Below, one piece after another: positions 1-64,000 of a stretch of 64,000 nt of DNA. The position numbers and the translations under genes are program-made. The notes below the pieces were generated by a model. That model was not told the DNA's origin, ran no database searches, and saw only the letters and a list, made by a program, of their open reading frames with translations. The DNA is from Bacteroidota bacterium (lineage in GTDB: Bacteria; Bacteroidota; Bacteroidia; Chitinophagales; Saprospiraceae): NCBI GenBank assembly GCA_030147525.1, contig JASBVF010000007.1:248001-312000 (forward strand). The letters run 5' to 3'. Numbering within the stretch: the first letter of the stretch is position 1; every line of letters starts with the position of its first letter.

Positions 1-586
1 TCGATTTTATATAAGGAGCGATTAAATCGTAGTACATGGTTTCTGCTTTGAGGGTAGCATCCAAAATAGCGAGATTTGTTTTGATCAAATCTTCATAATA
101 GTCCCTTTTTTTCAAATCTTGTTCGACGGTCGTGTAATAATGCCTCAGGTATCTCGCCAGATCAATGATTATTTCCGTAAACTCGTATTTTACAGCAGGC
201 GAAATGGTCTTTTTTGCCAATTCGAAGGCAGCATGCCTGGCTCCTCTTGCAACCAGCATCCTTACAGCCGCCACATTTCTGTTACAATTGAATACGGCTT
301 CCTGCGCATCATTAAAATCCGGTTTTTTCAGATCAATAAAAAAGAAAGTATTGACCAGGCGCTTGAAAAAGCCATTCCGGAAATTCCGGTATTGGGTGAA
401 GCTGCCGTTTTTATCCGGGCCAAAAAAATAACGGGCGGCATCATCGTCGGTGTTCAGTTTTCCAGCCTCCAGCAAGCCGTAGAACAATTCGTTGCGGTTG
501 GTAGAGTCGTCGTTGTAGCCAAGTATTTCAATCTGTTTGCGTTTGTGCCTGGTCACCAGGTAAATCAATTCTTTGAGGGCCTTCAT
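1..586 (-). CDS. hypothetical protein, 3' end beyond the left edge
   Basis: A reading frame is open on the minus strand from an ATG at 584-586 to the window edge without a stop, so the gene is partial. The visible ~195 residues begin MKALKELIYLVTRHKRK and are soluble, charged and probably mostly helical. There is no signal peptide or membrane segment. The middle part (FFIDLKKPDFNDAQEAVF, then VAAVRMLVARGARHAAFELA) looks like a helical-repeat scaffold, but I do not recognise the family. The plus-strand frames over this stretch are shadows. The open frame and the codon use support a real gene; its function is unknown. Confidence 0.75.
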   Translation of the reverse strand, partial: MKALKELIYLVTRHKRKQIEILGYNDDSTNRNELFYGLLEAGKLNTDDDAARYFFGPDKNGSFTQYRNFRNGFFKRLVNTFFFIDLKKPDFNDAQEAVFNCNRNVAAVRMLVARGARHAAFELAKKTISPAVKYEFTEIIIDLARYLRHYYTTVEQDLKKRDYYEDLIKTNLAILDATLKAETMYYDLIAPYIKS

Positions 587-740
587 AGAGCGTATTTCAG
601 TTTAGTAAGGAGTTACGAATTCTGCAACAAGGTACGGCTTTCCATTTACCGGCAAAAACGGTGGGGGGGGCATTCTGTAAATTTTTTTTCTGAATAAATA
701 TGCCAAAGATAATTAGCCTGGCAAGATGATTCTCAGTGTT

Positions 741-805
741 GAAATGCGGTGTTAGAAATCGTAGAAAGTGTCTTTGCGAGTGCCTGATTGGTGAGCGTAC
801 ATTTG
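741..805 (+). promoter_or_regulatory. promoter, diverged copy of the repeated upstream module
   Basis: The block AAATGCGGTGTTAGAAATC (742-760) and the adjoining AAAGTGTCTTTG match the start of the 180-base repeats at 980 and 6422. A -33 TTTG (773-776), 21 bases, and a perfect -7 element TACATTTG (798-805) follow. Only a six-codon frame (ATGAAAATCCTCTTTTGA, from 833) lies directly downstream. This may be a promoter whose gene has been lost, or one for a short RNA. Confidence 0.5.
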
Positions 806-979
806 CATCAACACCCGGTAAAACATAAAGCTATGAAAATCCTCTTTTGAAGAACAGCGGGTATTCCGGCTCTGCGAAAAAGTTCTTGGTGGCCGGATGC
901 CTTGTTTCAATGAAAATTCCGCTTTTTGACATATCCCGGGCTTGCTGCCGGACTGCGGACTGAAAGACTGCCGGACTTA

Positions 980-1159
980 AAAATGCGGTGTTAGAAATCA
1001 CACAAAGTGTCTTTGACTTTTGGCGGCGGAGAAAAGCATCTTTGCTGCATCAGAAACAACAAATTATCTGCTTCCTGTGAAACACTGAAAAGCTATGTAT
1101 CTCTGGCCAGAATAGATAGGGGCGGTTGCCGAAAAGCCCGATGATGAATAGAGTAGGCG
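980..1159 (+). repeat. 180-base promoter-leader repeat, copy A
   Basis: These 180 bases recur at 6422-6601 with only three differences. The repeat holds an upstream block (AAATGCGGTGTTAGAAATC), a promoter (TTTG 1012-1015, 21 bases, CATCTTTG 1037-1044) and about 115 bases of transcribed leader. The identity stops about 20 bases before the start codon of the next gene (1181). Both full copies precede a gene for a small exported protein, so this is a mobile or conserved expression module rather than a coding repeat. The leader holds a tiny frame (M-Y-L-W-P-E in A, M-C-L-W-P-E in B) in the context AAGCTATG. Confidence 0.85.
1012..1044 (+). promoter_or_regulatory. Bacteroidota-type promoter in repeat copy A
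   Basis: TTTG at 1012-1015, a 21-base spacer and CATCTTTG at 1037-1044 fit the TTTG / TAnnTTTG consensus with one mismatch. Transcription would start near 1052 and run through a leader of ~130 bases into the gene at 1181. Confidence 0.6.
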
Positions 1160-1180
1160 TTAAGCTTTAAAACTAAAACG

Positions 1181-1855
1181 ATGAAAAAATTAGTTTTACT
1201 TGTCGCATTGATAGGTTGTTTAACCTCTGCAAATGCACAAAACGTTAATCCTTATGATCAAATTGGAATTGATCATAATGCGGGGCTTAGGTATCTTCTT
1301 CCGCATTTGAATATTTGTATGGATCGTAGCACCGCTATTTCCGTTGCGAAACCTTTGTTGCAGAATTTTTTCTCCTCATCACAAATGGGTGGTTATGACA
1401 ATTGTACCCAATTCGAAAGTATTGAAGAAAGTCTTCTTTATTTGCGAAATAATTGCAGCGCTGAATTAAATAATGAAGTTGACATAGTTGTTAATTATGT
1501 CATGAATAATTTATCTGTTTCTTCCATTCAAACAAAAATGGATAACCAAATCAACAATGCAAATAACATTCGTAATTCAACAGAAAAGCAGAATTTTCTT
1601 GCCTTCCTTGCTGTAGTAAAGTATTCAGCAGAATTTTGGCTGCCTCTCGATTTAGGTGGAGAAAATGGATTGCAGTATATAGGTGCAAGTGGTGGTTGTA
1701 CAGACACACCCAATCTTCGAGCCATTAAGTGGTATAAAGTAATTTTACAAGATGCTTTGGGAACTGTTGTTGGCGGTGCTTTGGGAGGCCCTCCAGGTGC
1801 AGTAGCAGGCTTAGTAGCCCAGTCTGGAGGGGAGATTATTACACAGCTTCCTTAA
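1181..1855 (+). CDS. secreted protein with glycine-zipper C-terminus
   Basis: The 224-residue product starts with a clear signal peptide (MKKLVLLVALIGCLTSANAQ), so it is exported. The mature part has four to five cysteines spread over the chain and a helical middle. The last 35 residues contain a hydrophobic glycine-rich stretch (LGTVVGGALGGPPGAVAGL), typical of a membrane-inserting glycine zipper and reminiscent of class II bacteriocins or of Bacteroidota bacteriocin-like peptides. I do not recognise a named family. The gene is AT-rich compared with genes after 4.3 kb and is expressed from repeat copy A; a strong terminator follows at 1881. Confidence 0.8.
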   Translation: MKKLVLLVALIGCLTSANAQNVNPYDQIGIDHNAGLRYLLPHLNICMDRSTAISVAKPLLQNFFSSSQMGGYDNCTQFESIEESLLYLRNNCSAELNNEVDIVVNYVMNNLSVSSIQTKMDNQINNANNIRNSTEKQNFLAFLAVVKYSAEFWLPLDLGGENGLQYIGASGGCTDTPNLRAIKWYKVILQDALGTVVGGALGGPPGAVAGLVAQSGGEIITQLP

Positions 1856-1880
1856 TAAATGCTTTTGATTAGTTTTAAAT

Positions 1881-1938
1881 AAAATCCTTGGTTGGTTTTG
1901 TTGAGTTGATTTCAATAAAATAAACCAAGGATTTTTTC
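1881..1938 (+). terminator. rho-independent terminator
   Basis: A perfect 13-base stem (1881-1893 with 1923-1935, AAAATCCTTGGTT and its complement) ends in a T run. It lies 25 bases after the stop codon of the gene at 1181. Confidence 0.85.
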
Positions 1939-2098
1939 TACTCAATTTTTCATTTCTAACGATAAACATTAGAGATTATTCTGAAATTAGGTTTTGGGCA
2001 TTAGTTATTTCATAATGATTTGAAAAACAAATGATTATGAAATTTCTAAGTACAAATTTCCTGATTTCCAATAAAGTCTATTAAATCCAGATTCAATC

Positions 2099-2299
2099 AT
2101 GAAATCAATAAAAGTACAAATTTGGGTCATTGTTCTCATGTGGGTTCTTGTTTTTTTCTTTCTGAGCACAATCCTTTCAATGACAGAGAGTTTACAGGAT
2201 TTCTTAAATCTATTTTTGACAAAAAGATTTCTCGTCAATCTGATCATAGGAGTTTTTATGGGATTTGTAATTGTGAAATTTTCACGTTCAAATAACTAA
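2099..2299 (+). CDS. small two-helix membrane protein
   Basis: The 66-residue frame encodes two hydrophobic helices (about residues 7-27 and 44-60) separated by a polar linker, with the basic end FSRSNN. It has no recognisable family. The overlapping minus-strand frame at 2035-2247 lacks such a pattern and is taken as a shadow. The gene stands alone between a terminator and the barrel gene at 2400. Confidence 0.45.
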   Translation: MKSIKVQIWVIVLMWVLVFFFLSTILSMTESLQDFLNLFLTKRFLVNLIIGVFMGFVIVKFSRSNN

Positions 2300-2399
2300 T
2301 CGATTTTTTATACTATACTCGCAAAGCACTTTTTGGCAAGTATAAAAGGATATTGATGCATTTATGCTCCAACAAGTTTGTTTTAATCAATTAATTCAC

Positions 2400-3053
2400 A
2401 TGAAAAAATTATTATTACTGATCCAGGTTTTCGCTCTTTGGCATCCTGCCTTTTCTCAAAGCCGGCAGCATATGCCCCATGCGCTTCAATTAACTGCTGC
2501 AAGATCTTTCCATGGAACGGGAGACCTTAGCGGAATGTCCTTCGATGTTTCTTATGAATATTCATTTTCAAGAAGGTTGGACCTGACAAATGGACTGACC
2601 ACAACCATCCACGCAGGAAAGGATAATAAGACCCAATTCATTATTTCCGAACCTAATCAGCCCGATAAAATATTCGAGACACCTGACCAGAGCCTTCTTC
2701 GGTATACTACGGCAGGAATACAGTTAACTTCAGTTTTGAATTTTAACTTTATTGCCTTGCCAAAACATAAAATCAGGTTAGGGTGCGGGCCAGTTTTACG
2801 GTATGAATCCTCATCTACTCCCAAAGCATGGGGCTATACTTTTATTCCTGCAGAAAATCCACTTCCTGAATACACTTTCAATGAATATGGCGGTCTTCAC
2901 CAATTATCTGTTGGGTATAACTTAGGGCTGAGCTATCTTTTTCAAATTTCTTCACATTATCAAATGGGAGTCAAGGCTAATTTTCAGAATGATACAAATG
3001 GGTCAGTGATAACGAATTTGGGGTTGGTAATTGGAAGATATATGCAGTTTTAG
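2400..3053 (+). CDS. predicted outer-membrane beta-barrel protein
   Basis: The chosen ATG (2400) starts a signal peptide (MKKLLLLIQVFALWHPAFSQ); an upstream in-frame ATG at 2364 would bury it. The mature part of ~197 residues has alternating polar and hydrophobic strands (for example VSYEYSFSRRLDL, GIQLTSVLNFNFI, IRLGCGPVLRYES) and ends YMQF. An aromatic last residue is typical of barrels inserted by the Bam machinery. No named family is recognised, and ligand and role are unknown. Confidence 0.75.
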   Translation: MKKLLLLIQVFALWHPAFSQSRQHMPHALQLTAARSFHGTGDLSGMSFDVSYEYSFSRRLDLTNGLTTTIHAGKDNKTQFIISEPNQPDKIFETPDQSLLRYTTAGIQLTSVLNFNFIALPKHKIRLGCGPVLRYESSSTPKAWGYTFIPAENPLPEYTFNEYGGLHQLSVGYNLGLSYLFQISSHYQMGVKANFQNDTNGSVITNLGLVIGRYMQF

Positions 3054-3165
3054 TCTGAATATGGATCTACCCTTCATTGCAGGCACGTTTGCTCTAAAAT
3101 CTGCCTAATTCAAGTTTCTCATTTCTCAATTTCATGCCTATAATTTTATAAAATCGAAAAATACA

Positions 3166-4293
3166 ATGAAATTATTCTCTCATATAATCGCTCTGTTATT
3201 ATTCCCCTTTTCACTAATTGCTCAAATAGCATTTGATAATATCAAAGCACCTGAATTACAAATTAATGCATGGATGGATGTCGAGCCAGCCTTAAAAGAT
3301 AAAACCATCATTCTCGAATTCTGGGCCACCTGGTGTGGCGGCTGTATCGAGGCCATTCCTCATATAAATGAAATGGCTGAAAAATATGGCAATGAGGATG
3401 TTATTTTCATCTCTATGAATTCTTTTGACAAAAAGGAAAAAATTGAAAAATTTCTGCAAAAAACAAAAATGTCAACCTATATCGCAATGGATGACGAAAT
3501 GAAAACCTACAATGATTTTAATGTTGGCGCTATGCCTAAGACGTACTTGATCGATAAAAATGGCCTGTTAAGATGGCAGGGAGTACCCGGTCTTGTAACC
3601 GATGAGTTCATGCAGTCCTATTTGGAAAAGAACGAGATATTGGTTCATAAGGTGATGGAAAATCCATTGCTGTATTCACTAAACATCTCTTTGACAAAGG
3701 ATAGGTCCATATCTAATGTAAGCGCAATCGATGGAGATAAATTCGGATTCATCTGGCGAAACAGGGGAATTACGGATGTTATTTATCAATCCTATTCTTT
3801 CATAGGAAAAGAGGCGTATGAATTCCGCATGGAAGGCAAAATACCGTTAGAGCCAGCGCTTGATATTAAGCTGTTGGCAGATCAATCTATCAACAAAGAA
3901 TTTGTCTTTAATGATGTTGTCGATAAACTATCGGGAATGTTTGGTTTTTCCATAAAAGATACAATCGAGGAGATGGAGATTTGGCATCTGAACATTACAG
4001 ATGAGAATCTATTAAACCAGGCAAAATCAGCTGGTCAAGAAGCAGATTTTTCATTTGAAGAAACCCGGAACGAATGGAAGTTAAAAAATTGCGAAGCATA
4101 CCGGATGATTGGAACAATAAAGCAATTATCCGAAAAAATAATAAAATCAGAATTCAATGGAGTTACAAAATATGATCTGGTCTTACCCACAGGCGATTTG
4201 AACTTACTCATAAAAGTTCTGAAGGAACAATACGGTTTAAGTTTAGAAATGAAATCTGAAGATGTAAAAGTGCGAATTATCAGATTCAAATAA
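3166..4293 (+). CDS. exported thioredoxin-like (TlpA-type) protein with DUF3738-like C-terminus
   Basis: A signal peptide (residues 1-20) is followed by a thioredoxin/TlpA fold with the redox motif WCGGC (FWATWCGGCIEAIP, about residues 57-70) and the cis-proline region GAMPKTYLID. It should act in the periplasm as a thiol reductase or oxidoreductase. After about residue 160 comes a second domain of ~200 residues, whose last third (YDLVLPTGDLNLLIKVLKEQ, then SEDVKVRII) resembles DUF3738 (TIGR03435). The N-terminal assignment is firm; the C-terminal one is from pattern memory. The gene is monocistronic or loosely linked to 4323. Confidence 0.8.
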   Translation: MKLFSHIIALLLFPFSLIAQIAFDNIKAPELQINAWMDVEPALKDKTIILEFWATWCGGCIEAIPHINEMAEKYGNEDVIFISMNSFDKKEKIEKFLQKTKMSTYIAMDDEMKTYNDFNVGAMPKTYLIDKNGLLRWQGVPGLVTDEFMQSYLEKNEILVHKVMENPLLYSLNISLTKDRSISNVSAIDGDKFGFIWRNRGITDVIYQSYSFIGKEAYEFRMEGKIPLEPALDIKLLADQSINKEFVFNDVVDKLSGMFGFSIKDTIEEMEIWHLNITDENLLNQAKSAGQEADFSFEETRNEWKLKNCEAYRMIGTIKQLSEKIIKSEFNGVTKYDLVLPTGDLNLLIKVLKEQYGLSLEMKSEDVKVRIIRFK

Positions 4294-4322
4294 CCTTATG
4301 AAAGCATTTAAAATAATCAGCT

Positions 4323-4763
4323 ATGAAAACCACCACCCTCCAATTAATGCTATTCGTATGCACCGTCCAATCATTCGGTTTCACCACCCATTCGCCGCCG
4401 GTAACCGACACGGTTATCATCCAATTCAAAACCGGCGCCGGGGTGGATTGCCGCAACAGCAGCCGTGAATGCCTTTGGGCACAAACAGTCACTACCGGCG
4501 AGGTGCCGGATGAGGCTTCCGAAGCCATCGCTAAAGCCTGGTTCGACGGAGCGGGCCGCTTCGTGCTGGAAATTACCCAGGCTCTGAAGCCCGGAATTTC
4601 CGGCGAACTGCAAAGCGGCTCCTTCCGCCTGGACGGCGATATTCCGCTTCCCGGCGAATTACTTTTCAACCTGAACAAACAGGGCCAAACGATAATCCTC
4701 CGGGCCGGAGAATACCCCGTATCCAGGCAATTCAATGGCAATTATCGCATTGTTTTTCAATGA
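4323..4763 (+). CDS. small secreted protein, paralogue of the 5981 product
   Basis: The 146-residue product has a short signal peptide (cleavage near SFG-FTTHS). The core has a Cys pair (VDCRNSSREC) and a long acidic, hydrophobic-alternating stretch. Its end, GEYPVSRQFNGNYRIVF, matches the end of the protein at 5981 (GAYPAIKSTEFIVVSF). The two are probably distant paralogues flanking the coiled-coil gene at 4831. Function is unknown. The higher GC content relative to the gene before marks a change in base composition at about 4.3 kb. Confidence 0.75.
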   Translation: MKTTTLQLMLFVCTVQSFGFTTHSPPVTDTVIIQFKTGAGVDCRNSSRECLWAQTVTTGEVPDEASEAIAKAWFDGAGRFVLEITQALKPGISGELQSGSFRLDGDIPLPGELLFNLNKQGQTIILRAGEYPVSRQFNGNYRIVFQ

Positions 4764-4772
4764 TTTATAAAA

Positions 4773-4817
4773 CGATGCCCTGCTGACATTTCCTCCTGAA
4801 ATGCCGGCAGGGCATCG
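4773..4817. terminator. hairpin between co-directional genes
   Basis: An 11-base perfect stem (CGATGCCCTGC at 4773-4783, its complement at 4807-4817) contains an inner stem CATTTC/GAAATG. There is no T run, so it may be an attenuator or mRNA-stabilising hairpin rather than a classical terminator. Confidence 0.5.
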
Positions 4818-4830
4818 AAAATGAATGGCT

Positions 4831-5997
4831 ATGAAAACAGCATCCTTCCTACTGGGCTGCCTCCTGTTTTGCGTTCCAGCTTTCGTAACAGGGGCAGGCG
4901 ACACCCTTGAAATTTATACACTCCTGATGCAAGCCGAAACGGAACTCCATACGCTGCAACTGGAAAACCGGGAGGCTGAGTCAAAACTGACGGAAGAGCT
5001 GGCGGCGGTGAACGAACTGCTTTCCTCCTTCAACGCTGCCACCGACCCAGCCGAATACCTTTGGGCTTTGCAGCGCAAACTGCAACTCAGGGATGCAATG
5101 GACACCCTCGATGAAATGTACCAGCTCGGCATGGCCAAAGCCCGCTACCGCAAGGGGCTGGAGCTGATCAAAATCATGTATGAAAAAGTGCTGGGCCTCG
5201 ATCATCATTTCACCTCGCTGAAAACCTATCAAAATATTGCGCAGCTTTCCAATCCGAATAACTACCCGGAGTTTCAGCAGACGCAGGACCTGATCAAAGA
5301 GCGCCTGAAAAAGAACAATGCCGTGCAACTGCCCAACCTCCTGACGGCCAACCCTTTGATCTCCGCCACTTTCTCGCTCGTCGCTTCATTCGTGGGCGAC
5401 GGCGAACCGAAAAGCAAGGAAAAAGACCTGGAAAAAATCGCCTGCATCCTTGATTTCACCGTGCAGATGCACACCGACCTCAACCTGATTTATTACGAAA
5501 CAGAATTTTTGAAAGAAAGCAACAACAACCTGAAGACCGGCTGCATCCAGCTTTTCAGGGACTACGCCAAAATCATCGGTTACAAAGTGGAACTCGACGT
5601 TTGCCGCAGCAGCGACGATTGGGAAGCCGTCTATGACCTGCTCGACGATTACATCCTGAAACTGGAAGCCGCTGCCACCAAAAGCAGGGACGATCCCGCC
5701 GCCAACCGGGAACTAATGAAGGGCATCGCCAACCTCGAATTTTCCATTGACCGCCTGCTCGACTTTCTCGACAAGTACAACACTTTCATCGGGCAGGGCG
5801 AAAAGTATTACCAGAAGTTCGAGGTCATCGCCTCCAACTACCCCAACCAGGCCGCCTGCGCCGGACAACTCCCGGCCCAATACGCCACCCTGAAACAGGA
5901 CATTAAATTTTCCATCGAAAAATTCCGGGAAGCATACAACATCGCCGAGCTGACCGGCTCCAAACTTAAAGATTTGCTTTATGGAACCAATAATTAG
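4831..5997 (+). CDS. exported coiled-coil protein
   Basis: The start at 4831 gives a clean signal peptide (MKTASFLLGCLLFCVPAFVTGAG); ATGs at 4821 and 4825 are less likely. The 388-residue chain is almost entirely helical with a strong coiled coil right after cleavage (LMQAETELHTLQLENREAES) and further amphipathic helices to the end. Two or three cysteines occur in the middle and near the C-terminus. I recognise no family. The stop codon overlaps the start of the next gene (5981) by 17 bases, so the two are translated together and may interact. Confidence 0.8.
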   Translation: MKTASFLLGCLLFCVPAFVTGAGDTLEIYTLLMQAETELHTLQLENREAESKLTEELAAVNELLSSFNAATDPAEYLWALQRKLQLRDAMDTLDEMYQLGMAKARYRKGLELIKIMYEKVLGLDHHFTSLKTYQNIAQLSNPNNYPEFQQTQDLIKERLKKNNAVQLPNLLTANPLISATFSLVASFVGDGEPKSKEKDLEKIACILDFTVQMHTDLNLIYYETEFLKESNNNLKTGCIQLFRDYAKIIGYKVELDVCRSSDDWEAVYDLLDDYILKLEAAATKSRDDPAANRELMKGIANLEFSIDRLLDFLDKYNTFIGQGEKYYQKFEVIASNYPNQAACAGQLPAQYATLKQDIKFSIEKFREAYNIAELTGSKLKDLLYGTNN

Positions 5998-6418
5998 TCA
6001 ATCAGTCCTTCAGCCGGCAGTCCGGCAGTCCTTTCACCGGGAAATTCAAAGACTGACGGGTGTGCCCGTGGAAGTCACGCTGGGTAACCCCGCCAAAGAT
6101 TGCCAGCATTTCGGCATTTGCCGGATTGATCTGGCGGCACCGCCGTTTCAGGATGCCTTTCTGCCATGCGGCTGTCGGAGAGTATTTGCTGTTATCAGAA
6201 GCCAGGATGGTGCAGTCGTGGAGTTATTTTTTCCAAAAAAGCAGCTTCCCGAAGCCATTTCCCGGCGGTATTTTTCGGATGATATATTTATAGTGGAGAC
6301 TGCTTACCGGCTTTCGGCAGCCATAAATGCAGCGCTTGGTTTGGAAAATTTCACAATAAAACCAGGGGCCTATCCGGCGATAAAAAGTACGGAGTTTATA
6401 GTGGTGTCTTTTGGTTGA
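5981..6418 (+). CDS. small protein of unknown function, overlaps the 4831 gene
   Basis: The 145-residue product has no signal peptide from the ATG used. It carries a CxHxGxC-like cluster (DCQHFGIC) and a CGC (about residues 41-66), then alpha/beta sequence ending in the GAYP...FIVVSF motif shared with the 4323 product. The 17-base overlap with the upstream gene suggests translational coupling. Function is unknown. It ends four bases before repeat copy B. Confidence 0.65.
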   Translation: MEPIISQSVLQPAVRQSFHREIQRLTGVPVEVTLGNPAKDCQHFGICRIDLAAPPFQDAFLPCGCRRVFAVIRSQDGAVVELFFPKKQLPEAISRRYFSDDIFIVETAYRLSAAINAALGLENFTIKPGAYPAIKSTEFIVVSFG

Positions 6419-6421
6419 TAT

Positions 6422-6601
6422 AAAATGCGGTGTTAGAAATCACACAAAGTGTCTTTGACTTTTGGCGGCGGAGAGAAGCATCTTTGCTGCATCAGAAATA
6501 ACAAATTATCTGCTTCCTGTGAAACACTGAAAAGCTATGTGTCTCTGGCCAGAATAGATAGGGGCGGTTGCCGAAAAGCCCGATGATGAATAGAGTAGGC
6601 G
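6422..6601 (+). repeat. 180-base promoter-leader repeat, copy B
   Basis: This is the second full copy of the repeat at 980-1159, with 177 of 180 bases identical. It begins four bases after the previous stop codon and ends 19 bases before the next start. It carries the same promoter (TTTG 6454-6457, 21 bases, CATCTTTG 6479-6486). The near identity over non-coding sequence suggests recent duplication or gene conversion. Confidence 0.85.
6454..6486 (+). promoter_or_regulatory. Bacteroidota-type promoter in repeat copy B
   Basis: TTTG, a 21-base spacer and CATCTTTG lie at the same places as in copy A. The leader to the gene at 6621 is about 125 bases. Confidence 0.6.
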
Positions 6602-6620
6602 ATTCTTTAACTTGACATTT

Positions 6621-7310
6621 ATGAAAACCTTACTTTTTGTCCTTGTTATTTCCTCAACTGCGCTGATTTGCTCAAACAATAAAGAGGCACGTTTTGACCT
6701 TCAACAATTTGCTACCCAGGAAGGAGCCGAGTACTATCAAAGTAATGCTCAGCTTGTGGTAAGTTCGGAAGGTTTTACAAGAATTATTGTGCCTGAACCG
6801 TCAAATCCAGCGCTGTTGGGGTTCATGTTTTGGTTGCAGGGCGCCAATGTAGATGCAAATTCTTTTCGGTCGGGAGAAATAGTATATGGCAATGGTTTTT
6901 TGATTTTCAGAGATAATAATGCCCAGAATTTGACACTATTTGCTCTTTCTAACCAGTATGCCGAAGTTGCAGCAAAAGTTCCGGCTACCCAGGTTGTGAC
7001 ATCCGCTCAAGGGTTTGGACTCAGTAAAATTAGTTTTAAAGGCTCCAATCTTGGCTATGATAACTTTGTAGCCAATTATCTGGCTGGTAATATCGATATA
7101 GCTGCCGCTCAAATTCCTTGTAAAAATGGCGGAGAACCTGCTTGTAATAATGGAGGGTGCGGCGCTGTAGAGTGTTCTGCAGACAGCGGAGTAGCAGGTT
7201 ATGATCCGGGTTGTAGTGTCAAGTGCGCTGATGGATACTATGCCTGCTGTCACACATCTTCCAGTTGTGGTTGTTTTGCAAAGACCTGTTGTAATACTGC
7301 ACGGGAATAA
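6621..7310 (+). CDS. secreted protein with cysteine-rich C-terminal domain
   Basis: The ATG at 6621 is preferred over a TTG nine bases upstream. The product is 229 residues, with a signal-like N-terminus (MKTLLFVLVISSTALICS) that may carry a lipobox. Residues ~20-165 form a beta-rich domain without cysteine. The last ~65 residues hold twelve cysteines (including CGAVEC, CSVKC, ACCH, CGCF, TCC), as in disulfide-knotted secreted domains. I recognise no family. It is expressed from repeat copy B and ends at a strong terminator. A secreted effector, binding protein or structural role is possible but not shown. Confidence 0.75.
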   Translation: MKTLLFVLVISSTALICSNNKEARFDLQQFATQEGAEYYQSNAQLVVSSEGFTRIIVPEPSNPALLGFMFWLQGANVDANSFRSGEIVYGNGFLIFRDNNAQNLTLFALSNQYAEVAAKVPATQVVTSAQGFGLSKISFKGSNLGYDNFVANYLAGNIDIAAAQIPCKNGGEPACNNGGCGAVECSADSGVAGYDPGCSVKCADGYYACCHTSSSCGCFAKTCCNTARE

Positions 7311-7356
7311 AAAGTGCTCAGCACCAGGATCTGTTATAGTTTTAAAGTAACAAAAT

Positions 7357-7400
7357 CATGAGTCATCTTACCCTGTGTGCGGCGACTCATGTTTTTTTTA
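7357..7400 (+). terminator. rho-independent terminator
   Basis: The stem CATGAGTC (7357-7364) pairs with GACTCATG (7384-7391) and is followed by nine T residues. It serves the gene at 6621. Confidence 0.75.
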
Positions 7401-7540
7401 CCATTTGCTGGAATTACTCCCGAACCGGTTGAAGGCTGTACGGAAATCAGAGAAAACATCACCGGGAAGTCGAACTTCCTACCCGGTAAATCTGGCATCG
7501 TGTTCACCTGGCGTAGTTTGAAAAAGTTGAAAAAACTGCC

Positions 7541-8959
7541 TCAATACTCAAACTCCACCTTCTCGCACGGATACCCGAACAGGAATTTTTCCTTCACCAA
7601 ATCCGCCACTTTTTTAGGTGTTTCCGGCTCCCAACCGGTGTCTCCCTGCCGGATGGCTGCCAGCACGTCCGAGGCGAAAATGTGCATCACGTCGAGGTTA
7701 AAATTCTGAATATCAACGATTTGCCGATTGCCAAGCAGGTGGCGGTAGAGGAATTTAAAACCCTCCGGCACCGGCAGGTTTTCTGCAACCATTAACTCCT
7801 CGCTGCCTTCCTGGTGCGAGGGATAAACGTACACCCGCACCTTGCGGGAGAAGACTTCGCCGAAGGCGGCCAGCAGGCTGCCGTCCATGTTGGCGTAATA
7901 TTTTTCCGATAAAAACTCCAGCAGCCGGTGCGCTCGCAGCACAATGCCGAGGTTCTGGAACTTGTAATCGGCGAGGTAGGCAATGAGTTGCTGATACTCC
8001 TCACAACTCGACACGATAACCGTCTGTCCCAGGGCGCAGAGCAGTTCCGTGCGGTCGAGGAAGTCTTTTTCATCCAAAGCCCCGTCGGCGGTGAGGTTCC
8101 CAAGCGTAATTTCAGACAGTACAAAAGTCTTCACCACATCCACCTCCGGCTCCTGCCGGAACTGGTCGAAGCCTTTTTTGATCATGTCCACCTCCAGGTT
8201 GGTCGGTGGCCGGAAACTGGCCCGCACGACGAGCAGGTGTTTTTTGTATAAAAATTCCGAGGCATGGACGTTCTGCTTGTCCGGTCCGAACATGGCGACT
8301 TCCGTCAGACCGTGTTTCACCAGCCAAAGGCTCAGCAGCCGGTTGTCGAGGTGTTCAAAGTCCGCCCCGGTGAGGCGAACCATGTCGATGGCCACCCGGC
8401 CATGCAGGCCGTCGATGAGCGAAATCAGCAGGGTTTCCGGGTCGTCGTGGTAGCGGAAGCAGGCATACACCAGGTTCACACCGAGGATGCCGACGGCCTG
8501 CTGCTGTAGTTGCGTATCGTTGTCGAGCAGTTTTACGTGCAGGACGAGGTCATTCGGCAGGCCGCCGGGTTTCAGTTGAAACCGGATGCCCAGCCAGCCG
8601 TCACCTTTGATCGTGCGCTGGTAGTTGAGCGTGGCCACGGTGTCGGCGAAGACGAAAAAATTCGTGTCGGGCCGCAGGCTGCGCAGGCGTTTGTCCATCA
8701 GCTCCCACTCGTGGTCGAGCATTTTGTAGAGGCGGCTTTCGCAAACGTAGCGCCCGCTCGGCTCCACGCCGTAGATGTCGTCGGACACGACCTTGTCGTA
8801 GGCGCTCATCGTCTTGGCGATGGTGCCCGCCGCCGCCCCGACTTTGAAAAAATACCGGGCGACCTCTTGCCCCGCCCCGATCTCGGCCAGGGTGCCGTAA
8901 AGGCTATCGTCGAGGTTGATTTCGAGGGCTTTTTGTTCGGTCTCTAAGGCTTGACGCAT
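7541..8959 (-). CDS. conserved cytosolic protein of unknown function
   Basis: The 472-residue product has no signal peptide or membrane helix. It starts MRQALETEQKALEINLDDS and contains a GxGxEVARYFFKVGAAAGTIAKTMSAYDK stretch (about residues 28-57), then alternating alpha/beta sequence with several segments of Rossmann-like hydrophobic strands. The family is widely conserved in my memory of Bacteroidota and Proteobacteria genomes, but names attached to it there (for example nicotinate-related enzymes) are not supported by any motif I can see. Base composition is typical of the central GC-rich part of the window. It stands alone. Confidence 0.75.
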   Translation of the reverse strand: MRQALETEQKALEINLDDSLYGTLAEIGAGQEVARYFFKVGAAAGTIAKTMSAYDKVVSDDIYGVEPSGRYVCESRLYKMLDHEWELMDKRLRSLRPDTNFFVFADTVATLNYQRTIKGDGWLGIRFQLKPGGLPNDLVLHVKLLDNDTQLQQQAVGILGVNLVYACFRYHDDPETLLISLIDGLHGRVAIDMVRLTGADFEHLDNRLLSLWLVKHGLTEVAMFGPDKQNVHASEFLYKKHLLVVRASFRPPTNLEVDMIKKGFDQFRQEPEVDVVKTFVLSEITLGNLTADGALDEKDFLDRTELLCALGQTVIVSSCEEYQQLIAYLADYKFQNLGIVLRAHRLLEFLSEKYYANMDGSLLAAFGEVFSRKVRVYVYPSHQEGSEELMVAENLPVPEGFKFLYRHLLGNRQIVDIQNFNLDVMHIFASDVLAAIRQGDTGWEPETPKKVADLVKEKFLFGYPCEKVEFEY

Positions 8960-9167
8960 ATTGATTGGCTGTTAGCTGTTGGCTATTTGCTATTGGCAGT
9001 CCGGAGTCTGTTCGGGAAGTTGACCGGATTATGCCAGATAGCAACTGATTTTAAAAATTTTGATGCGAAACTAAAAAATCGAGCCGTGATGACAACGTAA
9101 CATCGGCTTTAGCCGGTGTAAATCAACAAACTTATTGAAATAACCGGCGGTTTTGCCGCCCCCCGGT

Positions 9168-9263
9168 TGTCATGGCCGCAGGCCACCTGCAACGTCATGA
9201 GGGCAGTCACGACGGCACTTTTGGCAGCCCTTATGACCTTGCAGGTGGCCTGCGGCCATGACA
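9168..9263. repeat. intergenic inverted-repeat element, copy 1
   Basis: Arms of 37 bases (9168-9204 and 9227-9263) are inverted copies with two mismatches around a 22-base loop. The outer sequence TGTCATGGCCGCAGGCCACC matches the family also seen at 47348-47459. The rest of the 360-base gap (8960-9318) holds two smaller hairpins (near 9103 and 9144) and no gene. Confidence 0.75.
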
Positions 9264-9318
9264 AAGTTCGTAGCATAAAATCGGTTAAAAAGTCAATTTC
9301 AATAAGGCGAAGCTAATT

Positions 9319-11115
9319 TCAAAAAATACTCACATACCCAAAATGCACCTTCGGGTTTCTGAGGTCAAACGGCACATTATCCTGCTTGCCCACTGCCAGG
9401 CTGATGCCGAACACCCCCGCCGTCGTTTCAAACGTCAAACCGCCGCCAAGACCCAGCGGTCGTTCATACCGGTCGGGCTGTCCGAAGCGGTGGTTTTCCA
9501 CGTAGCCGTAGTCGCCGAAAACGTAAAACCAGGAATTCTGGCCGATAATCAAGCGGTATTCCAGCGTAAAAACACTGAAAAACGTGGCAAAAATGCTCTC
9601 CTCGTCGAAGCCCCGCATGAGCCGGCTGCCGCCGATGCGGTACTGCTCATTCAGGTAAACCGGTTCCTCTGAAATGATAGCCCCGCTGCGGGCGCCAAGC
9701 TTCACGGCGCTGCGCTGCATCACGGGGAAGTAGCGCTCCACCTTGCCATCCAGCACAAAACGGAACGTGCGCCCCGGCAGCGTATCGTAGAAATTTTCTG
9801 CCACGTTCAGGATCGCCTGGTTGCGGCGGATCTGGCGGGTACCGGCGCTGCCTTTCATCAGCACGGCCCAGCCCCGGCGGGGATTGAAGCGGTAGTCGAG
9901 CCGCTGCCAACTGCCTTCAAGGCCGAAAGCGGAGTTTTTCACGTCCAACTGCTGCGGAAAACGGCCCTGCCGCACGGCGTTGGTGTCCACCGAGAGCAGG
10001 TTGGAGGCGGTCGTGTTCCAGAACGCCTTGAGGTAATTCCCGCCCTCGAAGAGGTACTGCACCCCGAATTCGCCGATGATGTCCGTGTAGGTGCTGTCCC
10101 GTTTGTACTGGTTGAACTTCACGTCCACGCCGAAGGGCAGGTCGAGGATGTAGGGGTAGGCGAAGGCCAGTTCCAGCCGCTGGGTTTGCGGGCGAAGGCG
10201 CTCAAAGGCGGCGTAAATCCGCTCGCCGAGGCCGAATTGGTTTTGAAATTCCGCATTGAACGTGCCGGTGATGAGCAGTTTTTGCTCCGGCCTGCCGTTG
10301 TCGGGCAACACGCCGAGCAGGAAGTCGAAGCGGCTGGCCCGCTTTTTTTCGAGGTAAAGCTGCACGTTAGCCTGGTCTTCCCAGAAGGTGACCGTAGCGT
10401 TTTTCTTTTCTTTTAAAAACGGTAGCTCCCGCAGTCGGTCCCTGATTTTCAGCACTTTACGCCTGCTGTACGGCTCGCCCTGCCGGATGCCGAGGTAGCT
10501 GCGCAGGTAGTTTTTTGAAATTTTGGCGTCGCCCTCCACATTCAGGCTGTCGAAGAGGACGAGGCGGTTTTTATCCAGGAACAACTTCGCCGTCAGTCCG
10601 CCCCCCCCGAAGCGGGCACTGTCCAGCCGGACGGTAGCGAATGGGAAGCCGTTGTTTTCGGCCTGTTGGAGCAGCCGCTCCTGCATTTTCAAAATGTCGG
10701 TGAAATTGACCGGCCTGCCCCGGTACAGCCGCTCCCGGAAGCCGCTGCGGTCGAGGAACTCCCCGTCCACGTTGCCGTTTTCCAGCCTTGCCCACTCGTA
10801 GGCCGGCCCCACGTGGAGCCAGGCCGTGAAAACACTGTCCTGCCGGGTAACGGTATCGAAGGAGGCTTCGAGGTAAGCCTGCCCGTGGAGCTGGGAGAGG
10901 ACGTTTTTTAATTCATTGAAAATGAGCGTCGTATCAGCGAACTTCGTTTGAAACCGGAGATTCTTTTCAACAAAAGACACATCCTGATCGAGGGGTGAAA
11001 TCTGGAGGTAGAAAGTGGTTTGGGCAGTCGTTTTTACCGAAAATAAAAACACGAAGCCTGCCAGCAGGGCAAGTGCTGGCAAGTCGGAAGATTTTATTTT
11101 GTGAAAAAACTGCAT
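9319..11115 (-). CDS. BamA/TamA-like outer-membrane protein
   Basis: The start at 11115 gives a signal peptide (residues 5-33, ending VKTTAQ); upstream in-frame ATGs would place it inside the chain. The 598-residue product has POTRA-like alpha/beta sequence up to about residue 290 (for example VEGDAKISKNYLRSYLGIRQ, RDRLRELPFLK). A C-terminal barrel of about 300 residues follows, with repeated GxFNAEF, RIGGSRLMRGF and the end HFGYVSIF. This is the layout of the Omp85 superfamily (surface antigen D15). The RGF sequence is the conserved L6-type loop. It should sit in the outer membrane and insert or secrete a substrate protein. Its substrate is unknown. Confidence 0.85.
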   Translation of the reverse strand: MQFFHKIKSSDLPALALLAGFVFLFSVKTTAQTTFYLQISPLDQDVSFVEKNLRFQTKFADTTLIFNELKNVLSQLHGQAYLEASFDTVTRQDSVFTAWLHVGPAYEWARLENGNVDGEFLDRSGFRERLYRGRPVNFTDILKMQERLLQQAENNGFPFATVRLDSARFGGGGLTAKLFLDKNRLVLFDSLNVEGDAKISKNYLRSYLGIRQGEPYSRRKVLKIRDRLRELPFLKEKKNATVTFWEDQANVQLYLEKKRASRFDFLLGVLPDNGRPEQKLLITGTFNAEFQNQFGLGERIYAAFERLRPQTQRLELAFAYPYILDLPFGVDVKFNQYKRDSTYTDIIGEFGVQYLFEGGNYLKAFWNTTASNLLSVDTNAVRQGRFPQQLDVKNSAFGLEGSWQRLDYRFNPRRGWAVLMKGSAGTRQIRRNQAILNVAENFYDTLPGRTFRFVLDGKVERYFPVMQRSAVKLGARSGAIISEEPVYLNEQYRIGGSRLMRGFDEESIFATFFSVFTLEYRLIIGQNSWFYVFGDYGYVENHRFGQPDRYERPLGLGGGLTFETTAGVFGISLAVGKQDNVPFDLRNPKVHFGYVSIF

Positions 11116-11482
11116 GGTTGTTTTAACGAAAAAAGGAGGGTTTGGGTATGAGTGAGCTGTGTATTCCTGAAACAGGCTGACAGCGTTACAAAGGTCCGTG
11201 CAAGTCCGACAACGACCCGTAAACGATGTGATTCGGTCCGTGACAGCGATACAAAGCCCGGCGAACGTCCTGCAAAGCATTTTGACTGTTCCAGCCGGCG
11301 GGCGTCAAATGCGCTAAAAATAACACGGCTGTCGCATTGACATTTTTTCTGTGGATTTTAAATTGCTGCGTGAGTTCTGCGCAAGCCCGTGCGAGCGTTT
11401 TTTTTTTGACAACCGGGTAAACAGAAAAAAGTTGGATTGAAAGGGGTGGCCACGTTTCACGAAAACGGGGGTTAAACCATAC
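11116..11482. other. intergenic region with a duplicated motif
   Basis: No gene is supported in these 367 bases. The minus strand shows CTTTGTAWCGCTGTCA twice (complements at 11178-11193 and 11241-11256, 63 bases apart, 15 of 16 identical). Each carries a TTTG that could be a -7 element for the gene at 11115. Duplicated promoters are one explanation. Confidence 0.4.
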
Positions 11483-11980
11483 TCACCCCCCGCAAGCAAA
11501 ACAACTCACCACCTGTATCTTCGACGTATCCGCAAGCGGATTTAATTGCGTACTGAAAGGAGATATTTGGATAATGCAGGCTTTTATGCACATCGAATCT
11601 CCTTTGACAGGGCCAAACCAAGAAGGTTTGGTGGCCGTGTAAGTCGTATCTTTTTGCAAGGTAGGTATGTACTGTTTGTAAAAAGTTGTCTTGGAGCCAT
11701 AGCCGGTATAGTTTCGCTCGACAAAAACCAACAGATTGGCTGCCAACCCTTCCATGCGCTCCAACCTGCTGGCAGTCAAAGGATCGAGGTGAAATTTTAT
11801 GACCGGAATGCAGGCGGGCTTCCCGGCGTAGTCCTTGTCCTTGAATGTAATTTCATCGACGATCACATAATCCCCCGGATAATTTTTATCCAGCGGATTT
11901 GACACCAGGTCCTTGTCCAGGCTTTGCAGGCAGGAGGTGAGCACGACGGCGGTCAGGCAAAAGAGAAAGAACGGTTTCAT
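11483..11980 (-). CDS. lipoprotein of unknown function
   Basis: The 165-residue product has a type II signal peptide with the lipobox LTSC (MKPFFLFCLTAVVLTSC), so it should be a membrane-anchored lipoprotein. The mature part is beta-rich (DYVIVDEITFKDKDYAGKPA, VIKFHLDPL) and has five cysteines in its last third, ending CFACGG. I recognise no family. It is followed on the same strand only by intergenic DNA. It begins two bases downstream of the end of the 11983 gene, so the two probably form an operon. Confidence 0.75.
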   Translation of the reverse strand: MKPFFLFCLTAVVLTSCLQSLDKDLVSNPLDKNYPGDYVIVDEITFKDKDYAGKPACIPVIKFHLDPLTASRLERMEGLAANLLVFVERNYTGYGSKTTFYKQYIPTLQKDTTYTATKPSWFGPVKGDSMCIKACIIQISPFSTQLNPLADTSKIQVVSCFACGG

Positions 11981-11982
11981 GA

Positions 11983-12720
11983 TCAGAATTTTAAGGTCAG
12001 TGAAAAAACAGGACGGTTGTCTTCGTTCAGCCGTGCGCCAAAGCCTTCCACCTCGAAGGGCGGCGACTGGGCAGGCAGCACCGGTTTTTCAAGCGAGCGC
12101 AACTTGCGGTGGCCCTTCAGGGACAGGTAAGCGCCCGCCATCGTCAGGCCCGACAGCACGTACATCGTCGTTTTGCTGTTGACGGCAATCTTCCGGGCAT
12201 CCTGGTACTCGCCTTTGCTCACGGCCACTTCGGATGCAGACACGGCATGGTCGTATTTTTCCTGCCAGCGCAGGGCTTCCTGCTGGTGGTTCCAGGAACG
12301 CAGCCAGGCGGCAACGCTCCCGGCTGCCAGCATGCCGGTGGCGGCATAGGGCGCTACTTTGTACCAGAACACTTTTTTATTGTAGCCCGTGCGGGCTTCC
12401 CGGTAGGCCAGTATTTCTTCGCTGAGTACGAGGCGTTCCCGCAGGTAATGGAGGGAATCGCCCCGGATGGTGACGGTGCGGGTGACCGGCTGGTAGTAAG
12501 CCGACCAGAGCGTGACTTCATACGTACCGGGCAGCAATACGATGCGGTTGCTTTTTTGTAAAACCGTATCCCCGACCCTGGCGACAGTAGCGCCGATGGG
12601 CGGCACGGTCTGGATGACGAGGGTGCCGTATTTTTGCAGGGTGACTTTCGGGATTTCCTGCGCACGGGCGGCAGCGGCAAGGCAAAAGAGAATAGCGAGC
12701 GGAAGTAGCTGGTTTTTCAT
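11983..12720 (-). CDS. membrane protein with PEGA-like domain
   Basis: The start at 12720 gives a signal peptide (MKNQLLPLAILFCLAAAARAQ). Residues ~25-95 form a PEGA-like beta domain (GTLVIQTVPPIGATVARVGDT, then LLPGTYEVTLWSAYYQPVTRTV), a fold found in cell-surface and glycan-linked proteins. Two hydrophobic helices lie at about 140-160 and 190-210 with a coiled segment between them. The end (VFSLTLKF) resembles a barrel strand. It is the first gene of a pair with the lipoprotein at 11483. Its exact role is unknown. Confidence 0.75.
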   Translation of the reverse strand: MKNQLLPLAILFCLAAAARAQEIPKVTLQKYGTLVIQTVPPIGATVARVGDTVLQKSNRIVLLPGTYEVTLWSAYYQPVTRTVTIRGDSLHYLRERLVLSEEILAYREARTGYNKKVFWYKVAPYAATGMLAAGSVAAWLRSWNHQQEALRWQEKYDHAVSASEVAVSKGEYQDARKIAVNSKTTMYVLSGLTMAGAYLSLKGHRKLRSLEKPVLPAQSPPFEVEGFGARLNEDNRPVFSLTLKF

Positions 12721-12955
12721 GCGTGGATTGTTTGGGTGAAGGTATGGTGGTTTTTGGTTTTTTTGGTTTTGAGGGGGGAGATTTTGTCGAGGGTGACTGG
12801 GTTTGGGTGTTTGATGTACTTGACTTTTTTTAGGACGGCCTGGAGGCCGTTGCCAAAGCCCGTCAACGAGCAAAGCTCGTGACGAGCAGGACTGTGCTTT
12901 GGTTTATAGGTGGTGTGCCAGCGGGGATGACTCATGTTTTTCATGGTTGCCGAGT

Positions 12956-13333
12956 TTACTTTCTCAACAACTTATACAAGCAGTACAAAGGAAACAGGAA
13001 TAAGAGGCCACTCAAAAACAGGCCTAAAGTGGTGTTTTTATTTGGCAGAATCACCCTGTCATGGGCACTGTGGTAAATTACCTTGACCCTGTCCCCAACC
13101 TTGCAACTGTTCTCCGAACAATAGTTTAGGCCGGTTTCCAATTTGTATTGCTTACCTTCCAAGGAGACCTTTGTACTTGACCCACTGGATGAAAACCTCG
13201 GCCATTCAGCTATTGTAGCATAGGTGATTACCCCTTCCTTCTTTATTTCATTGTCCCTGATGGAAGACCTCCAGGACTGGGTGGAGAAATAAGTGAACGA
13301 AACGAACAGCAGTAGATATATTGTCTTGCTCAT
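12956..13333 (-). CDS. small membrane protein, candidate immunity protein for the Rhs tip
   Basis: The 125-residue protein has an N-terminal helix (residues 4-20), a beta-rich loop (about 30-90, with CSENSCKVGDRVKVIYHS) and a C-terminal helix (102-122, then KLLRK). This layout resembles DUF3592-type envelope proteins. The gene starts six bases after the stop codon of the Rhs fragment, the usual place of an immunity gene. Immunity is inference from position and topology. Confidence 0.6.
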   Translation of the reverse strand: MSKTIYLLLFVSFTYFSTQSWRSSIRDNEIKKEGVITYATIAEWPRFSSSGSSTKVSLEGKQYKLETGLNYCSENSCKVGDRVKVIYHSAHDRVILPNKNTTLGLFLSGLLFLFPLYCLYKLLRK

Positions 13334-13339
13334 TTTTTA

Positions 13340-14725
13340 CTAATTGTCGAAATTTTTGATTAACGGTACAACTACCCTTGTGTTGTCTTGGGCGACCTGC
13401 ATGACCGGGGTGGAGACTTCCCCGTGCCCATCCACTTTGAGGAAAGCCCTTGCCTCGTTCGAACCATGTTTCAAAGTATTCCCGGTGGCCGTGGCAGCCG
13501 CCTGGTTGGCACCTTTTGAGCCCACTATGGCACCCTTTGCGTCCTTCACGTTCTGTAGCCTCCCTGAGCTTGCGCCGCCTACGGCATTGTCCGCAACCCT
13601 TGTGACTCGGTCAAGCTTCCCTTCCTGGACTTTTATCTTTGCGTCACCGACCACTTTTGCGTTCCCGCCGACTGCGCCCATAAAGATATCTGAAGCCGTC
13701 TGTTCCCAAGTTACCGACTGACCTTGTGCAACTTGATGACCTATAGATTCCCCTCCGTCAATTACCACGTTTCCCACTTTTGCCACAACCTTTCCTACCG
13801 TGCCTACAGTTTTCAATGTTGACAACCCCCCGCTTAATGCACCTGCAACCCCAGATACCGCAGATCTGGTATAGTTGACATTTTCCAAGCTTTTGCCCTC
13901 AAAAATCATTTGAGTTGCCACGTCGAGCCCAAAGCCTATTACAAAACCTACCAAGCACTGGGGGCATCTCCCATCGGGGTCATCATATAGCACCGGGTTG
14001 TTCCAAGCGTAGGAATAGGTGGACTTGTCAACTTGGTTCGGGTGGTCTGCCAACGGATCCACGCTCAAAAACCTCCCCACATCCCCATCATAAAACCTCG
14101 CTCCCCGGTAATCCAGCCCGGTTTCCTGGTCCCGTTCGTGGTAGGTCGTCTGGAAGCGCTCCCGGTTGAAGACATACTCCCGCAGCGTTCTGCCGTAGGG
14201 GTAGTAGTCCAGCACGTGTTCCAGCAGGTACTTCGTGCTGTCAGGGTTGCAGTCCACCAGTTGGGTGGTGTACAAGATACGGCTGTTTCCGAGATGATCG
14301 TAAATAAAGAAGGTAAATTTTGGCACTTCGCTCTCATCACCGATGGCCGGGGTGCCGGGCTGCGGCGTGTGCGGGTCAGGCCCGGAGACGGCCATCGCCA
14401 TGCCGCCGGCCCGCAGGGCGAGGGCATTATCGAGGGTGACGTTGCCGCCGCCGTAGGGTGTCTGTACGTGGAAGACCTGGCTGCTGCTGTCGATGGGCGT
14501 GGTGCGTATCGTTTCGTAGCAGTCGTCCAGCATGGGTGTTTCGCCGTCGAGTACGACGCCTTCTGTGCCGTCGCTGAAGCGTATCTGGCGGAAGGCATTG
14601 GGATAGGCGATGTTTTGGGCCGTCGTCTGCTGGGCGGAGGCGGCGATGTGGGCCTTGTCCTGAGCGATGGTCGGGAGGTGGGGGCAGCCGTCGCCGCTGG
14701 AGGCTGTGCCGCCGGGGATGTATTT
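13340..14725 (-). pseudogene. 5'-truncated Rhs/YD-repeat tip with variable C-terminal domain
   Basis: An open frame runs from 14725 (stop at 14726-14728) to 13340. No ATG begins the homology; the first internal ATG is at 14531-14533. The sequence holds the end of an Rhs shell (FFIYDHLGNSRILYTTQ, DYYPYGRTLREY), the core motif (ERDQETGLDYRGARFYDGDV, then GRFLSVDPLADHPNQVDKST, and YSYAWNNPVLYDDPDG). A distinct ~220-residue C-terminus follows, rich in Gly, Val and Ala (TLKTVGTVGKVVAKVG). This looks like an orphan Rhs tip, a known substrate for toxin exchange. The toxin activity of the C-terminus is not recognisable. Confidence 0.8.
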
Positions 14726-14790
14726 TTATGAAATCAGGAAAGCAGGAAGGAAGGTGAAGAGCGGAAAGCTGGTGCGGGTGGAGTAAAACA

Positions 14791-15357
14791 TCACTCCTCA
14801 AAAATTTTCGCCAGTTCAATGTTGAAACCTTCGAGCACCTCCGAGTGTGCCGTGCCGGTTTCGTCGGCCAGTTGTTTGAGCCTGAACCGCTCGTTTTCAA
14901 AATTGTAAACCTCGATGGTTTTGCTTTTCGGATCGATCAGCCAGTATTCCCGGACGCCGTGTTTTTCGTAGATGTCTTTTTTGATGCCACGATCATAAAT
15001 AGCAGTGCCTTTGGAAAGGATTTCCACGACGAGGTCAGGTGCGCCAATAACGACTTCTTCCTTTTCGTCAAAAATATGAAACCGGTCTTTCTTGACGAAA
15101 AGTACATCAGGGTGGTAGGCGTTACCATCGTCGAGGACAACGTCGAGAGGTGCGCTCAATACCTTTCCCAGTGGTTTTTCCTCAAGAAATAAGCGTATCC
15201 TGAAATACAGGTTGCCAGAGATGTTCTGGTGACTGATAGTGGGGGATTGTTTTCTCACGAGTTCGCCATTGATGAGTTCGTACCAGGAGGAATCATTTTC
15301 ATCGAACTCCATTTCTTTGAATTCCCGGTAGGTTATTTTTTTGGCTACAACTTCCAT
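14791..15357 (-). CDS. Uma2-family PD-(D/E)XK nuclease-like protein
   Basis: The 188-residue product has the Uma2 (DUF820) pattern: HQNISGNLYFRIRLFLEE, then YHPDVLFV, then PDLVVEILSKGTAIYDRGIKK and EYWLIDPKSKTIEVY. These provide the D, E and K positions of the restriction-endonuclease-like fold. Members are abundant in cyanobacteria and Saprospirales and their role is poorly known. It lies just upstream of the Rhs fragment on the same strand. Confidence 0.9.
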   Translation of the reverse strand: MEVVAKKITYREFKEMEFDENDSSWYELINGELVRKQSPTISHQNISGNLYFRIRLFLEEKPLGKVLSAPLDVVLDDGNAYHPDVLFVKKDRFHIFDEKEEVVIGAPDLVVEILSKGTAIYDRGIKKDIYEKHGVREYWLIDPKSKTIEVYNFENERFRLKQLADETGTAHSEVLEGFNIELAKIFEE

Positions 15358-15419
15358 GCAAGGCTAATTAACAGTCTTTGAAAATGTTCAGGAAGGAAAT
15401 TTTAAGGCGGCGAATCTTC

Positions 15420-15800
15420 TCACTTTGCCTTATTCCCGGCAGCTTCTGCCTCGAAACCGGCCAAATTATCCCACTCTGAAAGGATGTGCCTGGTAATTTC
15501 CATCACAATGTCAGAAGTGACGGTTTCGGGCAATTCGGCAAGGAGGTAGGAAACGGCATCTTTGAGGGCAATGGCAGGCCGTTTTTTTCTTAGTTGATCC
15601 AGCCTCCAACTGGCGAGGCGTTTTTGACCGGAGATGTATTTTTTTCTGAAAATAATCTTGCCCTGGTTTTCTTCGGCAAAATGTAAAGCAGCCCGGAGTT
15701 GGCTGTATGCAGCGTCCGATTTTACTTCGCCCAGCGAAATCCTGTCGCTTGCCGAAGGCTTTTCTATCTTGATTTTATCGATGGATGCTTTACTTTTCAT
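15420..15800 (-). CDS. hypothetical partner of the DUF6934-like protein
   Basis: This 126-residue basic, helical protein overlaps the end of the 15790 gene by 11 bases and follows it on the same strand. It contains a KKYISGQKRLASWRLDQLRK segment (about residues 54-72), likely a nucleic-acid- or protein-binding helix. No family is recognised. The overlap and pairing resemble toxin-antitoxin modules. Confidence 0.7.
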   Translation of the reverse strand: MKSKASIDKIKIEKPSASDRISLGEVKSDAAYSQLRAALHFAEENQGKIIFRKKYISGQKRLASWRLDQLRKKRPAIALKDAVSYLLAELPETVTSDIVMEITRHILSEWDNLAGFEAEAAGNKAK

Positions 15801-16248
15801 TTGCCAAATTTAAGTTTTTCCGGCTTAACTCGAAAGCCTCGTACTCCCTTGAGGCGTTAAAAGGCTCTTTATTTTTCCCGATCCAGCCTTCAACGACGAA
15901 AGTTTGTTCGATTTCAGCCAGTTTTCGCTTAAAAATCAAGTTGTACAATTTTCCCCGTTTTTCATCCACTGGTTCGATGTAGATAATCCGGCCGGGATGA
16001 GTTTCGGAGAATTCATACACCGTTTTTGCTACTGTACTAATAACCCTCACCAAATCTGAATTGTTTGAAATGACGGCGTCGTCAATTTCACCATCGACCA
16101 GATCACCAAAGCCAAGATTCCACCGCAGAGCATCTTTTTGTTCGTAAACAACTACTTTGGTGATCTTGCCTGCGGGCCCTCTGCTTTCGAAAATAAACCA
16201 GGTCGAATTGAAGGCTGAGAGGTATTGGTAGCTTCCCTGAACGGTCAT
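15790..16248 (-). CDS. DUF6934-like protein
   Basis: The 152-residue product is alpha/beta and starts YQYLSAFNSTWFIFESRGPA, followed by GKITKVVVYEQ. It holds DAVISNNSDLVRVISTVAKT and ETHPGRIIYIEP, the pattern of the DUF6934 family found in Bacteroidota. That family often pairs with a small basic protein, as here. A toxin-antitoxin role is inference. Confidence 0.75.
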   Translation of the reverse strand: MTVQGSYQYLSAFNSTWFIFESRGPAGKITKVVVYEQKDALRWNLGFGDLVDGEIDDAVISNNSDLVRVISTVAKTVYEFSETHPGRIIYIEPVDEKRGKLYNLIFKRKLAEIEQTFVVEGWIGKNKEPFNASREYEAFELSRKNLNLANEK

Positions 16249-16266
16249 GGAAAATTGCCTTTGGGC

Positions 16267-17139
16267 TTACAAATGCCGCTCCGCATGATACGACGACCGC
16301 ACCAGCGGCCCGCTTTCCACAAAGTCGAAACCCTTCGACAGCCCGACTTCCTTGTACATGGCGAACTTATCAGGGTGGATGAATTCGGCGACTTCGAGGT
16401 GCATTTTGGTCGGCTGGAGATACTGACCGATGGTCATCACGTCGCAGCCGTGGGCACGCAGGTCGTCCATGGTTTTGAAAACCTCTTCGTCCGTCTCGCC
16501 CAGGCCGACCATGATGCCGGATTTGGTGCGTTTGCCAAAATCTTTGGTGCGCTGGATCTGCTCCAGGCTGCGGGCGTATTTCGCTTGCGGCCGCACTTTG
16601 CGGTAGAGGCGCTCCACGGTTTCCATGTTGTGGCTGACGACTTCCTGTCCGCCGGAGATCATGCGTTCGAGGGCTTCCCAGTTGGCTTTGGTGTCGGGAA
16701 TGAGTGTTTCGATGGTCGTTTCCGGCGTGGTTTCCTTGACGGCCCGCACGGTCTGGTACCAGATTTCAGCGCCCCGGTCCTTGAGTTCGTCCCGGTTGAC
16801 AGAGGTGATGACGGCGTGTTTTACCTGCATCAGTTTGATGGCTTCGGCCACCCGGCGTGGTTCGTCCTCGTCGTATTCGGGCGGACGGCCGGTTTTTACG
16901 GCGCAAAAGGAACAGGAACGGGTGCAGGTGTTACCCAGGATCATGAAGGTGGCAGTGCCTTCGCCCCAGCACTCGCCCATGTTCGGGCAACTGCCGCTCT
17001 GGCAGATGGTATGTAAATTATAGGTATCGACCAGCTTGCGGACGTGCTTGAATTTTTCACCGATCGGCAATTTCACACGCAGCCAGTCGGGCTTGCGCTG
17101 GCGGGTTTCTTTCGATTCTACGATTGGTAATTCTAACAT
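16267..17139 (-). CDS. lipA: lipoyl synthase
   Basis: The 290-residue product has both iron-sulfur clusters of Lip[13 protein letters not shown] (auxiliary cluster, Cx4Cx5C) and CTRSCSFC (radical-SAM Cx3Cx2C). It also has [26 protein letters not shown] and [14 protein letters not shown]. The enzyme inserts two sulfur atoms into octanoyl groups on lipoyl domains of 2-oxoacid dehydrogenases and GcvH in the cytosol. Length is normal for the family. It is followed by the DUF6934 pair on the same strand; an AT-rich hairpin lies upstream (17146-17220). Confidence 0.98.
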
Positions 17140-17145
17140 GTTGGA

Positions 17146-17220
17146 GAATTGGTGAATTAGTTGATAGGTAAATTAGTGAATTGGTTCGGGACCTCGCCTA
17201 ATTTACTAATTCACCAATTC
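17146..17220. repeat. AT-rich intergenic inverted repeat, copy 1
   Basis: GAATTGGTGAATTAGT at 17146-17161 has a perfect inverted copy at 17205-17220, with further imperfect pairing inside. The same kind of element, built of GAATTGGT and AAATTAGT units, occurs at 38556-38620. Confidence 0.7.
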
Positions 17221-17226
17221 ACTAAC

Positions 17227-18015
17227 TTACCATCTCTTTCCAAACTGCAAATGTAGGAAAAGGTTGATGAAGAGCTGACGGTTTTCCACGTTGTCCAACT
17301 CTACCATGATGGGCGCTTTACGGGCGAAAGCATCGACCATGATGCCAGCCTCAAGCGATTTGACGTACTCGTCGAAGGCGCCCCAGTCGAAATGGACGGC
17401 GAATTTGCCGTGTGCGCCGGGCAGAATAGAAAGTTCGCCCAAGCCTCTGGTCCAGCCAGAGGCGCCGTGGATTTGCCAGATGTCGAGGAAGCGGTCGGCA
17501 GTTTCTTCGGAGTATTTTGTGGAAACAGAGACTCTTCCGTCGCCGGCCCGCAGTTCGAGGTAGTAAGGTTTGAGCAAGCCTAATGTGGGTCCGACTTCGT
17601 AGGAAATACCGACGGCAACACCCTTGTGCTTAGCTTTTTCAGAAAAATAGCGCTTGGCGCCGATGCCGCCCCGCAGGGCGTAGAGGCTGTTTTGTTTGCC
17701 GTATTTAAAAGCCCTGGAAATTCTTCCGTTGAGGGTGGAAGGAGTGTCAAAACTTTGACGAAATTCTTTCGGATGCTTCAATTCTCCCAATTCAAAATGC
17801 CAGTACTTGGTAAGGTAGTAGGTCTTTAATTTTCCAACGTTGAACCCAACGGCGAAACCGTTGGTATGCATGCGCAGGCCCAGAGAGAACTCCTGGTTGT
17901 AAATAATTCCTTTGCTGGCATCGTCCAGCTGTTTAGGTTGGAAAGTTTCCTGCGCTTGCAGCACAATTCCACAGAGCAGCAGGAGCGGTATGATGTAGTA
18001 ATCTTTTTTCCTCAT
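17227..18015 (-). CDS. predicted outer-membrane beta-barrel protein
   Basis: The start at 18015 (MRKKDYYIIPLLLLCGIVLQAQ) gives a clear signal peptide; an ATG five codons upstream is possible. The 262-residue product shows barrel-like strands throughout (FSLGLRMHTNGFAVGFNVG, YYLTKYWHFELGEL, VGISYEVGPTLGLL), ending LFLHLQFGKRW. No named family is recognised. It is monocistronic, between lipA and a divergent small gene at 18231. Confidence 0.75.
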   Translation of the reverse strand: MRKKDYYIIPLLLLCGIVLQAQETFQPKQLDDASKGIIYNQEFSLGLRMHTNGFAVGFNVGKLKTYYLTKYWHFELGELKHPKEFRQSFDTPSTLNGRISRAFKYGKQNSLYALRGGIGAKRYFSEKAKHKGVAVGISYEVGPTLGLLKPYYLELRAGDGRVSVSTKYSEETADRFLDIWQIHGASGWTRGLGELSILPGAHGKFAVHFDWGAFDEYVKSLEAGIMVDAFARKAPIMVELDNVENRQLFINLFLHLQFGKRW

Positions 18016-18230
18016 GGTGAATCGAAGCAATGAATGTAAAAAGGGATTTTAATAACCCCCTAAAGTTAAGCGTTAATCAGGAGAGAAACGAGTGCCAAAG
18101 TGCTTTTGTTTAAAATCTTTTTTTGGTGAAGCTGTGATTTTCGAATGAAAATGAAGGTTTTCGCACTTTTTGTAGGCCCTGCTACATTTGTGCAACGCAG
18201 TGTCGTACCTTTGTTCCAAACAAAAATGCC

Positions 18231-18410
18231 ATGTTAAAATTAATTTTTTGGGGCATCATCGGCTATGTTATTTACCGCTATTTTCAGATGCGGGAACAAA
18301 TTAAGGAAGGCCGGCGGCAGGATGCCATTCGTCACCAACAACCTCATGAACCACAACAAAATGAACAAAGTCAGGATGGTGAGTACATCGATTACGAAGA
18401 GCTTAAATGA
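18231..18410 (+). CDS. DUF4834-like small membrane protein
   Basis: This 59-residue gene starts MLKLIFWGIIGYVIYRYF, a single membrane helix. It continues with a charged, Gln-rich linker and ends GEYIDYEELK, the hallmark end of DUF4834 proteins of Bacteroidota. Two -7-like elements precede it (TACATTTG at 18183-18190, TACCTTTG at 18206-18213). It is followed after six bases by the pseudouridine synthase gene and is probably co-transcribed with it. Confidence 0.75.
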   Translation: MLKLIFWGIIGYVIYRYFQMREQIKEGRRQDAIRHQQPHEPQQNEQSQDGEYIDYEELK

Positions 18411-18416
18411 GTTTTA

Positions 18417-19157
18417 ATGAAAAATGAAGAAGTAGCAGGGAATGCGGAGGCCGAATTTGAGGGTGCCATCAGCGACTGGGTAATTTACAAAAACAATCAG
18501 TTGATCGCATTCAATAAACCGGCGGGCGTGCCTGTTCAGGCAGATAAAACCGGGGATAAGTCCCTGCTTCAACTGGGTGAAATTTTTACAAAATCCAGAC
18601 TTTACCCTATCCACAGACTCGACCGGCCGGCAAGCGGCGTTATTCTTTTTGCTAAAACAAAAACGGCAATTGGTTCGCTGAGCGACCAATTTAAACAACG
18701 GACTGTGGATAAAACCTATCTCGCTGTCGTTAAAGATTTGCCGCTGGAAAAGTCGGGAACGGTTCGTCATTTCATTAAAAAAAATCAAAAAAATAACCGG
18801 TCAGAAGTGTCGCTGGAGGAAACGCCGGGCAGCCAGGCTGCCGAGCTGAAGTATCGGGTAATCGGTAGCAGCGACAATTACCACCTCCTGGAAATTGAGT
18901 TGCTCACCGGGCGTCATCACCAGATCAGGGCACAGTTGGCTGCGATGGGTTGCCCTATCAAAGGCGATGTGAAATATGGCTCCCGAAGAGGCAATAAAGA
19001 CCGCTCGATCCATCTTCACGCCTGGAAACTGGCTTTCCGGCATCCGGTGTCAGGGGAGCGGGTTGAGTTGACGGCAGAACTTCCTTCAGGGCCGGTTTGG
19101 AATGTGTTTTCCGAAATGCTGGAGGGCGGTGTTTCACAAAAAAAAGCAGACGATTAA
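18417..19157 (+). CDS. RluA-family RNA pseudouridine synthase
   Basis: The 246-residue product has the RluA catalytic motif HRLDRPASGVILFAKT (about residues 63-78), with the catalytic aspartate in HRLDR. RHHQIRAQLAAMGCPIKGD and HLHAWKLAFRHP follow. It should convert uridine to pseudouridine in rRNA or tRNA. The S4 domain found in some relatives is absent. It belongs to an operon with the small gene at 18231 and probably the one at 19161, three bases downstream. Confidence 0.93.
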   Translation: MKNEEVAGNAEAEFEGAISDWVIYKNNQLIAFNKPAGVPVQADKTGDKSLLQLGEIFTKSRLYPIHRLDRPASGVILFAKTKTAIGSLSDQFKQRTVDKTYLAVVKDLPLEKSGTVRHFIKKNQKNNRSEVSLEETPGSQAAELKYRVIGSSDNYHLLEIELLTGRHHQIRAQLAAMGCPIKGDVKYGSRRGNKDRSIHLHAWKLAFRHPVSGERVELTAELPSGPVWNVFSEMLEGGVSQKKADD

Positions 19158-19160
19158 AAA

Positions 19161-19889
19161 ATGACATTAAAAATTCTGATGCGCAACTTTTTGCTGGGGG
19201 TGTTGCTGTTTCTCGTGGTGCAGGGTAGCGTAGCAGCGCAAAATCCTGGCATTTATATTTCATCAGCGAATGAAAAAGAACGGGCAGAAAGCCTGCTCAA
19301 AACTTTGGAGGAAGGTGTTCTGATCGTGCGCCTGAACTCTGATCGCCGTAAAATTGACGAGCTGAACCGGCTTATGAACAGTCCGGACACGGATGAAAAT
19401 GCCAAAAAGCGGTTTAACAAAATGCTGGAAGCCACGGTGGAAGATAACCGGATTGAGAATCAGGCGATTATGGAGGCGGTGCGCCTCAATTATGATTTCA
19501 CCCGCACACTTTTTATGTACGACACAGCTTCCCACCTTCTGCAGGCAGACGTTAAAAGCGGGTATTTTCTCAATGAAAACCTGGAAGTGGACAACTCCAT
19601 CACTTTGGAGCATTCCGGTTGGCTGATGCTGTACCTGCAACGGGAGCCGCCAACGTTGTTTTTTGTGTTGGATCAGGAAAACAACGAGGTTGGAAAACCT
19701 TTTCCCATACCTGTGAGGCCAGGCTTCGGCAGGCACAATTACGTGACCTCAGATGGTGAGCAGGAGCGCTTTTTTCTGATGTTTTCGTTTAATGAAAATA
19801 AACAAGACCGCTACTTCTCTGCCATGCTAAGCAGTTGGAATGAACGGCTGAAAAAATACCAGCAGCAGCTGAAAGAAAGCCGGAATTAA
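19161..19889 (+). CDS. conserved exported protein of unknown function
   Basis: The 242-residue product carries a signal peptide (MTLKILMRNFLLGVLLFLVV, cleavage after VAAQ). The mature part begins with a helical stretch (ERAESLLKTLEEGVLIVRLNSD) with heptad-like charge. It then has a beta-rich domain (GYFLNENLEVDNSITLEHSG, WLMLYLQREPPTLFFVLD). It resembles conserved proteins seen in other Bacteroidota, without known role. It overlaps the convergent gene at 19886 by four bases. Confidence 0.75.
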   Translation: MTLKILMRNFLLGVLLFLVVQGSVAAQNPGIYISSANEKERAESLLKTLEEGVLIVRLNSDRRKIDELNRLMNSPDTDENAKKRFNKMLEATVEDNRIENQAIMEAVRLNYDFTRTLFMYDTASHLLQADVKSGYFLNENLEVDNSITLEHSGWLMLYLQREPPTLFFVLDQENNEVGKPFPIPVRPGFGRHNYVTSDGEQERFFLMFSFNENKQDRYFSAMLSSWNERLKKYQQQLKESRN

Positions 19890-20239
19890 AAACCGGATGT
19901 GTCTTTTGAGTTGCGTAGCAGCGGTTTTACCGGTGTCGAATCATCAGGCATGACGAAGTCAGGTTTTACGGGCCGAAGCGGCACGTTGGGTTTTCCGGCG
20001 GTGTCCCGGTTCAGGCGGGCGTTTGCAATGATGGTGGAGTCAACGATCGCAATGGCTTTGTCCATGGCCTGATCGAGGCAACGTTGGTTCAGGTCTTCTT
20101 TCCAGCGTTCAAATCGCTCGTCCAGTTTTTCCTGAATGACCTGCTCCTTTGTTTTTGACGGCGGTTTTTTCGTGCAACCTACGAGGCCACAGGAGAAAAT
20201 CACGACCCACATCATCAACTGCTTTTCAATATTTCTCAT
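19886..20239 (-). CDS. small lipoprotein
   Basis: The start at 20239 gives a lipoprotein signal with lipobox LVGC (MWVVIFSCGLVGC). The 117-residue product is helical and charged (EKLDERFERWKEDLNQRC), then proline-rich (NVPLRPVKPDFVMPDDSTPV). It is the second of two small lipoprotein genes (20250, 19886) separated by ten bases and probably co-transcribed with the TPR gene upstream. Confidence 0.7.
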   Translation of the reverse strand: MRNIEKQLMMWVVIFSCGLVGCTKKPPSKTKEQVIQEKLDERFERWKEDLNQRCLDQAMDKAIAIVDSTIIANARLNRDTAGKPNVPLRPVKPDFVMPDDSTPVKPLLRNSKDTSGF

Positions 20240-20249
20240 ATTTTCTTTG

Positions 20250-20525
20250 CTATTGATTTTCCTCTGCTTTGATGCGTTCCAGGTATCGCTCAATCTCACC
20301 CAGGCGTACCTGCATGATCGAATCAACGTTGCGCTTTACCATGCTGTCGGTTCTGACAACACAAAGGCTGTCGTACAGCGGCCGCAGTGTGTCCACCTTT
20401 GCCCTGAAAAGGCTGTCGATGACCTCCCGGTCTTTGTACGATAAGGCGGGTGGCGGGTCCTCCGTACAGCCCGTCCAAAGGCATCCTGCGATGAAAACGA
20501 TTATTAAAAACTTTGTCAATTTCAT
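20250..20525 (-). CDS. small lipoprotein
   Basis: The 91-residue protein has a lipobox (LWTGC) after a short hydrophobic leader and a helical, charged mature region (YKDREVIDSLFRAKVDTLRP). It lies between the TPR gene and the lipoprotein at 19886 on the same strand. It shows the same D-S-rich helix style as its neighbour, suggesting related proteins or partners. Function is unknown. Confidence 0.7.
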   Translation of the reverse strand: MKLTKFLIIVFIAGCLWTGCTEDPPPALSYKDREVIDSLFRAKVDTLRPLYDSLCVVRTDSMVKRNVDSIMQVRLGEIERYLERIKAEENQ

Positions 20526-20568
20526 AAATGGAAATTTCCTGCCTGGCGAAATCAGGCGAGCAAGGACG

Positions 20569-21321
20569 TTACCAATCTTTTTCTGATTTCTTGTTTTTGC
20601 CTTGTGCTTTGCGAAGTTTTTGCTGCACTTTTTGCTCTTCCTGGTCCATAATTTCCAGCAGCTGGCGAGCTTCCTCCTTGCTTAGATCCTGAGGCCGTTC
20701 CTGAGAGCCGGACGATTTTTGCTGCTGTTGCTGCTCGTCCTGATTTTCACCATCCTGAGAGTCGTCCTGAGGTTGCTGGTCCTGGTTAGGTTGTCCCTGG
20801 TTCTGCTGATCCTGCTGGTTTTGATCCTGTTGCTGCTGTTGTTGATTTTTGTTGTCCTTGCCTTCGCTTTGCTGGTTTTGCTGCTGCGGAGGAGGCAGGC
20901 GGCGTAGGGCATTGGCAAGGTTACGCTTCGTGTCAAAGTCATTCGGGTTCAACCGGAGGGCATTTTTGTAAGCGTCGATGCTTTCCGCTATTTTTCCGTT
21001 TTGAAAATGTGCATTGCCGAGGTTGTGGTAGGCCCGTGCTTTGGTTTGCTGATCTTTGGCGGCACCGGCGGCAGCTTCGTAGTGTTTGATGGCCTCGTCG
21101 TAGCGCTCCTGGCGGTAGGTGCTGTTGCCAAGATTGTATTCACCCCGGGTCGTATTTTCCTTTTCCAGCGCCCTCCGGTAGTTGACTTCGGCGTCGGAGT
21201 AGCTTCCGTTTTCGTAGGCATTGTCGCCTTTTCGCAGATATTTGTGAGCGCTTTGAGCATGCATAGCTATGGCCGTCAGTGAAAAAGCCATAGCGAGGAG
21301 TATTTGAATGAAATTATTCAT
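20569..21321 (-). CDS. batC: exported TPR protein, BatC-like
   Basis: The 250-residue product has a signal peptide (MNNFIQILLAMAFSLTAIAM), then three to four TPR motifs (for example ENGSYSDAEVNYRRALEKEN, NGKIAESIDAYKNALRLNP). A Gln-rich low-complexity segment follows (residues ~150-210) and a charged helix (LSKEEARQLLEIMDQEEQKV). This is the layout of BatC in the Bat aerotolerance operon of Bacteroidota, in the periplasm. The usual MoxR, BatA and BatB genes are not next to it, so the name is tentative. Confidence 0.75.
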   Translation of the reverse strand: MNNFIQILLAMAFSLTAIAMHAQSAHKYLRKGDNAYENGSYSDAEVNYRRALEKENTTRGEYNLGNSTYRQERYDEAIKHYEAAAGAAKDQQTKARAYHNLGNAHFQNGKIAESIDAYKNALRLNPNDFDTKRNLANALRRLPPPQQQNQQSEGKDNKNQQQQQQDQNQQDQQNQGQPNQDQQPQDDSQDGENQDEQQQQQKSSGSQERPQDLSKEEARQLLEIMDQEEQKVQQKLRKAQGKNKKSEKDW

Positions 21322-21394
21322 CTTCTTTGATGTTTGCAGTCAGGAAACGCAAAACTAACCAGCTATTGTTTTCTGAAAAAAATAAAAAATCACC

Positions 21395-21856
21395 ATGATT
21401 GACCCGGTTATTTTAAAAAAGCAACTCCATCAGGCTTGTCTTGATATCGTTCTTCAGCGAATCGAAAACGCCCGGGAGGCGCTGGAGGCTGCCCGGGATG
21501 CTGCCAACGGAGAGACCAAAAGCAGCGCCGGTGATAAATACGAAACCGGCCGTGCGATGATGCAGCAGGAACAGGAGAAAAGCCACATGCAACTGATGGA
21601 ATCCACCCGGCTGAAAAACGAACTGTTAACCATTTCACCGGAAAAAAAGTGTGAAAAAGCTGAGCCGGGCAGCCTCGTAATCACCAACCTTGGCCGATTT
21701 TACATTTCAGGCGGAATAGGCAAATTAAAAGTAGGACAAGAGGAGTTTTTTGCCATTTCTCTGGCTGCACCGATCGGCAAAGCTTTGAGCGGAAAGCGGG
21801 CCGGAGAGGAAGGCAGTTTTCAGAATAGAAAATTTAGAATCATCCAAATTGCCTGA
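21395..21856 (+). CDS. GreA/GreB C-terminal-domain-like protein
   Basis: The 153-residue cytosolic protein has an N-terminal helical region (QRIENAREALEAARDAANGE, then AGDKYETGRAM). Its C-terminal domain, AISLAAPIGKALSGKRAGEE followed by GSF, matches the SPAG-like region of Gre factors. Relatives in Bacteroidota are often called 3-oxoacyl-ACP synthase, which the sequence does not support. It may bind RNA polymerase, but the GreA coiled coil is shortened. Confidence 0.75.
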   Translation: MIDPVILKKQLHQACLDIVLQRIENAREALEAARDAANGETKSSAGDKYETGRAMMQQEQEKSHMQLMESTRLKNELLTISPEKKCEKAEPGSLVITNLGRFYISGGIGKLKVGQEEFFAISLAAPIGKALSGKRAGEEGSFQNRKFRIIQIA

Positions 21857-22040
21857 TTTGTGTAAAAAAAACACTTTTTTCGTTAAAAGAATCTTAAGCC
21901 TTTTATAAAATTCCGTCATTAATTTATCTTGCCCTCAATTATTTTCCTTTCCCCAACTCCTCCTTTTGGAAATTATTGAATTTTAAAATTACATTTTTAA
22001 CGGGTTCCCCATTGGGCGAATCGCAAAACACCTTGAAGAA

Positions 22041-23768
22041 ATGAGCAACATAAATGGTAAATGGCAGCAGGAAAATACCTACGATGCCATCGTCATCGGC
22101 AGCGGTATCAGCGGTGGTTGGGCTGCCAAAGAGCTGACGGAAAAAGGCCTGAAAACCCTCGTCCTCGAACGTGGCAGAATGGTCAAGCACATCACCGACT
22201 ACCCCACGATGAACTTCAATCCATGGGATTTTAAATACGGCGGCAGGACCCCTCAGGAGGAAGTTGAAAAACACTACGCCAAACAAAGCCGAACCGGCTA
22301 CACCGTCAACGAACAGTGGAAGCACTGGTTCGTTAAGGACAGTGAGCATCCCTACACCGAAGTCAAACGATTCGACTGGATGCGGGGCTACCATGTCGGC
22401 GGGCGTTCCATTACCTGGGGCCGTCAGAGCTATCGTTTCAGCGACATCGATTTCGAAGCGAACGCCAAAGATGGTATCGGCGTCGACTGGCCCATCCGAT
22501 ATGCCGATATTGCACCCTGGTACGATTATGTAGAAGAGTGGATCGGGGTGAGCGGCCAGAATGAAGGGCTGCCACAGTTGCCGGACGGTAAATTTCAGCC
22601 TCCAATGGAGATGAACTGCGTTGAGCAGGACGTCAAGGCGAAAGTGGAAGCGAAAATTCCCGGCCGTAAAATCACCATGGGCCGCACCGCTCACATCACT
22701 CAACCTACCGAAACCCAGAAAAAACTGGGACGGGGCAAGTGCCAGTTCCGTAACCTGTGCATGCGGGGGTGCCCTTACGGCGGTTATTTCAGCAGCAACG
22801 GAGGGTCGCTCATCGCTGCCGAACAAACCGGCAATATGACCCTCCGCCCGAACTCCATCGTGCACTCCATCATCTACGATACGAAAACTGACAAAGCCAC
22901 TGGTGTAAGAATTCTGGATGCCGAAACCAAGCAGGAGATGGAGTTTTACGCAAAAATCATCTTCGTCAATGCCTCCGCTTTCAACTCCGCCTGGATTTTG
23001 ATGAACTCCGCCAACGAGCGTTTTCCGAACGGTCTTGGCAATTCGAGCGACCAGCTCGGCCGAAACGTCATGGACCACCACTTCCGGACAGGCGCATCTG
23101 GCAGGTCGGATGATTTTCAGGATAAATATTACTCGGGCCGCCGTGCGAACGGTATTTACATCCCCCGCTTCCGCAATGTGGATGCAGCTTCCAAACGCAG
23201 CGACTTCCTCCGGGGCTACGGGTACCAGGGTGGCGCCAGCCGCAGCAACTGGCAAAGTTTGGTTGCTGAGATGGGTATCGGTAAAGCATTGAAAGATCAG
23301 CTACAGGAACCCGGCGAGTGGCGCATGGGCATCAATGGTTTTGGTGAAATGCTGCCGCACCCTGACAACCGCATCACGCTCAACAAAGACGTGCTCGACA
23401 TGTACGGCATGCCCACCTTGACGATGGACGTTGAAATCAAGGAAAATGAAATCGCCATGCGCAAGGACATGCAGGCCGCCGCAGCTGAAATGCTCGAAGC
23501 GGCAGGACTGAAAGATGTCCGGCCCTACGATGCCGGATACGCTCCCGGTCTCGGCATCCACGAAATGGGTACTGCCCGTATGGGCCGTGACCCGAAAACT
23601 TCGGTGCTGAACAAATGGAACCAAATCCATGAAGTACCCAACGTTTTTATGACCGACGGAGCCTGCATGGCCTCCGCCGCCTGCATCAATCCGTCGCTGA
23701 CCTACATGGCCCTCACAGCCAGGGCAGCCGATTATGCCGTAAAAGAGTTGAAAAAAGGAAATCTTTAA
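22041..23768 (+). CDS. GMC-family flavin oxidoreductase
   Basis: The 575-residue protein starts with a dinucleotide-binding motif (AIVIGSGISGGWAAKELTEK) and has GMC signatures (GGRSITWGRQSYRF) and C-terminal HEMGTARMGRDPKTSVLN, with the active-site region SAACINPSLTYMAL. It oxidises an alcohol group, probably of a sugar or polyol, with FAD. The gene for a small exported partner follows (23827), as in gluconate or sorbitol dehydrogenase complexes. The large subunit has no signal of its own, so it may be exported by riding on the Tat-targeted partner. Confidence 0.93.
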   Translation: MSNINGKWQQENTYDAIVIGSGISGGWAAKELTEKGLKTLVLERGRMVKHITDYPTMNFNPWDFKYGGRTPQEEVEKHYAKQSRTGYTVNEQWKHWFVKDSEHPYTEVKRFDWMRGYHVGGRSITWGRQSYRFSDIDFEANAKDGIGVDWPIRYADIAPWYDYVEEWIGVSGQNEGLPQLPDGKFQPPMEMNCVEQDVKAKVEAKIPGRKITMGRTAHITQPTETQKKLGRGKCQFRNLCMRGCPYGGYFSSNGGSLIAAEQTGNMTLRPNSIVHSIIYDTKTDKATGVRILDAETKQEMEFYAKIIFVNASAFNSAWILMNSANERFPNGLGNSSDQLGRNVMDHHFRTGASGRSDDFQDKYYSGRRANGIYIPRFRNVDAASKRSDFLRGYGYQGGASRSNWQSLVAEMGIGKALKDQLQEPGEWRMGINGFGEMLPHPDNRITLNKDVLDMYGMPTLTMDVEIKENEIAMRKDMQAAAAEMLEAAGLKDVRPYDAGYAPGLGIHEMGTARMGRDPKTSVLNKWNQIHEVPNVFMTDGACMASAACINPSLTYMALTARAADYAVKELKKGNL

Positions 23769-23826
23769 AAATCGAGGACGGATGGGCCGGAGGTATTCAA
23801 TCCTTCAATCCTTCAATCCTTCAAAA

Positions 23827-24399
23827 ATGAATCGCAGAGAAGCAATAAAACGTACCACCATACTCCTCGGCGGAGTACTTTCCGCCAGCGCCATCACCGG
23901 CGTCATGAGTGGCTGTCAGGCCGAACCGAAAGGCGACGACTGGTCACCCGCCTGGATGACTCCTGAAGAGGGAGATTTGGTAAAATCTATCGTCGAACGC
24001 ATCATTCCCAAAACGGAAACGCCAGGCGCTACCGATGCCGGTGTCCATAATTTTATCGACACCATGATGGCAGAATTTTACCAGGAAAACGAAAAACTTG
24101 CCTTCCGGGACGGCCTGAAAAAAGTGGAAACCGATGCCCAGGCTGCTTATAAAAAATCCTTCGTCAGCCTGACGCCGGAGCAGCAGGATGAACTGCTGAA
24201 AAAATACGACGAGGAAGCCTACGCCGAAGGGCGCAGCAGGGAGGACAGGCATTTTTTCAGAACGATGAAAGAACTGACCATCCTCGGTTTTTGTACCTCG
24301 GAAGTGGGCGCCACGGAGTTTTTGAAATATGATCCCGTTCCCGGCGATTACAAAGGCTGCATCCCTTACGCTGAGGTGGGCGCTGCCTGGGCTACCTGA
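23827..24399 (+). CDS. gluconate 2-dehydrogenase subunit 3-type protein
   Basis: The start at 23827 gives a twin-arginine-like signal (MNRREAIKRTTILLGGVLSA) with a Cys near the cleavage site (MSGCQAE). The 190-residue mature chain (LVKSIVERIIPKTETPGATD, VHNFIDTMMAEFYQ) is the pattern of the gluconate 2-dehydrogenase gamma-chain family. It partners the GMC flavoprotein encoded 59 bases upstream, probably at the outer face of the inner membrane. Confidence 0.9.
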   Translation: MNRREAIKRTTILLGGVLSASAITGVMSGCQAEPKGDDWSPAWMTPEEGDLVKSIVERIIPKTETPGATDAGVHNFIDTMMAEFYQENEKLAFRDGLKKVETDAQAAYKKSFVSLTPEQQDELLKKYDEEAYAEGRSREDRHFFRTMKELTILGFCTSEVGATEFLKYDPVPGDYKGCIPYAEVGAAWAT

Positions 24400-24423
24400 T
24401 GATTTTAGAAATTAATGGATATT

Positions 24424-24520
24424 GCGAAATTGGGAATTGAAGATTTATGAAAGTAAACTGATTAATAATCAATACATTAGACTAAATTTACTTTCGAGAA
24501 TCTTCGATTTCTCAATTTCT
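24424..24520. repeat. AT-rich intergenic inverted repeat
   Basis: The stretch 24424-24455 is an imperfect inverted copy of 24489-24520 (for example GAAATTGGGAATTGAAGAT against ATCTTCGATTTCTCAATTTC). It is similar in style to the hairpins at 17146 and 38556, and lies just upstream of the MetE-like gene. Confidence 0.45.
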
Positions 24521-24549
24521 TCCAATTTCTTAATTTCAATAAAAACACC

Positions 24550-25569
24550 ATGCTCCGCACCACCGTCATCGGCTCTTATCCTTTCCCATCCTGGCTGGAG
24601 TTTGCTTCGCAAAACCTCAGCCAGTTTGGGCAGGCCGATATCGATGAAATCATCGAAGATGCTGTCATTGCTGCCATCCATGATCAGGTGAGCGCAGGAC
24701 TGGACGTCATCACCGACGGCGAACAGACCCGCCTCGATTTCAACCTGAGTTTTTATGGTTACATCGAAGGCATTGAGCAAAACGCCGATGTCTCCCGCCG
24801 TTGGGGACCACCCGCCCACGATCAGCGGGGCAAACACGCCATCACCGGCGAACTGAAAGCGTCCCGTGGCCTTGGCGTTGTCGAAGAGTTCAAACGGCTG
24901 CAACGCCTCGCTCCTGCCGGGCCGACGCTGAAAGCAAGTGTTCCCGGGCCCTACACCCTCAGCGGCCGCCTCACGCCAAACAAGGTTTATCCCGACCGCT
25001 ATGCCATTACCGAGGCGCTTTTGCCGATGGTGCAGCGGGAATTGCAAGCCCTCGTCGCCGCCGGTTGCACGGAAATCACCGTGGACGAGCCGAGCATGAG
25101 CTGTTACGCCGACAAAGAAAATACCCGCCGTTTTGTTGAAATCTTCAACCGCACCGTCGAGCCGGTCGTGGGCAAATGTTTTCTGAGCACCCACCTCTGT
25201 TTCGGCAATTACAAAGGCCATCCTGTTGGCAAGCGTAGTATCAAACCCATGTTGCCCGATTTTCTGGATTTAAAAGTGAATGAAGTTCATCTTGAAATGG
25301 CCAACCGGGAATTTGCCGAGGTAGAACTACTGGCCGAGTTTGCCAAAAATATGCACGTCGCCGTAGGCATCGTGGATGTAAAAAGTTACTACATCGAAAC
25401 GGTGGAGGATATCGTGGAGCGCATTCAGCTTTGCCTGAAATACGTGTCCGCTGAAAAGCTCTCTGTCGCCCCGGACTGCGGGCTAAGCCAGACGGCCCGC
25501 TGGGCAGCGAGGTTGAAGCTGCGGAATATGGTGGAAGGGGCGAAGCGGGTGCGGGCGATGTTGAAATGA
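24550..25569 (+). CDS. cobalamin-independent methionine synthase C-terminal-type enzyme
   Basis: The 339-residue protein is a single MetE C-terminal (catalytic) barrel: TTVIGSYPFPSWLEFAS, ITDGEQTRLDFN and the zinc-site segments STHLCFGN (His, Cys) and VAPDCGLSQTARW (Cys). The N-terminal half of full-length MetE is missing, as in the core-MetE group, which may transfer methyl from other donors. Substrate is not clear. It is followed by a hairpin terminator and a convergent gene. Confidence 0.9.
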   Translation: MLRTTVIGSYPFPSWLEFASQNLSQFGQADIDEIIEDAVIAAIHDQVSAGLDVITDGEQTRLDFNLSFYGYIEGIEQNADVSRRWGPPAHDQRGKHAITGELKASRGLGVVEEFKRLQRLAPAGPTLKASVPGPYTLSGRLTPNKVYPDRYAITEALLPMVQRELQALVAAGCTEITVDEPSMSCYADKENTRRFVEIFNRTVEPVVGKCFLSTHLCFGNYKGHPVGKRSIKPMLPDFLDLKVNEVHLEMANREFAEVELLAEFAKNMHVAVGIVDVKSYYIETVEDIVERIQLCLKYVSAEKLSVAPDCGLSQTARWAARLKLRNMVEGAKRVRAMLK

Positions 25570-25601
25570 GTTCTATTAGCACTGCGAGTGCTAACAGAAC
25601 T
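25569..25601. terminator. bidirectional hairpin terminator
   Basis: AGTTCTATTAGCACT (25569-25583) pairs with AGTGCTAACAGAACT (25587-25601) with one mismatch. It lies between the convergent genes 24550 and 25620. The core TTAGCAC...GTGCTAACAG also occurs in the hairpin at 55495. Confidence 0.65.
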
Positions 25602-25619
25602 TACTTCCAATCATACATT

Positions 25620-26507
25620 TCACCTCAATTTTTTCCTGAAAAAATCAATCGTCCGCTCCCACGCAAGGCGGGCCGCTTCATAGTCGTAGCGGGGTGTCGA
25701 GTCGTTGTGAAAACCATGATTAACATCAGGGTAAAGATGGGCGCTATACTCCTTGTTATTTTCCTGTAGTGCAGCGGCGTAGGCAGGCCAGCCTTCGTTC
25801 ACCCGTTTGTCATTCCCTGCAAAATGTAGCAGTAGTGGTGCATTGATGTTGGGCACCTCTTCCGCAGCAGCCTGCCCACCGTAGAAGGGCACCGCTGCCA
25901 TCAAATCAGGTACCCGTACAGCCATCATGTTGGAAACCCAACCGCCAAAGCAGAAGCCGACGACGCCCACTTTCCCGCTGCATTCGGGGTGCGATTTTAA
26001 ATACTCAAACGCAGCGATAAAATCCTGCAACATTTCCTCCCGGTCTCGCTTGGCCTGCATGGTACGACCTTCGTCGTCGGTGCCGGGGTAACCGCCAAGC
26101 GGCGTCAGCGCATCCGGGGCGAGGGAGATGAAACCCTCGAACGCCGCACGGCGTGCCACGTCTTCGATGTGAGGATTCAGACCCCGGTTTTCATGCACAA
26201 CCACGATGCCGGGCAATTTTCCCTGGTTGCCTTTCGGGCGGGAAAGCAGGCCTTTGATTTTTCCGCCGCCTTTCGGCGAGTCGTATTCGATGTACTCGGA
26301 AGTCAGCCTGGGGTCGTCCGGCTGAACCTGGAGCGTATCTTTGTAGTTAGGCATGATGAAACCGAGCAGCGCCGGCACGGTCAGTCCGCCGACGGCGTAT
26401 GCTGATAGTTTTTCCATAAAACCCCTCCGGTCGAGCCGGTTGTGGGCGTAGTCGTCGTAGAGGTCGAATACCTCCTGTTTGATGTCTTCTTTCCTGAGTT
26501 TTTTCAT
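25620..26507 (-). CDS. exported dienelactone hydrolase-family protein
   Basis: The ATG at 26507 is preferred. The 295-residue product begins with a leader containing a twin-arginine motif ([20 protein letters not shown]), so it may be exported by Tat. The hydrolase domain has [20 protein letters not shown], the nucleophile elbow GFCFGGWV with cysteine as nucleophile, and the histidine in VNHGFHND. The substrate is probably a lactone or ester, not known. It ends convergently with the MetE-like gene. Confidence 0.9.
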
Positions 26508-26746
26508 CGGTAAAATTTTTCTTCGTGACAATGGCCAACGGATACCGGTAAAACTAATCAATGAATTATTTTTTCACGTTACTTCCGACGGTTTTTATAG
26601 CCAGATGAAGTTGTCATTCACTTTTTATCCCAGGTTCTTCTCTTTTAATAAAAAGCAGGCTGACCTCGATTCTACGAAGATTTGCACAACATAATAACCG
26701 CCAAATAGCAACTCCAATGACGATTCATTCCGGGAAGTGCTGGTGA

Positions 26747-26791
26747 TTAACTAAAGTGGTGACATCCTGTCGGCATGTTTGGCTAACTTGG
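26747..26791 (+). promoter_or_regulatory. promoter of the Crp/Fnr gene with operator
   Basis: TTAAC-TAAA-GTGGT (26747-26760) is followed after exactly 23 bases by the -7-like TAACTTGG (26784-26791). The arrangement matches those at 27407, 28109 and, on the minus strand, 41946 and 42794. The gene at 26822 therefore seems to be self-regulated. Confidence 0.6.
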
Positions 26792-26821
26792 CGGAATCAT
26801 ACCACCAACGAGCAATAAAGC

Positions 26822-27400
26822 ATGATTCGCACTAACATCGAAAGCAAAATCGGGCAGCCGCTCACCGACAAAGAATTTGAATTTTTCATCGGGCTGATGA
26901 AGCCACAGACGATTGCGGCCAGGGAAATCCTCATCCACGAGGGCGACCGTTGCACCAATCTTTACTTTGTTGAAAAAGGGGCGCTCTACTCCTACCTGAC
27001 CGACGATGCAGGGAATGCGCACGTTATTCAGTTTGCCCTCGAAGATTACTGGATTTCGGATTTGTACAGTTTTTTTTCCGGAAAACCCGCCCTCTACACG
27101 GTGGAGGCGCTGGAGCCGTGTCAGTTGCTCGTGCTCAGTAAGGAAGGTTTTAAAACATCCTGCGACCACCTGCCCAAACTCGACCGTTTCTTCCGGGTAC
27201 TCATTCAGGCTGCCTACGTCAATGCCCAGTACCGCATTGCCCGTACCTTCAGCGCCGAGGCAGAGCAGCGCTACTGCGAACTGGTGGAAACCCACCCGGA
27301 CATCGTACAGCGGGTGCCGCAATTTCTCATTGCATCCTACCTCGGCGTCAAGCCGCAGTCGCTGAGCCGCATCCGGAAAAATATTTTTGAGCGCCGCTGA
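26822..27400 (+). CDS. Crp/Fnr-family transcriptional regulator
   Basis: The 192-residue protein has an N-terminal cyclic-nucleotide-binding-like barrel (ILIHEGDRCTNLYFVEKGAL). Its C-terminal DNA-binding part is RVPQFLIASYLGVKPQSLSR with recognition helix KPQSLSRIRKN. The same helix recurs in the regulator at 42805. No FNR-type cysteines are present. The operator half-sites TTAAC and GTGAA lie at its own promoter and at the two genes that follow, so it probably activates these. Effector is unknown. Confidence 0.93.
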   Translation: MIRTNIESKIGQPLTDKEFEFFIGLMKPQTIAAREILIHEGDRCTNLYFVEKGALYSYLTDDAGNAHVIQFALEDYWISDLYSFFSGKPALYTVEALEPCQLLVLSKEGFKTSCDHLPKLDRFFRVLIQAAYVNAQYRIARTFSAEAEQRYCELVETHPDIVQRVPQFLIASYLGVKPQSLSRIRKNIFERR

Positions 27401-27406
27401 CCGAAG

Positions 27407-27451
27407 TTAACCTGTGTGAATGAACGGCGCCTGGCGGTGCCCCCATCTTTG
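27407..27451 (+). promoter_or_regulatory. promoter with Crp/Fnr box upstream of 27511
   Basis: The box TTAAC-CTGT-GTGAA (27407-27420) is followed after 23 bases by CATCTTTG (27444-27451). It has no TTTG at -33; the box sits where an activator contacts RNA polymerase. Sequence GCTGACCGAAG just upstream is also shared with the site at 28109. Confidence 0.75.
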
Positions 27452-27510
27452 CCCTGTCAATCAGCAAAAAAAGATTGACGAAGATTTTTTCACCATAAAA
27501 TTTAACAAAG

Positions 27511-28095
27511 ATGAAAGTTCAGACTATTGCTACCGCCGCTATTTTTTCAATAGCCATCCTTTTTACTACCATTTTCGCTGCTTGCTCGCAAGGCGAAAAA
27601 ATTGACCCGCAGGAGGTGGCCAGCCTCCGTGCCCAATTGCTCGAAGTCACCAAGGCAAACGAGACAATTCAAAAGAACCTCGCCACTTTCGACACACTGG
27701 ATTTCACCGTTTTCAGCAATCAAGAGTGGACCCGCCTGCACGAGAGCCACGCCAAAGACATCAAGGTTCATTGGCCCGATGGCCACACAACTGAGGGCAT
27801 TGACGTGCACATCGAAGACTTGAAGAAGCTCTTCGTCCATGCGCCCGACACCCGCATCAAAGTGCATCCTATCCGCTTCGGTTCCGGCAATATGACCGCC
27901 GTGACGGGGGTGTTTGAAGGCACTTTTACCCAGCCCATGCCCATTGGCGACGGCAAATTCATACCGCCGACCGGCAAGGCAGTCAGTATGCCCATGGCCA
28001 CCATCGGCATCTGGAACGAGGACGGCGTAATGACGGAAGAGTACCTGTTTTGGGATAACCAAACCTACATGAATCAAATTGGTCTGGGGCAATAA
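27511..28095 (+). CDS. SnoaL/ester-cyclase-like lipoprotein
   Basis: The 194-residue product has a lipoprotein signal (MKVQTIATAAIFSIAILFTT with lipobox FAAC) and then a short helix with heptads (VASLRAQLLEVTKANETIQK). The rest is an NTF2-like fold: SNQEWTRLHESHAKDIKVHW, IHIEDLKKLF-like segment, and GIWNEDGVMTEEYLFWDNQT. This resembles SnoaL-type proteins. It should be anchored in the envelope. It lies directly downstream of the Crp gene, with its own Crp-boxed promoter. Confidence 0.85.
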   Translation: MKVQTIATAAIFSIAILFTTIFAACSQGEKIDPQEVASLRAQLLEVTKANETIQKNLATFDTLDFTVFSNQEWTRLHESHAKDIKVHWPDGHTTEGIDVHIEDLKKLFVHAPDTRIKVHPIRFGSGNMTAVTGVFEGTFTQPMPIGDGKFIPPTGKAVSMPMATIGIWNEDGVMTEEYLFWDNQTYMNQIGLGQ

Positions 28096-28108
28096 GCGCT
28101 GACCGAAG

Positions 28109-28153
28109 TTAACCTATGTGAATGACTAACGGGGGCATTGTCCCCCAACTTTG
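28109..28153 (+). promoter_or_regulatory. promoter with Crp/Fnr box upstream of 28192
   Basis: TTAAC-CTAT-GTGAA (28109-28122) is followed after 23 bases by CAACTTTG (28146-28153). The surrounding 26 bases match those at 27396-27423 with one difference, which suggests duplication of the regulatory region. Confidence 0.75.
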
Positions 28154-28191
28154 TCCCATCAATTTTTCAATCAATTTAAAATATTTCAACA

Positions 28192-29607
28192 ATGGCAAAT
28201 ACCACAAAATGGGTCCTCGACCCAACCCACAGCGAACTTAATTTCAAGGTGAAGCACCTCATGATTTCAAACGTGAAGGGCAGTTTCCAAAATTTCGAAG
28301 CCACGCTCCTCTCTGACGACGACGACTTCCGCAAGGCTTCCGTTTCCGTCAACATCGAGGCGGCTTCCATTTTCACCAACCAGGCCGACCGGGACGCACA
28401 CCTGCGCAGCGCTGACTTTTTCGATGTTGAAAACCACCCCAACATCACGTTTCAGGGCACTTCCTGCACCCGTTTCGACGAAGAAAATTACCGCCTCACC
28501 GGACAGTTGACCATCAGGGGCATCAGCCGGGAAGTCTCCCTCGATGTGGAGTTCGGCGGCACCGGCACCGACCCCTGGGGCAACGAAAAAGCGGGGTTCT
28601 CTATCTCCGGACAAATAAATCGCAAAGACTTTGACCTGAACTGGAATGCTGCCCTCGAAGCCGGTGGCGTGCTGGTGGGCGAAGAGGTGAAATTCAGTGC
28701 TGAAGTACAGTTTGTGAAACAGGCACAGCCCGTGAAAAAAATCCTGGTGACGGGTGCTACGGGCCAGTTTGGCAGTGCCACCATTAATTCACTGCTTGAA
28801 AAAGGGCATCCGGTCACTTCCATCGCAGCACTCGTGCGGGACGAACAAAAAGCAGCTGAACTGAAGTCAAAAGGCATTGAAATCCGCATTGGCGATTACG
28901 ACGATGTGCCCTCCCTTGAGAAGGCCTTCGCAGGTATCGATACGGTATTGTTTGTTTCGGCCAGCGATGTCGAAAAAAGGGTGGCACAACATGAAAATGT
29001 AGTGAAAGCCCTGAGCGCTTCCAGCGTCAAACACGTGGTTTACACCAGCTTCGTCAGGGATGAAAATGCCGGCCCGTCTGCTATCGATTTTGTAACGGAA
29101 GCCCACGTTAAAACCGAGCAGTGGCTGAAAGAATCGGGCATCACCTGGACGTTCCTCCGCAACAACCTTTACATGGATTTTGTACCCGTTTTTATCGGTG
29201 ACAATGTTCTCGAAAGCGGCGTGTACTTCCCGGCTGGAACGGGTAAAGCTGCCGTCGCCACCCGGGAAGACATGGCCGAAGCAGCTGCCAATGTCCTCCT
29301 CACAGAAGGGCATGAAAACAAAATCTACAACCTGTCAAACACAGAAGCGTGGTCGTTCGAGGAAGTAGCTGAAACGCTGGCCAACGTGACCGGCAAATCG
29401 GTGAATTATTACTCCCCGTCGCAGCAGGAGTACCGGCAAACCTTATCCGGCGCAGGCGTGCCGGAGGGATACGTGGGCATGTTCGCAGCATTCGGCGAAG
29501 CGGTTAAACAAGAAGAGTTTGACACCATCAGTACAGATTTGGAAAACTTGTTGGGCCGAAAGCCTTTATCTTTGGAACAGTATTTCCAAGGGGTTTACAC
29601 CAATTAA
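28192..29607 (+). CDS. YceI-domain / NmrA-like NAD(P)-binding fusion protein
   Basis: The 471-residue protein joins two domains. Residues ~1-180 are YceI-like, a lipocalin-type isoprenoid-binding barrel (WVLDPTHSELNFKVKHLMIS, INRKDFDLNWNAALEAGGV). Residues ~183-471 are an NmrA/QOR2-type short-chain reductase with the Rossmann motif VTGATGQFGSATINSLLEKG and no full catalytic Tyr-x-x-x-Lys. Most YceI proteins are single-domain and exported, while this one has no signal, so it should act in the cytosol. The joint reads through without a stop. Its promoter carries a Crp/Fnr box. Confidence 0.92.
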   Translation: MANTTKWVLDPTHSELNFKVKHLMISNVKGSFQNFEATLLSDDDDFRKASVSVNIEAASIFTNQADRDAHLRSADFFDVENHPNITFQGTSCTRFDEENYRLTGQLTIRGISREVSLDVEFGGTGTDPWGNEKAGFSISGQINRKDFDLNWNAALEAGGVLVGEEVKFSAEVQFVKQAQPVKKILVTGATGQFGSATINSLLEKGHPVTSIAALVRDEQKAAELKSKGIEIRIGDYDDVPSLEKAFAGIDTVLFVSASDVEKRVAQHENVVKALSASSVKHVVYTSFVRDENAGPSAIDFVTEAHVKTEQWLKESGITWTFLRNNLYMDFVPVFIGDNVLESGVYFPAGTGKAAVATREDMAEAAANVLLTEGHENKIYNLSNTEAWSFEEVAETLANVTGKSVNYYSPSQQEYRQTLSGAGVPEGYVGMFAAFGEAVKQEEFDTISTDLENLLGRKPLSLEQYFQGVYTN

Positions 29608-29670
29608 AATGTGCAGGCAAAGGTGGGAGGCGGTTTAGCATCGCCTCTCATTTTTAAAATATTCCTTTCG

Positions 29671-30561
29671 ATGAAACGCAGCAAATTCTTAAAAATCATG
29701 GCAACCATACCAGTCGCTACCGCAGCAATGAAACTGAGCTGCCTGGACAAAGCCACACGTGACTTTTCCAACACCGATAAAATGCCCGTTCTCTTCCTCG
29801 GCCACGGCAGCCCGATGAACGCCATCGAGGAAAACGAATTCGTGCAGGGCTTCCGCCAGGTGGGCAAGGAAATACCCAAGCCCAACGCCATCCTCTGCAT
29901 TTCAGCACACTGGGAAACGAGAGGGACTTACGTGACTGCGATGGAAAAACCCCGCACCATCCACGACTTCGGCGGTTTTCCGCAGGCATTGTTCGACGTG
30001 CAATACCCAGCACCCGGCAATCCGGAACTGGCGAAGGAGACGCAGCAACTCGTCACCTCAACCCAGGTTGGTTTGGATGAAAAATGGGGCCTCGACCACG
30101 GCGCATGGAGCGTCATCAAACACATGTACCCGGAGGCGGACGTGCCGGTTATCCAGATGAGCCTCGACTACGGCCGCTCGCCCCAGCAGCATTACGAACT
30201 GGCAAAAGAAATTGCGGCGCTTCGCAAAAAGGGCGTGCTCATCGTCGGTAGCGGCAACATGGTCCACAATCTGCGCATGGTCGCCTGGGACAAGCTGAAC
30301 GCCGACGACTACGGATACGACTGGGCGCTGGAAGCCAGCACAAAATTCAAGCAATTCATTGCCGACGGCGACCACAAACGCCTCATCAACTACACGGCAG
30401 AAGGCCGCCCGTTCCAACTCGCTATCCCCACGCCGGAGCACTACCTGCCCTTGCTGTATACCCTCGCTTTGAAGGATGAAAAGGATGAAATCGGCTTCTT
30501 CAACGATAAGGCCGTGGGCGGCTCGCTGACGATGACGTCGGTGAAGATACAGGCGGGGTGA
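29671..30561 (+). CDS. ygiD: YgiD-type extradiol dioxygenase with signal-like N-terminus
   Basis: The chosen ATG (29671) gives a 296-residue protein. Its catalytic domain matches the DODA/LigB family (4,5-DOPA extradiol dioxygenase): FLGHGSPMNAIEENEFVQGF, ISAHWETRGTYVTA, GLDHGAWSVIKHMYPEADVP and GSGNMVHNLR, with the zinc-binding histidines in GHGSP and SAHWE. The first ~25 residues (MKRSKFLKIMATIPVATAAM, then KLSC) look like a signal or lipoprotein leader, unusual for this cytosolic family. It is the last gene of the Crp-linked group. Confidence 0.9.
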   Translation: MKRSKFLKIMATIPVATAAMKLSCLDKATRDFSNTDKMPVLFLGHGSPMNAIEENEFVQGFRQVGKEIPKPNAILCISAHWETRGTYVTAMEKPRTIHDFGGFPQALFDVQYPAPGNPELAKETQQLVTSTQVGLDEKWGLDHGAWSVIKHMYPEADVPVIQMSLDYGRSPQQHYELAKEIAALRKKGVLIVGSGNMVHNLRMVAWDKLNADDYGYDWALEASTKFKQFIADGDHKRLINYTAEGRPFQLAIPTPEHYLPLLYTLALKDEKDEIGFFNDKAVGGSLTMTSVKIQAG

Positions 30562-30568
30562 TTCGAGC

Positions 30569-30640
30569 TGTCGCCTTGTACAGCGTATTCGCCAGCGTGC
30601 TGAAGATGGGAGGGTACGGCACTCACTCCGTGCCCGTTTG
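30569..30640 (-). repeat. displaced 3'-end copy D4 of the hydroxylase gene
   Basis: Starting eight bases after the ygiD stop, this stretch matches 34020-34091 inside the 3' end of the molybdenum hydroxylase gene (33966-36230), in the same orientation. The best-kept part is GTCGCCTTGTACAGCGTATT (30570-30589). It lacks the last ~50 bases of the gene. It is the leftmost of four partial copies. Confidence 0.7.
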
Positions 30641-30675
30641 GGTAAAAACTTTAGCGGCTCTATTCACCTGCGTCC

Positions 30676-30706
30676 TTTCCAATTCCCTGCTTTTCCACTA
30701 TTTTTG
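30676..30706 (+). promoter_or_regulatory. promoter of the HNH cassette
   Basis: A perfect -7 element TATTTTTG (30699-30706) is preceded at 19 bases by TTTC. The bases after it (CCAAAAATCAACC) resemble those after the -7-like element of the WG cassette (CCAAAACAACC). Transcription would start just before the ATG at 30723. Confidence 0.6.
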
Positions 30707-30722
30707 CCAAAAATCAACCTAC

Positions 30723-31124
30723 ATGCAAAAAGTACAAGTAAAGGCGGAAGTTGACCTAAAATCCTTTTTGTCGCAGCTTGGCAATCAGGAATTGGAAGCG
30801 TTCATGCGGGAAATCCGGAGTTTGCTCAGCCGAAGGAAGGCTAAGGACTCCCATGCAAAGGAGAAGGCGCTTTTGCTTAGGCTTAATGAAGAATGCTCCT
30901 TGCCGGAATCCCATTGGGAGCGCTTTCACTTTCTAAACGAAAAAAAGGAAGTCAATTCCCTTAGTCCTTCCGAATGGGAAGAATGGTTCCAACTCGTACA
31001 GGCAGAGGAAAAGCTGCGCTTACTCCGTATTCAAATTTTGGGCGAACTGGCACAACTGCGGGGAATAACCTTGCCCGAAATGGCTGCCGAACTTGGCATC
31101 AAAGCCCCCGGCCATGCCGAGTAA
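30723..31124 (+). CDS. small helical protein paired with HNH nuclease
   Basis: The start at 30723 is supported by the promoter at 30699. The 133-residue protein is helical and charged, with no membrane segment (VDLKSFLSQLGNQELEAFMR, then EIRSLLSRRKAK), and ends TLPEMAAELGIKAPGHAE. The stop overlaps the start of the HNH gene by 11 bases. Such a pair is common in cyanobacteria and Saprospirales. By analogy to toxin-antitoxin pairs it may be the inhibitor or a DNA-binding partner, but this is inference. Confidence 0.75.
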   Translation: MQKVQVKAEVDLKSFLSQLGNQELEAFMREIRSLLSRRKAKDSHAKEKALLLRLNEECSLPESHWERFHFLNEKKEVNSLSPSEWEEWFQLVQAEEKLRLLRIQILGELAQLRGITLPEMAAELGIKAPGHAE

Positions 31125-31548
31125 TGCCCTTCCTTCCGAGCTGCGCCGTTTTGTAAAACTGAGAGCAAACAATAATTGCGAGTATTGCCGGGCACTCGGC
31201 AGTTTTTCATTCCATCCGTTTCCAGTTGACCATATCATACCTGTTTCAAAAGGAGGTAGCAGCGACCACTCCAACCTTGCCAATACTTGTCAGTTCTGTA
31301 ATGGAAGCAAATTCGACAAGACAGAAGCACCTGACCCGGTAACCGGTGAAATGGTGCCACTTTTCAACCCACGCAACCAACCTTGGAACGAACACTTTCT
31401 TTGGAGCGAAGATTTTACGAAAATCATCGGTATCACCCCCATTGGCAGGGCTACGGTCTCTTGTCTCAAAATGAATAGGGATGAAGCTATAAATCTCAGG
31501 GCAGCCCTCCATGATTTTGGCGTCCATCCTCCTGATTTGCTTTCGTGA
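31114..31548 (+). CDS. HNH endonuclease
   Basis: The 144-residue protein (ATG at 31114; a TTG at 31093 is less likely) is an HNH nuclease with a zinc-binding pair: NNCEYCRALGS, VDHIIPVSKGGSSDHSNL, TCQFCNGSK. The HNH core is the DHIIP histidine and the asparagine in DHSNL. It probably cuts DNA, but its target is unknown. It overlaps the upstream partner gene by 11 bases. The pair lies between displaced hydroxylase 3' ends (D4 and D2). Confidence 0.9.
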   Translation: MPSNALPSELRRFVKLRANNNCEYCRALGSFSFHPFPVDHIIPVSKGGSSDHSNLANTCQFCNGSKFDKTEAPDPVTGEMVPLFNPRNQPWNEHFLWSEDFTKIIGITPIGRATVSCLKMNRDEAINLRAALHDFGVHPPDLLS

Positions 31549-31575
31549 ATTCTCCGTTGTTTGTAAAATTTCCTT

Positions 31576-31650
31576 ACCCAACATCTCCCTATCCCCCAAT
31601 AAAGGCTGCTGGTAAACCCGCTTCCCCGTCACCCTGTACAGCGCGTATTC
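31576..31650 (-). repeat. displaced 3'-end copy D2
   Basis: This stretch encodes, on the minus strand, ALYRVTGKRVYQQPLLGDRE-like sequence that matches the hydroxylase end (ALYKATGKRVYQQPFLGDRA). The natural stop codon is lost. Homology ends near 31650. Confidence 0.75.
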
Positions 31651-31728
31651 AAAAAACAAGAGCGCCGGCACGGCATATAGCCACCCCAACGTCCCCAATC
31701 GTAAATCACAAAATCGTAAATCACCTCA

Positions 31729-31832
31729 CCCCAGCATCGCCCTATCCCCCAAAAACGGCTGCTGATATACCCGCTTCCCCATCGCCTTGTACAACGCATT
31801 CGCCAGCGCCCCGAAGATGGGCGGGAAGGGTG
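31729..31832 (-). repeat. displaced 3'-end copy D1
   Basis: These 104 bases match 33969-34072, the 3' end of the hydroxylase gene, at 98 of 104 positions and keep a stop codon in frame. The homology breaks off exactly at 31832, beyond which a new promoter and the PIN cassette begin. Confidence 0.85.
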
Positions 31833-31844
31833 TACATGCCGAAC

Positions 31845-31875
31845 TTTGAAATCAGGGCAGCGGTTACTACATTTG
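31845..31875 (+). promoter_or_regulatory. promoter of the PIN cassette
   Basis: TTTG (31845-31848), 19 bases and TACATTTG (31868-31875) match the Bacteroidota consensus perfectly. It drives the genes at 31894 and 32099 and lies inside the cassette, 13 bases after copy D1. Confidence 0.75.
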
Positions 31876-31893
31876 TACAAACAATTATCAGGT

Positions 31894-32109
31894 ATGAAGG
31901 AATTATTGTTAAAAATAGAAGAAAGCCGTTTCAAGCTGTTGCTGCAATTTCTCCGGACGCTTGATTACGTGACTATCGTTCAGCCACCCTCCACTTCAGA
32001 CGCAGGAGAACCGGCGCCCAGCAAGTACGACTTTTCCGACCTTGCCGGTAAGCTGGAATGGAAAGGGGATGCACTTGCTCAACAACGGCTTTTGAGGGAT
32101 GAATGGTAG
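31894..32109 (+). CDS. antitoxin-like protein paired with PIN toxin
   Basis: The start at 31894 fits the promoter at 31868. The 71-residue protein begins MKELLLKIEESRFKLLLQFL and ends DALAQQRLLRDEW, a charged helical sequence typical of antitoxins. It overlaps the PIN gene by 11 bases. No DNA-binding fold is clear. Confidence 0.75.
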   Translation: MKELLLKIEESRFKLLLQFLRTLDYVTIVQPPSTSDAGEPAPSKYDFSDLAGKLEWKGDALAQQRLLRDEW

Positions 32110-32473
32110 GTTTCTTCTCGATACCAATGCCGTGATTGGCCTGCTCGGTGGGCATACCGGGTTAGTGCAGATGTTGCAAGGCGCCGCATGGGTAGGCATT
32201 CCCGTCATCGTTGAACTCGAATTTCTTTCCTTTCCAAACCTTTCTGCTTCGGATGCTGCTTTGTTTGCCCAATTCAAGAACCGGGTAGAAACGACCAGTC
32301 TCGATGCAGCCAACACAGTACTTTTACAACAAATCATCCAAATACGGCAAGGGTACAATCTCAAATTGCCGGATGCTATCATCGCTGCAACGGCGCTTCA
32401 ACAGCAAGCTACTTTGTTGAGCAACGATGCTATGTTTAAAAGGGTTACTGGTTTGAGTTTGCAAACTTTTTGA
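32099..32473 (+). CDS. VapC-type PIN-domain toxin
   Basis: The 124-residue protein shows the PIN pattern with its acidic residues: FLLDTNAVIGLLGG (first D), IVELEFLSFPN (E), LPDAIIAATALQQQATLLSN (D) and DAMFKRV (D). PIN toxins of this type usually cut RNA. It overlaps its antitoxin gene by 11 bases. It lies between displaced copies D1 and D3. Confidence 0.92.
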   Translation: MNGRFLLDTNAVIGLLGGHTGLVQMLQGAAWVGIPVIVELEFLSFPNLSASDAALFAQFKNRVETTSLDAANTVLLQQIIQIRQGYNLKLPDAIIAATALQQQATLLSNDAMFKRVTGLSLQTF

Positions 32474-32493
32474 AAGAAATCCTCAACAAATTT

Positions 32494-32585
32494 CCCTCCC
32501 AGCATCGCCCTATCCCCAAAAACGACTGCTGACACACCCGCTTTCCCATCGTCTTGTTTAGCGCATTCATCAATGCCCCGATAGG
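32494..32585 (-). repeat. displaced 3'-end copy D3
   Basis: These bases match the hydroxylase 3' end in the same orientation (CCCAGCATCGCCCTATCCCC is identical to part of 33969-33989 apart from one C). They are more decayed than D1. Homology ends near 32585, then the WG cassette begins. Confidence 0.75.
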
Positions 32586-32678
32586 TTTCATTTTATTTTG
32601 CCAAAACAACCACTTAACGCCAATCGCAATACTTATGAGGTGCTAATTTTGTATTCTAAACCTTTCAATGAATTCACA

Positions 32679-33881
32679 ATGCGGACAAAATTCCTGATAA
32701 TTGCAATATGCGGCTTGACTTATTTGGCAAATGCACAACCAGACCGCAAGAGTATGGTGCTTGACCAATTTCGCTTCATGTTCGGATATGGTTCAAGAAG
32801 TGGTAATGATGGCTTGACTTTCGGGTACGTGGATAAAAATTTGAATTACATCAGTGAGCCCACCTTTGAAGATGGCAGTGATTTTTTTGGTGATTATGCT
32901 AACGTAATAAAAGATGGTGTTTGTGGGTTGATGGACAAATCGGGTAAAACGACTTTCTTTCCTCAGTACGAAATTGTTTACAAGTATTACTCCGCATATT
33001 TATTGGTAAAAAGAGATGGTAAGTATGGGTGCATCCGATATGATGGCACTGAAGTTATTCCAATTATTTACGACCAAATAGGGTTCTTCAGCAGTGGCCA
33101 CGTACCTGTAAAGTATGGTGAAAAATGGCAGATACTGGATTCCTTAGGCCGGTCTGTTGTTGATTCCAATATTGTACTGGGTTATAATTCAGTTCACGAT
33201 TTCTATGTGGAATTCGATGGGTATTATTCAGACACGACAAGGAATGCAAAGAAACCTAAAAAAGGGATTTTGCACCTGTCAAGAGGGGTGGTCGTTCCTC
33301 CTATTTATGATGAATTGGCAGGCTGGTTTTCAGATGGCCTATGTTGGGCAAAACGCAATGGAAAAAAAGGCTTTGTTTCTGATGAGGGCATAGAAAAGAT
33401 ACCTTTAGAATATGATGAGTTGGCCTTGGAATTCGAGGAAGGCTTGGTAGCCGCCCACAAAGGCGACATGTGGGGTTTCATAGATAAACAAAACAAAGTA
33501 GTAATTCCTTTTGAGTATGAGAGAGCATACAAATTCTCTGAAGGTTTAGCAGCAGTGAAAAAAAATGGCAAAATTGGCTTTATCGACAAAAGCAACAATT
33601 TAATAATCCCTTTTTTATTTGACCCTGACTGGGGTTACCAGTTCAACGAAGGGTTGTCAACTTTTAAGCTCCATTACAAGTTTGGCTTTATCAACAAAAA
33701 AGGAGAAGTTGTAATTGCACCCACGTTTGCTTCTGCATTAAATTTCGAGGATGGGATGGCTCGTGTAACACTTCCAAACAAGAAAGCTTGTTTCATCAAT
33801 AAAAAAGGCAAGTTATCATCTGAATTTGTTGAAGCATGGAACTTTCGAAGTGGAGCAGCAAGAGTAGCCATATCAAAATAA
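32679..33881 (+). CDS. exported WG-repeat protein
   Basis: The start at 32679 gives a signal peptide (MRTKFLIIAICGLTYLANAQ); an upstream ATG at 32598 would bury it. The 400-residue product contains eight or so WG-type repeats with the pattern (Y/F)xxGL-x-x-A-x-x-x-G-K-x-G-(F/C)-I-(D/N)-x-x-x-x-(V/I)-I-P, for example NGKIGFIDKSNNLIIPFLFD. WG_beta_rep proteins are often exported or linked to defence. The gene is AT-rich against its surroundings, which suggests transfer. It lies between copy D3 and the intact hydroxylase gene. Confidence 0.88.
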   Translation: MRTKFLIIAICGLTYLANAQPDRKSMVLDQFRFMFGYGSRSGNDGLTFGYVDKNLNYISEPTFEDGSDFFGDYANVIKDGVCGLMDKSGKTTFFPQYEIVYKYYSAYLLVKRDGKYGCIRYDGTEVIPIIYDQIGFFSSGHVPVKYGEKWQILDSLGRSVVDSNIVLGYNSVHDFYVEFDGYYSDTTRNAKKPKKGILHLSRGVVVPPIYDELAGWFSDGLCWAKRNGKKGFVSDEGIEKIPLEYDELALEFEEGLVAAHKGDMWGFIDKQNKVVIPFEYERAYKFSEGLAAVKKNGKIGFIDKSNNLIIPFLFDPDWGYQFNEGLSTFKLHYKFGFINKKGEVVIAPTFASALNFEDGMARVTLPNKKACFINKKGKLSSEFVEAWNFRSGAARVAISK

Positions 33882-33916
33882 GCAACAACTTGGTTTTGGG
33901 ATGAAAGCGGTATTAT

Positions 33917-33956
33917 TGAATAAGGCTGCGATTCGTCCGAATCGCAGCCTTATTCA
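33917..33956. terminator. bidirectional hairpin terminator
   Basis: A perfect 19-base stem with a two-base loop (TGAATAAGGCTGCGATTCG and its complement, 33917-33935 and 33938-33956) lies between the convergent WG and hydroxylase genes. There is no T run; AT-rich flanks replace it. Confidence 0.7.
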
Positions 33957-33965
33957 TATTATCTC

Positions 33966-36230
33966 CTACCCCAGCATCGCCCTATCCCCCAAAAACGGCT
34001 GCTGATATACCCGCTTACCCGTCGCCTTGTAAAGCGCATTCGCCAGCGCCCCGAAAATGGGCGGGAACGGTGGCTCGCCCATGCCCGTCGGGGCGATTTC
34101 GTTTTTCACAAAATGCACATCAATTGCCTTCGGCGCTTCGCTCATGCGAATCATGCGGTACTTGTCGAAGTTCGTCTTTTCGGCAGCGCCGGCTTTGAAG
34201 GTCATTTCACCGTAAAGCGCATTGCCGATGCCGTCCGTAACAGCGCCCTCGGTCATGTTGGTGGCAGCGTCAGGGTTTACGACGATGCCGCAGTCGATGG
34301 CGCTGGTGACCTTCTGTACGACGGGCTTGCCGTTTTCAATCGTCAAATCCAGCACGTGGGCGGCGTAGCTGGCATGGCAGAAATAAGCGGCCACGCCACG
34401 GGAAACGCCAGCGGGCGGGTTGGCCCAGTTGGATTTTTCACGAACCAACTCCAGCACCCCTGCGTAGCGGGCAGCGTCGTAGTCGTTCCTGTCACCTACC
34501 GGATTTTCCTGGGCACGTTTCAACAGTTCCAAACGGAACTCGATGGGGTCTTTTCCCATGGCCTCCGCCAGTTCGTCGAGGAAGGACTGCTCGGCCCCGG
34601 CGATGAAGTTCGATCTCGGTGCACGGAAGGCCCCGATGGTGATGTTCGATTCAGCCGACCACTCCTCTGCGAGGTAGTTGTCTATGGCCCCTGCGGGGAA
34701 ACGGTCAGCGGCAAGCGGGGTCTCCGGTATACCGCCAGCCTTTACGTGGAAAGCGATGAGGTTGTTGTTTTCATCCAAAGCGGCCCGGTAAGTGGCATGG
34801 TAGGCGGGGCGATAAATGCCGTTGGTCATGTCGTCCTCACGGGTGTACATCAGCTTCACCGGGGCGTTTACTTTTTGTGAAATGAGCGCCGCCTCCACCA
34901 TGTAGTGCGAGTAGGCCCTGCGACCGAAACCGCCGCCCATGCGGGTCATTTCAATGTCGATATTTTCTGCGGGAATGCCAAGGCGTGCCGACAGGGTCGG
35001 TTCGATGAAACCGGGCGCCTGCAACGGTCCGGCCACTTTTACCTTGTCGCCCTTCACATCGGCGAAAAAGTTCATCGGCTCCATGCAGTTGTGGGCGAGG
35101 TGCGGGCAGGAATAGCTCCGCTCGATAACCTTGGCCGCCTTTTTGAAAGCTGCTTCCGGGTCGCCGTTCCGGCGGACGACCTTGCCGGGTTTGGCGGCCA
35201 GTGCCTCCATTTTAGCGAAGTGGTCGGTGCTGTTTTCCAGCCCGGCGGGAACACTGACTTTCCGGGTGTTACCCCAGGCGCTCACCGTTTCGGTATAGGT
35301 GGAAAATGGCTCCCATTCTACCCTCAGCGCTTTTTTGGCCTGCATCACCTCCCAGGTGGAATCGCCGACGATGGCAACCAGTTCCGGGAAGGCATTGGTG
35401 TCAAATCCGGCTTTTTCGTAGCCGTCGTTATAAGTTTTTATAGAAAAAACGTCTTTAATGCCGGGCATGGCCTTGGCCGCCGAACCGTCGAAAGATTTCA
35501 GCTTCATTCCAAATGCGGGCGGTTGGGCAATCATGGCGATGAGCATGCCGTCCACTTTGTAGTCCAGGCCGAACATGGGCTTGCCGGTCACGATTTTTTT
35601 GCCGTCCACGTTCTTCTGCGAGTGGCCGATGATTTTGAAATCCTTCACGTCCTTCAGAACGGGCTTCTCCGGCACGGGGATGTTGGCGGCGGCGGAAGCC
35701 ATTTCACCGTAGCCAGCTTTTTTGCCGCTGTTTTTATGAAATAAAACACCCGCTTCGGTGGTGATTTCGTCCATCGGCACTTGCCATGCCTGTGCCGCCG
35801 CTTCCCGCAGCATGTGCCGGGCAGCAGCGCCCGCATTGCGCAGCGGCTCCCATTTCGACATGATGCCCCGGCTGCCCCCGGTGAACTGCCCGAACATGGC
35901 ATTCGGGAATTTTTCGGGGTCATGCTTGGCCATTTCCACCACGACATTTTTCCAGTCGCAGTCGAGCTCTTCGGCCACAATCATGGGCATGGAGGTCATC
36001 ACATTCTGCCCGAATTCTGGGTTGGGCGTGAAGATAGTGACGACGCCGTTGTCGCCGATTTTCAGGTAGGCGTTGATGTCGAACCATTCCTTGGGCATGG
36101 TGAGTGCCGCATCGCCGGAGACGTTTTTGCAGCCTGTGAGCCAGTTGATGCCGATAACCATGCCGCCGCCTGCGAGGATGGAATTGCGGAGAAAGGTGCG
36201 ACGATCGAGGGTTGATTTTATTGCTGTCAT
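33966..36230 (-). CDS. exported molybdenum hydroxylase large subunit (IorB-like)
   Basis: The 754-residue product has a twin-arginine signal (LDRRTFLRNSILAGGGMVIG, then INWLTGC) and the xanthine dehydrogenase/aldehyde oxidase molybdopterin-binding pattern: GGGFGRRAYSHYMVEAALIS, IGAFRAPRSNFIAGAEQSFL and the active-site glutamate in GMGEPPFPPIFGALA. It is the IorB-type, partner of a 2Fe-2S subunit (38624). It oxidises aromatic N-heterocycles or aldehydes in the periplasm with electrons passed to cytochromes; substrate unknown. It is followed by displaced copies of its own 3' end and a run of cassettes. Confidence 0.95.
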   Translation of the reverse strand: MTAIKSTLDRRTFLRNSILAGGGMVIGINWLTGCKNVSGDAALTMPKEWFDINAYLKIGDNGVVTIFTPNPEFGQNVMTSMPMIVAEELDCDWKNVVVEMAKHDPEKFPNAMFGQFTGGSRGIMSKWEPLRNAGAAARHMLREAAAQAWQVPMDEITTEAGVLFHKNSGKKAGYGEMASAAANIPVPEKPVLKDVKDFKIIGHSQKNVDGKKIVTGKPMFGLDYKVDGMLIAMIAQPPAFGMKLKSFDGSAAKAMPGIKDVFSIKTYNDGYEKAGFDTNAFPELVAIVGDSTWEVMQAKKALRVEWEPFSTYTETVSAWGNTRKVSVPAGLENSTDHFAKMEALAAKPGKVVRRNGDPEAAFKKAAKVIERSYSCPHLAHNCMEPMNFFADVKGDKVKVAGPLQAPGFIEPTLSARLGIPAENIDIEMTRMGGGFGRRAYSHYMVEAALISQKVNAPVKLMYTREDDMTNGIYRPAYHATYRAALDENNNLIAFHVKAGGIPETPLAADRFPAGAIDNYLAEEWSAESNITIGAFRAPRSNFIAGAEQSFLDELAEAMGKDPIEFRLELLKRAQENPVGDRNDYDAARYAGVLELVREKSNWANPPAGVSRGVAAYFCHASYAAHVLDLTIENGKPVVQKVTSAIDCGIVVNPDAATNMTEGAVTDGIGNALYGEMTFKAGAAEKTNFDKYRMIRMSEAPKAIDVHFVKNEIAPTGMGEPPFPPIFGALANALYKATGKRVYQQPFLGDRAMLG

Positions 36231-36269
36231 TATTGAATTGTTTTATTGTTGTATTTTAAAAATGGGTAA

Positions 36270-38519
36270 TTAACCCAATACTCCTTGTTCTCCCAGAAAC
36301 GGCTGGTCGTAAAACCGCTTGCCCGTCGCCCGGTAGAGTGCATTGGCCAACGCCGCCATAACCGGGGGGTATGGCGGCTCGCCGAGGCCTGTAGGCGCTA
36401 TTTCATTTTTCACAAAATGCACCTCGATAGCCTTTGGCGCTTCGCTGTGGCGGATGATGCGGTATTTGTCAAAATTGCTCTTTTCAGGTACGCCGTCCCG
36501 GAAGGTCATGTTGCCGTAGAGCGCATTGCCGATGCCGTCCACGACGCAACCTTCGGAGAGGTTCGTGGCAGCGTCGGGGTTAACGACAATGCCGCAGTCA
36601 ATGGCGCAATGGACTTTTTGGATGACGGGCTTGCCGTCTTCCAGCACCAGGTCCAGCACCTGCGCCACGTAGGTATTGTGGCAGAAGTAGGCGGAAACGC
36701 CCCGGCTTACTCCTTCGGAGGTCTTTCCCCAATTGGACTTTTCCCGTACCAGTTCCAACACCCCGGCGTAGCGCTCTGCTTCGTAGTCGTTGTCCTTGCC
36801 GACGGGGTTTGTTTTCGCCCGGTTCAGCAGTTCGAGGCGGAACTCGATGGGGTCTTTCCCGGCAGCTTCGGCCACTTCGTCGAGGAAGGACTGCTCGGCA
36901 GCCGCCATGAAATTCGACCTCGGCGCACGGAAAGAACCCACGGTAATGTTCGTGTCAATCGTCCAGTCTTCGGCGAGGTAGTTGTCCACAGCGCCGGCGG
37001 GGAAGCGGTTTTCATGCAGGGGGCTTTCGGGGATGCCGCCCGTTTTTTGATGGTAGGCAACGAGGTTATTGTCGGCATCCAGCGCTGCCCGGAAAGTGGC
37101 GTGGTAAGCCGGGCGGTAGATACCGGAGGTCATGTCGTCCTCCCGGGTGTAGATGAGTTTGACGGGCGCATTCATTTTTTGTGAAATGAGCGCCGCCTCC
37201 ACTAACCAGTGGGCGTAGGAGCGACGTCCGTAACCGCCACCCAGGCGGGTCATTTGAATATCAATCTTTTCAACGGGCATACCGATGCGGGCTGACAATG
37301 TTTTTTCCGTGAGTTCGGGCTTCTGCAATGGCCCGGCCAGTTCCGCTTTCTCAGCCGTCACATGGGCGAAAAAATTCATCGGCTCCATGCAGTTGTGGGC
37401 GAGGAAGGGGGCGGTGTAGGTGCGTTCGATAACTTTTGCGGCGTTTTTGAAAGCAGTTTCAGGGTCGCCGTCCTTGCGTTTTACTTGGGCTGGCCTGCCG
37501 GCCAATTCCGACATTTTTTCAAAATGAGCAGTCGTATTTTCCAGCCCGGCAGGGATGTGTCTTTTTAGTTTTGTTCCAAAGCGGTCGTACGTTTCCGTGG
37601 TGTCTTCGATGGGTTCAAACTCCATTTTCAGCGCCTTTTTGGCGTTCATCACTTCCCAGGTCGAATTTCCCACGATGGCCACTACTTCAGGGAAGGTGAT
37701 GGTGTCAAAGAACTGCTTTTCGTAATCGTCCTGGATCACTTTGACAGTGAAAACATCCCTGATGCCGGGCATGGCACGGGCCGCCGAGTCGTCCACGGAT
37801 TTCAGTTTCAACCCAAAAGCCGGCGGATGCGCAATCATGGCGATGAGCATGCCCTCCCGCTGTATGTCCGAACCGAACAAAGGTTGCCCGGTCACGATTT
37901 TCAGCCCGTCTACATTTTTGCGGGACGTGCCTATGATTTTGAAATCCTTCCCGTCTTTCAATTGCACTTCCTTCGGAACGGGAACGCTGGCGGCGGCGGA
38001 GGCTATTTCACCATATCCCATCGACTTTCCGCTTTTTTTATGGTGTAAAACGCCGGCTTCGGTCGTCACTTCCTCCGGCGGGACTCCCCATGCCTGAGCG
38101 GCTGCTTCCCGCAGCATGTGCCGGGCCAAAGCGCCCGCCATTCGCAGTGCCTGCCACCCCTGCCGCAGTGCCTGGCTGCCGCCGATGAATTGCCGGGTAA
38201 AATGCTCCGTATCCAGCGGCGCCTGTTCCACGATGACCTTTTTCCAGTCAACGTCCAGTTCTTCGGCCACGATCATGGGCATGGAGGTTTTTACGTTCTG
38301 CCCGCCCTCCGGGTTCGGAGACAGAATGGTGACGACGCCGTTCTCCCCGATTTTCAAATACCCGTTGATTTTGAACCATTCCTTGGGCATAGCGAGTGCT
38401 TCCTTGCCCGATGGTTTGCAACCCGCCAGCCAGCTAAAACCGAGCATCATACCACCACCTGCGAGTGCGGTGGTTTTCAAAAAGGAGCGGCGGTTGTAGG
38501 ATGTTTTTACGACTGTCAT
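36270..38519 (-). CDS. exported molybdenum hydroxylase large subunit, paralogue
   Basis: The 749-residue protein is a paralogue of the 33966 product, 39 bases upstream of it on the same strand. It has the Tat signal YNRRSFLKTTALAGGGMMLG (lipobox-like LAGC), GGGYGRRSYAHWLVEAALIS and the end GLGEPPYPPVMAALANALYR. It probably shares the 2Fe-2S subunit at 38624. The two large subunits may give two substrate ranges. The 3' part differs too much from the displaced fragments (D1-D4) to be their source. Confidence 0.95.
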   Translation of the reverse strand: MTVVKTSYNRRSFLKTTALAGGGMMLGFSWLAGCKPSGKEALAMPKEWFKINGYLKIGENGVVTILSPNPEGGQNVKTSMPMIVAEELDVDWKKVIVEQAPLDTEHFTRQFIGGSQALRQGWQALRMAGALARHMLREAAAQAWGVPPEEVTTEAGVLHHKKSGKSMGYGEIASAAASVPVPKEVQLKDGKDFKIIGTSRKNVDGLKIVTGQPLFGSDIQREGMLIAMIAHPPAFGLKLKSVDDSAARAMPGIRDVFTVKVIQDDYEKQFFDTITFPEVVAIVGNSTWEVMNAKKALKMEFEPIEDTTETYDRFGTKLKRHIPAGLENTTAHFEKMSELAGRPAQVKRKDGDPETAFKNAAKVIERTYTAPFLAHNCMEPMNFFAHVTAEKAELAGPLQKPELTEKTLSARIGMPVEKIDIQMTRLGGGYGRRSYAHWLVEAALISQKMNAPVKLIYTREDDMTSGIYRPAYHATFRAALDADNNLVAYHQKTGGIPESPLHENRFPAGAVDNYLAEDWTIDTNITVGSFRAPRSNFMAAAEQSFLDEVAEAAGKDPIEFRLELLNRAKTNPVGKDNDYEAERYAGVLELVREKSNWGKTSEGVSRGVSAYFCHNTYVAQVLDLVLEDGKPVIQKVHCAIDCGIVVNPDAATNLSEGCVVDGIGNALYGNMTFRDGVPEKSNFDKYRIIRHSEAPKAIEVHFVKNEIAPTGLGEPPYPPVMAALANALYRATGKRFYDQPFLGEQGVLG

Positions 38520-38555
38520 GTTTGGCGAATTAATGAATTGGTAGATTGGTGAATT

Positions 38556-38620
38556 GGTAAATTAGTGAGTTGGTGAATTAGGCCATGCTCCCACCTAATT
38601 TACCAATTGACTAATTTACC
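38556..38620. repeat. AT-rich intergenic inverted repeat, copy 2
   Basis: The 27-base arms (38556-38582 and 38594-38620) pair with three mismatches. The units GGTAAATTAGT and GGTGAATTAG are the same as in the element at 17146. It lies between the 2Fe-2S gene and the large subunit gene. Confidence 0.65.
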
Positions 38621-38623
38621 AAT

Positions 38624-39079
38624 TTACCTAGCCGACGCAGTTTTAATGGCCGCCTTAATCCGCACATACGTCCCGCAGCGGCAGATATTTCCGTTCATCG
38701 CCCCCTCGATTTCTTCGTCGGAAGGGTGAGGACTTGCTTTCAGCAGGGCAGCGGCATTCATGATTTGCCCAGTCTGGCAATAGCCGCATTGGGCGACATC
38801 GTGTTCGAGCCATGCCTTTTGTACGGGGTGGTCGCCGTTTTCGGAGAGGCCCTCGATGGTGGTGATTTCCTGGCTACCGATCTGCGAGACAGGCAACATG
38901 CAGGAACGCATGGCCACACCGCCGACGTGGATGGTGCAGGAGCCGCATACGGCGATACCGCAGCCGTATTTTGTGCCGACGAGGTTGAGGTGATCACGCA
39001 GTACCCAAAGTACGGGCGTGGCGGGGTCGACGTCCACTTGCTGCTTTTTGCCGTTGATGTTTAAAGTGAAATTTGCCAT
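38624..39079 (-). CDS. 2Fe-2S subunit of molybdenum hydroxylase (IorA-like)
   Basis: The start at 39079 (MANFTLNINGKKQQVDVDPA) is preferred; the upstream ATG adds a non-conserved leader. The 151-residue protein has two 2Fe-2S motifs: YGCGIAVCGSCTIHVGG with a later C (MRSCMLP), and QCGYCQTGQIMNA with NICRCGTYVRI. It shuttles electrons from the molybdenum site to an acceptor. It has no signal and should be exported together with its large subunit. It is the first gene of the operon with 36270 and 33966, and its promoter carries the AraC-type box. Confidence 0.95.
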   Translation of the reverse strand: MANFTLNINGKKQQVDVDPATPVLWVLRDHLNLVGTKYGCGIAVCGSCTIHVGGVAMRSCMLPVSQIGSQEITTIEGLSENGDHPVQKAWLEHDVAQCGYCQTGQIMNAAALLKASPHPSDEEIEGAMNGNICRCGTYVRIKAAIKTASAR

Positions 39080-39133
39080 GATATTGAAATTGGTGAAATT
39101 TACAGAATTGTTGATTGAAAATTGCGCATGGCG

Positions 39134-39198
39134 CAAAATAAGGATTTGTATTCAGTTTGGTGACAATATAAAACAAAGAAAAAGTTACGAAAATCAAA
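39134..39198 (-). promoter_or_regulatory. promoter with 21-base AraC-type direct repeat, for 38624
   Basis: On the minus strand TTTGATTTTC (39198-39189) and TTTGTTTTAT (39177-39168) lie 21 bases apart. One base further is the degenerate -33 position (TTGT), then 21 bases and TTATTTTG (39141-39134) as -7 element. The same geometry is seen at 49398, 51741, 53825 and 59796. Confidence 0.65.
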
Positions 39199-39239
39199 CA
39201 TTTCAGCGTGCTGTCGAATGTTGTATTGCTTTTTTGAGT

Positions 39240-40097
39240 TCAATGCTCAATCTCATGCGTATCCCGCACGCTGCTAAACGTCAAGGCTAACAATTTCCAG
39301 GCATCCGCCTGTTTTTTATAAACTTCGGTAACCGTAAATTCAACCGTCACGTCATTTCCCCGAACATTCGACGATAGCGTAATGCGGTTCCAAAGCACAC
39401 CAGTGTCGTCAGAAATTTCCACGGCCACATCGTGGACATCGGCTTGCTTGTACCAGATGCTCCCGGTCTTGATGATTTCGAGCTCTCTGGCCTTATTCCA
39501 CGTGCCGCTCATGTGGACGAATTTTGAATCATCATGGAAGAGTTTCGCCAACTCGTCCACGTTTTTGTCTGCCATCCACTGCCATTTTTGTTTTGAAAGC
39601 TCGATGAGTTCCTGCTCGGTAGTCAAGGTGCTGGATTCGCTTTTTCTGGAAAAATACACCTCATCCGGCACCTGCTCAAGCCATTTGGTCGGTTGCGGGG
39701 CGGTGAGGGCGATGTAGGTGAACCAACTGTCCGGCGTGGAGGCATGCCAATGCTCCACCCCCGGCTGGCATTTGATGACGTCGCCTTTGTGAACGGTTTC
39801 CATCGGCTTGCCCCGCTCCTGATAATAACCAACGCCGTCCGTGATGAGCAACTGCTGGCCGCCGGGATGGATATGCCAATTTAGCCGGGCGCCGGGCGCA
39901 AAAGTGGCCTCTGCAATACCGTACTGGAATATCGAGTCGGCGCCGCTCACCAGGCTGAGCCACACATCCCCGATGTGGTGGACATTGGCGGCTTTTTCTC
40001 CCTTCGGGAAAATGAAACCTTGTTGGGCAACTGTTTGGAATGACAGGACGGCTGACAGTAAAAATGTGGAATACAGTGCTTTTTTTAGATTTTTCAT
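39240..40097 (-). CDS. exported cupin / NTF2-like fusion protein
   Basis: The ATG at 40097 gives a signal peptide (MKNLKKALYSTFLLSAVLSF, cleavage after TVAQ). Residues ~35-145 form a cupin barrel with metal-binding histidines (RLNWHIHPGGQQLLITDGVG, GVEHWHAS). Residues ~155-285 resemble DUF4440/NTF2-like folds (ELIELSKQKWQWMADKNVDE, then KFVHMSGTWNKA). The cupin part is close to the lipoprotein at 54994. An enzyme role such as carboxymuconolactone-type metabolism is possible but not shown. Confidence 0.88.
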   Translation of the reverse strand: MKNLKKALYSTFLLSAVLSFQTVAQQGFIFPKGEKAANVHHIGDVWLSLVSGADSIFQYGIAEATFAPGARLNWHIHPGGQQLLITDGVGYYQERGKPMETVHKGDVIKCQPGVEHWHASTPDSWFTYIALTAPQPTKWLEQVPDEVYFSRKSESSTLTTEQELIELSKQKWQWMADKNVDELAKLFHDDSKFVHMSGTWNKARELEIIKTGSIWYKQADVHDVAVEISDDTGVLWNRITLSSNVRGNDVTVEFTVTEVYKKQADAWKLLALTFSSVRDTHEIEH

Positions 40098-40250
40098 GCG
40101 TTGTTTTTTGATTGAAGCTTGGCTACAAAGTTCTTTTTCCTTCATCACCTGCGTGTTATACAGATTACGGATTTACCTACCAATATTACCGGTCAACTGC
40201 TGCCAGATGGATTTGGTGCGTATTTTTGTTTCAAAAGCAGAAAAAGGCGC

Positions 40251-41159
40251 ATGAAAAAAGTACATGAAGTTCCGACCGTACATGACTACAATGCCGGCTT
40301 CGGCATCGAGACGCTGCACCCCTTGGTCAGCGTGATTGATTTTTCAAAAGCTGCTCCACCTGAAGACGTGGCCGGGGTGGACTTTTTCAGTTTGGGGTTC
40401 TATGGCGTTTTTTTGAAAGAGGGGCCGCAATGCATCAAGCATTATGGGCGCAACAGTTACGACTATCAGGATGGCACCCTCGTGTTTCTTGCACCGGGGC
40501 AGGTGGTGGGCATTGTGAAGGATGCCTTGCAACCTCCGCTGCAAGGTTACGGGTTGCTGTTTCACCCGGACTTGCTTTTAGGAACATCGCTGGGCAGGAA
40601 CATGGTGGACTATGCCTTCTTTTCTTACGAAGTCCATGAGGCACTGCATATTTCCAAACGGGAGCGGCAAATCGTGCTCGACTGTTTTTCCAAGATTGAA
40701 TATGAACTGGAACGTGGCGTTGACAAGCACAGCAAGCGGCTCATTGCCTCCAACATCGAGCTGTTCCTGAACTATTGCGAGCGTTTCTACGACCGCCAGT
40801 TCACGACGAGGGACAACGCTAACAAGGGCATTTTGGAAAAATTCGAGGAACTGCTGAATGGCTATTTTTCATCGGAAAAGCCAAAGGAATTGGGCCTGCC
40901 ATCCGTCGCATGGTGCGCCCGGGAACTGAACCTGTCCGCCAATTATTTCGGTGATTTAATCAAAAAAGAAACGGGCAAACCGGCGCAGGAATACCTGCAA
41001 AACAAGGTAATTGATGCAGCTAAAAACAGGATTTTTGAAGGGGATAAAACCATCAATGAGATTGCCTTTGAACTGGGTTTTAAATATCCGCAGCATTTCA
41101 GCCGGTTGTTCAAGCAGCGAACGGGCATGTCGCCGAGGGAGTATCGGGGGGTGAATTGA
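40251..41159 (+). CDS. AraC-family transcriptional regulator
   Basis: The start at 40251 (MKKVHEVPTVHDYNAGFGIE) gives a 302-residue regulator with an N-terminal cupin-like sensor (about residues 20-145) and a C-terminal pair of helix-turn-helix motifs (LNLSANYFGDLIKKETGKPA, then INEIAFELGFKYPQHFSRLF). The HTH differs from those of 52927 and 58023, so it probably controls other sites. It is divergent from the cupin/NTF2 gene at 40097, a likely target. A decayed copy of its HTH region lies at 43511. Confidence 0.93.
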   Translation: MKKVHEVPTVHDYNAGFGIETLHPLVSVIDFSKAAPPEDVAGVDFFSLGFYGVFLKEGPQCIKHYGRNSYDYQDGTLVFLAPGQVVGIVKDALQPPLQGYGLLFHPDLLLGTSLGRNMVDYAFFSYEVHEALHISKRERQIVLDCFSKIEYELERGVDKHSKRLIASNIELFLNYCERFYDRQFTTRDNANKGILEKFEELLNGYFSSEKPKELGLPSVAWCARELNLSANYFGDLIKKETGKPAQEYLQNKVIDAAKNRIFEGDKTINEIAFELGFKYPQHFSRLFKQRTGMSPREYRGVN

Positions 41160-41179
41160 AGGTGAGCATTATTGTTGAC

Positions 41180-41214
41180 AAGCGATACGATTGCTTTAAG
41201 CAATCGTATCGCTT
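41180..41214. terminator. bidirectional hairpin terminator
   Basis: AAGCGATACGATTGCTT (41180-41196) and its exact inverse (41198-41214) are separated by one base. They lie between the convergent genes 40251 and 41246. There is no T run. Confidence 0.6.
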
Positions 41215-41245
41215 GCCCCGTACACACTTAGCCTCCAAGAGGTTG

Positions 41246-41872
41246 CTAAAAATTAAATCCGAAATGCAGCCCGGGTTCCCATCCAAAGTATTTAGGCCAT
41301 TTATTTTCTACTAATTTGAAGGATTCGGGTACATTAGTTCTTATGGGCCAATGAGTGAATCCAATAGATGGCTCAAAAAAGAAACGGTTTTTAAAAAACT
41401 TAAGCTGGTAACCCAAGCGGTAAGTCAGATATAACGTGTATCCATTTCCAATCTTTTTATTCTCCCCATCTGTATATTTTTCAAAAGCATTCAAGGCATG
41501 AACGGATGTATAGACTCCTTTCCACCAAAAACGCTGGTATGCCAATGTAGGTGCAAGTATGCGTGCATGTCCGGGATAATTTAATCCCGGTGCATCAAAG
41601 GATGGCCCCCAGGGGATACCTAATGGCCAGGAATAAACGGATTTTTTAAACTCAAAGGAAACAGCATCTTTAGGTGTTATCCTGTATCCAATATTTAATT
41701 GGAAAAACTTGGGTGGATTGGGGTCATCAGGAATGAAATTCCCCAACAACAAGAGTGTACTTCCAATAAAATACTTCTTATAAGTACTGTCCTGTTTGGC
41801 ACTTTGAGCTTTAAGTTGAAGCGTGCTTGTCATCATTAAGACAAGCGCAATGAATAAGATGTTCTTTTGCAT
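41246..41872 (-). CDS. outer-membrane barrel protein, paralogue 1
   Basis: The 208-residue product has a signal peptide (MQKNILFIALVLMMTSTLQL, cleavage after KAQ). Its body has barrel-like strands (LNIGYRITPKDAVSFEFKKS, TLAYQRFWWKGVYTSVHALN) and ends GLHFGFNF. It is about half identical to the product at 42094 and was probably made by duplication. Its promoter carries the same Crp/Fnr box. Function is unknown. Confidence 0.85.
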   Translation of the reverse strand: MQKNILFIALVLMMTSTLQLKAQSAKQDSTYKKYFIGSTLLLLGNFIPDDPNPPKFFQLNIGYRITPKDAVSFEFKKSVYSWPLGIPWGPSFDAPGLNYPGHARILAPTLAYQRFWWKGVYTSVHALNAFEKYTDGENKKIGNGYTLYLTYRLGYQLKFFKNRFFFEPSIGFTHWPIRTNVPESFKLVENKWPKYFGWEPGLHFGFNF

Positions 41873-41901
41873 TCTTTTACTTTTATTGTTAAATGATGCT
41901 G

Positions 41902-41946
41902 CAAAATTAGATTGGCGATATGCGACAACTCGTTCACTTTAGTTAA
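41902..41946 (-). promoter_or_regulatory. promoter with Crp/Fnr box for 41246
   Basis: On the minus strand TTAAC-TAAA-GTGAA (41946-41933) is followed after 23 bases by a perfect -7 element TAATTTTG (41909-41902). It matches the boxes near 26.7-28.1 kb in sequence and spacing. Confidence 0.8.
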
Positions 41947-42093
41947 GAAATACGATTCAGCTTTTTTTTAGGAATTCTTGCTCTAAGCCTGTTAAATGAT
42001 GGAGATTTGATGCCTGATTAATTTACAAACGGGTATAGTGGAACTCATGGAATATTGGCTGTAAATAACAGCTTTCACCTAACCATTATAAGT

Positions 42094-42720
42094 TTAAAAA
42101 TTAAACCCAAAATGAAAGCCCGGTTCTCCTAATATGAATTTCGGCCATTTATCGTCCAACTGTTTAAATCCATCAGGCATTGTTGTATGATAGGCACGGT
42201 GGGTAATTGCAACGGATGTCTGAATAAAAAACCGGTCCTTGAAAAGTTTGATATGATAACCGCAACGGTAAGTATTGAAAATCTGAAATCCATTGTCAAT
42301 TTTATTGCCGTCATCATTCGCAAAAATTTGCCAGGCAGGCATTACGTTAAGTTCGGCATATAAACCTTGCCAAAAAAACCGTTGGTAAGCCACTGATAAG
42401 CCATATTCACGAATATACCCCGGGAATTTCTCTTCCTGCGTTCCATATGATTTGTTGAAAAACGGGTGGATTCCATTCGGCCAGGCATATTTCCAGGTTT
42501 TTGGTTCCAGGGTTATAACGTCTTTCCCGGTAATTCGATAGCCTATATTGAGTTGAACGAAATTGGGGGGATTGACTTTGGATAAATTACCTAATAAAAA
42601 CACTGAGCTGCCAACGAACCTCCGTCTGAACGAGCTGTCTGATTTATCATATTGAGCTTTAAGTTGCATGGTGCCTGTCATCATTAAGACAAGACCAATG
42701 AATAAAATACTCTTTTGCAT
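42094..42720 (-). CDS. outer-membrane barrel protein, paralogue 2
   Basis: The 208-residue product has the same layout as the 41246 protein: signal peptide (MQKSILFIGLVLMMTGTMQL), LNIGYRITGKDVITLEPKTW, VAYQRFFWQGLYAELNVMPA, end GFHFGFNF. The two genes lie in tandem with the same Crp-boxed promoter type, and the Crp gene at 42805 lies directly upstream. Ligand is unknown. Confidence 0.85.
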   Translation of the reverse strand: MQKSILFIGLVLMMTGTMQLKAQYDKSDSSFRRRFVGSSVFLLGNLSKVNPPNFVQLNIGYRITGKDVITLEPKTWKYAWPNGIHPFFNKSYGTQEEKFPGYIREYGLSVAYQRFFWQGLYAELNVMPAWQIFANDDGNKIDNGFQIFNTYRCGYHIKLFKDRFFIQTSVAITHRAYHTTMPDGFKQLDDKWPKFILGEPGFHFGFNF

Positions 42721-42749
42721 GTCATTTCATTTTATGTTAAACGATAATG

Positions 42750-42794
42750 CAAAAGTGGATTGGCGGGAGACAATAACTCGATCACTTAAGTTAA
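42750..42794 (-). promoter_or_regulatory. promoter with Crp/Fnr box for 42094
   Basis: On the minus strand TTAAC-TTAA-GTGAT (42794-42781) is followed after 23 bases by CACTTTTG (42757-42750). The bases between box and -7 (CGAGTT...CCAATC) are also similar to those of the 41902 promoter. Confidence 0.75.
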
Positions 42795-42804
42795 GAAATG
42801 CGTT

Positions 42805-43383
42805 TCAGCTCTTTTTTTCAAGAATTCTTGCTCTTAGCCTGCTTAAAGATTGAGGCTTGATACCAAGATAGCTCGCTAATTGGTGTTGTGGAACACGTTG
42901 AATAAGGTCCGGTCTTTTTTCTACTAAATTAAGGTATCGTTGTTCAGGTGAAGAAGTCTTAAACTCGTCAAAGTCTATTCGTTGTTTGGCTAAAAGTTCT
43001 TCGGACAATATCCTGCACATGGTTTCAAACTTCGGAAATTTTTGGTTTAATTCTGCTTCCATATCAGAGTTTGAAATCAGGAGGATACAGTCTTCTATAC
43101 AACTTACATAGTATTCAGACGGAGTTTTGCTGATTACACAAGGGGGTGTCAAAGCTTCCATTTCTGTGTAGAAAGCGGTAGTTTTTTCTTCTCCGTCTAA
43201 CACATAATAGGTGCGAATACAGCCTTTCAGTACAAAGTAGCTCTCTTTCGATTTTTGTCCTTCTTTGAGTAAAGTCGTCCCTTTTTTTACCGAGCGGAAT
43301 ATGTCTAAAGAAACGATTGCGTTCTTCTCATCTTCTGTCAGAGAAACGTATTTTGATATAAAGTCAAATAGTGTGTCTTGCAT
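42805..43383 (-). CDS. Crp/Fnr-family transcriptional regulator, paralogue
   Basis: The 192-residue protein has the cyclic-nucleotide-like domain (LLKEGQKSKESYFVLKGCIR) and the HTH RVPQHQLASYLGIKPQSLSR. The recognition helix is nearly identical to that of the 26822 regulator (KPQSLSRLR against KPQSLSRIR). It probably recognises the same box and may control the two barrels downstream and perhaps also the 26-29 kb genes. No box is seen at its own promoter. Confidence 0.93.
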   Translation of the reverse strand: MQDTLFDFISKYVSLTEDEKNAIVSLDIFRSVKKGTTLLKEGQKSKESYFVLKGCIRTYYVLDGEEKTTAFYTEMEALTPPCVISKTPSEYYVSCIEDCILLISNSDMEAELNQKFPKFETMCRILSEELLAKQRIDFDEFKTSSPEQRYLNLVEKRPDLIQRVPQHQLASYLGIKPQSLSRLRARILEKKS

Positions 43384-43510
43384 TGTTTTTTAATATTGTT
43401 GTTGTCGTTTGTTGCACTTGCAACCAACGTTTCGGGGCTTTGTGTTCGGGCGAGTTTTGAAGCACAAAACTGTCAACCAGCCATTTAGCCATTCAAGCCC
43501 CTTTTTCAAT
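43384..43510. other. intergenic region
   Basis: I see no gene, hairpin or clear promoter in this part of the 43384-43772 gap. The AraC remnant at 43511 follows. Confidence 0.4.
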
Positions 43511-43639
43511 GGCTTGCCCTCGGCACGCCTTCTACTGCAAAGCTAGGCTCATTCATCAAAATCTGAACCTCTCTGCCAACTATTTCAGCGACCCATCAAA
43601 AAGGATACGGGCATTTCACTGCAGGAGTATCTGCAATGA
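43511..43639 (+). pseudogene. AraC-family remnant
   Basis: Translated pieces match the HTH part of the 40251 regulator: G-L-P-S, then LNLSANYFSD, then after a frameshift IKKDTGISLQEYLQ, against GLPSV, LNLSANYFGD and IKKETGKPAQEYLQ. Both ends and the rest of the gene are missing. It lies upstream of the gene at 43773 and may once have been a second regulator of this locus. Confidence 0.75.
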
Positions 43640-43772
43640 CTCATCCTTCACAGGTTATCCCGCCCCAACCCCCAACTTTTACATCTCCTTTACAACCTTT
43701 TACACCCAAAATTCGCTTTCCGTCTTTCCCGCCCGCAACTTTGCCCCATTATTTCACAAAAAAATAAAACTC

Positions 43773-44786
43773 ATGCGCAGTTTACACCTTGCTTTTTCGC
43801 TCATTTTAGTAACCCTTTTTGGCTGCCAACAGGTACAGGAAAATGGCTTGCCACTGGCCGTCGGACTTTCCTTTTCATCCAATACCGCCAAAGCTGAATG
43901 TGTCAAGCCAGTCGCCAACAACATCATTTTCCAATCCGCAGACGGCGGGCAGACGTGGCAGGACATCAGCGCCGGGCTACCCGAAGGTTTGCAGGCACAG
44001 CGGTTTTTTGCAAGTGACGACGAGCTTTTTTTAGGTGCTGAAAATGGCGATTATTACAGCAGCACAGCAGCCATGACCCCGGTTTGGGACAAAGAGAATT
44101 CCCTGAACCCCCAGAGCATCATCGTCTCCGCTGGTTCTGCGGGTGTATTTGCGCTCAGCTATAGCAGTGGTTTTTCCCAAAAACTAAACGGCACGGATAT
44201 CTGGATGCCCATGTTCACGAACTTCAAGGAGCGTTCGTTGCACAATGTTTTTGAGGCAAAGGACGGCGCTATTTTCATCGGCTGCGAAAACGGCCTTTTC
44301 AAATCTTCTGATGGTGGAACGACATGGCGGCAGGTCGTGGAGAATGGTTGGGTGTATCATATCGTGGAGTCCAACGGCGTATTGCTATGCACGAACCAGG
44401 GGGGCATCCTGCGCTCCACCGACGGCGGCGAAAATTGGGACGTGGTGATTTACGAAGGCGGTGTAGGCATCGCCGTGGAAGTCATCGAGGGCGGGTTCGC
44501 TGCCATTACCTATAACACCAAATCGGAGGCCCGGCGGATTCGTACCTCCACCGACGGTGGGAAATCATGGCACGCCATTGATGCCGTCCTGCCGCCGTCC
44601 ATGCTCATTTCTTCCATCAAACAGGTGGATGAGTACTTGCTTTGCGGCCACCCTGACGGCATTTTCCGATCCGCCGACAAGGGTAAAACATGGGAACTCC
44701 TGAAGCCCTCTATCGGGAAAAAAGTGTTCAATCTTTCCGTTTCCGGGAAGGTGGTTTATGCAGTGGCGATGGATGGGGGGTGTTGA
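43773..44786 (+). CDS. lipoprotein with BNR/Asp-box repeats
   Basis: The start at 43773 gives a lipoprotein signal (MRSLHLAFSLILVTLFGC). The 337-residue product has about five Asp-box motifs: SADGGQTWQD, SSDGGTTWRQ, STDGGENWDV, STDGGKSWHA and SADKGKTWEL, the mark of a YCF48- or sialidase-like beta-propeller. No catalytic sialidase residues are evident, so binding is more likely than hydrolysis. It should face the periplasm or the surface. Confidence 0.88.
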   Translation: MRSLHLAFSLILVTLFGCQQVQENGLPLAVGLSFSSNTAKAECVKPVANNIIFQSADGGQTWQDISAGLPEGLQAQRFFASDDELFLGAENGDYYSSTAAMTPVWDKENSLNPQSIIVSAGSAGVFALSYSSGFSQKLNGTDIWMPMFTNFKERSLHNVFEAKDGAIFIGCENGLFKSSDGGTTWRQVVENGWVYHIVESNGVLLCTNQGGILRSTDGGENWDVVIYEGGVGIAVEVIEGGFAAITYNTKSEARRIRTSTDGGKSWHAIDAVLPPSMLISSIKQVDEYLLCGHPDGIFRSADKGKTWELLKPSIGKKVFNLSVSGKVVYAVAMDGGC

Positions 44787-44906
44787 GGGGCGTGCTGGCA
44801 AAAGCAAAAGGTTAAACAGACCCGCACCGATTTCCCATTTTCAACGACGCCGGCGAGTTCTCAAATCCCTCGCCGGCGTCGTAATGAAGTTTCCTTACAA
44901 AGCTAT

Positions 44907-47321
44907 TTATCTCCCAATTTCAACCTCTTTCGAAGCCCTGATATCCCTCGAAGAAGCACCGCATTTCACCGTATACAAGCCATTTTCCAGTTTCCAGTCT
45001 GCACTGCCCTCGTCCCAATAGCGCAGATCGGCGACAGGGATTGCGAACGTCAGGCTCTCCGTTTCGCCGGGAGCCAGTTGACGGGTTTTACCAAAAGCTT
45101 TCAACTCCTGCGTTGCCCGGTCGATGGCGGAGTTAGGTTTTGAAACGTACAGTTGCACCACCTCTTTCCCGGCCTGCGTGCCCGTGTTTTTTATGGACAA
45201 TGAAACCTGGAGGGTGTCATTTTTCAAAACCGCATCCATATTGCCATATTCAAAACTGGTGTACGACAACCCAAACCCGAACGGATAGGACACCTCCAGA
45301 TTGGCTTTGTCGAAATGCCGGTAGCCCACGTAAATCCCTTCCTCGTAGTGGGTGAAATCCTTGTTTTTGACCTTGTCCTTCTCTGGTTTTGGCTTCGCAA
45401 ACAACATGGATGTCATATTCATCGGCTCGCCGTCCAGCGGAAAGTTGGCGTTGGAGGCATGGTCGTTCAAATGGACGGGGAACGTCATCGGCAGTTTCCC
45501 GCTCGGGTTGACCTTTCCGCTGAGGATGTCAGCGACGGAATTGCCGCCTTCCTGCCCGCCCTGCCATGCGCACAGAATGGCGTCGGGTTGCGCTTTCCAG
45601 GATGCCGTTTCAATCACGCCGCCGATGTTCAAGACGACGGCTACCTTTTTTCCGGCTTGATGAAATGCTTCGCAAACCTGCTTGATCATGTCAATTTCCT
45701 GTTGCGTCAGCAAAAAGTCATTCGCTTCGACCCGGTCGCCGCCCTCGCCGCTGTTCCTGCCGATTGTGATGATTCCGGCGTCAGCACTGCCCACAATTTC
45801 CTGTATCATTTCGGCGGAATAAACGATTTGAGGCGGGTTGTAAGGTTTAAACATGGCTTCCATTCCCTGTGGCCGGATGAAGGCTTCTTTGTTGGCGGCT
45901 TTGTGGGTTTCAAAAGCATTTTTGGCTATCTCGTTCACGGTAAAACCCGCATTTTTCAGGCCCTCTTCGAGTGAAACGGCATAAGCCTCGTTCACGTCGC
46001 CGGAGCCGGTGCCACCCACGATGAAATCGTAAGAGGTGACGCCGAACAGGGCCACATTTTTACCGGCCTGCAAGGGTAGAGCGCCCTCATTTTTCAATAA
46101 AACCATGCCCTCGGAAGCGGACTGCCGGGTGATTTCGGCGTGTGCTTTCAGGTCGGGGTTGTTCCCGAATTGGTAGTTCTGCATTTTCTTCGATGCCAGG
46201 ATCAATTTCAGGATGCGCTTCACGGAGGTATCGATGGCTTCCATGGACAATTCGCCGTTTTGCTGGGCTTTTATCAATGCATCCCATTGCCTTTTGGTGC
46301 CCGGTTCCAGCAGGTCGTTGCCGGCGCTGATCTGGGCAGGAGCGTTTTGCCCGCCAAACCAGTCAGACATTACCAGGCCCTGAAAACCCCAGTCCCCTCT
46401 CAAAACATCCGTGCACAGCCGCCTGCTTTCCGTGACGTAGGTGCCATTCACGAGGTTATAGGAAGACATGATCGTCCACGGCTGCGATTTTTTCACGATG
46501 ATTTCAAAACCTTTCAGGTAAATCTCCCGCAAGGCTCGCTCGGAAACGATAGCGTCGTTAAAAGTCCGGTTCGTCTCCTGGTTGTTGGCGACAAAATGCT
46601 TGACGGACGTGCCTACGCCATTCGACTCGATGCCGTTGACCATGGCCGCCCCGATTTCGCCGGTCAGCACGGGGTCTTCCGAGTAGTATTCGAAATTCCG
46701 GCCGCAAAGCGGGTGGCGGTGGATGTTGGCGCCCGGCCCGAGTATCACGTCGATGCCGTATTCCAGCGCTTCGTTGCCCATTGCATTGCCCACGTTTTCA
46801 ACCAAATCCACGTTCCATGTCGAAGACAGCAAAGTGCCGATGGGGAAGGCCGTGCAGTAATAAGTCCGGTCTTCGCCCTTGCGTTTCGGCTCGATGCGCA
46901 AGCCCGCCGGGCCGTCCGACAGATAGACCGTCGGGATGCCCAGCCGGGGAGTCGGGACGATGGTGCCCACAGCGCCGGCGATGCCCTCTCCCGGTTCGGC
47001 CCTGCCCATGGCCGAGGCCAGGCCAGAGCCTTTAAGCAGGTGGATTTTTTCTTCGAGGGTCATCTGCGAAAGCAGGTCGTCCGCCCGTTCTTCGATGGTC
47101 CGGCGGTCATCTTCGTAGATGTCGAGTTGGCCGTTGCCGTTGCGGTCGAGGAAGGTGTAGCCGTCCACCGTGATCTCTTTCAGATCGAGGTTTTCGGCGT
47201 AGTCCTTTTCAAAATTGAGGAAAGTTGACTTTAGGTACATCCAGCCGCCGAAGCCGGCAATGGCCGCCAGTACGATGAGGGAACCCAGTATGATTCCGGT
47301 CCATTTCAGAAACTTTTTCAT
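44907..47321 (-). CDS. family 3 glycoside hydrolase, membrane-anchored
   Basis: The start at 47321 gives an N-terminal membrane helix (residues 8-30) acting as an anchor. An EF-hand-like loop (LDRNGNGQLDIYED) follows, then the GH3 N-domain (SQMTLEEKIHLLKGSGLA, SVKHFVANNQETNR) with the nucleophile aspartate in GLVMSDWFGGQN. The C-domain has the usual acid/base region (IITIGRNSGEGGDR), and a fibronectin III-like domain ends the chain. It cleaves beta-linked sugars, perhaps beta-glucosides or xylosides, on the periplasmic side. The divergent Nudix regulator is a plausible controller. Confidence 0.95.
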   Translation of the reverse strand: MKKFLKWTGIILGSLIVLAAIAGFGGWMYLKSTFLNFEKDYAENLDLKEITVDGYTFLDRNGNGQLDIYEDDRRTIEERADDLLSQMTLEEKIHLLKGSGLASAMGRAEPGEGIAGAVGTIVPTPRLGIPTVYLSDGPAGLRIEPKRKGEDRTYYCTAFPIGTLLSSTWNVDLVENVGNAMGNEALEYGIDVILGPGANIHRHPLCGRNFEYYSEDPVLTGEIGAAMVNGIESNGVGTSVKHFVANNQETNRTFNDAIVSERALREIYLKGFEIIVKKSQPWTIMSSYNLVNGTYVTESRRLCTDVLRGDWGFQGLVMSDWFGGQNAPAQISAGNDLLEPGTKRQWDALIKAQQNGELSMEAIDTSVKRILKLILASKKMQNYQFGNNPDLKAHAEITRQSASEGMVLLKNEGALPLQAGKNVALFGVTSYDFIVGGTGSGDVNEAYAVSLEEGLKNAGFTVNEIAKNAFETHKAANKEAFIRPQGMEAMFKPYNPPQIVYSAEMIQEIVGSADAGIITIGRNSGEGGDRVEANDFLLTQQEIDMIKQVCEAFHQAGKKVAVVLNIGGVIETASWKAQPDAILCAWQGGQEGGNSVADILSGKVNPSGKLPMTFPVHLNDHASNANFPLDGEPMNMTSMLFAKPKPEKDKVKNKDFTHYEEGIYVGYRHFDKANLEVSYPFGFGLSYTSFEYGNMDAVLKNDTLQVSLSIKNTGTQAGKEVVQLYVSKPNSAIDRATQELKAFGKTRQLAPGETESLTFAIPVADLRYWDEGSADWKLENGLYTVKCGASSRDIRASKEVEIGR

Positions 47322-47347
47322 GTGCTTGAAATATGGCCGTTTACCTC

Positions 47348-47459
47348 CCTTGTCATCGCCGAAGGCGAACTGCAATGTCACGCTGGCTGTGCCTAGAGCT
47401 GAAAATCACACTTCTTACAGCCCTTTTTACTTAGCAGGTCGCCTTCGGCGATGACAAGG
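47348..47459. repeat. intergenic inverted-repeat element, copy 2
   Basis: Arms of 26 bases (47348-47373 and 47434-47459) pair with one mismatch. Outer sequence TGTCATCGCCGAAGGCGAAC is the same family as at 9168. It lies between the family 3 glycosidase and the Nudix gene and overlaps neither. Confidence 0.7.
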
Positions 47460-47487
47460 CGAGGAGTAAACATTTAGCTTGAAATTA

Positions 47488-47508
47488 TTTGTGTCAAATC
47501 GCCACAAA
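47488..47508. promoter_or_regulatory. distal operator of the Nudix-type repressor
   Basis: The 21-base site TTTGTGTCA-AAT-CGCCACAAA is an imperfect palindrome with ends TTTGTG and CACAAA, as at 47525. The site start is 37 bases before the proximal one. Confidence 0.7.
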
Positions 47509-47524
47509 CCTAATAAAAATTATA

Positions 47525-47557
47525 TTTGTGGCAAAATGTCACAAATATTTATTTTTG
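47525..47557 (+). promoter_or_regulatory. promoter of the Nudix gene with proximal operator
   Basis: TTTG (47525-47528), 21 bases and TATTTTTG (47550-47557) form a consensus promoter. The palindrome TTTGTGGCA-AAA-TGTCACAAA (47525-47545) covers the -33 element and the spacer, so its binding would block transcription. Transcription should start only a few bases before the ATG at 47562. Confidence 0.8.
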
Positions 47558-47561
47558 CCGC

Positions 47562-48305
47562 ATGGATACACTACAATTTCTGGAACAGGGCGCAGACCAT
47601 TACCTGCCCAATTTGTCTATCGACCTCGTCATCATCGGGTACGAGGACCATCAACTCAAGTGCCTTTTGCTAAAAATAGGGGGCAAATGGCTGCTGCCCG
47701 GCGGGTACATCGGAAGAGAGGAAGCCGTGACGGATGCTGCCGTCCGGATTTTGAGTGAGCGCACGGGCCTGGAAGACCCGCACCTGAAATTTTTGCAGGT
47801 TTTTGGCGATGGCAACCGGCGGTTTACCCGTGAATTCAGCGATTATTTTAAAAAAACCGGGCAGAAATGGAGCGAAGATTCCTGGTTGAATGCCCGTTTC
47901 GTGACGCTGGCCTACTACTCCCTGGTTGACATTGCGAATACTTTTCCCGCCGTCCATCACCTCGATGAAGCTTTCGGTTGGTTCAATTTCGACGACCTGC
48001 CCCCCATGTGGATGGACCACCAAGCCATCGTGCTGGAAGCCCGCAACCGCCTGAAAGAAGACATCAAACACGAAGAAATCACCCATAAATTACTCCCGGC
48101 TCCATTCACCATGCCGGAACTCCACCAACTTCACGAAATGATTCTGGAGACGAAACTGGACCGCAGCCGTTTTCAAAAAAAGATGCTGGCGTCGGGGATG
48201 TTCGAGCGGTTGCCGAAGCGGAGGCAGGAGATGCCGGGGAGTAATCCGTTTCAGTACCGGGTGAAAAAACAGGTCGCAGAAGACCCGGATATGGACGGCG
48301 ATTAA
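47562..48305 (+). CDS. NrtR/AraR-type Nudix-domain transcriptional repressor
   Basis: The start at 47562 (MDTLQFLEQGADHYLPNLSI) fits the promoter just upstream. The 247-residue protein has an N-terminal Nudix domain (LPGGYIGREEAVTDAAVRIL, then SERTG) whose catalytic box is degraded: the REUXEE glutamates are replaced. A C-terminal winged-helix region follows (EITHKLLPAPFTMPELHQLH). This is the layout of NrtR-type repressors, which sense a sugar or nucleotide metabolite. Two operators lie at its own promoter. The glycosidase at 44907 is a likely target. Confidence 0.9.
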   Translation: MDTLQFLEQGADHYLPNLSIDLVIIGYEDHQLKCLLLKIGGKWLLPGGYIGREEAVTDAAVRILSERTGLEDPHLKFLQVFGDGNRRFTREFSDYFKKTGQKWSEDSWLNARFVTLAYYSLVDIANTFPAVHHLDEAFGWFNFDDLPPMWMDHQAIVLEARNRLKEDIKHEEITHKLLPAPFTMPELHQLHEMILETKLDRSRFQKKMLASGMFERLPKRRQEMPGSNPFQYRVKKQVAEDPDMDGD

Positions 48306-48379
48306 CAATATAAATTCAAAGCCCTGCCGACATCGCCATCGCCTCCGGATAGTATAAAATTATTTAAAATCCAGCCCTC

Positions 48380-49384
<1,005 letters not shown>

Positions 49385-49397
49385 TTAAAATGATATG

Positions 49398-49461
49398 CAA
49401 ATTTCAAACATTAAATCATGGGAATGCAACGAAAATCAAACGATTGGTTATGATAATCAAA
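49398..49461 (-). promoter_or_regulatory. promoter with 21-base AraC-type direct repeat, for 48380
   Basis: On the minus strand TTTGATTATC (49461-49452) and TTTGATTTTC (49440-49431) are exactly 21 bases apart. The degenerate -33 position follows directly, then 21 bases and GAAATTTG (49405-49398). Confidence 0.7.
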
Positions 49462-49468
49462 CATTTTT

Positions 49469-51661
49469 TCAAATATTCAACCAATACGTCACCTTCAAAT
49501 TCACCGACCGGAACCTCGGCCCGAAGTCCCTCGTGTAGTAGTTGTCGTTGTAAACGAGGTACAAATCCGAGAGCTGGGCGAAGCGCCATTGCAGGCGGGA
49601 GTTGATGCCCAGATTGTCCCGCTGGTTGCTGTACTGCACAATGGTGGACCAGAACAGCGACCTGCTGAACGTGATGTCCAGTCTCGGCGTCAGCAGCCAC
49701 AGGTCGGCATCGCTGTAGGGCGCTGGCAGCCGGATACCGTCGTAGTTCAGCGCCAGGCTCATCTGCGCCCAGGGCTGCACCCGGAAGCCTGCCGTTGCGG
49801 CAAAAGAATACTGGTTGCCGTTGAAAAACTCGCCTGCCGTCGCCTCCAGCGAGTAGGTGAGCAGCGAGGTGTTGTTCGAGGTAAACGAGGCGTTGAACTG
49901 GTTGAACGTGTAGCCCTCGTTGGCGGGCAACGGCTCCCCACCGCTGCGGGAGGGGTCGAACGGGAAATTCAGGAAAATATGGTTGTTGGAAACGGTAGTC
50001 GTAAAAACTGCCTGGCTTTTGAAGTTGGCCGTCCATCTGAGATTGTAGATATGGTCGGTCTTCATTAAATCCTGGGTCGGCTTCCAAAAGAGGATGGATA
50101 AAAACCGCACGTTGTGGTTGCTCAATGCGCCTTTTGTTGGATAAAATTTCCGGGTTGCCGCATTTCCCAGCTTCAAGATGTCCCTCCGGGGCACGAAGCC
50201 GAGGTCGGCCCTGAAATCCTCATTGATGTACACCCAGTCCTGTGTGAAAGTCCAGGTTCTTGTGTTGTAGGTGGCGGTTGCCTGCGTGGAGAGGTTGCCC
50301 TTGCTGTCGCCCGGCTGCAGCGATTTGTGGGCGTAGAATTTCCCCGTCCAAATCCCGTCCGCCGAGGCGAGGTTATAGTCGGCGCCGATGACCCGGTTGT
50401 ATTTGTTCCTGTCTTCCAGAAATTCATAATCGCCGAAAGTTTCTCTATTCACCCAGAACACGCCCACGTTGGAGCGGGCGGCTACCTTGCGCTGCAGGGC
50501 CAGCATCATATTGTTGTACGACGGGATTTCATTGTTCGCATCTTCCGCCGTCTGGATGTTCAGGGCGCCAAGCCGCCAGTTTTCGTTCACTTTTCCGCTC
50601 AGGCGGGCGCCGGCCAGTATCTGGTTTTGAATCAAATTGCCGGCGGTGTCCCTTGCCAAACCAATCCTCCGGGAGAAAAACGGGCGGGCTTCGTTAAAGG
50701 AATTGCCAAAATTCTCGAACAGGTCGCTGTTGTCGATGAAAAACTGCCGCTTCTCCGGCAGGCGCAGCTCGAAGCGGGTCAGGTTGGTGAAAATATCGTC
50801 CACTTCCACGTTCGAAAAATCGGGATTCACGGTGAGGTCGAGGTTCATGCCGTTGCCGATGGCGATTTTGGCATCGCCGCCGAATTTGAATTGGTTGTCC
50901 GTTTCATCTGTGGTAAAATCTTTCTGCGTCAATCCGTTGATGTAGGGGATGACCGCAAACGGCGTCCGGGACTTGCCCAGCGGTTTTTCAAAATGCAACT
51001 CGCCCATGAAAGCCAGGTTGGAAAGCTGCTGGTTTTGCGGCACCCGCACCCAGGTCGTCTGCTCGTTGGTCTGCAAATTCCAGCGATAGGCCCGGAAGCG
51101 CCACTTGGTAGCCCCCTCCTTGAATTTCAGCGAAGTAAACGGAATGGCGACCTCCACGGTGTAGTAGTTGTCGTAGCGTTTTGCCTCCGCCTGCCACTTG
51201 ATATCCCAGGTATTATTGAAATCGGCGCCTCCGTCCGCCACCAGTCCCTCCCGCTGCACGCCGTAGGGGGTGATGCCAAAAAAGAAGGCGTTCGTGCCGT
51301 CGTTGAAGGTATCAAACAGCAGCGAAACGTTGTCGTTGGTCGTGCCACCGAAGTCCCGTTTCAAGGTCGCCACCACGTACTTGTCGTTGGGCGCTTCCGC
51401 CCGGAACGCCACGTAAAGGGTAGTCTCACTGTACAAAATCCGGGTTTCCGTCGGGTATTGCGCAAGCACGGAGTCGGAGGGAAAAAACTGCCAGAATTCG
51501 TTCGCCCGGTCTGCCGTTTCCCAGACCGGCTCGTCCAGCTCGCCGTCAATTTTGATGTCGTCAGTGATGAAACGGGCGGTGAGCTTTTTCGATGTTTCCT
51601 GTGAAAAAAGCGGGAAGGCAAGCAGTGAGAAAACTACGAAATTCAAGTATTTAGCCAGCAT
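49469..51661 (-). CDS. DUF5916-containing exported protein with CBM9-like domain
   Basis: The start at 51661 is an ATG (a TTG lies seven codons upstream). The 730-residue product has a signal peptide (MLAKYLNFVVFSLLAFPLFS). Residues ~25-220 form a CBM9-type domain (ITDDIKIDGELDEPVWETAD, ILYSETTLYVAFRAEAP). A barrel-like C-terminal DUF5916 region follows (TVNPDFSNVEVDDIFTNLTR, then LPEKRQFF), ending SVNLKVTYWLNI. It should be an outer-membrane protein that may bind or take up sugars or peptides; the substrate is unknown. Confidence 0.92.
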   Translation of the reverse strand: MLAKYLNFVVFSLLAFPLFSQETSKKLTARFITDDIKIDGELDEPVWETADRANEFWQFFPSDSVLAQYPTETRILYSETTLYVAFRAEAPNDKYVVATLKRDFGGTTNDNVSLLFDTFNDGTNAFFFGITPYGVQREGLVADGGADFNNTWDIKWQAEAKRYDNYYTVEVAIPFTSLKFKEGATKWRFRAYRWNLQTNEQTTWVRVPQNQQLSNLAFMGELHFEKPLGKSRTPFAVIPYINGLTQKDFTTDETDNQFKFGGDAKIAIGNGMNLDLTVNPDFSNVEVDDIFTNLTRFELRLPEKRQFFIDNSDLFENFGNSFNEARPFFSRRIGLARDTAGNLIQNQILAGARLSGKVNENWRLGALNIQTAEDANNEIPSYNNMMLALQRKVAARSNVGVFWVNRETFGDYEFLEDRNKYNRVIGADYNLASADGIWTGKFYAHKSLQPGDSKGNLSTQATATYNTRTWTFTQDWVYINEDFRADLGFVPRRDILKLGNAATRKFYPTKGALSNHNVRFLSILFWKPTQDLMKTDHIYNLRWTANFKSQAVFTTTVSNNHIFLNFPFDPSRSGGEPLPANEGYTFNQFNASFTSNNTSLLTYSLEATAGEFFNGNQYSFAATAGFRVQPWAQMSLALNYDGIRLPAPYSDADLWLLTPRLDITFSRSLFWSTIVQYSNQRDNLGINSRLQWRFAQLSDLYLVYNDNYYTRDFGPRFRSVNLKVTYWLNI

Positions 51662-51740
51662 GAGAAATTTGCGTTTGTGCAAAAACTGAAGGAGGCAAAG
51701 AACCTGTGTTAGCCTTCATCAGATTGCATTTTACATGTTA

Positions 51741-51804
51741 CAAAGTTCAGGTGCTGACTTATTTTAAAATAATGAATGTCAAACAGAAAGCTACGAAAAT
51801 CAAA
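51741..51804 (-). promoter_or_regulatory. promoter with 21-base AraC-type direct repeat, for 49469
   Basis: On the minus strand TTTGATTTTC (51804-51795) and TTTGACATTC (51783-51774) are 21 bases apart. The degenerate -33 position (ATTA) follows directly, then 21 bases and GAACTTTG (51748-51741). Confidence 0.7.
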
Positions 51805-51891
51805 TAATGGAATAGGATATCCCGTCAGGGCTGCACTCAGACTCAGGCGGCGGTCTGCAAATTGGAAGCAGGGACTGGTGAAAGAGCCAGG

Positions 51892-52128
51892 CTATTTCAC
51901 CTCCTCGTAATCAATTTCCTTTGAAGAAAATTCCTGTTTCTGCGTTTTCGGCGAAGTCGCACAGCCCGATGCACCACAACAACCGACATCAAAAATGGCC
52001 TGCAATGCAAAAAAGCCGCCGATGGTCAGCAGGAAAAAATCGTTCGTTCTGAAATATTCGGAAATCGCCCAGATTGCGACGCCTGCCCGGAGTATGCGCA
52101 TGAAGTGCCAGTTGGAAAGTAAGGTCAT
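51892..52128 (-). CDS. small DUF2892-like membrane protein
   Basis: The 78-residue protein has one or two membrane helices (residues ~8-25 and 30-48) and a CCGASGC cluster. The rest resembles the DUF2892/YgaP C-terminal domain often near rhodanese or sulfur-related proteins. The charged tail (KEIDYEEVK) is cytosolic. No operon partner is adjacent. Confidence 0.65.
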   Translation of the reverse strand: MTLLSNWHFMRILRAGVAIWAISEYFRTNDFFLLTIGGFFALQAIFDVGCCGASGCATSPKTQKQEFSSKEIDYEEVK

Positions 52129-52294
52129 TTTTGAATGATGAATGATAAACCAGGTGCAAACTTAAGTTTGGGTGCCTCTGGATTGCGTAACAATTATTAC
52201 ATGCAGCAGCATTTGCTCCCTGCGCCAACTTTTGGCATGCGGAGAAAAAGGCCCGGAATTCAGCGTAGATTAGCGGAACAAAAGCATCAACGAC

Positions 52295-52861
52295 ATGAGT
52301 ACCAGAAAAAATGAACGCTCACCAGCACAGCAGGCGGAATTGCTCAGCACCCTGAAAGCCCGTTTTGAAAAAAACAAACACCGCCACAAAAACATCGAAT
52401 GGACGGACGTACTGGCCAGTCTGGAAGCCTATCCTCAAAAACTTTGGTCGCTCCACCTCATGGAAGAAACCGGCGGAGAACCGGACATCGTTGGCCACGA
52501 TGAAAAGACGGGAGAATACATTTTTTATGATTGCTCGCCCGAAAGCCCCAAAGGCCGCCGGAGTCTTTGCTATGATCGGGAAGCCTGGGAAAAACGGAAA
52601 GAGCACAAACCTGCGGATAATGTTCTGGATATGGCCGCCTCCATGGGTATCGAGATTTTAACCGAAGAAGAATACAGGGCACTACAGCAACTTGGGAAAT
52701 TCGACCTGAAAACGTCGAGTTGGGTAAAAACGCCTGCTGCCATCCGAAAACTCGGTGGCGCTATCTTCTGCGATCGCCGTTACGATCATGTTTTTACTTA
52801 TCACAACGGAGCGGAATCTTACTACGCCGCCAGGGGATTCCGGGGTAAGCTGAGTGTGTGA
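52295..52861 (+). CDS. DUF4256-family protein
   Basis: The 188-residue protein follows the DUF4256 pattern: LLSTLKARFEKNKHRH, then WSLHLMEETGGEPDIVGHDE, FYDCSPESPKGRRSLCYDRE, ILTEEEYRALQQLGKFDLKT and SSWVKTPAAIRKLGGAIFCD. The family is conserved in many bacteria with unknown role. It has no signal and precedes the AraC gene at 52927, though the two may be separate units. Confidence 0.9.
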   Translation: MSTRKNERSPAQQAELLSTLKARFEKNKHRHKNIEWTDVLASLEAYPQKLWSLHLMEETGGEPDIVGHDEKTGEYIFYDCSPESPKGRRSLCYDREAWEKRKEHKPADNVLDMAASMGIEILTEEEYRALQQLGKFDLKTSSWVKTPAAIRKLGGAIFCDRRYDHVFTYHNGAESYYAARGFRGKLSV

Positions 52862-52903
52862 ATGCCGGTGGTTTTTCCCAAAGGGGCTTGCTTGCCGGAA
52901 TAG

Positions 52904-52913
52904 TTTGATTTTC
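52904..52913 (+). promoter_or_regulatory. single AraC-type half-site upstream of 52927
   Basis: TTTGATTTTC, the conserved distal half of the direct repeats, lies 13 bases before the AraC start codon. No second half-site is found 21 bases away. It may give weak autoregulation or be coincidence. Confidence 0.4.
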
Positions 52914-52926
52914 TTAACTTCACCCC

Positions 52927-53805
52927 ATGAAAAATGCAACTACCCGTCCACTTTCCGATTTCAACAGCGAACTAAAACTCAAAGGCTTCAACGTCTTTCA
53001 AATCGAAGAAGACGCCACCGCTACCCGCATTTACAGCCGGAAGGATTTTTATAAAATCTGCCTGACCACCGGCAAGAGCATCATCCACTACGCTGACCGG
53101 AGCTATGACATGGACGGCACGATTTTGTTTTTCGGCAACCCACATATCCCGTATTCCTGGGAGACGATTTCAACCAGATACGTCGGTTATACCGTCCTTT
53201 TTTCGGAAGAATTCATTCAACTGTCCGATCGCTCCGAGAGCCTGTTGCAGTCGCCCTTGTTTAAAATTGGCGGCACGCCCGTGTTGAATATTTCGGAAAA
53301 GCAACGGGAGTTTTTGAACGGCATTTTTCAGAAAATGATAGAGGAGCAGCAGGCAGATTACGCCTACAAGGCCGACCTCATCCGCAACTACATCCACCTG
53401 ATCATCCATGAGGCGCTGAAGATGCAGCCTTCCGAAAACTACACGCAGGACAAAAACGCCGCCGCCCGCATCACCCGTGTTTTCATGGAACTGCTGGAAC
53501 GGCAGTTCCCGGTGGAAAGCCCCGAACGTCCACTGCAACTGAAAACCGCCAAGGATTATGCGGACAACCTGGCCGTCCATGTCAACCACCTCAACCGCTC
53601 GCTGAAAGAAGTCACCGGCAAATCCACCACCACGCTCATCAATGAACGAATCGCCGGCGAAGCCAAGGCCATCCTCCTGCACACGGACTGGAACGTGACG
53701 GATGTAGCCTATGCGCTCGGTTTTGAGTACCCCACCTATTTCAATAATTTCTTCAAAAAAATGACGGGGACGAACCCCAAGTCGGTGCGGATGCAGGAGG
53801 CTTAA
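52927..53805 (+). CDS. AraC-family transcriptional regulator
   Basis: The 292-residue protein has an N-terminal cupin-like sensor (FYKICLTTGKSIIHYADRSY, LFFGNPHIPYSWE) and a C-terminal AraC DNA-binding domain (LAVHVNHLNRSLKEVTGKST, then WNVTDVAYALGFEYPTYFNN). It is a paralogue of the 58023 product, with the same HVNHLNR and NNFFKKM elements. These two are the best candidates to bind the 21-base direct repeats seen at five nearby promoters. It is followed by a divergent-free acetyltransferase gene with such a box. Confidence 0.94.
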   Translation: MKNATTRPLSDFNSELKLKGFNVFQIEEDATATRIYSRKDFYKICLTTGKSIIHYADRSYDMDGTILFFGNPHIPYSWETISTRYVGYTVLFSEEFIQLSDRSESLLQSPLFKIGGTPVLNISEKQREFLNGIFQKMIEEQQADYAYKADLIRNYIHLIIHEALKMQPSENYTQDKNAAARITRVFMELLERQFPVESPERPLQLKTAKDYADNLAVHVNHLNRSLKEVTGKSTTTLINERIAGEAKAILLHTDWNVTDVAYALGFEYPTYFNNFFKKMTGTNPKSVRMQEA

Positions 53806-53824
53806 AGACTTTTTCTATCCATTG

Positions 53825-53889
53825 TTTGATTTTCTTATTGATTGGTTTGATAGTCATTAGCCTTGCCCATGTCAACGAGGGTAATTTTG
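53825..53889 (+). promoter_or_regulatory. promoter with 21-base AraC-type direct repeat, for 53926
   Basis: TTTGATTTTC (53825-53834) and TTTGATAGTC (53846-53855) are 21 bases apart. One base further is the -33 position, then 21 bases and a perfect -7 element TAATTTTG (53882-53889). Confidence 0.75.
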
Positions 53890-53925
53890 TGTTGCAATCC
53901 TGAAAACAGAAAAGCGACACAGAAA

Positions 53926-54495
53926 ATGAGCAAAGACAAAAAAGACATCTTCGAAAGAATGCTGGCCAGCGAGCCAGTCCCGATGAACGACCCGGAGTAT
54001 CCAAAGGTATTCGAAGCCGTTTCCCGCACGATGGAGTTGTCCGCTGCGCTCAATACTTCCACCAACATCGACCAAATCCGGGAGCGGTTGGGTGAAATAA
54101 CCGGACAGCAAATTGATGGCAGTACTCGCATTTTCATTCCATTTCACACCAATTTCGGGCGGCACATCCGCCTGGGCAAAAACGTCTTCATCAACCATGA
54201 CTGCACCTTTCTCGATTTGGGTGGCATTACCATCGAAGATGAGGTGATGATTGGTCCGAAGGTCAGCCTTATTTCAGAGAATCACCCTATCAACCCGAAA
54301 GAGCGGAAAATACTCGACCTGAAGCCGGTCGTCATAAAACGCAACGCATGGATTGGTGCGGGCGCTATCATTTTACCCGGTGTAACTGTCGGTGAAAATG
54401 CGGTCGTGGCGGCCGGAGCAGTGGTAACAGAGAACGTCCCGGACAACAGCGTTGCAGGCGGTGTACCAGCAAAATTTATCAAATGGATTGGATAA
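53926..54495 (+). CDS. sugar O-acetyltransferase (hexapeptide family)
   Basis: The start at 53926 (MSKDKKDIFERMLASEPVPM) is preferred. The 189-residue protein matches the maltose/galactoside acetyltransferase family: LGEITGQQIDGSTRIFIPFH, IRLGKNVFINHDCTFLD and the left-handed helix AWIGAGAIILPGVTVGENAV, with active-site histidine in ENHPI. It transfers acetyl from acetyl-CoA to a sugar or other acceptor. It overlaps the next gene by 13 bases, so the two are translationally coupled. Confidence 0.93.
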   Translation: MSKDKKDIFERMLASEPVPMNDPEYPKVFEAVSRTMELSAALNTSTNIDQIRERLGEITGQQIDGSTRIFIPFHTNFGRHIRLGKNVFINHDCTFLDLGGITIEDEVMIGPKVSLISENHPINPKERKILDLKPVVIKRNAWIGAGAIILPGVTVGENAVVAAGAVVTENVPDNSVAGGVPAKFIKWIG

Positions 54496-54977
54496 TTTAC
54501 AAACAAGCATTCGTCTTCCTTTTGGTCTGTCTCGGCAGCCATTTTTCAGCCTGCCAGCCTGAACACGAACAAATTCCGTTGGCAGCGCAGGATGAAATTT
54601 TAAACGATTCCTCAAACACAGCTACCATGCAAATAAAAATAACGGTCGGCGAAAAAACGCTCACTGCCACCTTGTACGACAGCCCCGCAGCCAAAGACTT
54701 CGCCTCGCTGCTGCCACTTACTTTGACACTCCGTGACTACAACTCCACAGAAAAGATAAGTGACCTCCCCCGGAAATTGTCCACGAAGGACGCACCGGCA
54801 GGCCACGACCCTTCACCGGGCGACATTACTTACTACGCTCCCTGGGGAAACCTGGCGATTTTTTACCGGGATTTCAGTTATTCAACCGGGCTTGTTTTGC
54901 TGGGAAAGATAGATGGCGACCTGGGCACATTGAGCGCCCCGGGCAACCTGGAAGCCACCATCGAAAGGATGCAATAA
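54483..54977 (+). CDS. cyclophilin-like fold lipoprotein
   Basis: The 164-residue product has a lipoprotein signal with the lipobox FSAC (HFSAC, residue ~24). The mature part is a cyclophilin-like beta fold (KITVGEKTLTATLYDSPAAK, then DITYYAPWGNLAIFYRDFSY). Relatives are often co-encoded with acetyltransferases and cupins, as here. A second in-frame ATG at residue ~49 would give the cytosolic form. It may bind a ligand rather than isomerise prolines, as the catalytic residues of cyclophilins are not evident. Confidence 0.88.
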   Translation: MDWIIYKQAFVFLLVCLGSHFSACQPEHEQIPLAAQDEILNDSSNTATMQIKITVGEKTLTATLYDSPAAKDFASLLPLTLTLRDYNSTEKISDLPRKLSTKDAPAGHDPSPGDITYYAPWGNLAIFYRDFSYSTGLVLLGKIDGDLGTLSAPGNLEATIERMQ

Positions 54978-54993
54978 ACACTTACCAAAATTT

Positions 54994-55482
54994 ATGATGA
55001 TGAAAATAGTATGCAACATGGTTTTAGTGCTGGCATTGGCCTTGATGGCCAGCTGTCGGGAACAAGTAGATTCAACCACGACCGGAAGTGAAATCCAGGC
55101 GATTTTCCCGCAAGGACAAAAAGGCCCCGCTGAATATTTCACCGGCAACGCCTACAACTACGGCCTTGTCCCGGCGGATTCGACCTACACGACCCTCATC
55201 GGCAACGTCTATTTCGAGCCAGGCGCCCGGAGCAACTGGCATACCCACCCCGGCGGCCAGATTTTAATCATCACCGACGGCGTGGGCTTCTATCAGGAGG
55301 AGGGAAGCCCGAAAAAAATCATGCGAAAAGGCGATGTGGTAAAATGTCCGCCAGATGTGAAACACTGGCATGGCGCCAGCCCGGACACCGGATTGCAGCA
55401 GCTTTACATCGTTCCCAACACGGAAAAGGGGATTGTGAACTGGATGGAACCGGTGACGGATGAAGTTTACAATAAAGAATAA
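54994..55482 (+). CDS. cupin lipoprotein
   Basis: The 162-residue protein has a lipobox (LMASC) and then a cupin barrel with the metal-binding residues in SNWHTHPGGQILIITDGVGF and CPPDVKHWHGAS. The domain is close to the cupin part of the 39240 product. It should bind a metal and act in the envelope, perhaps as a dioxygenase or carboxymuconolactone-type protein. It is the third gene of the 53926 operon and ends at a hairpin terminator. Confidence 0.9.
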   Translation: MMMKIVCNMVLVLALALMASCREQVDSTTTGSEIQAIFPQGQKGPAEYFTGNAYNYGLVPADSTYTTLIGNVYFEPGARSNWHTHPGGQILIITDGVGFYQEEGSPKKIMRKGDVVKCPPDVKHWHGASPDTGLQQLYIVPNTEKGIVNWMEPVTDEVYNKE

Positions 55483-55494
55483 ATCTGACTGAAA

Positions 55495-55528
55495 AGACCT
55501 GTTAGCACTTTGAGGTGCTAACAGGTCT
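55495..55528. terminator. hairpin terminator
   Basis: A perfect 14-base stem (AGACCTGTTAGCAC, 55495-55508, with 55515-55528) has a six-base loop. Its core CTGTTAGCAC...GTGCTAACAG is shared with the hairpin at 25569. It separates the cupin gene from the alcohol dehydrogenase gene. Confidence 0.7.
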
Positions 55529-55627
55529 AACATCCCTAACTCATTTCGTGGCAAACAACAACGTATCGTTTACCGCCGTGCAGGCCGTAAACAGTGGGCT
55601 TTTTTGCCCTAAAAAAATAACAGCATC

Positions 55628-56821
55628 ATGGAAAAACAAGGCAATCAGCAGCCAACCGGGACAACCCGGAGAAAATTCATTCAACAATCTGCTGTGATGG
55701 GCACGGGCATGTTGCTCGCCAACCCGGCACAGTCATTTTCAAACTTTCATCCAATCGACATGACAAAAAATATCAAATCAAAAGGTTACGCCGCTAAGGA
55801 TGCATCAGGAAAACTCAGCCCCTGGACCTTCGAGCGCAGGCCAGTGGGCGACAACGACGTTTTGATTGACATAAAATTCGCCAGCATCTGCCATTCCGAC
55901 ATTCACCAGATGAAAGGCGACTGGGGCCCGCAGCAATATCCGCAGGTGCCCGGCCATGAAATCGTCGGCGTCGTTGCAGCCGTCGGAAAGAACGTCACGA
56001 AGTTCAAAATCGGCGACCGGGCGGGCGTCGGCTGCATGGTGGACAGTTGCCTGGAGTGCGACAGTTGCAAACACGGCGAAGAGCATTACTGCGACCGGGG
56101 CGAGACGCTTTTCACCTACGGTTATCCCGATAAAAAATCCCCCACCGGCATCACGCAGGGCGGCTACGCCAACAACATCGTCGTGCGGGACCACTTTGCG
56201 GTGCACATCCCCGAGCACATTACTTTTGAGGAAGCGGCGCCGCTGCTCTGTGCAGGCATCACCACCTATTCGCCCCTGATGAACGCCAATTTTAAAATTG
56301 GCGACAAAGTCGGGGTGGCAGGCATCGGCGGCTTGGGCCACATGGCTGTGAAACTGGCCGTCTCCAAAGGTGCAGAAGTTTATGCCTTCACCACCTCGCC
56401 GGACAAGGTGAAGGACATCCTTTCCTTTGGCGCCAAAGAGGCCATCGTGGTGGACGACCTCGCCAAGCTGGCCCCGTACAAAGCCAGGCTGGACTACATG
56501 ATTTCCACCATTCCCGTGCAGTTCGACGTGGCGGCTTACACCTCGGTGGTAAAACCTTACGGAACCTTCACGCAGGTGGGCATGCCCGTGGGTTTTGAGC
56601 TTTCGCTCAGCAACATCGGCCTGTCCATTTCCAGGGTTAACTTCAACGCCTCTCTCATCGGCGGCATCCCGGAAACGCAGGAGGTGATTCATTACTGTGC
56701 AGACAATAACGTGCGCCCGCAAATTCAAATCATCAAAGCGGAGGAGATAAACGATGCCTGGGAGAAGGTGCTGAGCAAGCAGGCCCGGTACCGGTACGTG
56801 ATTGATGCGGGGAGTTTTTAG
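55628..56821 (+). CDS. exported zinc-dependent alcohol dehydrogenase
   Basis: The first ~45 residues hold a twin-arginine-like leader (TRRKFIQQSAVMGTGMLLAN), unusual for this family. The enzyme (about 345 residues) is a YahK/CAD-type medium-chain dehydrogenase: ICHSDIHQMKGDWGPQQYPQ, GHEIVG, the structural zinc cysteines CLECDSCKHGEEHYC and the Rossmann motif GIGGLGHMAVK. It should act on alcohols or aldehydes with NADP(H). If the leader is functional it acts outside the cytosol, where NADP(H) is scarce. A start at the second ATG (residue ~44) would give a cytosolic enzyme. Confidence 0.92.
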   Translation: MEKQGNQQPTGTTRRKFIQQSAVMGTGMLLANPAQSFSNFHPIDMTKNIKSKGYAAKDASGKLSPWTFERRPVGDNDVLIDIKFASICHSDIHQMKGDWGPQQYPQVPGHEIVGVVAAVGKNVTKFKIGDRAGVGCMVDSCLECDSCKHGEEHYCDRGETLFTYGYPDKKSPTGITQGGYANNIVVRDHFAVHIPEHITFEEAAPLLCAGITTYSPLMNANFKIGDKVGVAGIGGLGHMAVKLAVSKGAEVYAFTTSPDKVKDILSFGAKEAIVVDDLAKLAPYKARLDYMISTIPVQFDVAAYTSVVKPYGTFTQVGMPVGFELSLSNIGLSISRVNFNASLIGGIPETQEVIHYCADNNVRPQIQIIKAEEINDAWEKVLSKQARYRYVIDAGSF

Positions 56822-56862
56822 AGTCTTTAGGATTTGTCAGAAGTCCGGGGTAATTCAGGAAG

Positions 56863-56910
56863 TCACCCGTTCCTAAATCTCTCCGGGCTTGTCCCTACCT
56901 TTTTTGAGAA
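56863..56910 (-). repeat. displaced 3'-end copy of the AraC gene 58023
   Basis: These bases match 58023-58070, the 3' end of the AraC gene, in the same orientation (about 88% over 45 bases). Translated on the minus strand they read KKVGTSPERFRNG and then a stop, like KKMVGTSPGRFRNG in the gene. It lies immediately before the YhcG gene, which separates it from the intact copy. Confidence 0.8.
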
Positions 56911-56926
56911 AATTGAATGAGCAGGG

Positions 56927-57967
56927 TTACCTGTTTCGATGTTCAATCAGTTTTTTGGAAGCAACAAAAAACTGGTGGAGCTTTCGTTTCAAGAGGTCTT
57001 TGGGCAGGAGTTCGGTGATGTAGCTGGCGACCCTGACGTTTGTGTTGTCTAATTGCAGCAGTTCAATCTGCTCATGATTGCCTTCGGCGCACAAAATCAA
57101 CCCGATGGGCGGTTCTTCACCGGGTTCGGTTTCGTATTTTTCCAGCCAGCGGAGGTAAAGTTCCATCTGGCTTTTGTAACCCGCTTCGAACTTCCCGATT
57201 TTCAGGTCTATGGCAATCAGTCTTTTCAGTTTCCGGTGGTAAAACAGCAGGTCGAGCGAATAGTCTTTCCCGTCAATGACCATCCGCTTCTGCCGCTCAA
57301 GAAATGCAAAGCCACGACCCAATTCGAGCAGGAATTGTTCAATTTTGGCGAGGATAGCCTGTTCGAGATCTTTTTCGAGGTAAGTGTCTTTCAAGCCCAA
57401 AAAATCAAGCACATAAGGGTCTTTGAACACGAGGTCGGGACTGAGTTTGTCCTCCTCTTTCAGGGCTTGCAGTTCCAGTTTGGCAAGTTCTTCCGGCTTT
57501 TGTGAAATGGCGGTTCGTTCGAAGAGCATGGAGCGGATTTTATCACGCAGGGTGCGTACCGACCAGTTTTCAATACGGCAGAGTTGGGCGTAAAACTCCA
57601 CTTGCAGTTCGTCATTCAAATAAATTATTTCTTTGAAATGCGACCAACTCAATTGTCTCCACAGTGTAGAGACAATTTCCATATCGGGGAAAACTTCTGC
57701 AAATTTGACGAAATGCCGGAGCTGCTTCTCGCTCCAACCTTTCCCGAATTCTTCGGTCAATTGTCGTGACAGTGTAGAGACAATTTGTTTTCCGTATTCT
57801 GCCCGTTCGTTTTGCAGGACTTCCTCATTGATGCGCCTGCCAATATTCCAGTACAACATCGTAACTGTAATATTTACAGTGCGGCTGACTGCCTGGCGGG
57901 CATCTTCAATCAATTGCCTGATGTCGGTAAACAACTCGTGGTTGGGTTGGGAGGGTTCGTTTTTCAT
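56927..57967 (-). CDS. YhcG-family PD-(D/E)XK nuclease (DUF1016)
   Basis: The start at 57967 gives a 346-residue protein. Its N-terminal half is the DUF1016 helical region (RQLIEDARQAVSRTVNITVT, then MLYWNIGRRINEE), and its C-terminal half is the nuclease fold with DLLFYHRKLKRLIAIDLKIG (catalytic D and DxK) and ILCAEGNHEQIELL. Inside it, VSTLSRQL and VSTLWRQL recur 40 residues apart, an expansion by short duplication. It probably cuts DNA, often in mobile or defence contexts. The promoter appears to lie inside the insert. Its position between two copies of an AraC 3' end marks it as an inserted cassette. Confidence 0.93.
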   Translation of the reverse strand: MKNEPSQPNHELFTDIRQLIEDARQAVSRTVNITVTMLYWNIGRRINEEVLQNERAEYGKQIVSTLSRQLTEEFGKGWSEKQLRHFVKFAEVFPDMEIVSTLWRQLSWSHFKEIIYLNDELQVEFYAQLCRIENWSVRTLRDKIRSMLFERTAISQKPEELAKLELQALKEEDKLSPDLVFKDPYVLDFLGLKDTYLEKDLEQAILAKIEQFLLELGRGFAFLERQKRMVIDGKDYSLDLLFYHRKLKRLIAIDLKIGKFEAGYKSQMELYLRWLEKYETEPGEEPPIGLILCAEGNHEQIELLQLDNTNVRVASYITELLPKDLLKRKLHQFFVASKKLIEHRNR

Positions 57968-58022
57968 GGCATGTTTTAGTTGAAAATGAATCAACCTCGA
58001 AAGATAAAAACATCTTTCAATC

Positions 58023-58922
58023 TCACCCATTCCTAAACCTCCCCGGGCTTGTCCCCACCATTTTTTTGAAAAAATTATTAAAATGCGTCACCTCTGAAAA
58101 CCCCAGCGACCAGGCAATTTCCGACACGTTCCACTGGCTGTGTTTCAGCATGATTTTCGATTCCTGCAGGATGCGCTCGCCGATGAGTTGCGAGGTCGTT
58201 TTGCCGGCGGTTTCCTTTATGGCCCGGTTCAGGTGGTTGACGTGTACGTTGAGTTGCTGCGCAAAGTCAGAAGGGCTGCGCAGGCTCACCTGCGGGTGAT
58301 TTTCTTCGATGGGGAACTGCCGCTCCAGCAACTCCATGAATATCGTTGAAATGCGCTGCGAGGCGTTCATCGGCTGTTTGTCAAACTTCGAACTGGGTTG
58401 CAACTTCATGGCAAAATGCAACAGTTCGAACACCAGGTTGCGCAGCATATCGTACTTGTGGATGTAGTCTGAATTGATTTCCTCGTACATCCGTTCGTAG
58501 ATGCGCTTCACGGAGAGCACCTGCTCGTCCGACAGTTCGAACACATGCTCGCCCGTGGGGTGGAAGACCGAATACTGCCGGATGTCGCCAAACTGGTGGA
58601 AAAACTGCTGGTTGAAAATGCAGTACACACCCTCCCGGATATTCTCCAGATGGAGGCAGCGGTAAGGAATCAGCGGGTTGGAGAAAAACAGCGCCTGCTT
58701 TTCAATATTGACCACTTTGTCGGCATACTGCATCTCAATATCACCCTCCACCAGCATAATTTTATAAAAATCCCGCCGGCGGTAGGGCAGCGTACGGGTC
58801 TTGCCTGGTTCCACCGGTTCGTGTTGAAACAGGTTGAAATGGCCGATTTCGTTTCGCAGATTCTCGGGTATCCAGGTGGCTTTCCTTTTGTAAAATTCTT
58901 CTAATGTTTCAGGTTTTTTCAT
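58023..58922 (-). CDS. AraC-family transcriptional regulator, paralogue
   Basis: The 299-residue protein has an N-terminal sensor (FYKIMLVEGDIEMQYADKVV, ALFFSNPLIPYRCLHLE) and an AraC DNA-binding domain (LNVHVNHLNRAIKETAGKTT, then WNVSEIAWSLGFSEVTHFNN). It is paralogous to the 52927 protein and probably recognises the same direct repeat. Its 3' end is intact but copied once more at 56863, with a YhcG gene between. It lies near the outer-membrane barrel gene at 58980 that carries the box. Confidence 0.94.
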   Translation of the reverse strand: MKKPETLEEFYKRKATWIPENLRNEIGHFNLFQHEPVEPGKTRTLPYRRRDFYKIMLVEGDIEMQYADKVVNIEKQALFFSNPLIPYRCLHLENIREGVYCIFNQQFFHQFGDIRQYSVFHPTGEHVFELSDEQVLSVKRIYERMYEEINSDYIHKYDMLRNLVFELLHFAMKLQPSSKFDKQPMNASQRISTIFMELLERQFPIEENHPQVSLRSPSDFAQQLNVHVNHLNRAIKETAGKTTSQLIGERILQESKIMLKHSQWNVSEIAWSLGFSEVTHFNNFFKKMVGTSPGRFRNG

Positions 58923-58979
58923 GGCGTAAAAGTTACTTTATTCAAACAAACCAACACCTTCCCGAAAGGAAGAGCTGGT

Positions 58980-59768
58980 TTACCGTTCCACAAAACGCTT
59001 CCCAAACGCATACGTCGCCCCCACATTCCACTCAAAATCGCTTACGTCGATATTTGATTTCACTGCTTTGTTCATCATCGTTCCGACGGAAAACGGCCAC
59101 TGACGGTGGGCCAGCGTCAGGCCGCCAGCCGCATAAATGCCATCTTCATCATCAATTCTAAGATAATAAACCTGCGGGTTGAACCGGAGGTAAAGCTGCT
59201 TCGTGAGCGGGATGTCGTTAAAATCGGCACGGACGGAAAGGAAAGAATTGGTTGTGGCAACCTCTTTCTCAATACCCCTGCCGAAAATACCGTACATGCC
59301 CAGGGATATATTTTTTTTGAGTTTGTAAACAGCCAATATTTCCAGGGGTGGATAGAAACGCCTCGCCTTGATAACATCCTTGCGGGTAGTGTCTTCAAGC
59401 ACGCTGGCACTCTTGAAGTTAATGGCGGGTGCGTGGGTGCCCAGGTAGAAGTCGAACTTTTCCTTCCTGACCAATTGATATCGCCAGATAAAAATAAACG
59501 ACCAGGGTTTGTAGTCCAGCATAGAGTACCAGAATTGCGGATGAAAACTGAATCGTCCCCTCCCGCTGATGTTGAACCCGGTCTGTATGGCCGGCTTTCC
59601 CAGCGAGAAGGTCGGCACGAGCGAGAAACCGTTGCTGTTGGCGTTGACGGTGCCGCTGAAGTTCAGTTCGGTCTTCGTGGTATCTGTTTCTTGTGAAACG
59701 GCGAAGCCGGCGGTCAACAGCAGGCCGGCGAGCAATAGTGTTTTTTTGAAAAAAGCTGGTTGTCGCAT
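58980..59768 (-). CDS. predicted outer-membrane beta-barrel protein
   Basis: The 262-residue product has a signal peptide (MRQPAFFKKTLLLAGLLLTA, cleavage after FAVSQ). Barrel-like strands follow (LNFSGTVNANSNGFSLVPTF, SFIFIWRYQLVRKEKFDFYL, AGGLTLAHRQWPFSVGTMMN) and the end WNVGATYAFGKRFVER. It has no named family. It lies between an AraC gene and the glyoxalase gene (59967, divergent), and its promoter has the AraC-type box. Confidence 0.8.
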   Translation of the reverse strand: MRQPAFFKKTLLLAGLLLTAGFAVSQETDTTKTELNFSGTVNANSNGFSLVPTFSLGKPAIQTGFNISGRGRFSFHPQFWYSMLDYKPWSFIFIWRYQLVRKEKFDFYLGTHAPAINFKSASVLEDTTRKDVIKARRFYPPLEILAVYKLKKNISLGMYGIFGRGIEKEVATTNSFLSVRADFNDIPLTKQLYLRFNPQVYYLRIDDEDGIYAAGGLTLAHRQWPFSVGTMMNKAVKSNIDVSDFEWNVGATYAFGKRFVER

Positions 59769-59795
59769 ATGTTTTTATTTATAATTTTCACACTG

Positions 59796-59859
59796 CAAAG
59801 AAATGAGCTATAGCAGTGTTTTCGCAACAAATTTCAAAGTAATACTTACGAAAATCAAA
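59796..59859 (-). promoter_or_regulatory. promoter with 21-base AraC-type direct repeat, for 58980
   Basis: On the minus strand TTTGATTTTC (59859-59850) and TTTGAAATTT (59838-59829) are 21 bases apart. The -33 position follows directly, then 21 bases and TTTCTTTG (59803-59796). The site could also act on the divergent glyoxalase gene. Confidence 0.75.
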
Positions 59860-59966
59860 CAGTATTCATTGGTCTGAGAGTTTTTTCAAAATCTTTGCAA
59901 AAGAGGATAGCCCGAGTCGAAAAGACGGACTCGCTGACAAGACATTCAATCAAAACACCATCAAAC

Positions 59967-60344
59967 ATGAAACAGAATATTCTTGAAACCCGCTACGTGC
60001 TGGCTGTGCAAAACCTGACTGCTTCCGTAGGTTATTACACCGAAAAACTGGGTTTTACGACCGATTGGACACACGAAGGTTGGCATCAGCTGCGCCGGGA
60101 GCATTTTGTTGTGATGCTGGGCGAATGTCCTGACGATCGTTCGGCCTTTGAAACCCGTAACCACTCCTACTTCGCATACGTGCAGGTGGAAGACGTTGAT
60201 GAAATGCATAGTGAACTGGCTGCCAAGGGTGTGGAAATTCATTATGCTTTGGGTAGCAAACCCTGGGGAATGCGGGAATTCGGCATCATTACCATCGACG
60301 GGCATCGCATCATGTTTGGCCAGCAACTATCCTCTGACCGGTAG
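59967..60344 (+). CDS. glyoxalase/bleomycin resistance-type protein
   Basis: The start at 59967 (MKQNILETRYVLAVQNLTAS) is preferred over an upstream ATG at 59895. The 125-residue protein has the VOC fold (VGYYTEKLGFTTDWTHEGWH, then VQVEDVDEMHSELAAKGVEI) with candidate metal ligands in the second repeat (EFGIITIDGHRIMFGQ). Its substrate is unknown. It is divergent from the barrel gene at 58980 and co-oriented with the MBL-fold gene. Confidence 0.92.
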   Translation: MKQNILETRYVLAVQNLTASVGYYTEKLGFTTDWTHEGWHQLRREHFVVMLGECPDDRSAFETRNHSYFAYVQVEDVDEMHSELAAKGVEIHYALGSKPWGMREFGIITIDGHRIMFGQQLSSDR

Positions 60345-60371
60345 CAATCGGGTAGTTCAAAAGAAAATGAA

Positions 60372-61220
60372 ATGGAACTCATAAAGGCATATCAAAAAGA
60401 CGATACCCTGCTTGCAGGCATCCGCCAGGCACCAAACGATCCGGCGCTTTTCACCTGCTGGTGGCTCGGCCAAAGTGGCTTTTTAGTGAAATGGACGGAC
60501 AAATACCTTTTGCTCGACCCCTACCTCTCCGATTCTTTGACCAAAAAATACGCTGCCACGAACAAACCACACGTGCGCATGTCAGAACTGGTCATTGACC
60601 CGGCCCGCCTCGACTTTATCGATATCGTTACCTCCAGTCACAACCACACCGACCATCTCGACGCTGAGACGTTGCTCCCGCTCAGGCAGGTGAACCCCAC
60701 CCTGCAAATGGTCATTCCCGAAGCAAACCGGGCCTTCGTGGCCAACCGCCTGCAATGCGACCTGGCCTGGCCCACCGGTCTCGACGCCGGTCAAAATGTT
60801 GAAATTCAAGGCTTTAAATTCACTGCAGTCCCTGCCGCTCACAATGAAATAGACAGAGACGAGCGAGGCCGTTGCCATTACCTTGGCTATGTGGTGGAGT
60901 TCGGTAATTTTAAAATTTACCACAGCGGCGACACGTTGCTGTATGGTGGCATGGAGGATCTGCTCCGGCCTTTCGGGGTGGACGTTGCCTTCCTGCCCAT
61001 TAACGGTAACGACCCGAAGCGGGGCGTGGCCGGTAACCTCGATTGCGTAGAGGCTGTCCAGCTGGGCAAGGCCATCGGGGCAAAACTTGTCGTACCCTGC
61101 CATTATGACATGTTCACCTTCAATACAGCCGATCCGGCAGATTTCGTCCATGAAGCTAAGGCTGCAGGGCAGCCATTCCGGGTACTTACACCCGGTGAAA
61201 GCTTTCAATTTCCGGCTTGA
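60372..61220 (+). CDS. UlaG-like metallo-beta-lactamase-fold hydrolase
   Basis: The 282-residue protein has the HxHxDH motif in TSSHNHTDHLDAETL and further metal ligands in VPAAHNEIDR, YHSGDTLLYGG and VPCHYDMF. It resembles UlaG-type L-ascorbate-6-phosphate lactonases and relatives. It should hydrolyse a lactone or phosphodiester in the cytosol. It lies 27 bases after the glyoxalase gene, probably in one operon, and both might act in removal of toxic sugar products. Confidence 0.92.
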   Translation: MELIKAYQKDDTLLAGIRQAPNDPALFTCWWLGQSGFLVKWTDKYLLLDPYLSDSLTKKYAATNKPHVRMSELVIDPARLDFIDIVTSSHNHTDHLDAETLLPLRQVNPTLQMVIPEANRAFVANRLQCDLAWPTGLDAGQNVEIQGFKFTAVPAAHNEIDRDERGRCHYLGYVVEFGNFKIYHSGDTLLYGGMEDLLRPFGVDVAFLPINGNDPKRGVAGNLDCVEAVQLGKAIGAKLVVPCHYDMFTFNTADPADFVHEAKAAGQPFRVLTPGESFQFPA

Positions 61221-61592
61221 GAAAGTAAAAACGACATTTTCAGGGTGTCAGACGGAGATTGTAAAATATTTAAAGGCCAGCTTCAGGCCTTTCATTCGTG
61301 TTAACTGAATGTTATTTCTATCATCTTTTTGTAAAAAATACACGAAGGTAAAAGTACCTGACTTCGATTTCATTTTTGAAATAAAATTCTGTCTTGGAGG
61401 TTAGCGGCTCTCCTTTCTTTGACGGAAGGCGTTGTAAGTCGTTAAATCTTTCGATTTGCCTTGCCTGAATTCATCAAAAACGTAGTAAAAACAGGGGCTC
61501 GGGGAGGGTGTCCCACTTGATTTTCTGAACAGCAGCTAGCTAATTTTGTTTCGTGAATGGTAATGCATGAGGCCAAACTAAAATTTGAAAAG
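61221..61592. other. intergenic region with hairpin and promoter
   Basis: A short hairpin (AAAGGCC at 61272-61278 with GGCCTTT at 61286-61292) may end the upstream operon. A promoter for the gene at 61593 has CTTG (61516-61519), 21 bases and a perfect -7 element TAATTTTG (61541-61548). I see no gene in the rest. Confidence 0.6.
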
Positions 61593-62645
61593 ATGAAGAA
61601 ATTAATTCTCCCTATGTGGATGAAGCCCATGCTCTTGATTTTTACCCTGTTGTTTTCTGGTAAAGTTTTTAGTGAGAACGGACAGCGCAGCATCTTTGAT
61701 TTGATGCAGTACAAAGAAGTTCTTGAACTTACGCTGGAAACGGATTTCACTCAACTGAAAAATAATCGCCGCAGCGATGACAGCTATAAAGCCCAGATCA
61801 CTTTTAAAGATGAAGCGGGTAAAAAGCAAGTGTGGGACTTAAAAGTAAAAGTAAGAGGTGCATTTCGCAGGATTCACTGTTCGCAAATGCCGCCGTTAAA
61901 ATTGAATTTTAAAAAGTCGGATCTCAAAGCTGCAGGGCTTGCTGATTTCGATGACATGAAGCTGGTTCCATACTGTATGGGCAGTGAAGATATTGCTAAA
62001 GATGCCCTCTTAAGAGAGTACCTGACGTACAAGTTGTTTAATGAAATCACCGATGTTAGTTTCAGGGTGCAGCTTTTGAATATCACTTACAAGGATTCGG
62101 AAACCGGCGAAAAGGTAAGGCAATGGGCGTTTATTATTGAAGACACAGCCGAACTGAGGGATCGCATCGGAGCTGAAAAGGTGGATGAGACCAAAATATT
62201 TAATCTGCCTGCCGAAAAGTTTGAACGGGATCATCTCCGTATGGTGTCTGTTTTCCAATACATGATTGGCAATGCCGATTGGGGTATTGGCAGTTGTAAA
62301 AATCTGAAGGTCATAGAGAAAGGTGGCAAATTGATTGCTGTACCTTACGATTTTGACTTCAGCGCACTGGTGAATGCCCCTTATTTTGCACCCGATGCTA
62401 ATTATGGGCTAACGAGTCGGGACCAAAGAATCTTCTTGGGCTTTCCTGAAGATTTAGGCAACTTAAGCGCATCCAAAAAAATCATTGCCGGTAAACGGCA
62501 AAACCTTGAGGCCACCATCAAAAACTTCAAACTTCTCTCTCCGTCCAGCCGGAAAGACATGCTGGCTTATCTGGCGGGTTACTTTGACGCTCCTACTACA
62601 ATTACGACAGTAGCTGAGCGCATTATTGCCGGGACTTCTGAGTAG
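61593..62645 (+). CDS. secreted protein, possibly CotH-like
   Basis: The start at 61593 gives a signal peptide (residues 1-26, ending GKVFS). The 350-residue protein begins with a beta-rich region (VLELTLETDFTQLKNNRRSD, VWDLKVKVRGAFRR), then CSQMPPLKLNFKKSDLKAAG and a segment VFQYMIGNADWGIGSCKN followed by VPYDFDFSALVN. The last pieces recall the CotH/protein-kinase-like families (substrate-binding Asp near DWG, DFDFS). The match is weak, so the function is open. Confidence 0.75.
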   Translation: MKKLILPMWMKPMLLIFTLLFSGKVFSENGQRSIFDLMQYKEVLELTLETDFTQLKNNRRSDDSYKAQITFKDEAGKKQVWDLKVKVRGAFRRIHCSQMPPLKLNFKKSDLKAAGLADFDDMKLVPYCMGSEDIAKDALLREYLTYKLFNEITDVSFRVQLLNITYKDSETGEKVRQWAFIIEDTAELRDRIGAEKVDETKIFNLPAEKFERDHLRMVSVFQYMIGNADWGIGSCKNLKVIEKGGKLIAVPYDFDFSALVNAPYFAPDANYGLTSRDQRIFLGFPEDLGNLSASKKIIAGKRQNLEATIKNFKLLSPSSRKDMLAYLAGYFDAPTTITTVAERIIAGTSE

Positions 62646-62662
62646 TAGTAGTCAGCTTTGTC

Positions 62663-62707
62663 AAAAAAAAACGGCGAATTGACCAGGTCAATTCGCCGTT
62701 TTTTTTT
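62663..62707. terminator. bidirectional rho-independent terminator
   Basis: ACGGCGAATTGAC (62671-62683) pairs perfectly with GTCAATTCGCCGT (62687-62699). It is flanked by A8 on the left and T8 on the right, so it works for both convergent genes. Confidence 0.95.
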
Positions 62708-62722
62708 GAAGTCGTGAAAAGC

Positions 62723-63838
62723 TTAGTTGCTCAGTACACGGAACTCCGTTCTGCGGTTCTGCGCATGCTCATTTTCGGAGCAAGGTACGCCGTCGGCGCA
62801 GCGGTTCTGCAGTTTGTCTTCTCCGTAACCCTTTGCCACCAGCCGGCTGCGAGTGATGCCTCTGGATACGAGGTAATTCACTACTGAATTAGCTCTTGCC
62901 TGCGAAAGTGTTTGATTCGCTGAGGCCGAACCTCTTGAATCAGTGTGAGAAGATATTTCAACCCGGATGTTTGGACGCTCCTTCATCAGTCTCAGCAGTT
63001 TTTCATCCAACAGTTGGCGGGATTCTCCGGTAAGCCGTGCACTGCCAAACTCATAAAGTATCGGAAGTACATTGTAGGTTGTCAGGCTGCACTCGATCGG
63101 CTCCCAAACAGCGACACCGCCTTTATCCTTGAGGATGTTGACTGTTTGAACAGCATATTCGGCTGGAACTTCGATTTCTCTAACTTCTTCGTCTTTAACC
63201 AAAACCTGCTTTGTTACGGTCATATACTCGGCAGGTATTTCTACCTCTTCGACCCGGGCTTCCCGAACCAGCTCCTGGCGGGTAATTGTTCTCATTTTAC
63301 CACCTTGCAACGACTTATTCACGGAGGCATCCCGTGCCACAACCTGGGTTGTAACAGTCCGCATTTCAGCCGGATATTCAACGTAGCAAAGCACCATGCA
63401 ATCTCTTGGATCGTCTGACTGGCAGTTTTCGACACTGCTCTGGTATTCCCACTTTCCCACTTTCGGGCGAACTTCAACAGTTTCGCTTGCTCCGGTAAAA
63501 CTGGCAGGAACGACCGTAATTTTATTGTAAGTATCTTCAACACGTACTTCTTGTGTTACAGTCTTAAATTCAGCGGGTACGTAAACATATTTCTTGGAGG
63601 CAGGTTTCACCAATATTCTCTCTTCAACGGTTTTGTACTGAGCCGGAACAACTTCCAGCCGTTTAAATGCCGGGCGTGTCATGACTCTTTTGTCAAGTGT
63701 TTCATAAGTTTCGGGTGTTACACAGCGGATGTAGCATTTTCCAGGTTCAGGATTGGCCGGAAGACCTTCCATTTGACCAAATACAACTGTAGTCAACATT
63801 AAAAGAAAGGCTGGGAGGATAACGTTTAGAATTTTCAT
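62723..63838 (-). CDS. OmpA-family protein with repeated beta motif
   Basis: The 371-residue product has a signal peptide (MKILNVILPAFLLMLTTVVF). Residues ~25-250 consist of repeats of the type VPAQYKTVEERILVKPASKK / VPAEFKTVTQEVRVEDTYNK, an unusual tandem beta repeat. The last ~110 residues form an OmpA C-terminal domain (YEFGSARLTGESRQLLDEKL, then RVEISSHTDSRGSASANQTL, RANSVVNYLVSRGI) that binds peptidoglycan. It tethers the outer membrane to the wall. It is convergent with 61593 and followed upstream by the right edge. Confidence 0.93.
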   Translation of the reverse strand: MKILNVILPAFLLMLTTVVFGQMEGLPANPEPGKCYIRCVTPETYETLDKRVMTRPAFKRLEVVPAQYKTVEERILVKPASKKYVYVPAEFKTVTQEVRVEDTYNKITVVPASFTGASETVEVRPKVGKWEYQSSVENCQSDDPRDCMVLCYVEYPAEMRTVTTQVVARDASVNKSLQGGKMRTITRQELVREARVEEVEIPAEYMTVTKQVLVKDEEVREIEVPAEYAVQTVNILKDKGGVAVWEPIECSLTTYNVLPILYEFGSARLTGESRQLLDEKLLRLMKERPNIRVEISSHTDSRGSASANQTLSQARANSVVNYLVSRGITRSRLVAKGYGEDKLQNRCADGVPCSENEHAQNRRTEFRVLSN

Positions 63839-64000
63839 AAAAAGTATTTTAAATTATCTAAATGGATTTATTCCTAATGGAGTCATAGGTTTCGTAATGG
63901 GGTAACAATAAAACCGATAGAGAACCTGTTAAGGCAAGAGCGCAATATTTTATAAGTCTTTGAGAGGGAGTAGTGCAAGAAATCGGCTTCAAAACAGCTG

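Follow-up and report, generated by a model that had tools for sequence, protein, structure and literature searches.

Sequential displacement and arrays of orphan immunity genes have been described at the type VI secretion loci of Vibrio cholerae (Kirchberger 2017, PMC5361080). The authors propose homology-facilitated illegitimate recombination and liken the arrays to integrons (PMC5361080). Another related situation is that of restriction-modification genes. In the relevant passages of PMC3874152 and PMC3031569, which cite Nobusato 2000 and Furuta 2010 on long target duplication, these genes are said to be inserted with long target duplications of variable length, about 100 bp.

The locus considered here lies in a 64,000-nucleotide stretch of a Bacteroidota genome, below called the window. 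It resembles the type VI secretion arrays and the orphan 3' ends of Rhs genes in having a homologous upstream anchor, new cargo adjoining it, and an old end moved downstream together with the old neighbour, repeatedly. However, those systems have a toxin as host gene, and its end is exchanged for one with a new function, whereas here the host is an ordinary metabolic or regulatory gene that keeps an equivalent end, and a candidate defence gene serves as cargo. The restriction-modification insertions, as far as the cited passages describe them, are similar in that transposase-free defence-type genes are surrounded by long variable direct repeats. There the repeats are described as target duplications, whereas the copies in our case differ mostly at synonymous sites, which points to imported ends. 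Integron cassettes are also single-gene units with related repeats between them and a fixed anchor gene, but here the repeats consist of the coding end of the adjoining host gene, and the inserts showed no integrase. Judging by the synonymous changes, the present case would combine the layout of the restriction-modification duplications with a history closer to type VI secretion displacement.

The repeat layout is real and recurrent. The main novelty lies in the evidence that orthologous ends were imported in many of these apparent duplications; it is also new that copied ends frame candidate defence genes across Bacteroidota. This bears on the question of how transposase-free single-gene defence systems move and accumulate in islands.

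The araC-yhcG locus

The locus contains the following features.

58023..58922, minus strand: AraC-family regulator, 299 aa, the host gene with an intact 3' end
58023..58072, minus strand: proximal repeat copy, the last 50 nt of the AraC gene including TGA (86% identity; 87% over 54 nt)
57968..58022, minus strand: leader of about 55 nt, from the AraC stop to the likely YhcG start
56927..57967, minus strand: YhcG, the inserted cargo, 346 aa, DUF1016_N and YhcG_C PDDEXK nuclease, PADLOC candidate PDC-S02
56863..56912, minus strand: distal repeat copy, non-coding, 13 nt past the YhcG stop; it has an in-frame TGA and lacks 2 nt
55628..56821, plus strand: zinc alcohol dehydrogenase, convergent, flanking the insert on its outer side; its synteny with AraC is kept in genome G004

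The initial annotation had stated that the 3' end of the AraC gene recurs at 56863 in the same orientation with a stop codon in frame, and that YhcG alone lies between the copies. Both statements are confirmed. The direct repeat D1 (56863-56912 and 58023-58072, same strand) is 50 nt long and 86% identical without gaps; if a 2-nt gap is allowed, it extends to 54 nt at 87%, and the similarity in the distal copy may reach about position 56920. Both copies are closed by an in-frame TGA. Downstream of the AraC gene, the best match to its end reaches 64.4 bits, compared with at most 25.6 in 300 dinucleotide shuffles, and the repeat occurs exactly twice in the 7.08-Mb assembly with up to three mismatches. 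These scores and the count of two rule out a chance repeat. In the distal copy, which is untranslated, the ATG codon preceding VGTSP is reduced to G. This copy is dead, because two bases of the codon are lost.

YhcG is the sole plausible gene between the copies. It belongs to the DUF1016 nuclease family, scoring 157 bits with PF17761 and 159 bits with PF06250, both above the curated cut-offs. The PDC-S02 model scores 430 bits; PDC is a candidate label, and the protein is a candidate anti-phage factor. The start of the longest open reading frame, 58030, would make the gene run over the AraC stop; translation probably starts at 57967, about 55 nt from AraC. The closest relative of this YhcG, 75% identical, is found in genome G007 at an unrelated locus. 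A hairpin of about 10 bp (57990-58022) starts right after the AraC stop, where the YhcG insert has its left end.

The AraC end in related genomes

The AraC orthologues within the genus are 72-85% identical. The closest of them (G007, G013, G012, G011, G004) and 72 homologues from named Bacteroidota genomes were checked for a downstream copy of the gene end. Besides the window, it was found in G012 alone (a Bacteroidetes MAG, JACRAN01). The initial annotation had allowed that the duplicated end might be common to relatives devoid of YhcG, but such relatives are without it. A common terminator or other dispersed repeat is also ruled out, with two copies in the assembly and one other carrier among the 72 homologues.

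Two genes come after AraC in G012, first one for a regulator of the Crp/Fnr type and next one for a TonB receptor, both identified from sequence rather than by a family scan; beyond them the AraC end recurs over 128 nt at 85%. In many relatives, from Chryseobacterium to Saprospiraceae, an aldo-keto reductase gene is situated approximately 100 nt past AraC. In G012 it is situated at that distance past the distal copy. The 150-nt flank of this copy matches the region following AraC in G013 (E 2e-10) and G002 (1e-13). Since both the copy and its flank match the junction between the AraC end and aldo-keto reductase in the relatives, the distal copy is the ancestral AraC end, the gene itself now continuing into new DNA. 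Thus the AraC gene of G012 has its old 3' end and old neighbour displaced downstream of new cargo, and G013, G002 and others, in which this site is empty, have the repeat in a single copy. The ancestral arrangement is thereby established in the relatives of G012.

The empty-site comparison proposed initially therefore succeeds for AraC in G012. It does not for the window itself, where the flank to the left of 56863 has no counterpart in the relatives compared. G004 retains both AraC and the alcohol dehydrogenase; there a cupin gene is located between them and there is no copy of the AraC end. A donor with AraC directly followed by YhcG was not found, and the informative-site test for a breakpoint within the window AraC gave p = 0.4-1. 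In the tree of the 3' third of AraC, the sequence from the window's own genome (G000) groups with that of G012.

The aldehyde oxidase array

The initial annotation had reported a companion array at 30.5-34 kb. This array is real and consists of copies of an aldehyde oxidase end with the genes between them.

33966..36230, minus strand: aldehyde oxidase, the companion host gene, whose last approximately 105 nt recur downstream
30558..33881, no strand assigned: cargo of the companion array
31575-31679, 31728-31832, 32495-32599 and, partial, 30570-30619: copies of the aldehyde oxidase end
31093-31548: HNH gene, cargo
32099-32473: PIN toxin with an upstream partner, cargo
32598-33881: WG-repeat protein, cargo

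The 3' end of this gene is a hot spot of arrays in four species, with RhuM, Gabija-like and toxin genes. Beyond the window, such loci are present in G001, G012 and G007 (L213, L214, L215, L216). The array in G001 has at least four gene-end copies, with matches to GajA/GajB (Gabija), an M78 peptidase with DUF4411, RhuM, and AraC with SDR; as it spans a contig break, we infer that two contigs are joined here. RhuM sits between aldehyde oxidase ends in G001, G012 and G007, so that gene end and RhuM form a recurring unit in these species, and the DNA right behind the stop codon is alike in all three. The left end of the repeat is almost constant across several cassettes and species. The copies of G000 cluster together and not with those of other species. 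The tree of the aldehyde oxidase ends as a whole has mixed grouping, its 108 columns being too few for resolution. The cargo at one and the same gene end varies: YhcG or Crp/TonB at AraC; RhuM, Gabija-like, PIN or HNH genes at aldehyde oxidase.

Repeats flanking other YhcG genes

Direct repeats within 350 nt of the gene flank 16 of the 83 YhcG genes from the host family, compared with 12 of 598 other genes at the same loci (Fisher p = 5.5e-9). In a stricter subset, 10 of the 83 are flanked (p = 8e-5). Inverted repeats flank just two of the 83. Phylum-wide, direct repeats flank 5 of 30 YhcG genes. The repeats are long, same-strand and variable in length, with copies ranging from approximately 50 to 220 nt.

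Codirectional genes with repeats at their 3' ends are CDGSH in G143 (where the pair is 98% identical), GDH in G201, FKBP in G190, G394 and G395, ddl in G002 (with a PIN gene next to it), and two genes of 1050 aa (G011) and 485 aa (G012). At two loci, L109 and L161, the repeats are intergenic. A mirror case was observed at L104 (oriented positions 1257-2673): here a stretch of about 107 nt close to the 5' end of a 678-aa gene has a 94% copy upstream, with an Abi-like gene between the two. A candidate empty site for the G143 case in its relative G156 is not clean: YhcG is absent, but so is the next gene.

The initial proposal was a general process of 3'-end insertion for nuclease or toxin genes. 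Recurrence is supported, with independent cases of the layout in several species (at AraC, aldehyde oxidase, ddl, GDH, FKBP, CDGSH and others). However, the proposal is too narrow, because there are also 5' (L104) and intergenic sites and non-nuclease cargo, such as the Crp/Fnr and TonB genes.

In three species of one genus (L392, L393, L394), YhcG or a similar insert is located between the end of the FKBP gene and its copy. In G394, and likewise in G395, the two FKBP copies are nearly identical to each other and extend past the stop codon, whereas they differ from one species to another, a pattern suggesting homogenisation or repeated insertion.

In 486 kb from two contigs of the window's own genome, clear end-anchored downstream copies of 3' ends are restricted to the aldehyde oxidase array, AraC and a tandem duplication, and therefore the process is rare per gene. 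In the tandem duplication (window positions 41246-43383), a 208-aa gene is present twice, each time together with the end of the 192-aa gene upstream of it (its 3' end); the duplicates are 80-87% alike over the shared stretches. In addition, a 67-nt direct repeat at 77% (27395-27461 and 28097-28163) flanks a 194-aa gene at 27511-28095, and its copy at 27395 starts at the end of the preceding gene. This may be a third case in the window.

Synonymous changes in gene-end pairs

A distal copy that arose by duplication at the moment of insertion should decay neutrally. The pooled 11 gene-end pairs, which are few and partly dependent (AraC and aldehyde oxidase being represented twice each), contain 69 synonymous and 46 nonsynonymous changed codons, whereas 29 synonymous ones are expected under neutrality (p = 5e-15). 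Duplication followed by decay would yield approximately 40% synonymous changes by our own derivation, in which the intact gene is allowed synonymous changes only; this expectation is rejected as well (p = 1e-5). Strongly synonymous pairs are FKBP in G190 (9 of 9), GDH in G201 (5 of 6) and the pair in G143 (2 of 2). The bias is weak or absent, in synonymous versus nonsynonymous counts, for AraC (7 vs 9) and aldehyde oxidase (4 vs 5) in G012 and for ddl (3 vs 6). In the window AraC pair, which is too short to decide alone, three of the five changed codons are synonymous. The copies often end in their own, differing in-frame stop codons.

Because of the synonymous excess and the differing in-frame stops, most pairs have the appearance of orthologous ends with a history of divergence in different genomes before they came together. 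For most of the copies, import of an orthologous end is thereby favoured over duplication in the course of insertion. Gene conversion may also play a part, as may local events that happened repeatedly.

Synonymous sites in copied ends can indicate whether a copy was imported or duplicated. The copied ends form a readable scar that marks insertions, suggests their order and shows the old copy, and the signature permits a genome-wide re-test of the long target duplications around restriction and toxin genes.

Possible mechanisms

The best explanation, which we hold to be probably correct, is homology-anchored capture of foreign DNA with displacement of the old gene end. The incoming DNA would originate from a relative and carry the cargo, here YhcG, behind a 3' portion of the same host gene. 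It would pair with the resident gene via the homologous end, and the resident gene would then read into the imported 3' end and the cargo. The far-side join would fall inside the last 50-220 nt of the resident gene, and the resident end would be moved downstream as a dead copy. Either homology-facilitated illegitimate recombination or a Campbell-type insertion of a circle with one gene end and cargo could produce the observed layout. As the host gene stays intact, the event would be tolerated and repeatable, and its repetition would create arrays of defence genes spaced by gene-end copies. For the window case we infer this origin, together with the donor, the form of the DNA and the joining step. 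Import is suggested by the ancestral end in G012, the synonymous excess, the copies' own stops, the varied cargo, the RhuM unit and the enrichment around YhcG. On the other hand, the clustering of the aldehyde oxidase copies in G000 and the near-identical FKBP copies in G394 and G395 speak against it, as they fit local duplication or gene conversion. The weak or absent bias of both G012 pairs and of ddl, the shortness of the window pair, the lack of a detectable breakpoint in its AraC and the failure to find a donor likewise count against import.

A weaker candidate, though the most serious alternative, is long target duplication, for which the passages cited above on restriction-modification genes (PMC3874152, PMC3031569) provide a precedent. 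YhcG or its carrier would enter a widely staggered break, repair would copy about 50-200 nt of the target on both sides, and the survivors would be those where the duplicated segment spans a gene end or is intergenic, leaving the host intact. It would account for the length, the variability and the common orientation of the repeats that surround single genes of defence type, whether at 3' ends, at a 5' end or between genes, and the 98% identical G143 pair and the within-genome clustering of the G000 aldehyde oxidase copies agree with it as well. However, the pooled synonymous excess rejects simple duplication and decay, and many pairs diverge within approximately 10 nt of the stop codon, which a random stagger should often pass; L322, G394 and G201 are exceptions to this stop-proximal loss of similarity. 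A local segmental or tandem duplication of the AraC end, or a remnant of a second AraC gene, with YhcG having come separately, is improbable. There is indeed an AraC paralogue 5 kb away (52987-53790), and the same window contains the true tandem duplication at 41246-43383. However, the paralogue is only about 74% identical at the DNA level in the shared stretch, whereas identity between the copy and the AraC end reaches 86-87%, which makes it unlikely that the copy is a relic of the paralogue. Moreover, YhcG occupies the entire interval, the layout is repeated beside numerous unrelated genes with cargo that is strongly biased, no relative was found that has YhcG here but no second AraC end, and the copies always go with cargo.

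Integration of a site-specific element is known to renew gene ends: prophage e14 at icd supplies a replacement end for its target. If a recombinase acting in trans integrated elements of this kind at 3' ends, the cargo would arrive with a slightly different end restoring the host gene, and the nearly constant left end of the aldehyde oxidase repeat over several cassettes and species would be natural. We regard this as very improbable, since the 1.1-kb insert has no integrase and nothing except YhcG between the repeats, the target genes are unrelated with no shared core apparent by inspection, and the copy length varies from about 50 to 220 nt. Equally speculative is the idea that solitary defence genes (YhcG, RhuM) are themselves the movers, their proteins promoting insertion beside gene ends, perhaps via the gene-specific palindrome within their own reading frames. 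If this were true, the defence islands of Bacteroidota would be built by a cassette system that is anchored on host gene ends and has no classical recombinase.

Palindromes within YhcG and RhuM genes

The window YhcG gene contains a near-perfect in-frame palindrome, AATTGTCTCcACAGTGTaGAGACAATT, at 57651-57677 and 57759-57785. Within the host genome it is present inside this YhcG gene only. At the corresponding position, in one 5-column bin of the alignment, palindromes with a stem of at least 10 were found in 34 of the 77 YhcG genes of the family, and in none of the synonymous-codon shuffles. The arms have gene-specific sequences with retained self-complementarity. The palindromes are not associated with flanking repeats (p = 1), and we found nothing in the literature evidently describing palindromes in connection with DUF1016 or RhuM. 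Phylum-wide, 17 of 30 YhcG genes have a stem of at least 11, nearly all at codons 97-115. RhuM genes (L303-L323) have an in-frame palindrome of their own, of the type CAGTT-N5-AAATT-N5-AACTG, at codons ~64-105 in 15 of 24 genes and in none of the shuffled sequences.
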